A DNA stretch of 41,207 nt from Lachnospiraceae bacterium. Lineage in GTDB: Bacteria; Bacillota; Clostridia; Lachnospirales; Lachnospiraceae. The notes below the pieces were generated by a model. It was given only the letters and a program-made list of their open reading frames with translations, was not told the DNA's origin and made no database searches. Location: NCBI GenBank assembly GCA_021205305.1, contig JAJPXU010000048.1, positions 1 to 41,207 on the forward strand, given 5' to 3'. Within the stretch, counting starts at the first letter, position 1. Each line of letters opens with the position of its first letter. The position numbers and the translations under genes are program-made. Shown one piece after another: positions 1-41,207 of the stretch.

Positions 1-12
1 CTTAACCATATC

Positions 13-849
13 TTACCACCCAAGCACTCCAAATAAAACTGTCTCAATGATATTCAGCCGGCTCACTACAAACATCAGGACAAAATACCCCAGCAGCACC
101 AGATAAGCCGTCTTGTCCCGTTTCTGATAGACAAGCGGACGCATTTTCGTCCGTCCCTCACCTCCGTGGTAGCCCCGCGCTTCCATCGCCATCGCCAGGT
201 CATTTGCGCGGCGAAAAGCAGAAATAAAGAGCGGCACCAGCAGCGGCACCATGTTTTTCGCTCTCTGAATCAGATTGCCAGACTCAAAGTCCGCGCCACG
301 CGCCTGCTGTGCTTTCATGATTTTATCCGTCTCTTCCAGAAGAATCGGGATAAACCGCAGCGCAATGGACATCATCATGGCGATTTCGTGCACCGGTACG
401 TGAACCTTTTTCAGGGGAGAAAGAGACTTCTCCATCCCGTCGGTCAGGTCATTCGGGGTCGTCGTCAGCGTCATCACAGACGAACCGATGATCAGATAAA
501 TCAGACGCACCGCCATGGAGACAGCGGTCTTGACGCCCTCCACCGTGATCTGAAACACCCAGAATTTCACCAGGACGGTACCCTGTACCAGAAACAGGTT
601 GAAAATGACGGTGATCATCAACAGCATCAGAATCGCTTTCAGCCCTTTAATCATATATTTAAAGGGAACCTTTGACACGCGTATCACAGTGGCCAGAAAC
701 AGGGTCGCCACCAGATAGGACTCGATCTTTCCGAATGCAAACAGGGATATGATAAATACCATTGTTCCTGCGAGTTTTACCCTTGGGTCCAGTTTATGAA
801 TGACCGAATCGGTCGGATAATATTGGCCTAACGTAATCTCTCTTAACAT
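13..849 (-). CDS. ecfT: Energy-coupling factor (ECF) transporter transmembrane protein EcfT
   Basis: ORF with EcfT/CbiQ-like sequence (YYPTDSVIHKLDPRVKL start, AMAMEARGY motif, multiple hydrophobic helices); adjacent to two EcfA ATPases. Confidence 0.93.
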   Translation of the reverse strand: MLREITLGQYYPTDSVIHKLDPRVKLAGTMVFIISLFAFGKIESYLVATLFLATVIRVSKVPFKYMIKGLKAILMLLMITVIFNLFLVQGTVLVKFWVFQITVEGVKTAVSMAVRLIYLIIGSSVMTLTTTPNDLTDGMEKSLSPLKKVHVPVHEIAMMMSIALRFIPILLEETDKIMKAQQARGADFESGNLIQRAKNMVPLLVPLFISAFRRANDLAMAMEARGYHGGEGRTKMRPLVYQKRDKTAYLVLLGYFVLMFVVSRLNIIETVLFGVLGW

Positions 850-971
850 GGTCTGCTTCTTTCTGTAATTTGTTATTCGTATTGCGTCCGGCTGCTGTTT
901 TTCTTTTCACATTTCATTTTAGCAGCTCATTTCAGCAACTTTTCAGCAGTTCTATTATTAACCGCTCTCTG

Positions 972-1838
972 TTAACAATTTTCTGCTTTCGCACTTTTTA
1001 AGCACCGCGCAATGGATTCCGCCGCTTCCTGGGCCGTCGCCGCGTCTGTGTCGACATCCCAGCCCAGCGCGGCCAGCTCGTGCATCAGATAGACCTCCTG
1101 CGGCGCAGCCAGTCCTACTGCCTCCAGCTCCTTGTAATGGCGGAACACCTTCCTGGGCTCATCGTCATACAGGACCTCACCCTTATTCATCACGATAATG
1201 CGCTGCACATAGCGGGCGACATCCTCCATGCTGTGCGACACGAGGACAACCGTAATCTTCCGCTCCTGGTGCAGCTTCGCCACCTGATCCAGAATGTCGT
1301 CACGGCCTCTGGGATCCAACCCGGCCGTAGGCTCGTCCAGCACCAGCACCTCCGGTTCCATCGCCAGGATCCCGGCAATCGCCGCGCGCCGTTTTTGTCC
1401 GCCGGAAAGTTCAAAGGGGGATACTTTATAATACTCCTCCCCCAGGCCGACCAGCTTCAGCGCCTCCGCTGCACGCCGTTCGATCTCCTCTTTTTCCAGC
1501 CCCAGATTCTTCGGTCCAAAGCAGACATCGGTAAAAACATCCGTCTCGAACAGCTGGTACTCCGGATACTGAAAAACCAGGCCAACCTTACTTCGGAGCT
1601 GCTTCATGCTGTAGCCTTCCGCGTAAATATTTTCATTATTATAATAGATCGTCCCCGATGTTGCTTTGAGCAGCCCATTCAGGTGCTGAATCAGTGTCGA
1701 TTTTCCCGAACCGGTATGGCCTATGATGCCGATAAACTGGCCGTCCGGCAGCTCCAGATTGATATCCTTCAGGGCATGCTGCTCAAACACCGTGCCGTTG
1801 CTGTACGTATAATTCAAGTGTTCAATCCGAATAGACAC
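972..1838 (-). CDS. ecfA2: ECF transporter ATP-binding protein EcfA2
   Basis: Walker A GHTGSGKST, signature LSGGQKRR, Walker B VLVLDEPTAGLDP. Track ORF begins at 1856; GTG at 1838 with upstream AAGGAG is the more likely start ((M)SIRIEHLNYTY). Confidence 0.9.
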   Translation of the reverse strand: MSIRIEHLNYTYSNGTVFEQHALKDINLELPDGQFIGIIGHTGSGKSTLIQHLNGLLKATSGTIYYNNENIYAEGYSMKQLRSKVGLVFQYPEYQLFETDVFTDVCFGPKNLGLEKEEIERRAAEALKLVGLGEEYYKVSPFELSGGQKRRAAIAGILAMEPEVLVLDEPTAGLDPRGRDDILDQVAKLHQERKITVVLVSHSMEDVARYVQRIIVMNKGEVLYDDEPRKVFRHYKELEAVGLAAPQEVYLMHELAALGWDVDTDAATAQEAAESIARCLKSAKAENC

Positions 1839-1912
1839 GTGCCGTCTCCTTTCCAATGCTTCTCACATAAAAGTACAAGCATTCCATTCTCATCAAAACA
1901 TGTTCCGTAAAA

Positions 1913-2779
1913 TCAGGAAGCCTGCCTGTCCCGATAGGCCTGCAGCTCCTCCACCAGTTCCTCATTCGACAAAATATCCGGCCGCAGATCAAATCCCATC
2001 CTGCGCAGCTCATGTGTGACCAGTGTCGCCTGAGGCACATCCAGCCGATATGACTTCAGCTCCTCCACACGGCCAAACACCTCATGCGGAGTACCCTGCA
2101 TGACGATCTTCCCGGCATCCATAACGATTACCCGATCCGCATCAATCACCTCTTCCATATAATGCGTGATCAAAATCACCGTCACATGCTCTTTCTGATT
2201 CAGCTCGTGTACAGTCCGGATGACATCCTTTCGCCCATTCGGATCCAGCATGGCAGTCGGCTCGTCCAGGACAATGCACTTTGGCTTCATTGCCACCACG
2301 CCCGCAATCGCTACGCGCTGTTTCTGCCCGCCGGAGAGCTTATTCGGCGAGTGGGAGCGGTATTCCCACATGCCGACCGACTTCAGGCTGCTCTCCACCC
2401 GCTGCCAGATCTCCTCCTGCGGAACGCCCATATTCTCCGGTCCGAAGCCAACATCCTCATCCACAATCGTCCCGATGATCTGATTGTCCGGATTCTGAAA
2501 CACCATACCGGCCGTCTGCCGGATCTCCCAAAGCTTCGACTCATCCTGTGTGTCCTTGCCGTCCACCCAGAGCGTTCCTTCGCTCGGAAGCAGAATGGCG
2601 TTGATGTGCTTCGCCAACGTAGACTTTCCGGAACCGTTATGGCCCAAAATAGCGATAAAATCACCGGCCTCCACCTCCAGATCCACGCCGTCGACCGCTC
2701 TCTGCTTCGATTCCACATTTCCGTTCTCATCCAGCTTTAAATAATCAAAAGCAAGCTTCGCCGCTTTTACAATTCCCAT
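1913..2779 (-). CDS. ecfA1: ECF transporter ATP-binding protein EcfA1
   Basis: GHNGSGKST, LSGGQKQRVAIAG, CIVLDEPTAMLDP; ecfA1-ecfA2-ecfT order. Confidence 0.92.
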   Translation of the reverse strand: MGIVKAAKLAFDYLKLDENGNVESKQRAVDGVDLEVEAGDFIAILGHNGSGKSTLAKHINAILLPSEGTLWVDGKDTQDESKLWEIRQTAGMVFQNPDNQIIGTIVDEDVGFGPENMGVPQEEIWQRVESSLKSVGMWEYRSHSPNKLSGGQKQRVAIAGVVAMKPKCIVLDEPTAMLDPNGRKDVIRTVHELNQKEHVTVILITHYMEEVIDADRVIVMDAGKIVMQGTPHEVFGRVEELKSYRLDVPQATLVTHELRRMGFDLRPDILSNEELVEELQAYRDRQAS

Positions 2780-2799
2780 TTTATGTCCTCTCTTAATCT

Positions 2800-2984
2800 A
2801 TAAAAAAGTGTGCTTCGCACACACTCGCGAATTGATTGAATTTCAAGAAGCACACTTTTTTGCCGCGCCGGATGCGTATTGCGAAGCAATAAAACACCCT
2901 ACGCATCCGTGCGCATAAATTTTTGTCCGATAGGGAAGTTCGGAGAACTTTCCTATTGGATAAAAAAGTGTGCTTCGCACACAC
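2800..2984. repeat. Intergenic palindrome cluster bounded by a 25-bp direct repeat (ataaaaaagtgtgcttcgcacacac at 2800-2824 and 2960-2984)
   Basis: 15-bp perfect inverted repeat 2802-2816/2847-2861; 9-bp inverted repeat ggatgcgta/tacgcatcc 2870-2878/2900-2908; 14-bp near-perfect inverted repeat 2927-2940/2946-2959. Confidence 0.8.
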
Positions 2985-3010
2985 CCGCCCGCCCCGGCGG
3001 CAAACCATAC

Positions 3011-4066
3011 TCAGTCATGCAGTAACGCTTCATGTTCGATGGATGACACGGGTGCTGTAGAACTTCCGATCACCAGATCGGCATCAAAAATCAGACGGGA
3101 TTCCACCTGTTTTCCTTCGATCAGATCAAACATCAGCTGAATCGTCGCCTCCGCCATCTCTCTGCGCGGCTGTCGGATCGTTGTGATAGATGGTTCGTAA
3201 TAGGAAGCCATGTCCAGCCCGTCAAAACCTGCCACGGAACAGTCCGCCGGAACCATCATCCCTGTGTCAAAAAGCGCCTTGCAGGCGCCAACCGCCATCC
3301 GGTCCGATATTGCGTAAATACAGGTAAACTTTTCCCCTGACTCCAGCAGTTCCTTCGTCAGTCGATAGCCGCTTTCCATAGAAAATGTCTCCAGATCCTC
3401 CGGCGTCCACTTTACCAGATTCTCATTGTATGAAATTCCATGCCCTTCCAACGCTTTCTGATATCCCCTGTGACGCAGCATACCAACGCTGGCGTCATCT
3501 CTGCTCGCGGTCAGCAGCGCAATTTTTTTATGACCACAGGAACAAAGGTAATCGACCATCCTCCGGCTTTCTTTCTCATTGTCAACCGAAACAGAAGGAT
3601 ACTCTCCGCCCATATCTGCGGCATCAGCCGTACTCAGCACAAACGGAACCGAAAGCTGTCTCAGCTTCTCATCCGTCCGATTCGTGACACCGCCCAGAAA
3701 GACAATTCCTTTCAAACGCTTTTCCTTCTCAATCCGGAGAGCAACGTCCACCTCATCCTCAAACTCTTCCACATGCTGTAAAACAAACGAATACTTCTTT
3801 TCATTTGTCTCCCGCTCCAGTATACGGATCATCTCACCAAAAAAAGGATTACTGATACCCTTAATCAACACAGCAATCGTATTGGATTCCGAGCGTTTGA
3901 GATTACGCGCGCTGTTATTTGGCACATAATTATATTTTTGAATCGTATCCAGAACCTTCTGCCGGGTCTCTTCATTAATATCCGGGTGGTTATTAATCGC
4001 CCTGGATACGGTACTCACTCCTACGCCACATAGCCGGGCAATCTCTTTTATGGTAATCTGCTCCAT
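3011..4066 (-). CDS. LacI family transcriptional regulator
   Basis: N-terminal HTH TIKEIARLCGVGVSTVSRAINNHPDINEETRQKVLDTIQKYNYVPNNSAR and periplasmic-binding-like effector domain; RBS upstream. Confidence 0.95.
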   Translation of the reverse strand: MEQITIKEIARLCGVGVSTVSRAINNHPDINEETRQKVLDTIQKYNYVPNNSARNLKRSESNTIAVLIKGISNPFFGEMIRILERETNEKKYSFVLQHVEEFEDEVDVALRIEKEKRLKGIVFLGGVTNRTDEKLRQLSVPFVLSTADAADMGGEYPSVSVDNEKESRRMVDYLCSCGHKKIALLTASRDDASVGMLRHRGYQKALEGHGISYNENLVKWTPEDLETFSMESGYRLTKELLESGEKFTCIYAISDRMAVGACKALFDTGMMVPADCSVAGFDGLDMASYYEPSITTIRQPRREMAEATIQLMFDLIEGKQVESRLIFDADLVIGSSTAPVSSIEHEALLHD

Positions 4067-4068
4067 AC

Positions 4069-4214
4069 TGCTTCCTTCCTAATGCGCCAGTGTCTTTATT
4101 CAGATCTTTTGCTGCCTTCCTTATGCGCCAGTACCTTCTATTCGAGCATCGGCTTCTGCCGCATGCTCGCGCGCCTGGCGCAGGCAGCTTTTGCTGCCTT
4201 CCTTATGCGCCAGT
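4069..4214. repeat. Three related ~24-bp repeats (tgctgccttcct[t/a]atgcgccagt) interleaved with hairpins
   Basis: Units at 4069-4091, 4107-4132, 4189-4214; hairpins gagcatcggc-ttct-gccgcatgctc and aggcagc-tttt-gctgcct. Confidence 0.7.
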
Positions 4215-4350
4215 GCGCATATTATAGCAACTTACCTCCTAAAATGCAAGGTGGAATATGACAGCCACCGGAAATCGAAAAACGAACAGGAGGTGACTTA
4301 TCTCACTTCCTGCTCGTTTACCCCTGTTTTCCACGCCTGTCTGTCTTTTC

Positions 4351-5856
4351 TTATTTTCTCAAACGCCCGTATACCTCATTTATTCTTCGGATTTTCCCGG
4401 CAAGTTCATCCGTAAACTGGCCCTGCCGCAACCGCCATTTCCAGTTTGATCCCAGGGTAGACGGATGATTCATCCGGGCTTCCTCTCGCAGGCAGAGATA
4501 ATCCTGCATCGGAATAATGGCGGTATCTGCAACGCTTTCCAGGGTCAGGCGAACAAAAGCCCACACAGTCTCAGAACGATCCTCGTCTTTTAAAGACAAA
4601 TACTCTGCCGCCAGGAAACGATCCTCCTCTGTCAATTCGTCATACCATGCAGCCAGCGTCTGGTTATCATGTGTTCCTGTGTACACGACACAGTTTTTCG
4701 TGTAATTGTAAGGCATATAATCCCCAGCTTCCCGGGAATCAAAGGCAAATTCCATAACCTTCATGCCCGGATATCCGGTTTCCGCTACAAGACGTTCCAC
4801 ACTCTCTGTCAGATAGCCCAGATCTTCCGCGATGATCCGCAATTCTCCATCCAAAAACTTCTGTTCAAAATGCGCTTTCACCGCACGAAAAAAATCCATG
4901 CCCGGTCCCGGCTGCCATCTGCCGCCCGCCGCTGTTCCAGCTTCATAGGGAATCGCGAAATACTCATCAAAGCCCCGGAAGTGATCCACCCGCACCACAT
5001 CATACAGAGAAAAGCAGTGTTCCAGACGTCCCAGCCACCAGGCAAACCCTGTCTTTTTATGGTACTCCCAATTGTAAAGAGGATTTCCCCAAAGCTGCCC
5101 GTCCGCGGAAAAAGCATCGGGCGGACACCCTGCCACCCGCAGCGGCCGGCGCTCATCATTAAACTGAAAAAGCTGCGGATTCGCCCAGCTGTCTGAGCTG
5201 TCAAAAGAAACATAGATCGGAATATCCCCGATGATCCGGATTCCACGCTCATTCGCGTATGCTTTCACAGCCGTCCACTGTTTCGCAAACTCATATTGCA
5301 AAAAGCAGTAAAACAGAATCTCCTCCCGGCACATTTCCTGATAACACGCCATCACTCCCGGATGGCGCATGCGAATCTCCTCATCCCACTCATCCCAGCT
5401 TTTCCCGCCAAAACAGTTTTTTACCGCCATATACAGGCTGTAATCCGCAAGCCAGCTTTTCTGTGTTTCGCAAAATTGCTGAAATTCCTCATTTTTTTCC
5501 GGCTCTGCCCTTCGAAACGCCTGTTTCAGCACCAAAAAACGATTCTGGTAAAGTTTCGCATAATCCACAGAAGCCTCATCTGTCCCAAAATCCAGGTTCT
5601 CGTAATCACTCTTTTCAAGCAGGCCTTCCGCGGCAAGCGTATCCAGATCAATAAAATACGGGTTGCCCGCAAAAGCGGAAAATGACTGGTAAGGGGAATC
5701 TCCGTACCCAGTCGGTCCCAACGGTAAAATCTGCCAGTATGTCTGCCCGGCTGCAGACAGCTGGTCAATAAACGCGTAGGCTTCCTTTGAAAAACAGCCA
5801 ATTCCATACGGGGATGGGAGGCTTGACACCGGAAGCAAAATACCACATGTTCTCAT
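4351..5856 (-). CDS. malQ: 4-alpha-glucanotransferase (GH77, amylomaltase)
   Basis: RTCGILLPVSSLPSPYGIG, RIIGDIPIYVSFDSSDSWANP, VRVDHFRGFDEYFAIP, YTGTHDNQT; RBS upstream of ATG at 5856. Confidence 0.96.
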   Translation of the reverse strand: MRTCGILLPVSSLPSPYGIGCFSKEAYAFIDQLSAAGQTYWQILPLGPTGYGDSPYQSFSAFAGNPYFIDLDTLAAEGLLEKSDYENLDFGTDEASVDYAKLYQNRFLVLKQAFRRAEPEKNEEFQQFCETQKSWLADYSLYMAVKNCFGGKSWDEWDEEIRMRHPGVMACYQEMCREEILFYCFLQYEFAKQWTAVKAYANERGIRIIGDIPIYVSFDSSDSWANPQLFQFNDERRPLRVAGCPPDAFSADGQLWGNPLYNWEYHKKTGFAWWLGRLEHCFSLYDVVRVDHFRGFDEYFAIPYEAGTAAGGRWQPGPGMDFFRAVKAHFEQKFLDGELRIIAEDLGYLTESVERLVAETGYPGMKVMEFAFDSREAGDYMPYNYTKNCVVYTGTHDNQTLAAWYDELTEEDRFLAAEYLSLKDEDRSETVWAFVRLTLESVADTAIIPMQDYLCLREEARMNHPSTLGSNWKWRLRQGQFTDELAGKIRRINEVYGRLRK

Positions 5857-5881
5857 CCCTCTTCTCCTCTCTTTTCTTCTC

Positions 5882-6811
5882 TCATCCCTTGACCGCACCC
5901 GCGATCACACCTTCAATAATATACTTCTGACAAGCCAGATAAAAAATAACAATCGGGATGATCGCCAGCACAAGTACAGCCATCATCGCCCCCCAGTCCA
6001 GCTGACCATGACTCTGTTTTAAATACTGCACGGCAATCGGAATGGTGCGATACTTATTGACATTCAGAACCAGACTTGGAAGGAGGTAATCGTTCCACAC
6101 CCACATCGCCTCCAAAATGGCGATGGTCACCGTTGTTGGTTTCAGAATCGGAAAAATTACGCGGAAAAAGGTCTGAAGCGGATTGCAGCCATCAATCACC
6201 GCCGCCTCCTCAATTTCCAGAGAAATACTGCGGATAAACCCGCTGAACATAAATACCGCCAGCCCCGCGCCAAATCCCAGATACACCACAATAATTCCCA
6301 GCGGATTTGCCAGATGAAGCATATTGGCAAATTTAGACAGCGTAAACATCACCATCTGAAACGGCACTACCATGGAAAACAGGCAAAGCAAATAAATAGC
6401 TTTCGACAGCTTCGTATGGACGCGTGTCAGATACCAGGCCGCCATCGAACAGAAGAGAATAATCGCCAACACACTCCCCACGGTGATAAACAGCGACACG
6501 CCGAAGCAGGAAAAGAAATTGGTTTTCTCCAGTGCGTTTTTATAATTCAGCAGGCCGCACATCGCCTTTTCAATCCCGGCTTTCCATTTCTCAAATCCAT
6601 CCTCGAAGAGAGATTTCGTACTGATTCCAAACGGATATTTGAAAATATATGCCTTTCGCTTAAATGAGTTCAAAAGGACGACAAAAATCGGTGCAATCCA
6701 TCCCAGGCTCAAAAACGAGAAAACCGCTGTAAGAATGCCGCTGTGTCTGGATCGTCTTGCCGCGTTCACCAGATCACTGGATTTCGCACCAGAAGCTATT
6801 TTTTTTGCCAT
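5882..6811 (-). CDS. Carbohydrate ABC transporter permease, MalG-like
   Basis: MalG-type membrane topology with EAA loop (EIEEAAVIDGCNPLQTFFRVIFPILKP). Confidence 0.92.
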   Translation of the reverse strand: MAKKIASGAKSSDLVNAARRSRHSGILTAVFSFLSLGWIAPIFVVLLNSFKRKAYIFKYPFGISTKSLFEDGFEKWKAGIEKAMCGLLNYKNALEKTNFFSCFGVSLFITVGSVLAIILFCSMAAWYLTRVHTKLSKAIYLLCLFSMVVPFQMVMFTLSKFANMLHLANPLGIIVVYLGFGAGLAVFMFSGFIRSISLEIEEAAVIDGCNPLQTFFRVIFPILKPTTVTIAILEAMWVWNDYLLPSLVLNVNKYRTIPIAVQYLKQSHGQLDWGAMMAVLVLAIIPIVIFYLACQKYIIEGVIAGAVKG

Positions 6812-7668
6812 TACGCCTGCACCTCCTTGCTCGTCGTCAGTTTATTCTGTGCCACCGCGATCACCGCGACCAGAATAAAGAAAATCACCGCTTTCGCCTG
6901 TCCGACTCCCTGCCAGCCCGTCGTACCATACATCGTATCATAAATATTCAGCGCAAGCAGCTGCGAGAGCTTGCCCGGATTGCCCCCGGTCAGAGCCAGG
7001 TTCTGATCGAACAGCTTGAACCCGTTCGTCAGCGTCAAAAATGTACAGGTACTGATGGTCGGCATCAGCATGGGAATGATCACATAGCGAAGCCTCTGCC
7101 AGGAACCTGCGCCATCAATCTTCGCTGCCTCAATCAGATCGCCCGGCACATTCTGAATCCCGGCGATGTAGATGACCATCATATATCCGATCTGCTGCCA
7201 GCAAACAACAATAATCAGCCCCCAGAACGCATACCACTGCGTAGAGACAATGGTCTTTGAAAAATTCTGCAGAACCGCGTTGAAAATCATTAACCAGATA
7301 TAACTCAGGACAATTCCGCCGATCAGGTTCGGCATGAAAAACACCGTCCGAAACAGATTTGTTCCGCGAATGCCCTTCGTAAGCGCCATTGCAATCGCAA
7401 ACGCGACCACATTGATAATTGTCATAGACACCAGGGTAAACAGCGCCGTATACCAGATCGAGTGCAGAAACGTCGTGTCCAGCTCGCCGTTCACATAAAA
7501 AATGCGGGTATAATTCTTCAGACCGACCCAGGTCCAGTCCGTAACTGTCGTAAATTTACAAAAGGACAGGAACACACCGTAAACAAACGGCACAATAAAT
7601 CCAATCGTAAAAGCGGCCAGCATCGGAAGAACAAAGATCGGAAAATACTTTCGGATCGATTTTTCCAT
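6811..7668 (-). CDS. Carbohydrate ABC transporter permease, MalF-like
   Basis: EAA loop LIEAAKIDGAGSWQRLRYVIIPMLMP; overlaps downstream permease. Confidence 0.92.
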   Translation of the reverse strand: MEKSIRKYFPIFVLPMLAAFTIGFIVPFVYGVFLSFCKFTTVTDWTWVGLKNYTRIFYVNGELDTTFLHSIWYTALFTLVSMTIINVVAFAIAMALTKGIRGTNLFRTVFFMPNLIGGIVLSYIWLMIFNAVLQNFSKTIVSTQWYAFWGLIIVVCWQQIGYMMVIYIAGIQNVPGDLIEAAKIDGAGSWQRLRYVIIPMLMPTISTCTFLTLTNGFKLFDQNLALTGGNPGKLSQLLALNIYDTMYGTTGWQGVGQAKAVIFFILVAVIAVAQNKLTTSKEVQA

Positions 7669-7764
7669 AAAAACCCTCTCTTTTCATTACACGGGAAACC
7701 GAGACAGCCAAAACGCCCCGGTATCCGCTGACAACAGCCAGGAAGCGCGAATGGTAGTGAAAGA

Positions 7765-7793
7765 AAGGGCAGGTGAATCAATCACCCACCCTT
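7765..7793 (-). terminator. Hairpin between solute-binding protein and permease genes (terminator/attenuator or mRNA-stability stem)
   Basis: On - strand aagggtgggtga-ttga-ttcacctgccctt followed by tctttc; ~12-bp stem with two G:U pairs. Confidence 0.55.
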
Positions 7794-7893
7794 CTGAGCC
7801 ACACAATTCGAATCCGCTTCCGCCGCAGATTACTCTTTGACAAAAGCTACGTGCTTTCTGTCTCTGCAGGCGTAGCCTCAAACAGCCTCTGTT

Positions 7894-9264
7894 TTATTCC
7901 TCATTTGCCAATGCCCACTGATTCGCCCAGCCATCTACAAATGCACTCACCACTGCATCCCAGTCGCCGCTGCCATCTGAATAAGCAGTCAATGCCGATA
8001 CCACATCTGCTCTCCAGTCATCGACATTCGGCGTAGCATTAAAGCTCCAGGCCACAGAAGTCTTGCCAGCCTCCGCATAGGTATTCACCATCTGCGCGAA
8101 TCCGTTGCTGGACTCGTAATCGCCTGTAAAGGTATCAAACGGAGTCGTAAGCCCCATCACATTCGTCAGAGAATCACGGCCTTCGTCAGAAGTGATCACC
8201 CACTCCAGGAATGCAAGCGTCGCCGCGATATCCGCTTCGGAAGCCTGGCTGTTCACTGCCCAGTAATTTTCTGTGCCAACCGCAAGTCCTTCGTTTTCGT
8301 CATCTACTCCAAAATAAATCGGCATCATGCTGATGTCATCCGCAGTCACAAGATAGCCGTTCTCCTCATTGATCAGAGCGGAATACTCCCAGTCACCATT
8401 CTGGTAGAACACTGCCTCGCCCATGCCAAATTCTGTCTCCGCATTCAATGCGCCGGATGCCAGCGTCGCCGGATCCGCGTCAGAGTAAGTCGTGTACATA
8501 TTCCAAACCCGCTTAAAATTGTCCAGGTATGTGCCGTCAATCTCTGCCTCACCACTGATCAGGTCTACACCGTCATCAAGGAATTCATAGTAAAGAGGAA
8601 GTCCCGCGAGATGTCCGGAAAATCTCCAGGAAGAGCCAGAGTCCAGACCTGCACTTGCAAATGCTCCTGCCAGTTCAAAATCTGTACCTGCGTCCGCAAG
8701 CGCCTCATTCAGCTCATCCAGACGCTCTGTGATGTCTGCCGCTACGGCTTCCAGGGTATCCAGACTGTCAATCTCTCCCGCATCCGCAACTACCGCGCCA
8801 TCCAGTCCGCAGTAAATATCAAGAATTGTCTTGTTATAAATAATACCATAGCACTCATAGCAGTTCGCGATGCCGGCGGTCTTGCCATTGTATTCAATCA
8901 CCAGCGACGAATCAGTCAGATGCTCATAGAGAGCACTTCCCGTCAGATCATAAGTGTAATTATCCCATGTCGCCGCATCAGAAGTATTCCCAATCGTAAA
9001 AATAGTCGGCGGATCAGACTTCGCCATCTCAGACTGAAGTGTCGTATTATACTGTCCATCCGCCGCCGTCAGTACCGTCACCTCTACTCCGGTCTGCTCC
9101 GTATACAGAGCCGCCAAATCCTGCCATGCTTCATCCGTCTCCGGCTTAAAGTTCAGCAGATAAACCTTCCCTGTCTCTTCTGCCTGTACCGGTGCCGCTA
9201 TAAAACTCGCTGCTACCACTGCCGCTGAGCCACGTAAAAAGTCTCTTCTGGATATTTTCTTCAT
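7894..9264 (-). CDS. Extracellular solute-binding protein (sugar ABC transporter, MalE-like) with a twin-arginine signal peptide
   Basis: MKKISRRDFLRGSAAVVAASFIAAPVQA signal; SBP family 1-like body; upstream of MalF/MalG permeases. Confidence 0.9.
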   Translation of the reverse strand: MKKISRRDFLRGSAAVVAASFIAAPVQAEETGKVYLLNFKPETDEAWQDLAALYTEQTGVEVTVLTAADGQYNTTLQSEMAKSDPPTIFTIGNTSDAATWDNYTYDLTGSALYEHLTDSSLVIEYNGKTAGIANCYECYGIIYNKTILDIYCGLDGAVVADAGEIDSLDTLEAVAADITERLDELNEALADAGTDFELAGAFASAGLDSGSSWRFSGHLAGLPLYYEFLDDGVDLISGEAEIDGTYLDNFKRVWNMYTTYSDADPATLASGALNAETEFGMGEAVFYQNGDWEYSALINEENGYLVTADDISMMPIYFGVDDENEGLAVGTENYWAVNSQASEADIAATLAFLEWVITSDEGRDSLTNVMGLTTPFDTFTGDYESSNGFAQMVNTYAEAGKTSVAWSFNATPNVDDWRADVVSALTAYSDGSGDWDAVVSAFVDGWANQWALANEE

Positions 9265-9334
9265 AAAACAAACCCTTCCTTTCAGAAAAATAAGTGTTCT
9301 GCGCCTATATGGAATCCTTACCGATATCGATTCC

Positions 9335-9346
9335 GGTAACGTTTCC
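9335..9346. promoter_or_regulatory. Candidate LacI-family operator upstream of the SBP gene
   Basis: ggtaacgtttcc, a near-palindrome centred on CG; overlaps an interrupted palindrome ttaccg-N10-cggtaa; lies just downstream of a predicted promoter. Confidence 0.5.
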
Positions 9347-9359
9347 AGTTGATGGTTTT

Positions 9360-9388
9360 ATAATATCATAAAGAATTTCCGGATGCAA
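9360..9388 (-). promoter_or_regulatory. Candidate sigma-A promoter for the SBP-permease-malQ-lacI operon
   Basis: - strand TTGCAT-N17-TATTAT. Confidence 0.5.
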
Positions 9389-9457
9389 GTCTTTTCTTTT
9401 TTCTCTCTACATTTTCGTCCTTTTCACTGAATTTTTCAAACTTTTTTTGTATGGTTT

Positions 9458-10420
9458 TCACAATACCATTTCATTCATAGCCGGAATACCCGCAAACGTC
9501 GCTTCCTGAATAAACCCCAGCTTCCGCGCCAGTGCCTGCGATGCTCTGTTATCCGGACGAATCCGCAGGCGGATTTCATCCACAGCCAGCCGCTGACGCG
9601 CATATTGCAAAGCCGCCTGACACATTTCCGTTCCAAGTCCCTGTCGGCGGTACGCCGCGTCAAGCATGTACTGTAATTCCAGAATCTGACCATCTGTTTT
9701 TCTCCCTTGAACCGCCATTTCGGCGCTTTCTGTCTCGCAGCACATTCGATATACCCAGATCTGTTCCCGCGTATTGTATTCTTCATAAGGTGCAAATCCG
9801 CAGCATCCAATCACGCTTCCCGCATACAGGACACTCCAGAGGCCAAATCCCTGCAAACGATATGCGGTCACGAAATAAGAGTGAAGCCGCTCCGGCGTAA
9901 ATGCATCTTCGTTCAGCAAAGCCATACCATTCTCCTGTTTCCCGATGCGAACCAGTTCAGGCAGATCCTGCTCGTCCATTTCCCGAATCCAAAGCCGCTC
10001 TGTCCCGGCAATCCACGCCGGACGTCCCTGCGCGCGGCACAGCCATTCTTCCAGATATCTGCCATCCACCTCTTCAAAACCTTCCAGAACAAGTGCTGCA
10101 CCATCAAACCAGACACCCTCCCCGTGCCGGCAGCCAAAATACACAATCCCCTCCTGCGACAACTGCTTTCCGGCCGCAGGAGAATCCGTGAGCACAACCA
10201 TCTCCCGTTTTCCGAACGCCGCCGTCTTCAATATCCGTTGTAAATCTGCTTCTTTCCGCGCCAAAGTGACACAGGTAATTCCTTCCGCACGCAATCTTTC
10301 CCGAAGCGCCTCTGTCTCTTTTCCCCATTCCTTTCCCAGGTCAAAAACAACCTGCTCAAGGCCGGCTTTCCGAGTCGCATTCCTTGCGTCTTCCTCTTTC
10401 ATTTGTTCCTCCAAATCCAT
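9458..10420 (-). CDS. GNAT family N-acetyltransferase with an additional N-terminal domain
   Basis: C-terminal GNAT motif (LELQYMLDAAYRRQGLGTEMCQAALQYA...NRASQALARKLGF); N-terminal ~150 aa of different character. Start set to ATG at 10420. Confidence 0.85.
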   Translation of the reverse strand: MDLEEQMKEEDARNATRKAGLEQVVFDLGKEWGKETEALRERLRAEGITCVTLARKEADLQRILKTAAFGKREMVVLTDSPAAGKQLSQEGIVYFGCRHGEGVWFDGAALVLEGFEEVDGRYLEEWLCRAQGRPAWIAGTERLWIREMDEQDLPELVRIGKQENGMALLNEDAFTPERLHSYFVTAYRLQGFGLWSVLYAGSVIGCCGFAPYEEYNTREQIWVYRMCCETESAEMAVQGRKTDGQILELQYMLDAAYRRQGLGTEMCQAALQYARQRLAVDEIRLRIRPDNRASQALARKLGFIQEATFAGIPAMNEMVL

Positions 10421-10674
10421 CCGCAATCCCCTGCGGGAAGTATACAGCAGCCACAAGTAAATCACAGTTGATCCTGCATTCCCCAGACTTCTGGTTCCCG
10501 CATGAGAATAACACAAACCGCAAAGACGTTCAACCTGTCTTCCATGAAAAACGACTTACGTCATTTGTATTATTTTAGAAAAACAGTTCTAAAAACCCTG
10601 ATTTTTGCCAATTTGTTCTTGTAAAAAAAGCCTGCTCTGTGCTACACTGTCTTAGGGATAAAGGAGGCTTTTCC

Positions 10675-11424
10675 ATGCATCTGGCTATCGTTGAGGATTT
10701 ACAAAGCGACCGTGACAACCTGATCAGTCGCATTCAAGAGAACAGCAGTATTCAAAAAGATACCGTAGAATTATCCGTCTACACAAGTGGAGAGGCTTTT
10801 TTGACAGACTTTCGACGAGGTTTTTGTAATGCCGTCTTTCTGGATATTATGTTAGGAGAAGGAATGAACGGTCTGGATACGGCCCGAAAGGTTCGTGAAA
10901 TTGACGATTACATACCGATCGTATTTACTACCACAGAGAAGGATTTCGCTCTGGAAAGCTATGGGGTCCATGCGATGGATTTTCTCGTAAAACCAGTTGC
11001 GCAGGCACCGCTGGACTGGTGTATGAAGCGATTGCGGGAAGCCCTCACAGCTCCGGCTGCCCTGACTGTTCGCTGCTCTGCCGAAGGGTGGCAAACATTT
11101 GAACAGGTCATTTTACTGGATGATATTCTCTTTCTGGAATCCATTCGAAACGGCGTTATCATCCACACGTCTGCCGGTGAAGTCCGCTCCGGACAGAGCT
11201 ATTCAGAGCTCCTGCGCCAGCTTCCGAAAACCGGGCGTTTCTGTGAATATGGCAGAGGCACTGTGGTCAACTTTTCCTGGGTTGACCTCATTCTGGACAA
11301 TGGAGAAATCCGCCTGAAAAGCGGAGAGCTGCTCTTCTGCAGCAGAAGGAAGTTAAAAGATACCCGAACGGCCTACACCAACTATCAATTTATGGTTCTG
11401 CGAAAGGAAGGGATAAACGCATGA
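10675..11424 (+). CDS. LytTR-family response regulator
   Basis: Receiver (HLAIVEDLQSDRDNL, VFLDIMLGEGMNG, VKPV) plus LytTR DNA-binding domain (ILFLESIRNGVIIHT...FCEYGRGTVVNFSWVD); RBS aaaggagg before ATG 10675. Confidence 0.93.
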   Translation: MHLAIVEDLQSDRDNLISRIQENSSIQKDTVELSVYTSGEAFLTDFRRGFCNAVFLDIMLGEGMNGLDTARKVREIDDYIPIVFTTTEKDFALESYGVHAMDFLVKPVAQAPLDWCMKRLREALTAPAALTVRCSAEGWQTFEQVILLDDILFLESIRNGVIIHTSAGEVRSGQSYSELLRQLPKTGRFCEYGRGTVVNFSWVDLILDNGEIRLKSGELLFCSRRKLKDTRTAYTNYQFMVLRKEGINA

Positions 11425-12746
11425 AGCTCTCCGCTTTTGTTACAATATTCCTTTTCGAGACAGTCACAACTCTGCCCTATCGCGTACTGGGCTACTATCC
11501 TTTCCGAAAGCAGCTGCGCTTTCCCGCCTGGAGCATTGCCCTCCTGGTTGGCATCAGCCAGCTTCTCCAGTCCTCGATCTATGCCTGGATGTCAGGAACT
11601 TCTTTACCGCAGCGCGCAGCTGAAGGTGTCTTTGCCATCGTCTGCTTCCTGATCTATATGATCAGCATCGACGCAGATCACTGGAAGACATTGTTTCTGT
11701 ACGTATTCCTCTTTGATTTCACCGTTGTTCTCCGTGGGAGTGCTTATTTTATCGAGGCAAGACTTTTTTACAGCCCGGCCCTCGTATTCGACTCTCCCCG
11801 CAGCATTTTGATCAATCTTCTGCTTCTGATCGTAACCATCCCATTCATGGTCGCTTTTCTGGCGCGCACGAAAGATCTGGTATTTCAGACGGATGCACCT
11901 GCCCTGTGGCATGTAATCTGGCTGCTCCCCGCCTTTACTACAGTCATTGTCATGATGTATACCGCTGATATTTCGCCGGAAAACGTATACCAGTTCCGCT
12001 TCTTCTTCTCCCGCGTTCTTCTGATCTTGGGCATGTTCGGCGTCTATCAGGTACTTCTTCACTCGCTGGACGTCATTCGACGGGAAGCCGTAACGGCGGA
12101 ACAGGCCACCCAACAGGCAAATCTTCTGGCGCTTCAGAGAACGCAGTACAGCCAGCTTGCCCGCCATATCGAAGAGACGCGGCAGGCACGCCATGATCTT
12201 GCACAGCATCTGCGCATCATCAACAGCTATCTCAACACCGGCAGCGAAGAAGCCCTGCGGGAATATGTCGCCCATTATGAGCAAAGTCTCCCACCGGATA
12301 CCAGCCGTACCTGGTGCAAAAATTACGCGGTCAACACGCTTATCCACTACTATTATGAAGAATCCGAAAAATCCGGCATTGATTTCACCGCGAACCTAAA
12401 CCTGCCCGCGGATCTGCCGATTGGGGAGCCGGAATTCTGCTCGATCCTCGGCAATCTTCTGGAAAACGCCCTTCTCGCCTGCCGGGTGGTAAAAGATACC
12501 GCTCCATTTATCCGCGTCCTTGCAAAAGCAGACGGACATCGGATCATCCTCACGGTAGATAATACCTGCACCGAGGCGCCCAAAACAAAAGACGAGCGTT
12601 TTCTCTCTTCCAGGCATGAAGGCTACGGCTTGGGAACCGCTTCCGTACGCGCCATCGCGCAGAAAAATAACGGCAGCGCTGACTTTCGGTATGAAGAGGG
12701 TATGTTTTACGCATCCGTGATACTGAATCTGTCCGCAAAGGCTTAA
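11421..12746 (+). CDS. GHKL-domain sensor histidine kinase
   Basis: Six-TM-like N-terminus, RHDLAQHLRIINSYL H-box, GNLLENALLAC N-box, GLGTASVRAIAQKNNG; overlaps the response regulator by 4 bp. Confidence 0.92.
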   Translation: MKLSAFVTIFLFETVTTLPYRVLGYYPFRKQLRFPAWSIALLVGISQLLQSSIYAWMSGTSLPQRAAEGVFAIVCFLIYMISIDADHWKTLFLYVFLFDFTVVLRGSAYFIEARLFYSPALVFDSPRSILINLLLLIVTIPFMVAFLARTKDLVFQTDAPALWHVIWLLPAFTTVIVMMYTADISPENVYQFRFFFSRVLLILGMFGVYQVLLHSLDVIRREAVTAEQATQQANLLALQRTQYSQLARHIEETRQARHDLAQHLRIINSYLNTGSEEALREYVAHYEQSLPPDTSRTWCKNYAVNTLIHYYYEESEKSGIDFTANLNLPADLPIGEPEFCSILGNLLENALLACRVVKDTAPFIRVLAKADGHRIILTVDNTCTEAPKTKDERFLSSRHEGYGLGTASVRAIAQKNNGSADFRYEEGMFYASVILNLSAKA

Positions 12747-12802
12747 GTAGGCGCGAGCAGCAAAGCTGCTAATTTTCTCTCACGCCTGTGTACATAAAAC
12801 AA

Positions 12803-12840
12803 AATCCCGGAAAGCCATTGAATCAAGGCTTTCCGGGATT
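12803..12840 (-). terminator. Rho-independent terminator of the tRNA transcript (possibly bidirectional)
   Basis: Perfect 14-bp stem aatcccggaaagcc/ggctttccgggatt followed on - strand by ttgtttta. Confidence 0.85.
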
Positions 12841-12847
12841 CATTGCG

Positions 12848-12921
12848 TAGCGGAGGGGAGACTTGAACTCTCGACACCACGGGTATGAACCGTGTGCTCT
12901 AGCCAGCTGAGCTACTCCGCC
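12848..12921 (-). tRNA. tRNA-Met (CAT anticodon)
   Basis: ggcggagtagctcagctggctagagcacacggttCATacccgtggtgtcgagagttcaagtctcccctccgcta; full cloverleaf. Confidence 0.93.
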
Positions 12922-12969
12922 ATATAATATAGTTCTCATACCTCGCGGTACGGAACATTTGTGAATCTA

Positions 12970-13042
12970 TGGGGCCTATAGGGCTCGAACCTATGACCCT
13001 CTGCTTGTAAGGCAGATGCTCTCCCAGCTGAGCTAAGACCCC
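12970..13042 (-). tRNA. tRNA-Val (TAC anticodon)
   Basis: ggggtcttagctcagctgggagagcatctgcctTACaagcagagggtcataggttcgagccctataggcccca; full cloverleaf. Confidence 0.95.
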
Positions 13043-13142
13043 ATATCAAGTGAGCCATCGGCTGACTCACTTTGCCATTATAATACAGCTCCAACGGAAT
13101 TGTCAAGCATTTTTTTCGTAATTAATGAAAATTAATGCCATG

Positions 13143-13406
13143 AGTGAAATGAAAATTTAAATTCCACAACTCGGGGGTACAAGTGGAATTCAGTCTTACT
13201 CAAAATTCCACTTGTATTTCCGGCGTTCGCAGCAAAAACCTAGTGGAAATCAGTCTTACACCATATGGCCTACCCAATTCTACTGGGTAAATGATGGCGT
13301 AAATGGAATGAAGTTTTACTCCTTGACTGTGCTTTTAATCCCTGAAAGAGTGAAATCCACCGGAAAATCACAAATTTTGGTGTGGAAATAAACTTTTCAC
13401 TTCAGC
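13143..13406. mobile_element. 264-bp non-coding interspersed element, copy 1, with 13-bp TSD aattaatgccatg
   Basis: Appears base-identical by eye to 27460-27723; flanked by direct repeats 13130-13142 and 13407-13419; imperfect terminal inverted repeats (agtgaaatgaaaatttaaattccac / gaagtgaaaagtttatttccac). Confidence 0.93.
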
Positions 13407-14103
13407 AATTAATGCCATGTATTCTGGATCCGGTCTTGGGCACCATGGTTTTCCGACGAGAGGCCTCTGTTCTCCACTCTATCTGGTACACCAAACCGTG
13501 AAGGACAAAGCTCATCATCGCACCGCACACAACGTCAATGACGGAATGCTGGTCGAGCAGGACAGTGGACAGGCAGATCAGTACCATGATCACGAAATGA
13601 ACCGCGATCGTAAGCCGCCTGTGCTTCAGATTATCGAGACTGCACACGGCTTGAAAAACCATCACTGTGTTCATCACATGAATAGACGGGCACACGTTTG
13701 TCGGCGTGTCGATCGCCCGAAGCATGACGACCAGATTGTACAGAGCACCTGTCTCATGCGGCGAAGAAGCCAGCCGCAGATTCAGTCCTGTCGGAAAAAT
13801 ATAATAAATAATCAGGCAGATTGTCAATCCGGAAAAAACCATCTTACAAAGCTTTATGTAATCTTCCCAGCCACGCCTGCAAAACCAGAGAAAACTGCCG
13901 ATAATGTACGGAAACCAGAAAATGTAAGGAATGATGAACACTTCACAGAAAGGAATCAGTTCATCCAGCTTACAGTGAATGATGTATTTCGGTACGACAT
14001 TCTCTTCCAGCCACTGAAAAGCGAACAGGTAAAACACAAGATAACATACGGAAATCATAAGCGGATATTTACGAAACCAGGCTTTGATTTTCTGAATTCT
14101 CAT
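13402..14103 (-). CDS. PAP2-superfamily phosphatase-like integral membrane protein
   Basis: Multi-TM protein with CPSIHVMNTVMVF and DQHSVIDVVCG motifs; start ATG 14103 with gaggag RBS. The 3' end lies in the 264-bp element. Confidence 0.85.
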   Translation of the reverse strand: MRIQKIKAWFRKYPLMISVCYLVFYLFAFQWLEENVVPKYIIHCKLDELIPFCEVFIIPYIFWFPYIIGSFLWFCRRGWEDYIKLCKMVFSGLTICLIIYYIFPTGLNLRLASSPHETGALYNLVVMLRAIDTPTNVCPSIHVMNTVMVFQAVCSLDNLKHRRLTIAVHFVIMVLICLSTVLLDQHSVIDVVCGAMMSFVLHGLVYQIEWRTEASRRKTMVPKTGSRIHGINC

Positions 14104-14120
14104 AAAAACATCTCCTCGAT

Positions 14121-14305
14121 TTGTCATGATTCGTATTACGAATCATGACGCAGGCCGGGCTCATCGCGCAGCGAGTTTCATTGCCCGGCTCTCCAATATT
14201 TGTCATGATTCGTATTGTGAATCATGACGCAGGCCGGGCTCATCGCGCAGCGAGTTTCATTGCCCGGCTCTCCAATATTTGTCATGATTCGCATTGCGAA
14301 TTTTG
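14121..14305. repeat. Tandem REP-like palindromic array, 79-bp period, ~2.3 copies
   Basis: ttgtcatgattcgtat... begins at 14121, 14200 and 14279; each full unit carries an 11-bp stem (gtcatgattcg/cgaatcatgac) and a 7-bp stem (gccgggc/gcccggc). Confidence 0.92.
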
Positions 14306-14418
14306 CCGTTTACTATAGCACCTTTTGGTCTCTTTGTCATTCGAGTTTTGTTTTTCTTAAGGTTTTTTTCAAAATTTTATTTATTCTGCATCACATTTTT
14401 GTTTTGCTTTCGTTTCTA

Positions 14419-15006
14419 TTAGGAATCTTTCGTATTTGCACAGGAAAAAAGTTCCGCTTCTGTTGTGTGAAATTCTGATTTTGCAGCGTGAAACTGCCTC
14501 AGCTTTTTACGCGCGGTGCCCGGATCGATTGAAAAATACATAGACAGCAGCCTGGGATCTACGACATCCCACTGGTGGAATCCCGCATAAGACGGATAAC
14601 TGCTCCACCAGTAATCTTCCAGTCTGCACACGTATCCGCACCGCAGGGGAACCTGATGAATTTCCCGACAGCAATCCGCGATTTCGGGAAGTGTATTCAG
14701 TTGCTTCATCCGACCGGAAAGTTCAACTTTGGCTTTCTGAGATACCCGAGAAGTTTCTGGCTGCTGAAGCTGCTTTCGTACTGCGCTTTGAAGCGCCCGG
14801 ATCACCCCGGCGATTCTGGCCGCTTCTATCACAAAATAAGCGCGGTCATCCGTAATGCAGAACGCGAAAAGAAGCCATCCATCTCTCTGGCGCAATTCGC
14901 CAATTCGTTCGAGAAGATGCATTTTTATCCTCTCGTCCGCAAAGAGATAGCGGCTTCCTTCCATTTCGTAATAAAATACTTTTTTCTCTGTCGTTAGATG
15001 TGACAT
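14419..15006 (-). CDS. Degenerate RAYT / Y1_Tnp (IS200-like) family protein lacking the HUH motif
   Basis: RAYT architecture: GWLLFAFCITDDRAYFVIE where HUH (e.g. YCLMxNHxHLLI) is expected; REIHQVPLRCGYVCRLEDYWWSSYPSYAG and VDPRLLSMYFSIDPGTARKKLRQF match the RAYT C-terminal region. ATG 15006 with aggagg RBS. Confidence 0.78.
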   Translation of the reverse strand: MSHLTTEKKVFYYEMEGSRYLFADERIKMHLLERIGELRQRDGWLLFAFCITDDRAYFVIEAARIAGVIRALQSAVRKQLQQPETSRVSQKAKVELSGRMKQLNTLPEIADCCREIHQVPLRCGYVCRLEDYWWSSYPSYAGFHQWDVVDPRLLSMYFSIDPGTARKKLRQFHAAKSEFHTTEAELFSCANTKDS

Positions 15007-15274
15007 ACCCGTTTCCTCCTTTTGGGGAGAATCGTTTTTCACGGTCAGCAAAAGAATGTTCCGCTGGCCGATGCCTCCCCGCAGAAAGGATGGTAGCACT
15101 CCTTTATATTTTTTTCAAAGTAAAACTGCTTTTTGTAACAAATCGTGTCATTCTGGCGGATCACGATGGCAGCTGCCATTTTGATGCGTGTTTTTGCTGA
15201 AAATTGACACAGCTATATCAATTGAATCCATTCCGAATAACAAGGCGCAAACCAGTCGCTGGTTGAAATGGCGG

Positions 15275-18196
15275 CTATAAGCCAGTTGAAGCGGTATATG
15301 TAATATCTCCAAAGGCAGCGCTGTATTCGTTGATGCGATCCATGATTTCTGTCGCCGTCGTACCGGTTGCCGGCGTCGGGCGGTAGTCGTTGTAGCTGGT
15401 CTGTGAGGATAATGTGCAGGGGATGATTTCAATATTGTCATCGTCTGCCGCGCCGTCCTGACTGACTGTGAAGGTCTGCCGAAAGATCATGGTTGCCTTA
15501 TCAGACGGATTGGAGTTCCCTCCAAAGCAAAAATTACCCAGACTGTAAACGATGTATTTTCCATTGTATTTCTCTATTCCCTGTAGGACATGCGGGTGAT
15601 GCCCGACTACCAGGTCGGCTCCGCAGTCGACCGCAATATGCGCAAGACTCTGCTGTGTCTCATCCGCGGCCGTTTCCTTTTCTGTACCCCAGTGGAAGGC
15701 AACGATAATCAGCTGCGCGTCCTCCGCCTGTGCCTCAGCGATCGTCTCACGAACCTGCGACTCACAATCCATGCCGGATGCCAGCTCATAGATACCAATA
15801 AAGGCAACCTTAACGCCGGATACCTCCTCATATGCGATGGTGTCTCCGATGCAATATGCAATCCCCGCGTCAGTCAGATTGTCTTTTGTATCAATCAGAC
15901 TCTGCGCGCCGTAATCGCTGCTGTGGTTGTTTGCCAACGTGACGACCTCGATTGAGCCATCCTGAAGAATTTCTGTGTATGACGGATCCCCCTTAAACGC
16001 GTAAGTTTTGTCTTCGGGCGTTGTTTCATCGGTCAGAGTTCCTTCCAGATTTGCAAAAGTGATATCATCGTTTTCCAGAATGTCCCGGACATTTTCAAAA
16101 AAGTAGGCAGCGCCATACACGGCATAATAGGCGTCAAAGCTGGTCGATGTATTCGCACCCGCATAGGTACCCAGTGTACAATCTCCAACCACGCTGATGC
16201 TGACCGTCTGCTCTGCAGCAACGGTTACCGAGCAGGTCACTGTCCCCAGATCGTCCGCTGTCACTTTGATCAGCGCGCCGCCCTCTGCCACAGCCGTAAC
16301 AAGACCGGAACTGCTGACAGTAACGACATCCGTATTCGAACTTTCGTAGCGAAGTTCCGCTACATACGCGTTGGCCGGACTGACCTTGGCAGTCAGGGCT
16401 GCCGTCTCGCCCGGAAACAGGGTGATCTCCGTCTCACTCAGCGACAGGGATTCCGCGGTTACCATAGTGGTCATAATCGGGCTGCTTTTGTTCCCTGCCT
16501 GGTCAAGCGCATAAAAATAATATATTTTTCCCTCTTCATACGGAATGGATTCTGTATAAAGCTGGTACGAAGGAAGCGAAATCCAGTCGTCCTCATTTCG
16601 CTCGGCATACCAGATCGAGGCTACGCCGGAACGGGCGTCAGACGCACTCACTGTAATCTCTCCCTGATATTTATCCACGGAAACGATCGGCGCGGATGAG
16701 TCCAGCATAGGAACCTCGATCTGAGCTGTGAGCGTTTCCTCGTCGGTCACTACCACCACATCTGCCAGGTAATCTTGCACTTCCACCGTTATAAAGCCTT
16801 TTTCATCTGGCTCATAAGCATTCCCGTCAACCTCAATTGAGGAGATTGTCCCGCTTTTTACTTTCACTTTTAATTTCAGCTCACCAGAGGAACACCACGC
16901 TTCCGGCTGGCTTTCCACCGTAATCGCAAGCCCTGCGTCTGCTGTCACATTCTCCTGCTTTTTGTGCAGACTCATAGTATGGCCCAGCACATACAAAATC
17001 AATACCAGCACTGCAGCCGCAATAACAGTAGCTGCTCCCGCGATTTGAAGCTGCTTTTTTCCAATGCCTTTTTCTTCCAGCAGGGAAAAAAGCTGACGCA
17101 AATACGATTTAACATCCGGGGACAATGGAGTTTCTTTCAGATCACTGAGCTTGCCATGGCGTTTTTCCTTTTCCTCTGCGGAAACTATATGTTCAGATGA
17201 TTGACTGGCTGCGCCAGCCGCCACAGCTGTTCCGGGCGAACTCTCCTGCGCAAGGCTGCCTGTCCCTGCCCCATCCAGGATGCGGTCAAGAATCTGCACC
17301 GTGTCCAGGTCAATTGAACCAAGTTCATTCTCTTCCCCCGCTATTTTTTCAGAAGCCGGATTATCTTTTTCCGGATTGCTTTCTGAACCTTCTTTTATTA
17401 TTTCCGTTGAACGTTCCGCCGGTTTTTCTTCCGATGATTCCATATGCAGGCTGCGTAAAATACGCTGTCCGACCGTCTCTGCCTCTTCTGAAACCGTTTT
17501 CGCACCGTAACGCCGATGCGTACGGCCTCCGGCATTCTTCTCCGTATCCGCCAGGTGCGCCCGCTCCTGTTCGCCGTCGGAAAATTGCGGCTTTTGTTCA
17601 CGCTCTCTGTCTGTCGGCTGCTGTTTTTGCTCACGCTCCTGCCCCGTGTCGGCAGACGGCTGTTTCTCCTGAATCGGCTGACTGTCTGTTCCTTTCCTTT
17701 GGCTGATACTTTTCCGGTGATTCTTCTTTTCCGCCCGTTCGCGCAAAAAATCTCCCGCGCGCCCGGCAGCAGACTGCGCCGTTTCTCTCAGAGCACGCCC
17801 CGCACCGGCGAGTTTTTCTGCGGTCAGGCCAAATGCAGCCGAAACCCCATCCTCCGGCTCATCCGCAAGCAGACGTTCGAATTCCTCATCGTCGTCTTCT
17901 ATCTCCATATCACGGGCAAGCTTTTTCTGGTGCGCAGCAAGGGCGGCAGCCTCTCTGGCTGCCTCCCTCTGTTTCCCGGCCTCTTCTCTCTCCTTGGCTC
18001 TGCGCTTTTTCGCTTCCGCTGCTTCCTCGGCCTTACGTTTTTGCGCATCCGATTCTTCCTCGGCCCTGCGTTTTTGCGCTTCCCGTTCTTCTTCTGCTTT
18101 GCGCTTGACGTAAGCCTCCGGTTCTTCGCCGTTCTGGATTGCCTTTACGATTTCAAATAACTCATCGACGCTGTCTGCTTTTATTTTCTTTTTCAT
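15275..18196 (-). CDS. CapA-family (poly-gamma-glutamate synthesis-like) metallophosphatase-fold protein with charged coiled-coil N-terminus, TM segment and Big_2-like domain
   Basis: C-terminal VVGDCTLGT...FANLEGTLTDE...LANNHSSDYG...VAFHWGTEKE...VVGHHPHVLQGIEKYNGKYIVYSLGNFCFGG; Big_2-like LSLSETEITLFPGETAALTAKVSPANA; K/R/E/A-rich N-terminus. Confidence 0.9.
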   Translation of the reverse strand: MKKKIKADSVDELFEIVKAIQNGEEPEAYVKRKAEEEREAQKRRAEEESDAQKRKAEEAAEAKKRRAKEREEAGKQREAAREAAALAAHQKKLARDMEIEDDDEEFERLLADEPEDGVSAAFGLTAEKLAGAGRALRETAQSAAGRAGDFLRERAEKKNHRKSISQRKGTDSQPIQEKQPSADTGQEREQKQQPTDREREQKPQFSDGEQERAHLADTEKNAGGRTHRRYGAKTVSEEAETVGQRILRSLHMESSEEKPAERSTEIIKEGSESNPEKDNPASEKIAGEENELGSIDLDTVQILDRILDGAGTGSLAQESSPGTAVAAGAASQSSEHIVSAEEKEKRHGKLSDLKETPLSPDVKSYLRQLFSLLEEKGIGKKQLQIAGAATVIAAAVLVLILYVLGHTMSLHKKQENVTADAGLAITVESQPEAWCSSGELKLKVKVKSGTISSIEVDGNAYEPDEKGFITVEVQDYLADVVVVTDEETLTAQIEVPMLDSSAPIVSVDKYQGEITVSASDARSGVASIWYAERNEDDWISLPSYQLYTESIPYEEGKIYYFYALDQAGNKSSPIMTTMVTAESLSLSETEITLFPGETAALTAKVSPANAYVAELRYESSNTDVVTVSSSGLVTAVAEGGALIKVTADDLGTVTCSVTVAAEQTVSISVVGDCTLGTYAGANTSTSFDAYYAVYGAAYFFENVRDILENDDITFANLEGTLTDETTPEDKTYAFKGDPSYTEILQDGSIEVVTLANNHSSDYGAQSLIDTKDNLTDAGIAYCIGDTIAYEEVSGVKVAFIGIYELASGMDCESQVRETIAEAQAEDAQLIIVAFHWGTEKETAADETQQSLAHIAVDCGADLVVGHHPHVLQGIEKYNGKYIVYSLGNFCFGGNSNPSDKATMIFRQTFTVSQDGAADDDNIEIIPCTLSSQTSYNDYRPTPATGTTATEIMDRINEYSAAFGDITYTASTGL

Positions 18197-21100
18197 TATC
18201 TGTAGTACGCTACGCCCGATTCAAATAGTTTCAGGTCCTGCTCTCCGTAAATGTTGATCGCCACTGAATCCCCGCGGCGCTCTGCGTGTGCCATCTTGCC
18301 CAACACCCTGCCATCCGGACTGGTAATACCTTCGATTGCAAAATAAGAACCATTGATATTCCACATCTCATCGCTCACATCAATATTGCCGTCAATGTCA
18401 CAATATTGCGTCGCTACCTGCCCATTGCCAAACAGCCGGAGCAGCCATTCCTTATTGGCAACAAAACGTCCCTCTCCGTGTGAAGCCGGACTTGCGTAAA
18501 CACCGCCGAGTTTTGCCTGCGACAGCCACGGTGATTTGTTGCTGACCACTTTCGTATAAGCCATTTTGGAAATATGGCGTCCAATCGTATTGAAAGTCAG
18601 CGTCGGAGAGTCCTCTGTCTGCCCGGTAATCTCACCGTTTGGCACCAGTCCAAGCTTAATCAGCGCCTGGAAACCATTGCAGATACCGAGTGCCAGCCCG
18701 TCCCGTTCATCCAGAAGCTTGGTCACCGCCTCTTTGATCTTTGCGTTCTGGAACGCGGTCGCGAAAAACTTCGCGGAGCCATCCGGCTCATCGCCTGCTG
18801 AAAACCCGCCCGGGAACATGATGATCTGCGCCTGACTGATCGCTTTTTCAAATACATCCACCGATTCCCGGATGTCCTGTGCGCTGAGGTTGCGGAATAC
18901 CCGGACATCTACCTCCGCGCCCGCGCGCTCAAATGCTTTCGTGCTGTCGTACTCACAGTTCGTGCCCGCAAATACCGGGATAAATACACGCGGCTTTGCG
19001 ACCTTATGCTTACAGATATACATATTCCCTTCCGCAAGCTGCCACAGCCCTTTTTCTGTCATTCTTCCGCCGGAATCTTTTCTGCCGGCAAAGAAATACG
19101 AGCGCGGTCCATCGACCGGATTGCCGTCAATATCCAGGCCGCCGCCGATGGTCGGGATTCCAGACTCGGTCTTGAACACTTTCTCAAGTGTTCCTGTCCA
19201 TGCCTTAAGCGCTTCATCACCCGGAATCTTCACATCACGGTATTCAAAGACTCCCGTGTCCGTCACCTCACCGACCACCGTGTAAGAAATCGCCAGATTT
19301 CCTACACCGCCATCCACAACCTCTGCGACGATGTCTCCGAAACCGGCTGTGAACAGATCGCGCGCATCGACATTATGCTCAATTCGGAAACTGCATCCGT
19401 TGCCAAATGCCATCTTGGAGAGTGCGGCAACCAGACCATTGCCGTCCAGTGCGTACGCGGATACGATGCGTCCCGCATCGATGTCCTGATGGAATTTCCG
19501 ATACTGGTCAAGCACCCGCTCATACTTCGGCAGGCCATATTCATCTTTTTCGATTTGCATCAAAACCAGCTTATTTCCGGCCTTTTTCAATTCCGGAGTA
19601 ATGATGGTGCGGTCACTCGCCACATCGACTGCGAACGATACCAGAGTCGGCGGCACATCAATCTCATGATGCCCGTTCCCCGCAGCATCCGCCTCATCTA
19701 AAATATTAAACGATCCCGACATACTGTCCTTGCCGCCAATCGCCGGCAGGCCATAGCCAATCTGCGCGTCATACGCACCGAGCAGTGCCGCGAACGGCTG
19801 GCTCCAGCGCTTCGGGTCTTCCGTCATGCGGCGGAAATACTCCTGGAAGGTAAAACGGATCTTGTCGGCCTCGCCGCCGTTTGCCACGATGCGCGCGATG
19901 GATTCTGTCACAGCATAGACAGCTCCGTGATAAGGACTCCAGCTTGACAGATAGGGGTCAAAACCATAGCTCATCATCGTCACAGCGTCTGTCTTTCCAT
20001 CCAGAACCGGGAGTTTCGCGACCATCGCCTGCGTCTCTGTCATCTGGTATTTCCCGCCATAGGGCATCAGCACCGAACCGGCGCCGATGGAACTGTCAAA
20101 CATCTCCACAAGCCCCTTCTGGGAACAACAGTTCAGATCTGCAAGGGTGGAAAGCCATTTTTCACGGACATCGCCAATCTCCCTGCGTTCAAAATACGGC
20201 TCCGTCTCAGAAGGCATCTCTACCTCTACAGCCGTCTCCTGATGAGCGCCGTTCGTATCCAGGAACGCGCGGGAGATATTCACGATCTCCTTCCCTCTCC
20301 AGAGAAGGCAAAGCCGCGGCTCCTCTGTCACAACTGCCACAGCCGTGGATTCCAGGTTTTCCTCTGCGGCATAGCGCATAAATGTATCCACATCTTTCGG
20401 ATCTACCACGACCGCCATGCGCTCCTGAGACTCCGAAATCGCAATCTCTGTTCCATCCAGGCCGGCATATTTTTTGGGAACCTTATCAAGATCAACACGA
20501 AGTCCGTCCGCCAGTTCGCCGATCGCTACGGATACACCGCCCGCTCCAAAATCGTTACACTTCTTGATCAGATGGCTGACCTCCGGACGGCGGAACAGCC
20601 TCTGCAGCTTGCGCTCCGTCGGGGCATTTCCTTTCTGTACTTCCGCGCCGCAGACTTCAATCGATGCCTCCGTGTGTACCTTCGAGGAACCAGTTGCGCC
20701 GCCGATTCCATCGCGGCCGGTACGGCCGCCAAGCAGGATAATGATATCCCCCGGATCGGAATTTTCACGGATGACCGCGCTTCTCGGAGCCGCCGCCATC
20801 ACCGCGCCGATCTCCATGCGCTTTGCCACATAATTCGAGTGATAAATTTCTTTTACATAGCCGGTCGCCAGGCCGATCTGATTGCCGTATGAGCTGTAGC
20901 CGTGCGCTGCCTCACGCACCAGCTTCTTCTGCGGAAGCTTGCCCTTTAGCGTTTCAGACGCCGGTACCGTCGGATCCGCGGCGCCGGTCACACGCATTGC
21001 CTGGTAAACATACGTCCGCCCGGAAAGCGGATCACGGATCGCGCCGCCTAAGCATGTCGCCGCACCGCCGAACGGCTCAATCTCCGTCGGATGGTTATGC

Positions 21101-22116
21101 GTCTCGTTTTTAAAGTTCACCAGCCACTCCTCCGTGGTCTTTTCCGGTGCTTTTCCCTCCGCGCTCTGCCGCTCAATCTCTACCGGCACTACGATGCTGC
21201 AGGCGTTAATCTCGTCCGATTCCTCCTGGTCGTCCAGCTTGCCCTCTTTTTTCAGTTTTCGCGCCGCCAGCGTCGCCAGATCCATCAGGCAGGGGAATTT
21301 CTCCTTTGCGCGGCTTTCTCCAAATACCTCTTCGCGATCCGCCAGATACTGCCGGTATGTCTTCTCAATCGGCGCACGGTAATACCCGTCCTCAAAGGTC
21401 ACATCCTTTAACTCTGTCGAGAAAGTCGTATGACGGCAATGATCTGACCAATACGTATCCAGCACCCGCACCTCCGTCACCGTCGGGTCACGGTGTTCTT
21501 CCGAAGCAAAATAATTCTGAATGTGCTGGAAATCGCGGAACGTCATCGCCAGATTCAGCGAATCATAGAGCTTTCTCAGTTCCGCCTCTTCCATCGCGGT
21601 AAAGCCCTCAAATGTCGCGATATCCGCCGGTTCACCAAACTGTGTCACGAGGGTCTCCGGCTTTTCAAACCCGGTCTCACGGGAATCCACCGGATTGATG
21701 CAATGATGACGAACCGCCTCAAACTCCGCATCCGATAAATCCCCTGATACGACATACACCGTCGCGGAACGGATAATCGGATCTTCCTCCTCGTTTAAAA
21801 ACTGCACACACTGTCTGGCGGAATCTGCCCTCTGGTCAAACTGCCCCGGCAGGTATTCGACAGCAAACGCCCGCTCCCCCTCAGAAAGAGGAAACTCTTC
21901 TTCATACAAAATATCTACCGGCGGCTCAGAAAATACCGTCCGGCAGGCTTCCTGGTAAACATCCTCTGAGATATTCTCCACATCATAGCGGATCAGAACC
22001 CTGACCCCACTGAGTCCTTTTACACCCAGATAACTCCTGATCTCGTGCGCAAGGTCTTTTGCGGCAACCGCAAAACTATCCTTTTTTTCCACGTAAACTC
22101 TTTTTACTCTGCTCAT
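18196..22116 (-). CDS. purL: Phosphoribosylformylglycinamidine synthase (single-chain)
   Basis: PurL motifs (DTYWSDHCRHTTF, NFKNETHNHPTEIEPFGGAATCLGGAIRDPLSGR) and C-terminal glutaminase (FAGTNCEYDSTKAFERAGAEV, FPGGFSAGDEPDGSAKF, LGICNGFQALIKLGLVP). ATG 22116 with aggagg RBS. Confidence 0.97.
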   Translation of the reverse strand: MSRVKRVYVEKKDSFAVAAKDLAHEIRSYLGVKGLSGVRVLIRYDVENISEDVYQEACRTVFSEPPVDILYEEEFPLSEGERAFAVEYLPGQFDQRADSARQCVQFLNEEEDPIIRSATVYVVSGDLSDAEFEAVRHHCINPVDSRETGFEKPETLVTQFGEPADIATFEGFTAMEEAELRKLYDSLNLAMTFRDFQHIQNYFASEEHRDPTVTEVRVLDTYWSDHCRHTTFSTELKDVTFEDGYYRAPIEKTYRQYLADREEVFGESRAKEKFPCLMDLATLAARKLKKEGKLDDQEESDEINACSIVVPVEIERQSAEGKAPEKTTEEWLVNFKNETHNHPTEIEPFGGAATCLGGAIRDPLSGRTYVYQAMRVTGAADPTVPASETLKGKLPQKKLVREAAHGYSSYGNQIGLATGYVKEIYHSNYVAKRMEIGAVMAAAPRSAVIRENSDPGDIIILLGGRTGRDGIGGATGSSKVHTEASIEVCGAEVQKGNAPTERKLQRLFRRPEVSHLIKKCNDFGAGGVSVAIGELADGLRVDLDKVPKKYAGLDGTEIAISESQERMAVVVDPKDVDTFMRYAAEENLESTAVAVVTEEPRLCLLWRGKEIVNISRAFLDTNGAHQETAVEVEMPSETEPYFERREIGDVREKWLSTLADLNCCSQKGLVEMFDSSIGAGSVLMPYGGKYQMTETQAMVAKLPVLDGKTDAVTMMSYGFDPYLSSWSPYHGAVYAVTESIARIVANGGEADKIRFTFQEYFRRMTEDPKRWSQPFAALLGAYDAQIGYGLPAIGGKDSMSGSFNILDEADAAGNGHHEIDVPPTLVSFAVDVASDRTIITPELKKAGNKLVLMQIEKDEYGLPKYERVLDQYRKFHQDIDAGRIVSAYALDGNGLVAALSKMAFGNGCSFRIEHNVDARDLFTAGFGDIVAEVVDGGVGNLAISYTVVGEVTDTGVFEYRDVKIPGDEALKAWTGTLEKVFKTESGIPTIGGGLDIDGNPVDGPRSYFFAGRKDSGGRMTEKGLWQLAEGNMYICKHKVAKPRVFIPVFAGTNCEYDSTKAFERAGAEVDVRVFRNLSAQDIRESVDVFEKAISQAQIIMFPGGFSAGDEPDGSAKFFATAFQNAKIKEAVTKLLDERDGLALGICNGFQALIKLGLVPNGEITGQTEDSPTLTFNTIGRHISKMAYTKVVSNKSPWLSQAKLGGVYASPASHGEGRFVANKEWLLRLFGNGQVATQYCDIDGNIDVSDEMWNINGSYFAIEGITSPDGRVLGKMAHAERRGDSVAINIYGEQDLKLFESGVAYYR

Positions 22117-22230
22117 TTGGATCCTCCTGTGGCTATCTTTTGAAGTAACTGCTCCATACTCTCTGCGAATTTTATCACACTTGAAGCAATATGACAAGAT
22201 TCGGCGCGGAAACTTCTTTAAAATCGAGAT

Positions 22231-22268
22231 AAAAGAACCCCGCCACCACAAGATGACAGGGTTCTTTT
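22231..22268 (-). terminator. Rho-independent terminator downstream of the LRR surface protein
   Basis: - strand gaaccctgtcatcttgtggtggcggggttcttttat. Confidence 0.7.
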
Positions 22269-22280
22269 GCTTTTGACCGA

Positions 22281-24866
22281 TTATTGTATCTTCACTGATT
22301 TTACACTGCTCCAGGCGGAATAGTATTTCGTCCCTGCGCTGTTTTTATAATAAGTGCGGATTCTCACATAATACGTATTTCCGCTTGTCAGTCCGGTAAT
22401 GGTCTGGCTCACCTGCGTCCGTGACTGTACCCACACCGTTTTGCTGTCGGTAAAGGAGGAACTGGTCGAATATTGGATCTGATACCCTGTTCCCTTAGAA
22501 ACCTTTCCCCAGGTCACTGTCGCGCTGCCGGAGGCGCTGCTTGTGACCGTGGAAATGGCTGGTTTTTTCAGACGCACCGTTTTTTTCGCCGTACCGGACC
22601 CGGTCGAAGTACCACTATAAGCGACAACTTTATAAACATAAGTCGTCCCATAGTTACTTTTCACACTGGTATCCACATATTTAAGCGTAGAACCATCCGT
22701 GATCGTCGCAATCACCTTGTAACTGCCCCCACTCGTCTTGCGTTTCACATAATAGCCGTCCGCACCGGTGACTTTCTTCCATTTCACCGTAATTCCTTTG
22801 GCCGTATTGGTCAGGCTGGAAATCTTGCATGCCGCCAGCTTCACTTTGATTTTCACCGTTTTGCTCGCGGAAGCAATCGCACTGTCTCCCGCCGCCGTCA
22901 CAGTGATCGTCACGGTACCCGCTTTCTTTCCGGTCACAACGCCTTTGCTGCTGACTTTAGCAATCGACGAATCACTGGAACTGTACGTGATAGTTCCGAT
23001 CCCCCCACTCACCGTAATGGTCGCTTTCGAACCGGCGGTAATCGTCGAAGCCGATGTGCTCACCGTCAGGTTCTGGCTGACCCCACTGATTGTAAAATTC
23101 ACGGTCGCCGTGCTGCCGCTGTAGCTCCCTTTGCCGGTCAAAGTGACGGTCGCCGTGCCTGGATTTATGTTATTGCTATATCCGGATACCGTATAATCCG
23201 TGCCTTGTGTCAGGGTCGTACTGCCATCCACAATCGTAACCGTCGGTTTTTTAGCGGTTCCGTCATAGGTATAGCTGCTCTGGGAAAGTGTGATCGTGCA
23301 CGCGCCAAGTTCGCAGTAGACAGACGCCGATGTCAGGGGATCATTGTAAGACTCTATGCTGACGGAAGCCCAGGCCGTCTTCGTTCCCTTGTAATACACC
23401 GAGGCAAGGCTGGTGCATTTATAAAAAGCCCACTCACCGACAGCTGTCACACTTGCAGGAATCGTGACGCTGGTCAGCGAGGTACAGTGTTCAAATACAT
23501 AGGCCTCGAGCGACGTAATCCCACTGCCGACCACGGCGGTTTTCAGACTGGTACAGCCATAAAACGCGCAGGTGCCAAGCGTAGTTACGCTGTCCGGGAT
23601 CGTCACCGCTGTAAGCGCGACACAGCTGTCAAACGCGTATTCCCCGATCGCCGTTACTGTATCCGGGATCGTGATGGAAGTAAACTGGCAGCCGCAGAGC
23701 GCTCCGTCCGCGATTGTCGTCACACCGGATGGGATCGTATAAGAAGAACCTGTCTTCGCCATCGGATACAGAATCAGCTCCGTCTTCGCCTTATTAAACA
23801 ATACCCCGTCCGCCGAGGAATAAGCGCTATTGCCGGAAGCCACGGTAATCGCAGTCAGGGCAGGGCAGTCCGAAAGCGCCCATTCACTGATCGTGGTCAC
23901 ACTGGCCGGGATCGTGAGCGACGTCAGGCTGTCACAGTAAGCAAACGCGCTCATGGCAATGGATGTCACCTTTTCCGGAATTGTGATTGAAGTCAGGCTG
24001 CTGCATCCGGCAAACATGCACATTGTAATCGCAGTCAGATTGCTCGATAAGGTAATCGATTTCAGACTGCTGCAATACAGGAACGCGTAAGAACTGATCG
24101 TTGTCACACTATCCGGAATCGTGATCGAGGGCAGTGCGGTACACTCATAAAAAGCCCGCGCACCGATCGCGGTCACGGTGCTCGGAATCGTGATTGAAGT
24201 CAGCGCGGTACAGTGCATAAAAGCATACGCGCCAATCGAAGTCACCCCGCTTTCAATCACCACAGATGTAATCGTGTCATTGTAGCTGAACCAGGGCGGG
24301 TTCGTCGTTGAATCAGACACCGAAGTGGTATTTACCGCGTAGGTAGCCATATCGCCGGTGCCGCTGATCGTCAGTACTCCGTCCTCCAGCGTCCAGGTCA
24401 GGTTCGAGGTGTCCGCTCCGCAGGTACCGGAAGCCGTCGCGCTGACTGCCGCTTCCGTCTCGGACTCTTCCTCTGAAGCATCCGTATCGGCGGCTGCCCC
24501 CTCTTCTGAAATGTCGGTTTCCTCCTCTGAGGTACCCGCATCTACAAACATATCATCGTCGTCCAGCCAATCCGACGAATTCGCACCCGTACTGCTTCCG
24601 GACGAATCTGTCCCCTCCTCTGCTGCATCTGTCTCCTCTTCCGAAATATCTGTTTCTTCCTCTGAAGAATCCGCATCCACAAACATATCATCGTCGTCCA
24701 GCCAATCCGACGAATTCGCGCTGACAGCCGCGGCCACATCCGTCTCACCGGAATCCGACCAGATGATTTCCACGGAAGTACCCGTCTGCGAAGCCAGAAC
24801 GGCATCCGCCGGAACCGCAGCGGTCATTAGGACAGCCATCAAAGACGCCAACATCCTTTTCTTCAT
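22281..24866 (-). CDS. BspA-like (LRR_5) surface protein with acidic repeats, MBG/Big_2-like and fibronectin type III-like domains
   Basis: Signal peptide MKKRMLASLMAVLMTAAVPADAVLA; LTSITIPSTVTAIGARAFYECTAL-type LRRs; duplicated NSSDWLDDDDMFVDA; FnIII-like GYQIQYSTSSSFTDSKTVWVQSRTQVSQTITGLTSGNTYYVRIRTY. Confidence 0.9.
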   Translation of the reverse strand: MKKRMLASLMAVLMTAAVPADAVLASQTGTSVEIIWSDSGETDVAAAVSANSSDWLDDDDMFVDADSSEEETDISEEETDAAEEGTDSSGSSTGANSSDWLDDDDMFVDAGTSEEETDISEEGAAADTDASEEESETEAAVSATASGTCGADTSNLTWTLEDGVLTISGTGDMATYAVNTTSVSDSTTNPPWFSYNDTITSVVIESGVTSIGAYAFMHCTALTSITIPSTVTAIGARAFYECTALPSITIPDSVTTISSYAFLYCSSLKSITLSSNLTAITMCMFAGCSSLTSITIPEKVTSIAMSAFAYCDSLTSLTIPASVTTISEWALSDCPALTAITVASGNSAYSSADGVLFNKAKTELILYPMAKTGSSYTIPSGVTTIADGALCGCQFTSITIPDTVTAIGEYAFDSCVALTAVTIPDSVTTLGTCAFYGCTSLKTAVVGSGITSLEAYVFEHCTSLTSVTIPASVTAVGEWAFYKCTSLASVYYKGTKTAWASVSIESYNDPLTSASVYCELGACTITLSQSSYTYDGTAKKPTVTIVDGSTTLTQGTDYTVSGYSNNINPGTATVTLTGKGSYSGSTATVNFTISGVSQNLTVSTSASTITAGSKATITVSGGIGTITYSSSDSSIAKVSSKGVVTGKKAGTVTITVTAAGDSAIASASKTVKIKVKLAACKISSLTNTAKGITVKWKKVTGADGYYVKRKTSGGSYKVIATITDGSTLKYVDTSVKSNYGTTYVYKVVAYSGTSTGSGTAKKTVRLKKPAISTVTSSASGSATVTWGKVSKGTGYQIQYSTSSSFTDSKTVWVQSRTQVSQTITGLTSGNTYYVRIRTYYKNSAGTKYYSAWSSVKSVKIQ

Positions 24867-25184
24867 AAGTATACCTCCTAAATCACGGCTGACAAAATCT
24901 TTGCAGCTGCCGCAATCTCCTATAAAAACCATGCCGTAACTGTTCAGTATCTTCACAGTTACGGGACTTATCCCGCACTTTGTGCGGGATGCCGTCCTGG
25001 CGAAGGAAAAAGTCCATTTAAAATAAAAGGGAATTTCTAAGCACCATCTTAACACAGAAAAAATATAGATACAACTCAAAATAATATTTTATTTTGGAAA
25101 TAATCACAGAAATATACATTATGTGTTTATTTGTAACCCTATTTCCTTCCATTTGCCAAAACAACAAGAATGCAAATTATTCTC

Positions 25185-25212
25185 TTGACAATCTACTATA
25201 TTCTGGTAAACT
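25185..25212 (+). promoter_or_regulatory. Candidate sigma-A promoter for the queT transcript
   Basis: TTGACA-N16-TAAACT upstream of the riboswitch-like element. Confidence 0.45.
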
Positions 25213-25253
25213 GAGCGGAGTGGCCTGGCCTCTTTCACATCGGCCGCCCCATC

Positions 25254-25295
25254 CGTCTGTTCGTAACCATCCAGACGTAAAATAAAACTAAGGAG
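25254..25295 (+). promoter_or_regulatory. preQ1-I riboswitch candidate
   Basis: cgtctg-ttcgtaaccatc-cagacg-taaaataaaactaaggag: P1 stem, TTCG..AACC loop, A-rich tail and pseudoknot-forming ctaagg overlapping the RBS; immediately upstream of a QueT-family gene. Confidence 0.75.
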
Positions 25296-25303
25296 AAAAG
25301 AAA

Positions 25304-25825
25304 ATGAAGAATCAAAAAGTCGAGTCAGGAAACGTTCTGTTCCTGACGCACGCGGCTGTCATTGCCGCTCTCTATGTCGTACTGACATTTCTTGCAAACG
25401 CGCTCGGCCTTGCAAACGGCAACATTCAGGTTCGTTTTTCGGAAGCGCTCACCGTCCTGCCATTTTTCACACCGGCTGCCATTCCCGGACTGTACATCGG
25501 CTGTCTGCTTGCCAACATTCTCACTGGCTGTGCCCTGCCCGATATCATCTTCGGACCGCTCGCGACACTGATCGGCGCACTTGGCACCTGGCTGCTTCGC
25601 CGCCACAGCAAATGGCTCGCTCCAATACCGCCGATCCTGGCCAACGCGGTCGTTGTACCGCTTGTGCTTCTCTACGGCTACGGCATCCGCCCGCTCTGGT
25701 TCTCAGTCGTGACCGTTACCATCGGCGAAGTGATCTCCTGCGGCGTTTTTGGTATGGTTCTGCTCTTCGCGCTATCAAAATACCGCAGACAGCTGTTTCC
25801 GGAACAGGATTCCGTTACAAAATAA
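25304..25825 (+). CDS. queT: QueT-family transporter (queuosine precursor uptake)
   Basis: ALYVVLTFLANALGLANGNIQVRFSEALTVLPFFTPAAIPGLYIGCLLANI, characteristic of QueT proteins; preQ1-type leader. Confidence 0.88.
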   Translation: MKNQKVESGNVLFLTHAAVIAALYVVLTFLANALGLANGNIQVRFSEALTVLPFFTPAAIPGLYIGCLLANILTGCALPDIIFGPLATLIGALGTWLLRRHSKWLAPIPPILANAVVVPLVLLYGYGIRPLWFSVVTVTIGEVISCGVFGMVLLFALSKYRRQLFPEQDSVTK

Positions 25826-25836
25826 CGCATAGGAAT

Positions 25837-25860
25837 GGCCGCTTATCAAGCGGCCGTTTT
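25837..25860 (+). terminator. Rho-independent terminator of queT
   Basis: ggccgctt-atc-aagcggcc-gtttt. Confidence 0.85.
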
Positions 25861-26084
25861 CAACTCAAAAATTTCTCCAGCACCTGCTCCAGCTCCGAAT
25901 CTGCTTCATCATAAACAACCAGCAAATCCTGTGTCAAATCCAGGCTCATCACACCCATAATTGATTTTGCGTCAATCAGCGTCTCGCCATTTTGAATCTC
26001 CACATCAAAGCTGCATTTATCCGCCGCTTTCACAAATTCCTGAACTTCATCCACTGTCTTTAGCCGAATTTTTTTCGTAAACAT
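25860..26084 (-). CDS. HPr-like family small protein lacking the canonical phosphorylatable His motif
   Basis: MFTKKIRLKTVDEVQEFVKAADKCSFDVEIQNGETLIDAKSIMGVMSLDLTQDLLV resembles the HPr fold (SIMGVMSL); no GLHARPA. Confidence 0.75.
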   Translation of the reverse strand: MFTKKIRLKTVDEVQEFVKAADKCSFDVEIQNGETLIDAKSIMGVMSLDLTQDLLVVYDEADSELEQVLEKFLS

Positions 26085-26125
26085 AGACCCCAATCCCTTC
26101 TCTCCCGCAAAAACATGATGTGCCA

Positions 26126-26174
26126 AAGAGCCGCGGCAGAGCCGATCCCAAAAATCTGCTCCATCGCGGCTCTT
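26126..26174 (-). terminator. Putative terminator downstream of rpoD
   Basis: 10-bp perfect inverted repeat aagagccgcg/cgcggctctt with long loop, followed on - strand by t-rich sequence. Confidence 0.55.
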
Positions 26175-26183
26175 CTCAGTGTT

Positions 26184-27323
26184 TTAATTCAAAAAGTCTT
26201 TTAACCGTTTGCTTCTGGACGGATGGCGCAGCTTACGCAATGCCTTCGCCTCAATCTGCCGGATACGCTCACGCGTAACATTAAATTCCTTGCCGACCTC
26301 TTCAAGTGTCCTGGCGCGGCCGTCTTCCAGACCAAAACGCAGCTTCACCACCTGACGCTCACGTTCCGTCAAAGATTCCAGAGCGGTCGACAGCTCCTCA
26401 CGCAGCATCGAGAATGCCGCGGAATCTGCCGGCGAAAGCGCCGTGTCATCCTCTATGAAATCTCCAAGATGAGAGTCATCCTCCTCACCAATCGGCGTAT
26501 CCAACGATACCGGGTCTCTTGATATCTTCAGCACTTCCCGCACACGGCTGACAGGTACATTCAGCCGCTCCGCCACTTCTTCCGGCGTCGGTTCGCGCCC
26601 CAGTTCCTGCAAAAGTGTACGCGTCATCCGCAGTGTTTTATTGATCGTCTCGACCATATGTACCGGCACCCGGATTGTTCGCCCGGTGTCCGCGATGCCC
26701 CTTGTGATCGCCTGACGAATCCACCAGGTCGCGTAGGTACTGAATTTATAGCCTTTGGTATAGTCAAATTTATCGACAGCCTTCATCAGGCCCATGTTGC
26801 CTTCCTGGATCAGATCCAGAAACGGCATCCCTCTGCCCACGTATTTCTTAGCAATGCTCACCACCAGGCGGAGATTCGCTTCGGTCAGTTTTTTCTTGGC
26901 TTCCTCATCGCCCTGCTCTACACGTTTGGCCAGCTCAATCTCTTCTTCCCCGGAAAGGAGTGGAACATTGCCGATTTCCTTCAGATACATGCGAACCGGA
27001 TCTTCTGTGCTGACATCCTCAAGTACATCCACGTCATTGATCAGTTCAATCTCCTCGTGATCCGACATGAGAATATCGTCTTCCGGCTCAAGGAGCAAAT
27101 CATCCGCGCTGTCATCGGGAGCTTCATCGGGCATCTTGCCCTGAACCACATCGATATGATTCTTCTCAAGATACTCAAGGATCATATCCATCTTGCTTTC
27201 GGTGAGTTCCATCCCCGGAAACGCGTTCATGATGTCATCATATTTGACGGTATTCTTCTGTGACCTGGCATATGTTTTCAGGTTTTCAAGCGCTTTCAGA
27301 AACTGTTCCTGTGCTTCATTCAT
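26184..27323 (-). CDS. rpoD: RNA polymerase sigma factor RpoD (sigma-A)
   Basis: [92 protein letters not shown]. Confidence 0.97.
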
Positions 27324-27459
27324 AAACAATCTCCTCACTATATGTCCCTATTTCGCTTTTCCTTGTAAAGAACGCCTTTTAGACATTCTTTATAACAATA
27401 ACATTTTTGTCGTTCGCTGTCAATGCAAAGAAAAATTTGTCAAAAAGTTTTTCCTCTAC

Positions 27460-27723
27460 AGTGAAATGAAAATTTAAATTCCACAACTCGGGGGTACAAG
27501 TGGAATTCAGTCTTACTCAAAATTCCACTTGTATTTCCGGCGTTCGCAGCAAAAACCTAGTGGAAATCAGTCTTACACCATATGGCCTACCCAATTCTAC
27601 TGGGTAAATGATGGCGTAAATGGAATGAAGTTTTACTCCTTGACTGTGCTTTTAATCCCTGAAAGAGTGAAATCCACCGGAAAATCACAAATTTTGGTGT
27701 GGAAATAAACTTTTCACTTCAGC
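27460..27723. mobile_element. 264-bp non-coding interspersed element, copy 2, with 13-14-bp TSD gtttttcctctac(a)
   Basis: Appears base-identical by eye to copy 1 (13143-13406), same strand; flanked by direct repeats 27447-27459 and 27724-27736. Confidence 0.93.
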
Positions 27724-27732
27724 GTTTTTCCT

Positions 27733-29493
27733 CTACATCACTTCGCGCAGCGTAATACCCGGGCCACCGGTATGCTCAATATACTCTCTTGTGATCCGAA
27801 CACTGCCAATGTTATCATCCTTCGGAATCTCATACATAATATCCAGCATAAACTCTTCAATAATCGCACGCAGCGCACGCGCCCCAGTCTTCTTCTTCAA
27901 AGCCTTCTCCGCAATCGCCTCCAGAGCTCCGTCGTCAAAGGTAAGCTCCACCTCATCCAGCGAAAGCAGCTTCTGGTACTGACGGATAATCGCATTGCGC
28001 GGCTCTTTCAAAATACGCACCAGCATATCTTTCGTCAGCGACTGCAGCGGACAGATGATGGGAAGTCGTCCGAGAAATTCCGGAATCATGCCAAATGCGC
28101 GCAGATCTTCCACCTCTACTTTCGTCAGCAAATCCGGATCTTCGTCATACTTATCCCGCAAATCGGAAAAAAATCCGATCGCCGCCTGCTTATTCAGGCG
28201 CTCCTTTATAATGTCTTCGAGCCCCGGAAACGCGCCGCCGCAAATAAAGAGGATATTGCTTGTATCAACTGTCGTCATCGGCACCATCGCATTTTTGCTT
28301 GCCGCGCCAACCGGCACTTCTACCTCACTGCCTTCCAGCAGTTTCAGCATTCCCTGCTGTACAGCTTCCCCGCTGACATCCCGCTGGTGGGCATTTTGTT
28401 TGCGCGCGATCTTGTCAATCTCATCAATAAAAATAATGCCCTGTTCCGCGCGCGCTACATCATTATCAGCAGCAGAAAGCAGACGCGTTACCACGCTCTC
28501 AATATCATCTCCAATATACCCCGCCTCTGTCAGCGAAGTCGCGTCCGCTATCGCAAGCGGAACATCAAGCAAACGCGCCAGAGTCTTCACCAGATACGTT
28601 TTCCCGCAGCCGGTCGGTCCGAGCAGGAGCATATTCGATTTTTCAATCTCTACATCATCAAAAGAAACCGCTGAGCGTCCGGAAGAATCCTCTCCGGTGA
28701 GGACATTGCCTTCCCCATTGCTTTCTTCTTTCCCTTCCTTTGCTTTTTCCTGCTCCTCAAAAGATGCAATTCTTTTATAATGATTGTATACTGCCACAGA
28801 AATCACCTTTTTCGCGTGTTCCTGTCCCACAACATACTCGTCAAGACTCGCCTTAATCTTATGCGGAGCCGGAATATGCGCGATATCAAGCTCTTTCTGA
28901 GGCTGTTTTTCTTTTGGTTTTTTCTTTATCTGCTGCTGCTGGCGCGGCATGCCGAAATTTCCAAACAGATCGCCCAGATTAATCATGCTGATCGTCGGTA
29001 TTCGAAAATTCCTGTGATTTTGATTTCCATTCCCTGCGGACTTTCCATCCGCTCCGCCTTCATCGTTCCCGCCGTTCGCTCCGGTCTCGCCCTCTCCGTC
29101 AGCCTCAGCCACCTCGTCGATCACACCATCCGCGTTCTCTGTACCTTCATCCGCACCCTCAGCCGTTTTCTCTTCTTTGGCCGTATCGGGTTCTTCCTGC
29201 GGATGCCCGCTTTGCACGATATCACCCTGCGCATCGGTGTCATTTGCGTTCACGGAACCACCGGAAAAACTTTCTTTTACAAGCTGTTCCGCCATCCGCT
29301 GCGCATCTTTTGGCGTAATTCCCGCAGACTGCATGGTATTAAATGCTTTCTGAATACAATCCGGGCAGACACAGATTCCGCCGGGAATCTCAATCAGTTT
29401 GCCTGCAGTGCTCTCTGACCGGCCGCACATCATGCAAAATCTTTCATATCCGTCTCTCTCGTCTTTGTTGTTCTTCATCTTTCTCTTTTGCAT
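27733..29493 (-). CDS. clpX: ATP-dependent Clp protease ATP-binding subunit ClpX with unusually long acidic/Gly-rich linker insertions
   Basis: C4 zinc-binding domain CMMCGRSESTAGKLIEIPGGICVCPDC; LDEYVVGQEHAKKVISVAVYNHYKRI; GPTGCGKTYLVKTLARLLDVPLAIADATSLTEAGYIGDDIES; IPEFLGRLPI. The start may be slightly downstream. Confidence 0.95.
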   Translation of the reverse strand: MQKRKMKNNKDERDGYERFCMMCGRSESTAGKLIEIPGGICVCPDCIQKAFNTMQSAGITPKDAQRMAEQLVKESFSGGSVNANDTDAQGDIVQSGHPQEEPDTAKEEKTAEGADEGTENADGVIDEVAEADGEGETGANGGNDEGGADGKSAGNGNQNHRNFRIPTISMINLGDLFGNFGMPRQQQQIKKKPKEKQPQKELDIAHIPAPHKIKASLDEYVVGQEHAKKVISVAVYNHYKRIASFEEQEKAKEGKEESNGEGNVLTGEDSSGRSAVSFDDVEIEKSNMLLLGPTGCGKTYLVKTLARLLDVPLAIADATSLTEAGYIGDDIESVVTRLLSAADNDVARAEQGIIFIDEIDKIARKQNAHQRDVSGEAVQQGMLKLLEGSEVEVPVGAASKNAMVPMTTVDTSNILFICGGAFPGLEDIIKERLNKQAAIGFFSDLRDKYDEDPDLLTKVEVEDLRAFGMIPEFLGRLPIICPLQSLTKDMLVRILKEPRNAIIRQYQKLLSLDEVELTFDDGALEAIAEKALKKKTGARALRAIIEEFMLDIMYEIPKDDNIGSVRITREYIEHTGGPGITLREVM

Positions 29494-29519
29494 CCCCTAT
29501 CTATACTTTTTCGTAACAG

Positions 29520-29620
29520 TTCAGAACAGCATCGAAATGAAAAGACAGATGCTGAGCGCCAGTGGCGCTCGTTTAGCACCGACCGAAGCGTAGCGTAGGC
29601 CTATGGCTTGCTGTTCTGAA
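29520..29620. repeat. 101-bp palindromic repeat bounded by 11-bp inverted repeat ttcagaacagc/gctgttctgaa
   Basis: Boundary motifs and inner sequence shared with 38538-38587; contains triloop hairpin gagcgcc-agt-ggcgctc. Confidence 0.75.
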
Positions 29621-29641
29621 TAGTAGTGTCTCAGCTTTTTT

Positions 29642-30997
29642 CTATCGCAATGGCATTTTACCATTATACGGAGCCGTTCGTTCCTGCGCGCCGTCCTCTT
29701 CCGGCTGAGCGGAAAAAGTGACACTCACCGTCTTCGCCGTATAAGTGCCCGCCACTGAGGTCAGGATTTCCATCGTGACCGTCTCGTAAGCCCGATAATA
29801 AGTCAAAAGATCCTCAAAACCATCCGTGGAAGATACATTAACGCCGTCCATGGCACTGATAATATCTCCCTTCTGCAGCCCTGCTTCTTCTGCCGGAGAA
29901 CCGCTCTCAACGAACGTAATATAGACACCGCTCGGTATATCATACAGTTCTCTGGCCTCCGCGGATATATCCTGTGTATATACACCAAGGTAGGCCTGCT
30001 CAGACTCCTCTGCCCGCTCTCTGGTCTCACGCTCCATCAACTGTGCCAGAATCGGCTGTGCCTCATCAATCGGAATCGCGTACCCCATGCCCTCAACGCC
30101 GGAGGCTGAAACTTTCGCAGAATTGATTCCAATCACTTCCCCATCCGCATTCAGCAGTGTCCCGCCGCTGTTTCCGGCATTGATCGCCGCGTCTGTCTGA
30201 ATATAAACACCGGTCACCCCGTCCACTTCAATCGTACGATTCAGGGCGCTGACAATCCCGCTTGTGACACTCTGCCCATAGCCGAGCGCATTGCCAATTG
30301 CAATTGCTGCCTCACCGACTACCAATGTACTCGAAGAGCCCAGCTGGGCGATACTGATCTGCTCCAGCACTTCATCCGGAATATCCTCAAGCGCTACCGC
30401 CAGCACCGCAAGATCATACTCCTCATCAGTGCCCTTCACCACAGCGGTAACCATCGCACTTTCTTCATTCTCTGTCTCTACGGAAAAACACACCGTCAGC
30501 GTCGAGGCATCGGCAATCACATGATAGTTGGTAGCGATCAAAAGCTCTGTATCATTTTCTCCGATAATAAAGCCGGAACCGCTGCTCTCGCTTTCAATCT
30601 CCATGGTGCCACGGTACATATAAGAGACTTCCTGTACTGATTTATTTGTAACTGCAACGATGGACGGCATCGCTTTCTTCACAACCGCTACGACATCTGT
30701 GGAAGAGCGGGCGCTGGAAACCCTCTCTGAAAGGCTGTCCTCCCCGGAAATAATATCCTTCGAAAAAGTTCCGCTGCTTTGCGCGCTTTCCTCTGCTTCT
30801 TCTGCTGCTGAAGCATCACTCCCTGCCGTCTCCGATTCCGTCTCAGCAACGAGTCCCGTTCTGTTAATGACATACCGCACAGCGCCGACCCCAAGATAAA
30901 TACCGCCGGCCAAAATCAGCAGCGTCAGAATAACGATCAGAACCAGCAGAGGTGTATTGTTATGATTCTTCTGATATCTGTCCTCGTTCACGTCCAT
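29642..30997 (-). CDS. Trypsin-like serine protease with PDZ domain (HtrA/DegP family), membrane-anchored
   Basis: TNYHVI, DLAVLAV, TDAAINAGNSGGTLLNADGEVIGIN, PDZ domain ESGSPAEEAGLQKGDIISAMDGVNV; N-terminal TM. Confidence 0.95.
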   Translation of the reverse strand: MDVNEDRYQKNHNNTPLLVLIVILTLLILAGGIYLGVGAVRYVINRTGLVAETESETAGSDASAAEEAEESAQSSGTFSKDIISGEDSLSERVSSARSSTDVVAVVKKAMPSIVAVTNKSVQEVSYMYRGTMEIESESSGSGFIIGENDTELLIATNYHVIADASTLTVCFSVETENEESAMVTAVVKGTDEEYDLAVLAVALEDIPDEVLEQISIAQLGSSSTLVVGEAAIAIGNALGYGQSVTSGIVSALNRTIEVDGVTGVYIQTDAAINAGNSGGTLLNADGEVIGINSAKVSASGVEGMGYAIPIDEAQPILAQLMERETRERAEESEQAYLGVYTQDISAEARELYDIPSGVYITFVESGSPAEEAGLQKGDIISAMDGVNVSSTDGFEDLLTYYRAYETVTMEILTSVAGTYTAKTVSVTFSAQPEEDGAQERTAPYNGKMPLR

Positions 30998-31140
30998 TCC
31001 TCCTCCCTCTCCACGCCCCATTCACGGTGAAAATCGGGGGTGCAAAACCGAGTGGGATTTCAACATAGTTGATGCTTAGTCTAGCAGAGAAATGTGTCGA
31101 ATTTGTGTAGACTGTCTTCCACAGCGCTTGCTGTTCCGAA

Positions 31141-32235
31141 TTATTCTTTTCCATGATTCCAATAGTTTTTGTTCATGGAAAACCTGCGCACCATGGCATC
31201 CGGAAGACGACGGTAATTTTTCCCCAGACAATAGCCCAGATACTTGCAGCCGCTCTGCCAGATCAGAGAAAAAATCAGCCATGGCATTCGCTTCCGAATC
31301 AAGTGTTTCGCACTTTTTTCAATCAACCGTACGCCTTCGCTCTCTGAGTGAACGCAGGAAAAAATCTCCGGGTGTTCTGCCTGAGAAACGCCCAGGTCAA
31401 AATTTCGATGAAACTGCTGAATACCACTGTAATTGTGCGAATGAACAACCTCCGCATCCGCGCAATAGGCAATTGCCATCCCGGATTGCATCATTTTTCC
31501 GGCAAAAATCATATCTTCATTAAAAATCGTATGCCGTTCAAAACCGCCAAGCGCCTCATAGGTACTCCTGCGGTACATCGCGCAGACATTCGAACAGAAA
31601 AATGCCTTAATTCCCATCGTCCGCAGATCCTCCTCCGTTTTCATCCGGCTCTGCGGCGGATAATTAAAGCTTCTCGAATAGCGTTCCAGTTCCTTACAAT
31701 CCTGCCTGGGCAGCTGACGCGCATACGCGGCGCCAACCCGTGGATCCGCAAACGGAGCCCGAAGATGTTCAATCAGGCAGCCGTCTGCAGGCAGAGCATC
31801 CTGCGTCAGAAACAGGATGCCGTCTCCTTGCAGCATTGACGCCGCCATATGACGGGTACCGCCATGGTCAAACTCTTCTTTTCGTATATGCATAAGCCAG
31901 ATAACCGGCTGCGCATCCACGGTTCCCGGGGGGCTTTGCCGCAAATCTCGCGTCGAACCCGGGCCGTAAGCAGAGCCAGGCTCACCGCAGCAGAAGCCAC
32001 TCTCTGAAATTTCAGTTATCTCAAGCCCGTCCAGCAGATGCGGATCAAGCCAGTCCCGCTCCGTGTTGACCAGCAGAATCTGCTGCGGACGCACACTCTG
32101 ATTCAGCAGCATCCGCAGCAGGCTGGCTAGCCGTCCATCCGGTTTGCAGACCGGAATGATCACATCAATCGTGGATGGTAACGCAATCGTTTTTTCTTTC
32201 TGTTTGAGAACGGATGGTTCCTGCTTCCGCTCCAT
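31141..32235 (-). CDS. Glycosyltransferase family 2 (rhamnosyltransferase-like)
   Basis: IDVIIPVCKPDGRLASLLRMLLNQS, FDHGGTRHMAASML...ILFLTQDALP; ATG 32235 with aggagg RBS; track extension upstream is repeat-derived. Confidence 0.88.
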   Translation of the reverse strand: MERKQEPSVLKQKEKTIALPSTIDVIIPVCKPDGRLASLLRMLLNQSVRPQQILLVNTERDWLDPHLLDGLEITEISESGFCCGEPGSAYGPGSTRDLRQSPPGTVDAQPVIWLMHIRKEEFDHGGTRHMAASMLQGDGILFLTQDALPADGCLIEHLRAPFADPRVGAAYARQLPRQDCKELERYSRSFNYPPQSRMKTEEDLRTMGIKAFFCSNVCAMYRRSTYEALGGFERHTIFNEDMIFAGKMMQSGMAIAYCADAEVVHSHNYSGIQQFHRNFDLGVSQAEHPEIFSCVHSESEGVRLIEKSAKHLIRKRMPWLIFSLIWQSGCKYLGYCLGKNYRRLPDAMVRRFSMNKNYWNHGKE

Positions 32236-32262
32236 AGTGCCTCCTATGAAATGATTCAAGCG

Positions 32263-32483
32263 ACAAAAGGGTATGATACTACGGATTTCTCCGCACTTCG
32301 TGCTCCCGAATCTCCGCTCCGCTTCGGTCGGCGCTAAACGGACATCCACTGGATGTCCAGCGCCCTAACAACATTCGGAATCCGCTCATTTTGGCCAATA
32401 TATTGTCCAAAATGGCTACTTCCTCATGTTGTTGCGGTCCCCAAGGTCATGAATCGGAACGCAAGCGTTCCATTCCTGACCTT
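32263..32483. repeat. Hairpin-rich intergenic repeat region
   Basis: ggacatcc-act-ggatgtcc (32340-32358), gcac-ttc-gtgc (32293-32303), ~20-bp compound stem around ggaacgc-aa-gcgttcc (32456-32471). Confidence 0.65.
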
Positions 32484-32495
32484 TTGTCCCTTGTA

Positions 32496-33929
32496 TCATG
32501 AAATTCCCGTCGCTGAGACGATATAGCTGCTGATCTCCTGGACAGTGGAAGACGGCGTATAGTCTGTCGTGCCAAAGAGCAGCTCATGAAGCTCCGTTAC
32601 ATTCGACGCCAGCGTCTGCGGCACGACGCAATCTCCGGCGGAGAGTGTCGCTGTGGTACTCGTAAAAGGAAAGCCCTGTGATTCCACAATCTCATACTTG
32701 GAAATTCCGCTCGCTAAAGAAAGCAGTTCCGTATTTTCCAGACTGGTCGATATATACGGAAGCAGGTTATTGACAATCGCCAACAGTCCGGTCACACCCT
32801 GCTCCTGTGCTTTTTTCAGAATCTGTGTAAGCACCGTTCTCTGACGCTCGGTTCTCTTATAATCCCAGCCGGTCGTATAGCGGATCCGACAGTATGCCAT
32901 CGCCTGGATTCCGGTCAGCGTCTGCGTACCTGACGAGGTCACTTCTGTGTAAGAACGGCCAGTCACCTCAGAGGTCTCCACCAGATAAGCGTTCAGCCAG
33001 TAGACCTCCTCATCGTCCAGTGTCACCTCAACGCCGCCAAGTTCGTCAACCACTTCAATCACAGCCTCAAAATCCACCGTGACATAATCCTCAATATCCA
33101 GATCAAGATTTTTGTTCAGCATATTGACCGCTAGGCTCGCTCCGCCATAGGCATACGCCTCTGTCGCCTTTCGGTAAGAGCCATCCGTATTATCCAGATA
33201 AGTATCACGGTAAATCGACACCAGCTTAATGTCGCCGCTTCTCTTATTGATGCTCGCAATGATAATCGTATCACTGCGGGTACCGCTCTCCAGCTCCCCT
33301 TCGCGCGAATCTACGCCGAAAATGGCAATGTTCCGATAACCGGACGATGTCACCCCGCTATTGACCAGGATATCCGACAGCTTCTCGCGATCCAGCTGTC
33401 CAAGCACACCAAGTCCGGCAATTCCGACCGCCGCAATCAATAACAGCAGGATACCAAGCACCCAGAATATCTTTCTTTTTTTCTTCTTTTTTTTCTGTTT
33501 TTTCATTTTCCCTTTTCGGTCTTTGCCATTCTCCGGCACAGGCGATCCATAAAAATCCTGGCCGTAATTTCCCTGAAAATTGTCCTGCTGACTATAATAA
33601 TTCCCCTGCGGGCCATAATAACTTGGCCCCTGCTGCGTATCCTCAGGCTGTCAATAATACTGATCTCCATAATACTGACCTCCGTTCAGGCTGCCGCCCG
33701 GCTGACCATAATACTGATCCCCATAATACTGACCGCCATTCACGCTGCCGCCCGGCTGATCGTAATATGGATTCCCATAATACTGACCGCCATTCACGCT
33801 GCCGTCCGGCTGCCCGTAATACTGACTGTCATAGTATTGGCCATCTGCGGCGTTATCCGGCCAGTCCCCATACTCCTGGCCATCCTGGTAATTATTACTG
33901 TCCTGATTCTGATTTTTACTCTTTCTCAT
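32496..33929 (-). pseudogene. LytR-CpsA-Psr (LCP) family protein gene interrupted by one in-frame TGA at 33651-33653
   Basis: RBS-preceded ATG at 33929 opens a Gly/Tyr/Gln-rich leader (18-aa repeats) in the same frame as the LCP domain (IAIFGVDSREGELESGTRSDTIIIASINKRSGDIKLVSIYRDTYLD...AYCRIRYTTGWDYKRTERQRTVL); LCP ORF 32496-33539, possible internal ATG at 33506. Confidence 0.75.
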
Positions 33930-33953
33930 GGTGTGCTCCCCTTTCTCTGGTTA

Positions 33954-34109
33954 GGAGCTGTCGCAAAATAATATGTTCAGATTGTGCCGGATAATGCGTG
34001 AAGCACAAGCGATAAAAACGTAGGCGCAGCGGGCTGCGCTGAGGATTTTATCGCTTGCGATTCGCGTGTTAGCCGGTGCAAGATGGGCATATAATTTCGC
34101 GACAGATCC
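33954..34109. mobile_element. MITE-like 156-bp long imperfect inverted repeat
   Basis: Ends ggagctgtcgcaaaataatatg / rc ggatctgtcgcgaaattatatg; arms share (c)aagcgataaaa and gcgcagc up to a central hairpin. Confidence 0.75.
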
Positions 34110-34171
34110 TTAATCCCCTCATCATTCCCGTTTACCCAGAACTGTCACCCATATTCTTTCCTAAACCCCCA

Positions 34172-34226
34172 TACCCGCTTTGCGGGTACCACTCACCCTC
34201 GTGGTTGCTGCGTGCCAGTGGCACGC
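34172..34226. repeat. Triloop hairpin pair tacccgc-ttt-gcgggta (34172-34188) and gcgtgcc-agt-ggcacgc (34210-34226)
   Basis: Perfect 7-bp stems with 3-nt loops. Confidence 0.75.
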
Positions 34227-34240
34227 GTTTCATGTCCCGA

Positions 34241-35638
34241 TTAGTACGCATTCTTATTAACAAACCCTTTGAATAACGTCATCGCCAGTATTTTTACATC
34301 CAGGCTCATCGTCCAGTTTTCAATGTAGTAAAGATCGTAGTCGATTCTTTTCCGGATGGAAGTATTTCCGCGGTAACCATGCACCTGCGCCCACCCGGTC
34401 ATGCCGGGCCGCACCTGGTGCTTGACCATATAACGCGGTATTTCCTCCCGGAACTTCTCTACATACTGAGGCCGCTCCGGCCTTGGACCTACCAGCGACA
34501 TATCCCCTTTTAATACATTAAAAAACTGCGGCATTTCATCAATGCTGGTGCGCCGGATAAATTTCCCCACGGGTGTCACGCGCGGGTCATTCCGCGTTGT
34601 CCAGCCGCGGCGCTCCTCCGCGTCCGTCTGCTGCTCCATAGAACGGAATTTGTACATACGAAACGGCTTATTGTGCAGGCCGACTCGTTCCTGCGAAAAG
34701 ATAATCGGCCCTTTCGAAGTGACTTTAATCGCCACCGCTGTCACCAACATAACCGGAGAAAACAAAACAATACAGAAAATCGAACCGATGATATCCACAA
34801 TCCGCTTCATCGTCGCACTGAACGTATTAGAAAGCGGGACATGGCGGATGTTAATCACGGGCAGCCCCAGAATATCCTCCGTATAAGGCTTTGTTGGAAT
34901 AATATTGCTGTAATCCGGAATAAATTTCGTGTGAACACCGGACTTTTCACACATTGCCACAATCCGCTCCAGCTTATAATACTCATTCAGGCCGACCGTA
35001 ATCGCGATCTCGTCCGGCGTATGATAAGTCAAAAGCGTATTCAGGCTGCCGATCGGTCCCAGCACTTCCACCCCCCTGTAGCGTGTCCCCTTCTCCGTAT
35101 CATCGCTGAGAATGCCAAGTATCTGATAGCCCCACTGCGGGTTCTGCACAATGCGGTCAATATACTCTTCTGCCGCGCGGCTGTAACCCACAAGCAGAAT
35201 ATATCTCTGATTCAGGCCCAACGAGCGGGCACGCATCAGCACCATCCGTACCAGATTGCGCTCCAGAATGGTCAGCGTCACATTCAGCACCAGAAAAACC
35301 GAAAGCAGCATACGGGAGACATCCATCTGTCGAATCAGGAAAAGTACCGCCATGGCCGCCAGGCCGCCGACCGCATTTGCTTTGATAATATTGCTGCCTT
35401 CCCGCCGTCTGCCTTCCAGACGATTCGGCACATACAGATTAAACGCGTAATAGAGTATCAAAAAAAATGGCACGATCGCAACAAGTGCCATCAGATAAAG
35501 TTCCCGCGGCAAAACGCCCATCCCCATGCGCCTTGAAACAGAAACCATGACATACCATCCCGTCATGTACGAGAAGATAATCACGAGCGCATCCAGTATG
35601 ACCTGAAGCCGGTTAAAATATTTTTCGTTTTCCTTCAA
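34241..35638 (-). CDS. Exopolysaccharide biosynthesis polyprenyl-phosphate sugar phosphotransferase (WcaJ/CpsE-like)
   Basis: C-terminal bacterial sugar transferase domain (SQERVGLHNKPFRMYKFRSM, RRTSIDEMPQFFNVLKGDMSLVGPRPERPQYVEKF, VRPGMTGWAQVHGYRGNTS) with N-terminal TM region. Confidence 0.95.
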   Translation of the reverse strand: MKENEKYFNRLQVILDALVIIFSYMTGWYVMVSVSRRMGMGVLPRELYLMALVAIVPFFLILYYAFNLYVPNRLEGRRREGSNIIKANAVGGLAAMAVLFLIRQMDVSRMLLSVFLVLNVTLTILERNLVRMVLMRARSLGLNQRYILLVGYSRAAEEYIDRIVQNPQWGYQILGILSDDTEKGTRYRGVEVLGPIGSLNTLLTYHTPDEIAITVGLNEYYKLERIVAMCEKSGVHTKFIPDYSNIIPTKPYTEDILGLPVINIRHVPLSNTFSATMKRIVDIIGSIFCIVLFSPVMLVTAVAIKVTSKGPIIFSQERVGLHNKPFRMYKFRSMEQQTDAEERRGWTTRNDPRVTPVGKFIRRTSIDEMPQFFNVLKGDMSLVGPRPERPQYVEKFREEIPRYMVKHQVRPGMTGWAQVHGYRGNTSIRKRIDYDLYYIENWTMSLDVKILAMTLFKGFVNKNAY

Positions 35639-35676
35639 ACGTCAGTGCCTCCCCTTAGCAATCCCGGCAGGAATCC

Positions 35677-36645
35677 TTACATCAGCCTGCGGAACAGATT
35701 GACCCACAATTCTATCTGTATCCGGCCGTAATGCTTCAGATTTTTTCGCTGAAACCTCACTTTTTTCTCCCGGCAGCAAAGCGCCTTTCCCGCGCTAAGC
35801 CCCCTGACATACTCCCTCAGATACCCCTTCTGGGCAAAAAAAAGCATTTTTATCAGAAATCCGGCCAACAGAAGCGGAAAATTCAATACAATCTGCGGCC
35901 AGGGCATATTTTTGTAAATCAGATAAATACTATTGCGCGAAGAATAGCGAATCTTGAACTCGTTGTACGGAGAACCGCTCGTCGCACTACCCACATGCCG
36001 AACCACGGCTTTCGGTGCGTAGTAATTGTGGTAGCCCGCAATCCTCGCGCGATAAGCAACGTCCGTATCCTCCAGATAGGCGAAATGCGTCTCATCAAAC
36101 AAGCCTATCTCCTCAAAAACTTCTTTGCGGTAGATCGCCGCGGCCGCGCAGGAAGCGAAAATCTCCCGCTCCTTTTCATACCGTGCGGCAGGCTTTCCTT
36201 TCCCGAGAGCGTAAGCCCAGCCAAAGGCACAGTAATAATCGCCCGCATTATCCATCCGCTCCGGATCATTCATCTGCACCATCTTTGCCGCACAGGAAAA
36301 TGTCTGTGCCGCAGCCTCTTTCCGCGGTGCCTCTATCGCCCGCACCAGTTCCTCCACAAAGCTCTCGTCACAGACGGTGTCATTATTCAGAAGAATCACA
36401 TAGGGCGTCTGGCTCAGCCGGATTCCCTCATTGACCGCACGGCAAAATCCTTCATTGCGGTCAAACCGGCAAACGGCCACTTCCGGGTAATGGGTCTCTA
36501 CAAACTCCACACTCGCATCCTCTGAGCCATTGTCTATCAAAACAACCGAAAAATCCTGCCTGCTCTGTATCATCAGAGAATCCAGGCACGGCCCGAGATA
36601 CTGCATCCCGTTATAGTTCGGTATCACGATTGTTGCAATCTGCAT
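35677..36645 (-). CDS. Glycosyltransferase family 2
   Basis: IVIPNYNGMQYLGPCLDSLMIQS, VILLNNDTVCDESFVEELV, FLFDETHFAYLEDTDVAYRARIAGYH-like C-terminus. Confidence 0.93.
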   Translation of the reverse strand: MQIATIVIPNYNGMQYLGPCLDSLMIQSRQDFSVVLIDNGSEDASVEFVETHYPEVAVCRFDRNEGFCRAVNEGIRLSQTPYVILLNNDTVCDESFVEELVRAIEAPRKEAAAQTFSCAAKMVQMNDPERMDNAGDYYCAFGWAYALGKGKPAARYEKEREIFASCAAAAIYRKEVFEEIGLFDETHFAYLEDTDVAYRARIAGYHNYYAPKAVVRHVGSATSGSPYNEFKIRYSSRNSIYLIYKNMPWPQIVLNFPLLLAGFLIKMLFFAQKGYLREYVRGLSAGKALCCREKKVRFQRKNLKHYGRIQIELWVNLFRRLM

Positions 36646-38525
36646 TATTTTCCTTTTCTCTCATTGCTCCGCAGTGAATAATTCCATTTGCTCAGAGAAA
36701 GATTCCGATTGTAATACGGATCCCCCTCTTTCAAAATCCGAATCCACCGTGTGCGCATATACTCAATCTCCGTCTGGAAGCGCCTTGCTTTCGCCTCGGT
36801 GTCTTCCGTACCGCGTGTCTTTGACTCATAATGGTAAAGCTCCGCGTAAGGGTCATACACAATCAGGTAACCTGCCTCGCGCAGCCGCAGGCAAAAATCC
36901 ACATCATTAAATGCAATCGCCAGACGCTCCTCAAAACCGCCCACCGCATCGAACGCTTCCCTTTTGATCATCATACAGGCTGCGGTCACAGCACTCAAAT
37001 CCTGCTGAAGCGACTCACGGTGCATATAACCGGTATGTCCGCGCTTCATATCCACAAACACACTGCCTGCCACTCCGCCGATGCCAATGATAATGCCGGC
37101 GTGCTGAATCGTATCATCCGGATAGTACAAAAGCGCTCCCGCCGCGCCGGTACCCGGACGTTGGCAATGCCCCAATAGCTCCGTCATCCAGTCCGGAGAG
37201 ATCACTTCAATATCATTATTCAGGCAAAGAATGTACTCTCCTTTTGCGTGCTGGATTCCAAAATTATTGATCGCGGAATAATTGAATTCCCTGTCCCAAT
37301 ATACAACATGAACGCCATTTCGTCCATCTATTTCTTTATAATACTCGAAAATTTCACAAGTTTCGCTGTTGTTTTCTACAATAATAATCTCATAATTTTT
37401 CCAGGTAGTCTTCTCAAATATTGAGGTCAGGCACTTCCTGAGCGTCTCCGTTTCATCCTTATTCGGAATCACAACAGAAACCAATGGCTCCCCCTGTACC
37501 GGATATTTCACGCGGTAACAGCCAAAATCCTTTTTGCGGGAAACCTCACCCGCAAGCCCCACACGCGCCAGATGCGCCTCGATTGCCCGCTTCCCGGACT
37601 CATAAGCATACGCTTTGCTGATCGGGTTGTCCGCCGTCGACTGCGCGGAAATCCGCCAGTGATACAGAATACGGGGAACATGGCAGATCCCATCTGCAGT
37701 TTCCGTGCACCGCAGGATAAAATCATAATCCTGCGCACCCTCATAGCGGGCGTCCAGACCGCCAACCCGCTCGTACAGGCTCCTCGCAAACACAAGGAAG
37801 TGGCAGATATAATTATTGGACCGCAGCAGATCCGGAGAAAAATCCGGCTTCAGGTTCGGCTGAAAATGCCGGCTCAGATCCGACTCTACCTTGTCTTCAT
37901 CCGTATAGAGAAGCTCAGGCTTCCTGCCGGCCGCTTTCTCTTCCCGCGTGATCGCCGACGCAATCTCGTAGAGTGCATCCGGAGCCAGCAAATCATCGTG
38001 ATCCAGAAGACCAATATAGGCGCCCTCCGCCATCTGCAGCGCCGCATTCGTGTTACCCGCAATCCCCTGATTCTCCGCCAGCGTCTTTACATGAATCCGC
38101 GTATCCTCTGCATAGGATAAAAGCGCACGCGAAAGCTTCTCATCCTCCGGGCTGCCATTTACCAGACAGAGCTCCCAGTGCGGATAAGACTGCTGCCTCA
38201 CAGAATCAATCATCTGCTCCAGATACGGCAAAGGCGTCCGGTACAGCGGTACCACAATGCTGATTGGCAGCGGCTGCTTCCATCTTTGTGTCCGCTGACG
38301 CTCCAGCTCTGTCTCACTTGCCCGGTGCTGTTCATACCAGGGCTCGTAAGGCACTTCCTCCGGCTCAATCCGGTCGCTTAAACGAATCAGGAACTCCTTC
38401 AGGCCAAAGTGCTGAAGATACTTGATGCCTTTTTTTATTGTATAAAAATTCAGTTTTCGGATCAGTCTGGATACTGTACTCGACACTGTAGGTTCTCCGT
38501 CTCTATTTTTATCTGCTATTTTCAT
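36645..38525 (-). CDS. Glycosyltransferase with two GT2 domains
   Basis: SIVVPLYRTPLPYLEQMIDSVRQQSYPHWEL...LLDHDDLL and SVVIPNKDETETLRKCLTSIFEKTTWKNYEIIIVENNS...CLNNDIEVI; start at ATG 38525 because the track extension to 38570 lies in a repeat. Confidence 0.92.
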   Translation of the reverse strand: MKIADKNRDGEPTVSSTVSRLIRKLNFYTIKKGIKYLQHFGLKEFLIRLSDRIEPEEVPYEPWYEQHRASETELERQRTQRWKQPLPISIVVPLYRTPLPYLEQMIDSVRQQSYPHWELCLVNGSPEDEKLSRALLSYAEDTRIHVKTLAENQGIAGNTNAALQMAEGAYIGLLDHDDLLAPDALYEIASAITREEKAAGRKPELLYTDEDKVESDLSRHFQPNLKPDFSPDLLRSNNYICHFLVFARSLYERVGGLDARYEGAQDYDFILRCTETADGICHVPRILYHWRISAQSTADNPISKAYAYESGKRAIEAHLARVGLAGEVSRKKDFGCYRVKYPVQGEPLVSVVIPNKDETETLRKCLTSIFEKTTWKNYEIIIVENNSETCEIFEYYKEIDGRNGVHVVYWDREFNYSAINNFGIQHAKGEYILCLNNDIEVISPDWMTELLGHCQRPGTGAAGALLYYPDDTIQHAGIIIGIGGVAGSVFVDMKRGHTGYMHRESLQQDLSAVTAACMMIKREAFDAVGGFEERLAIAFNDVDFCLRLREAGYLIVYDPYAELYHYESKTRGTEDTEAKARRFQTEIEYMRTRWIRILKEGDPYYNRNLSLSKWNYSLRSNERKGK

Positions 38526-38537
38526 TTTGATGCCTAG

Positions 38538-38587
38538 TTTAGAACAGCAAGCCGCAGACCGCCTTTTCATTTTGATGCTGTTCTGAA
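38538..38587. repeat. 50-bp palindromic repeat, same family as 29520-29620
   Basis: rc reads ttcagaacagcatcaaaatgaaaaggcggtctgcggcttgctgttctaaa; shares both termini with the 29520-29620 repeat. Confidence 0.75.
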
Positions 38588-38833
38588 CTGTTTACACATT
38601 TTAGCATATCCTTAAAAAGCTGTAAACCTGTAAAAGACTTTCTGTTATTTCCTCTTGAGAGATTTTTGCGACTATGGTAGAATCAGGGAAGTGCAGCTGC
38701 AGCGGATGAGATTTCCGGCGGCGTTCGCCCGAACAGCCATTTGGGAATACAATGTTTCGGCTTGCTGCAGTCATATGATTCGAGCAGCAAAAAGGTTCGA
38801 ATACATCCTATCAGAAATCAGGAGACAAAAAAA

Positions 38834-39397
38834 ATGGGAAAAATTACAGTAGAAACTTGTGAAATCGATGGCCTGAAGGTAATCACCCCGACCGTTTTCG
38901 GGGATGCGCGAGGCTATTTTATGGAAACTTATAACTACAATGATTTTGCGGCGGCAGGAATTGATCTGACCTTTGTCCAGGACAACCAGTCTTCCTCCCG
39001 CAAGGGCGTGCTCCGCGGCCTGCATTTTCAGATTCACCATCCGCAGGACAAGCTGGTGCGCGTCGTAGCGGGTGAAGTGTTTGACGTGGCCGTCGACCTG
39101 CGTCCGGGATCTGCGACCTACGGGAAATGGTTCGGCGTCCTGCTTTCCGCGGAAAATAAAAAGCAGTTCTTTATCCCGAAGAATTTCGCGCATGGCTTTG
39201 TGGTCCTCTCCGACCAGGCGGAATTTACTTACAAATGCACAGACTTTTATCATCCCAATGACGAGGGCGGCATCGCGTGGAACGATCCTGAGATCGGCGT
39301 AAAGTGGCCCATTCCGGAAGGCATGGAGCTGACACTCTCTGAAAAAGACCAGAAATGGGGATCTTTCTCGGAGTACACAGCCAGCCGTGGTTTATAG
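38834..39397 (+). CDS. rfbC: dTDP-4-dehydrorhamnose 3,5-epimerase
   Basis: FGDARGYFMETYNYNDF, FVQDNQSSSRKGVLRGLHFQ, GEVFDVAVDLRPGSATYGKW, FIPKNFAHGFVVLS; RBS caggag upstream. Confidence 0.97.
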   Translation: MGKITVETCEIDGLKVITPTVFGDARGYFMETYNYNDFAAAGIDLTFVQDNQSSSRKGVLRGLHFQIHHPQDKLVRVVAGEVFDVAVDLRPGSATYGKWFGVLLSAENKKQFFIPKNFAHGFVVLSDQAEFTYKCTDFYHPNDEGGIAWNDPEIGVKWPIPEGMELTLSEKDQKWGSFSEYTASRGL

Positions 39398-39433
39398 TAT
39401 TCTGTACGTAAGGAAAAGGCGCCCTATTATAAT

Positions 39434-40258
39434 ATGAAGAAAGAACGTTTTAAACTTCCAAAGGATCTGTATAAAAACAGACGCCTGCTGACAAAAATGG
39501 CGAAAAATGACCTCCGCAACCGTTTCGCGGGGTCTTATTTCGGTACGGTCTGGGCCTTTATCCAGCCCATTGTGACGATTCTGGTCTATTATTTTGTGTT
39601 TGGCGTAGCCATGCGCGGAGGAAGTTCCGCAGAAGGCGGGACACCTTTTGTCCTGTATCTGGTAGCCGGAATCATTCCCTGGCTTTTTTTCCAGGAAGGT
39701 CTTACCAATTCGACCAACTCCTTTCTGGAATACAGCTATCTGGTAAAAAAGGTTGTGTTTGACATCGACATCCTGCCGATGGTAAAACTGCTCTCAGCGA
39801 CCGTGGTTCACTGCTTCTTCATCCTGTTCGTGATTATTTTGTTCGGATGCTATGGCTACTTTCCATCGGTCTATTATCTGGAGCTGATCTACTATGCGCT
39901 CTGCCTGTTTCTTCTGATCCTGGCTTTCGCGTATATCACCAGTTCCGTGGTCATTTTCTTTCGGGATCTCTCACAGATCGTCTCCATTGTACTGCAGGTC
40001 GGCGTCTGGCTGACCCCAATCATGTGGGAAGAAAGTATGCTCAGCTCCTACTCCTGGGGGCCGACTGCCCTTAAGATCCTGAGACTGAATCCGGTCTATT
40101 ATATTGTACACGGCTACCGGAACGCTCTGATCAGCAAACGCTGGTTTTTTGAGGATCCGCTTTGGACACTCTATTTCTGGGTATTTCTGGCCGCAAGTTT
40201 CGCGATCGGCACCTGGGTATTCAACCGGCTAAAAGGACATTTCGCGGACGTGCTGTAA
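39434..40258 (+). CDS. ABC-2 type polysaccharide/polyol-phosphate export permease (Wzm/TagG-like)
   Basis: RNRFAGSYFGTVWAFIQPIVTILVYYFVFGVAMR, PVYYIVHGYRNALI. Confidence 0.93.
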   Translation: MKKERFKLPKDLYKNRRLLTKMAKNDLRNRFAGSYFGTVWAFIQPIVTILVYYFVFGVAMRGGSSAEGGTPFVLYLVAGIIPWLFFQEGLTNSTNSFLEYSYLVKKVVFDIDILPMVKLLSATVVHCFFILFVIILFGCYGYFPSVYYLELIYYALCLFLLILAFAYITSSVVIFFRDLSQIVSIVLQVGVWLTPIMWEESMLSSYSWGPTALKILRLNPVYYIVHGYRNALISKRWFFEDPLWTLYFWVFLAASFAIGTWVFNRLKGHFADVL

Positions 40259-40289
40259 AAGGAAAAGGATAAGAAAGGCAGGTATTCTT

Positions 40290-41207
40290 TTGGATAATCA
40301 GTTTGCAATCCGTGTGGATCAGGTCAGCAAGGTCTACAAACTCTATAATAAGCCCTCTGACCGTTTAAGAGACGGACTGGGGCTCACCCGCAAAAAACGC
40401 TACCGGGAACACCGCGCACTGGATCAGGTAAGTTTCACCGTACAGGAAGGGGAGACCGTCGGGATTATCGGCGTAAATGGTTCCGGAAAATCTACCATTC
40501 TGAAAATTATCACCGGCGTCCTCACTCCGACGGAGGGTTCCGTCACAGTAAACGGGCGCATCTCCGCTCTTCTGGAATTGGGAGCAGGCTTTAATATGGA
40601 GTACACTGGCATTGAAAATGTCTACCTGAACGGCTCCATGCTTGGCTTTACAGATGAAGAGATCGAGCAGCGTCTTCCGGAAATCCTGCGTTTCGCGGAC
40701 ATTGGTGACTTTGTGCATCAGCCGGTAAAGACCTATTCCAGCGGTATGTTTGTGCGTCTGGCTTTCGCGGTTGCCATCAATATTGACCCGGAAATCCTGA
40801 TCGTCGACGAGGCGCTTTCGGTCGGCGATGTATTTTTTCAGGCCAAATGCTACCACAAATTCGAAGAATTCAAAAAACAGGGAAAGACCATCCTCTTTGT
40901 CAGCCATGATCTGAGCAGCATCAGCAAATACTGTGACCGCGTGATTGTGCTGAACCAGGGAACAAAGCTGGATGAGGGAAAGCCGAAAGCCATGGTTGAT
41001 CTCTATAAACGTCTCCTGGTCCACCAGGAAGGAGAGCCGCCGCAGGGAACCGCAGAGCAAAACACAAAAGCCTGGAAACAGTCCATTGAAGTTAACCCGG
41101 AGCTTTTGGAATACGGAGAAAAACAGGCCGAAATCATTGATTTTGCTGTGACAGACGGCCGCGGTATGCTGACCAATACCGTCGAAAAAGGCAAGATCTG
41201 CACCATC
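40290..41207 (+). CDS. Polysaccharide ABC transporter ATP-binding protein (Wzt/TagH-like), truncated by window end
   Basis: TTG start (LDNQFAIRVDQVSKVYKLYNKPSDRL), GVNGSGKST, KTYSSGMFVRLAFAVAINIDPEILIVDEALSVGD; frame open to 41207. Confidence 0.93.
   Translation, partial: MDNQFAIRVDQVSKVYKLYNKPSDRLRDGLGLTRKKRYREHRALDQVSFTVQEGETVGIIGVNGSGKSTILKIITGVLTPTEGSVTVNGRISALLELGAGFNMEYTGIENVYLNGSMLGFTDEEIEQRLPEILRFADIGDFVHQPVKTYSSGMFVRLAFAVAINIDPEILIVDEALSVGDVFFQAKCYHKFEEFKKQGKTILFVSHDLSSISKYCDRVIVLNQGTKLDEGKPKAMVDLYKRLLVHQEGEPPQGTAEQNTKAWKQSIEVNPELLEYGEKQAEIIDFAVTDGRGMLTNTVEKGKICTI

Follow-up and report, generated by a model that had tools for sequence, protein, structure and literature searches.

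Identical 264-bp Elements of a Lachnospiraceae Bacterium, Probably Moved by an IS30-Like Transposase, Are Located Upstream of Housekeeping Promoters at a Nearly Constant Distance

The window, i.e., the whole stretch of 41,207 nucleotides that was analyzed, harbors two copies of a 264-bp element, which with a probability of about 0.8 is moved by a transposase of an IS30-like clade that would make a 13-bp staggered cut and insert the element at a fixed place upstream of promoters via bound RNA polymerase.

The 264-bp Block Is a Recently Active Mobile Unit

Copy 1 (13143-13406, + strand) and copy 2 (27460-27723, + strand) are 100% identical over 264 bp, as a preliminary description of the window had claimed. 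The left end of copy 1 starts with AGTGAAATG and its right end closes with CACTTCAGC. Each copy lies between perfect direct repeats of exactly 13 bp, which are AATTAATGCCATG for copy 1 (promoter-proximal at 13130-13142, distal at 13407-13419, both + strand) and GTTTTTCCTCTAC for copy 2 (promoter-proximal at 27447-27459, distal at 27724-27736, both + strand), so that the two separate insertions deduced in that description from the differing repeats were confirmed. The terminal inverted repeats had been described as imperfect, and indeed the 24 nt at 13145-13168 (+) are 83% complementary to those at 13381-13404 (-). No substantial ORF was found inside the element, again as described, and an Rfam search of the window detected only tRNAs and a Clostridiales-1 RNA, with no match inside the element. 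The latter RNA, a member of a known family (RF01699, 73.7 bits), is located at 32274-32498 on the minus strand.

The genome to which the window belongs (G000; 3.12 Mb, 173 contigs) contains 11 full copies, i.e., copy 1 and ten others, which are all 100% identical, as well as two partial copies (positions 1-53 and 1-52) that are both truncated by contig ends. All full copies except the one at locus L006 have a matching 13-bp target site duplication (TSD), whose sequence differs from copy to copy. Further full copies are present in two congeners, namely six with 100% identity in G036 and 16 with 95% identity in G040. Tabulation of the TSD lengths over the window species and these congeners yielded exactly 13 bp for 30 of the 33 fully flanked copies; among the remaining three, a single chance match extends one duplication to 14 bp, and in the other two the flanks do not match. 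Empty orthologous sites were found for both window copies, whereby the joined flanks match uninterrupted DNA in G035 and G036 (75-84% identity), and the empty site of copy 2 is also present in G040. The searched plasmids and viral contigs contained neither a copy of the element nor a copy of its exact end. The block is thus a short, non-coding, multi-copy unit with inverted ends and target duplications, and because its copies are identical, carry 13-bp TSDs and correspond to empty sites in relatives, it is a real and recently active mobile unit. The recent movement suggested in the preliminary description is borne out by the 11 identical copies, and nothing of what it had named as speaking against a mobile element (a lack of other copies, variable duplications or an assembly artefact) came true.

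The element is 100% identical in G036 (L205-L227) and in the window species, though the flanking DNA differs by 16-25%. Because of this discrepancy, the sequence comparison suggests that the element may have moved horizontally between the species.

An Autonomous Element With the Same Ends

In the window's genome, 20 occurrences of the terminal motif TTTTCACTTCAG were counted, compared to a single one of the reversed control. Eight of the 20 do not belong to 264-bp copies; they are all located where a contig ends and represent two types, and two of them pair with 13-bp duplications. A scan of the genome contigs for GTGGAATTTACTTTTTCACTTCAG delivered 95 stretches. The longer autonomous element that the preliminary description had proposed to look for was found in L106 (2653 bp, high coverage), which carries the motif at both of its borders and whose two ends are exactly the two end types seen at the contig breaks of the window's genome. 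L106 encodes a 440-aa DDE transposase and a 59-aa ribbon-helix-helix (RHH) protein. The ends of the 264-bp element and of L106 are colinear and align without gaps, with 74% identity over the left 53 bp and 81% over the right 32 bp, and this alignment comprises 25-bp inverted repeats and a box at positions 41-57. The box GTGGAATTCAGTCTTAC is repeated within both elements. In copy 1, it occurs internally at 13183, 13243, and 13303 (13183-13321, + strand), and in the autonomous element it is also present in the subterminal regions; we propose that these boxes bind the transposase.

Judged from these common ends, the 264-bp block derives from an IS30-like element and belongs to the non-autonomous units (MITEs). 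As the preliminary description had supposed, it would be mobilized in trans by a transposase encoded outside the window, namely an IS30-like one of the L106 type. No intact transposase gene was found in the assembled genome of the window, presumably because long repeats break contigs. Since the ends of autonomous elements are located at contig breaks, this genome is taken to carry several autonomous copies that were broken by the assembly.

The RHH ORF is located behind the transposase gene (L106:2172-2351) and is also present in L158. It might possibly encode a regulator of transposition, which would be unusual for an IS30-like element.

The Transposases Represent a Distinct IS30-Like Clade

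The best matches of the clade transposases are Pfam HTH_38 and NCBIfam IS30. The scores for the latter range from 62.7 to 108 bits at a cut-off of 80, whereby L188 (88 bits), L285 (108 bits) and L286 (105 bits) exceed the cut-off, and L106 (62.7 bits) and L137 (66.1 bits) stay below it, although IS30 is still their best match. Relatives from the clade carry the RefSeq name IS30 family transposase, and the helix-turn-helix (HTH) and DDE core with its conserved D/D/E blocks is what they have in common with IS30 and ISApl1; D252, D314, and E352 are invariant in an alignment of 40 relatives. Different from the IS30 family is an insert with eight conserved cysteines between the HTH and the catalytic core (residues 73-116 of the L106 transposase), which occurs throughout the clade and is absent from ordinary IS30 transposases of the same order. 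This insert would be expected to bind zinc, and the candidate zinc module might hold the promoter specificity. In the phylogenetic tree, 37 clade members are separated with full support from three ordinary IS30 transposases, whereby the long branches call for caution, and the 12 nearest relatives of L106 form one clade (support 100/99). For a structural model of the transposase (pLDDT 88), the only matches were cores of RNase-H-like integrases and of IstA, and no informative structural relative was obtained. By these comparisons, the cognate transposases are assigned to an IS30-like group of their own.

The kinship to IS4/IS481 types or casposons considered in the preliminary description did not hold. 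There was no match to IS4, and IS481 reached at best 48.7 bits against a cut-off of 224. A casposon was rejected as the autonomous partner encodes only the IS30-like transposase and the RHH protein and no Cas1 integrase. Likewise rejected was a Mutator-like origin (TnGBS/ISLre2, p-MULT 3), as the clade matches IS30 and not the Mutator models.

Thirteen-bp Duplications Occur Throughout the Clade

The TSD had rightly been described as unusually long. For insertions of IS30 and ISApl1, 2 bp are published (PMC9333248, PMC5821093). In place of 2 bp, duplications of 13 bp were found for the MITE, for L106-type elements, for the elements of G017, and across the clade. For L106-type elements, 20 left/right contig-end pairs were identified, and the match is exactly 13 bp long in each of them, with no pair of any other length. 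In G017, eight copies of a 1659-bp relative (43-45% amino acid identity) are present, and all eight have a 13-bp TSD. An automatic TSD search, in which 7 to 25 bp were allowed, was carried out over 131 transposase loci, whereby overlapping loci count a few copies twice. Of these, 59 loci had a TSD of at least 10 bp, including 26 with 13 bp, 18 with 14 bp, four with 15 bp, and two with 16 bp; this spread is as expected from a true length of 13 bp plus chance matching bases. Ordinary IS30 copies from the same order have their ends at contig edges or lack clear repeats, and the 2-bp norm is therefore taken from the cited papers. The IS30 family would thus be wider than its definition by a 2-bp duplication.

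The Left End Faces Housekeeping Promoters at a Fixed Distance

In most copies, the DNA outside the left end contains a sigma-70/A promoter of the host that is directed away from the element. The fixed distance and orientation of the copies relative to these promoters had escaped the preliminary description. Copy 1 faces TTGACA-N18-TATAAT on the minus strand, with the -35 box at 13101-13106 and the -10 box at 13077-13082 starting 37 and 61 bp from the element boundary, respectively; downstream of this promoter are the genes for tRNA-Val (12969-13043) and tRNA-Met (12847-12921), which together span 12847-13043 (-). Copy 2 faces TTGACA-N17-TATTGT, with the -35 box at 27418-27423 (-) starting 37 bp and the -10-like box at 27395-27400 (-) starting 60 bp from the boundary. 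This promoter precedes rpoD (ORF 26184-27338, -), which encodes the primary sigma factor with Sigma70 regions 1.1, 1.2, 2, 3, and 4. As the promoters are present at the empty sites, they are the host's own.

With promoters called by consensus only, the -35 box starts at 37 ± 1 bp from the boundary (search range 33-41) in 58 of 85 left flanks versus 6 of 82 right flanks (Fisher P = 7e-17). In a closer class, the -35 box is located at 22-30 bp (~26 bp), which is about one helical turn nearer (11/85 left versus 2/82 right flanks, P = 0.018). About one fifth of the left flanks have no promoter at either phased position. The -10 box of the best promoter falls at 58-62 bp in the left flanks of 27/37 MITE copies, 23/40 L106-type elements, and 8/8 G017 copies, compared to 0/31, 4/43, and 0/8 right flanks, respectively; in all eight G017 copies it is found at 59-61 bp. 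In relatives with at least 40% identity, 18 of 20 left flanks (including the eight G017 copies) contain a promoter at one or the other phased position, and below 40% identity the signal is weak (10/27). For spacers of 15-18 the mean -35 offset is 36.5-37.25, whereby the -10 offset follows the spacer, although there are few sites off spacer 17. Since the -35 offset is constant while the -10 box shifts, these data point to the -35 side as the reference point for insertion.

Almost every copy is intergenic, with an essential gene downstream. In 82 cases the left flank was long enough to assess the target, which is a tRNA gene in 22 of them; other targets, judging from their N-termini, probably include rpoB, infC, greA, rpmH, ftsZ, leuS, and similar genes. 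At the tRNA-Val promoter in G040, an autonomous element with its own 13-bp TSD AATTATCTTCGGG is located at the same offset as the window MITE, and the tRNA-Pro promoter was targeted in both species, G000 and G040 (L012, L235). Orthologous promoters are struck independently in different species.

Insertion May Be Guided by RNA Polymerase

We suggest that the transposase is directed to active sigma-70/A promoters and sets the left end ~37 bp ahead of their -35 box, or one helical turn closer; its staggered joins, 13 bp apart, would span about -59 to -72 and be centered near -65. The promoter would be recognized through bound RNA polymerase, most likely through alpha-CTD or sigma region 4 on the upstream face of the enzyme, and the single orientation would result from the two element ends being unlike. 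Insertion would thus interrupt neither genes nor the core promoter of housekeeping transcription units. We infer the contact between transposase and polymerase from an offset that is precise to the base pair, from its phasing with the helix, from the -35 side as the apparent reference point and from the large number of strong promoters among the targets. The wider proposal has somewhat better than even odds, namely that an IS30-derived clade independently evolved polymerase-guided transposition, in which the enzyme binds the sigma-A holoenzyme at its upstream face and makes a 13-bp cut at ~-65 (or one turn closer), across Clostridia. If this were true, active promoters would be landing sites for full elements and MITEs across the class.

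It could also be that the transposase reads DNA shape, i.e., phased A-tracts and the curved UP-element region, and not RNA polymerase, so that promoters would be struck for such tracts. This has a minor but real chance, as the left flanks contain A-rich blocks ~10.5 bp apart (positions 6-12, 17-22, and 27-32), the 13-bp duplication is A-rich at its center, and a second class one helical turn closer exists. However, the same A-blocks occur in the background promoters of the same loci, at -10 to -5 and -20 to -15 upstream of the -35 box, and A-tracts alone should therefore permit any turn and either orientation. What is observed in the main class is an offset of 37 with an SD of 0.7 bp and one orientation.

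It is very unlikely that the block is a mobile regulatory cassette which is kept for its effect on the neighboring promoter, with an offset that is functional and not a target rule. Its usual location ~60-70 bp ahead of the transcription start, a region from which activators work, and its repeated boxes, which a protein could bind, would fit such a role, but full-length ISs of the clade with other internal sequence share the offset, which thus belongs to the transposase. Still harder to credit is random insertion followed by selection that retains only copies lying harmlessly upstream of promoters. The intergenic location in front of essential genes would agree with it; however, selection cannot give an offset precise to 1 bp or one orientation, the copies are young, as they are 100% identical, and insertions at the same position of orthologous promoters in other species make selection hard to invoke. 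That the second window copy is an assembly artefact can be discarded for practical purposes, since ten copies in G000 have distinct matching duplications, copies exist in other species, and both window sites are empty in relatives, which refutes it for the two window copies even though contigs C70 and C83/C167 end in, or mismatch at, the element.

Comparison With Known Systems

Promoter-directed insertion sets the present elements apart from the IS30 family, as do their size of 1.6-2.65 kb and their repeated subterminal boxes. A literature search, which covered few subscription journals, turned up no IS30 family member for which promoter targeting or long duplications had been reported, and bacterial promoter-directed insertion was encountered there only for Mutator-type elements (TnGBS/ISLre2 and ISKra4). 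The latter elements (Mutator superfamily, p-MULT 3 and 4) insert in an oriented manner 15-17 bp upstream of the sigma-A -35 box, and the dissymmetry of their ends was proposed to set the orientation (PMC3942029). Promoter-directed and oriented insertion is common to both systems, whereas their right end faces the promoter and in the present case it is the left one. The -35 box is found here at 36-38 bp in the main class, i.e., about two helical turns further away than those 15-17 bp, or at ~26 bp in the second class. Moreover, the transposase is Mutator-like there and IS30-like here, and a 13-bp duplication was not seen for the Mutator-type elements in the passages considered (PMC3942029). Within the literature search, promoter-directed insertion as such is therefore known, and the IS30-like clade, the 13-bp TSD, the left end and the 37-bp distance are new.

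Bacterial MITEs are likewise short, non-coding and multi-copy, with ends that match an autonomous element by which they are moved in trans; the 13-bp duplications and the promoter-directed, oriented insertion distinguish the present ones. Yeast retrotransposons are well-known examples of targeting by a transcription complex, which is rare in bacteria. Ty3/Ty1 and Tf1 use transcription proteins to integrate at a defined position with respect to promoters, but they are eukaryotic retroelements, and the likeness is functional only. The present elements would represent a second, unrelated bacterial transposase family with promoter targeting, with base-pair precision, helical phasing, simple 1.7-kb elements and 264-bp MITEs. 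They make polymerase recruitment of a bacterial transposase directly testable, and their insertions would be a natural marker of strong housekeeping promoters.

Additional Observations on Single Loci

The PAP2-like ORF adjoining copy 1 (13402-14127, -) stops at a TGA that comes from the right end of the element, and its last codons were therefore probably replaced by the insertion.

In L006 (G000, contig C70) and L103 (G040), an autonomous left end is located 12-13 bp behind the MITE right end. The MITEs of both loci have no matching TSD on the promoter side, where the -35 box is found at 26 bp. Either one 13-bp target was used twice and the contig was misjoined, whereby contig C83 carries the matching flank in G000, or insertion took place beside a resident end. 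Insertion next to a resident element end is known for IS30.

In L003, an ORF for an ISAs1/H-repeat-like transposase lies directly beside a MITE copy, upstream of it, and was judged by eye to belong to an unrelated element. In G109 (C1:2848697-2848759, within L199), two element ends face each other at a distance of 15 bp and perhaps form a minimal 63-bp element composed of two ends.
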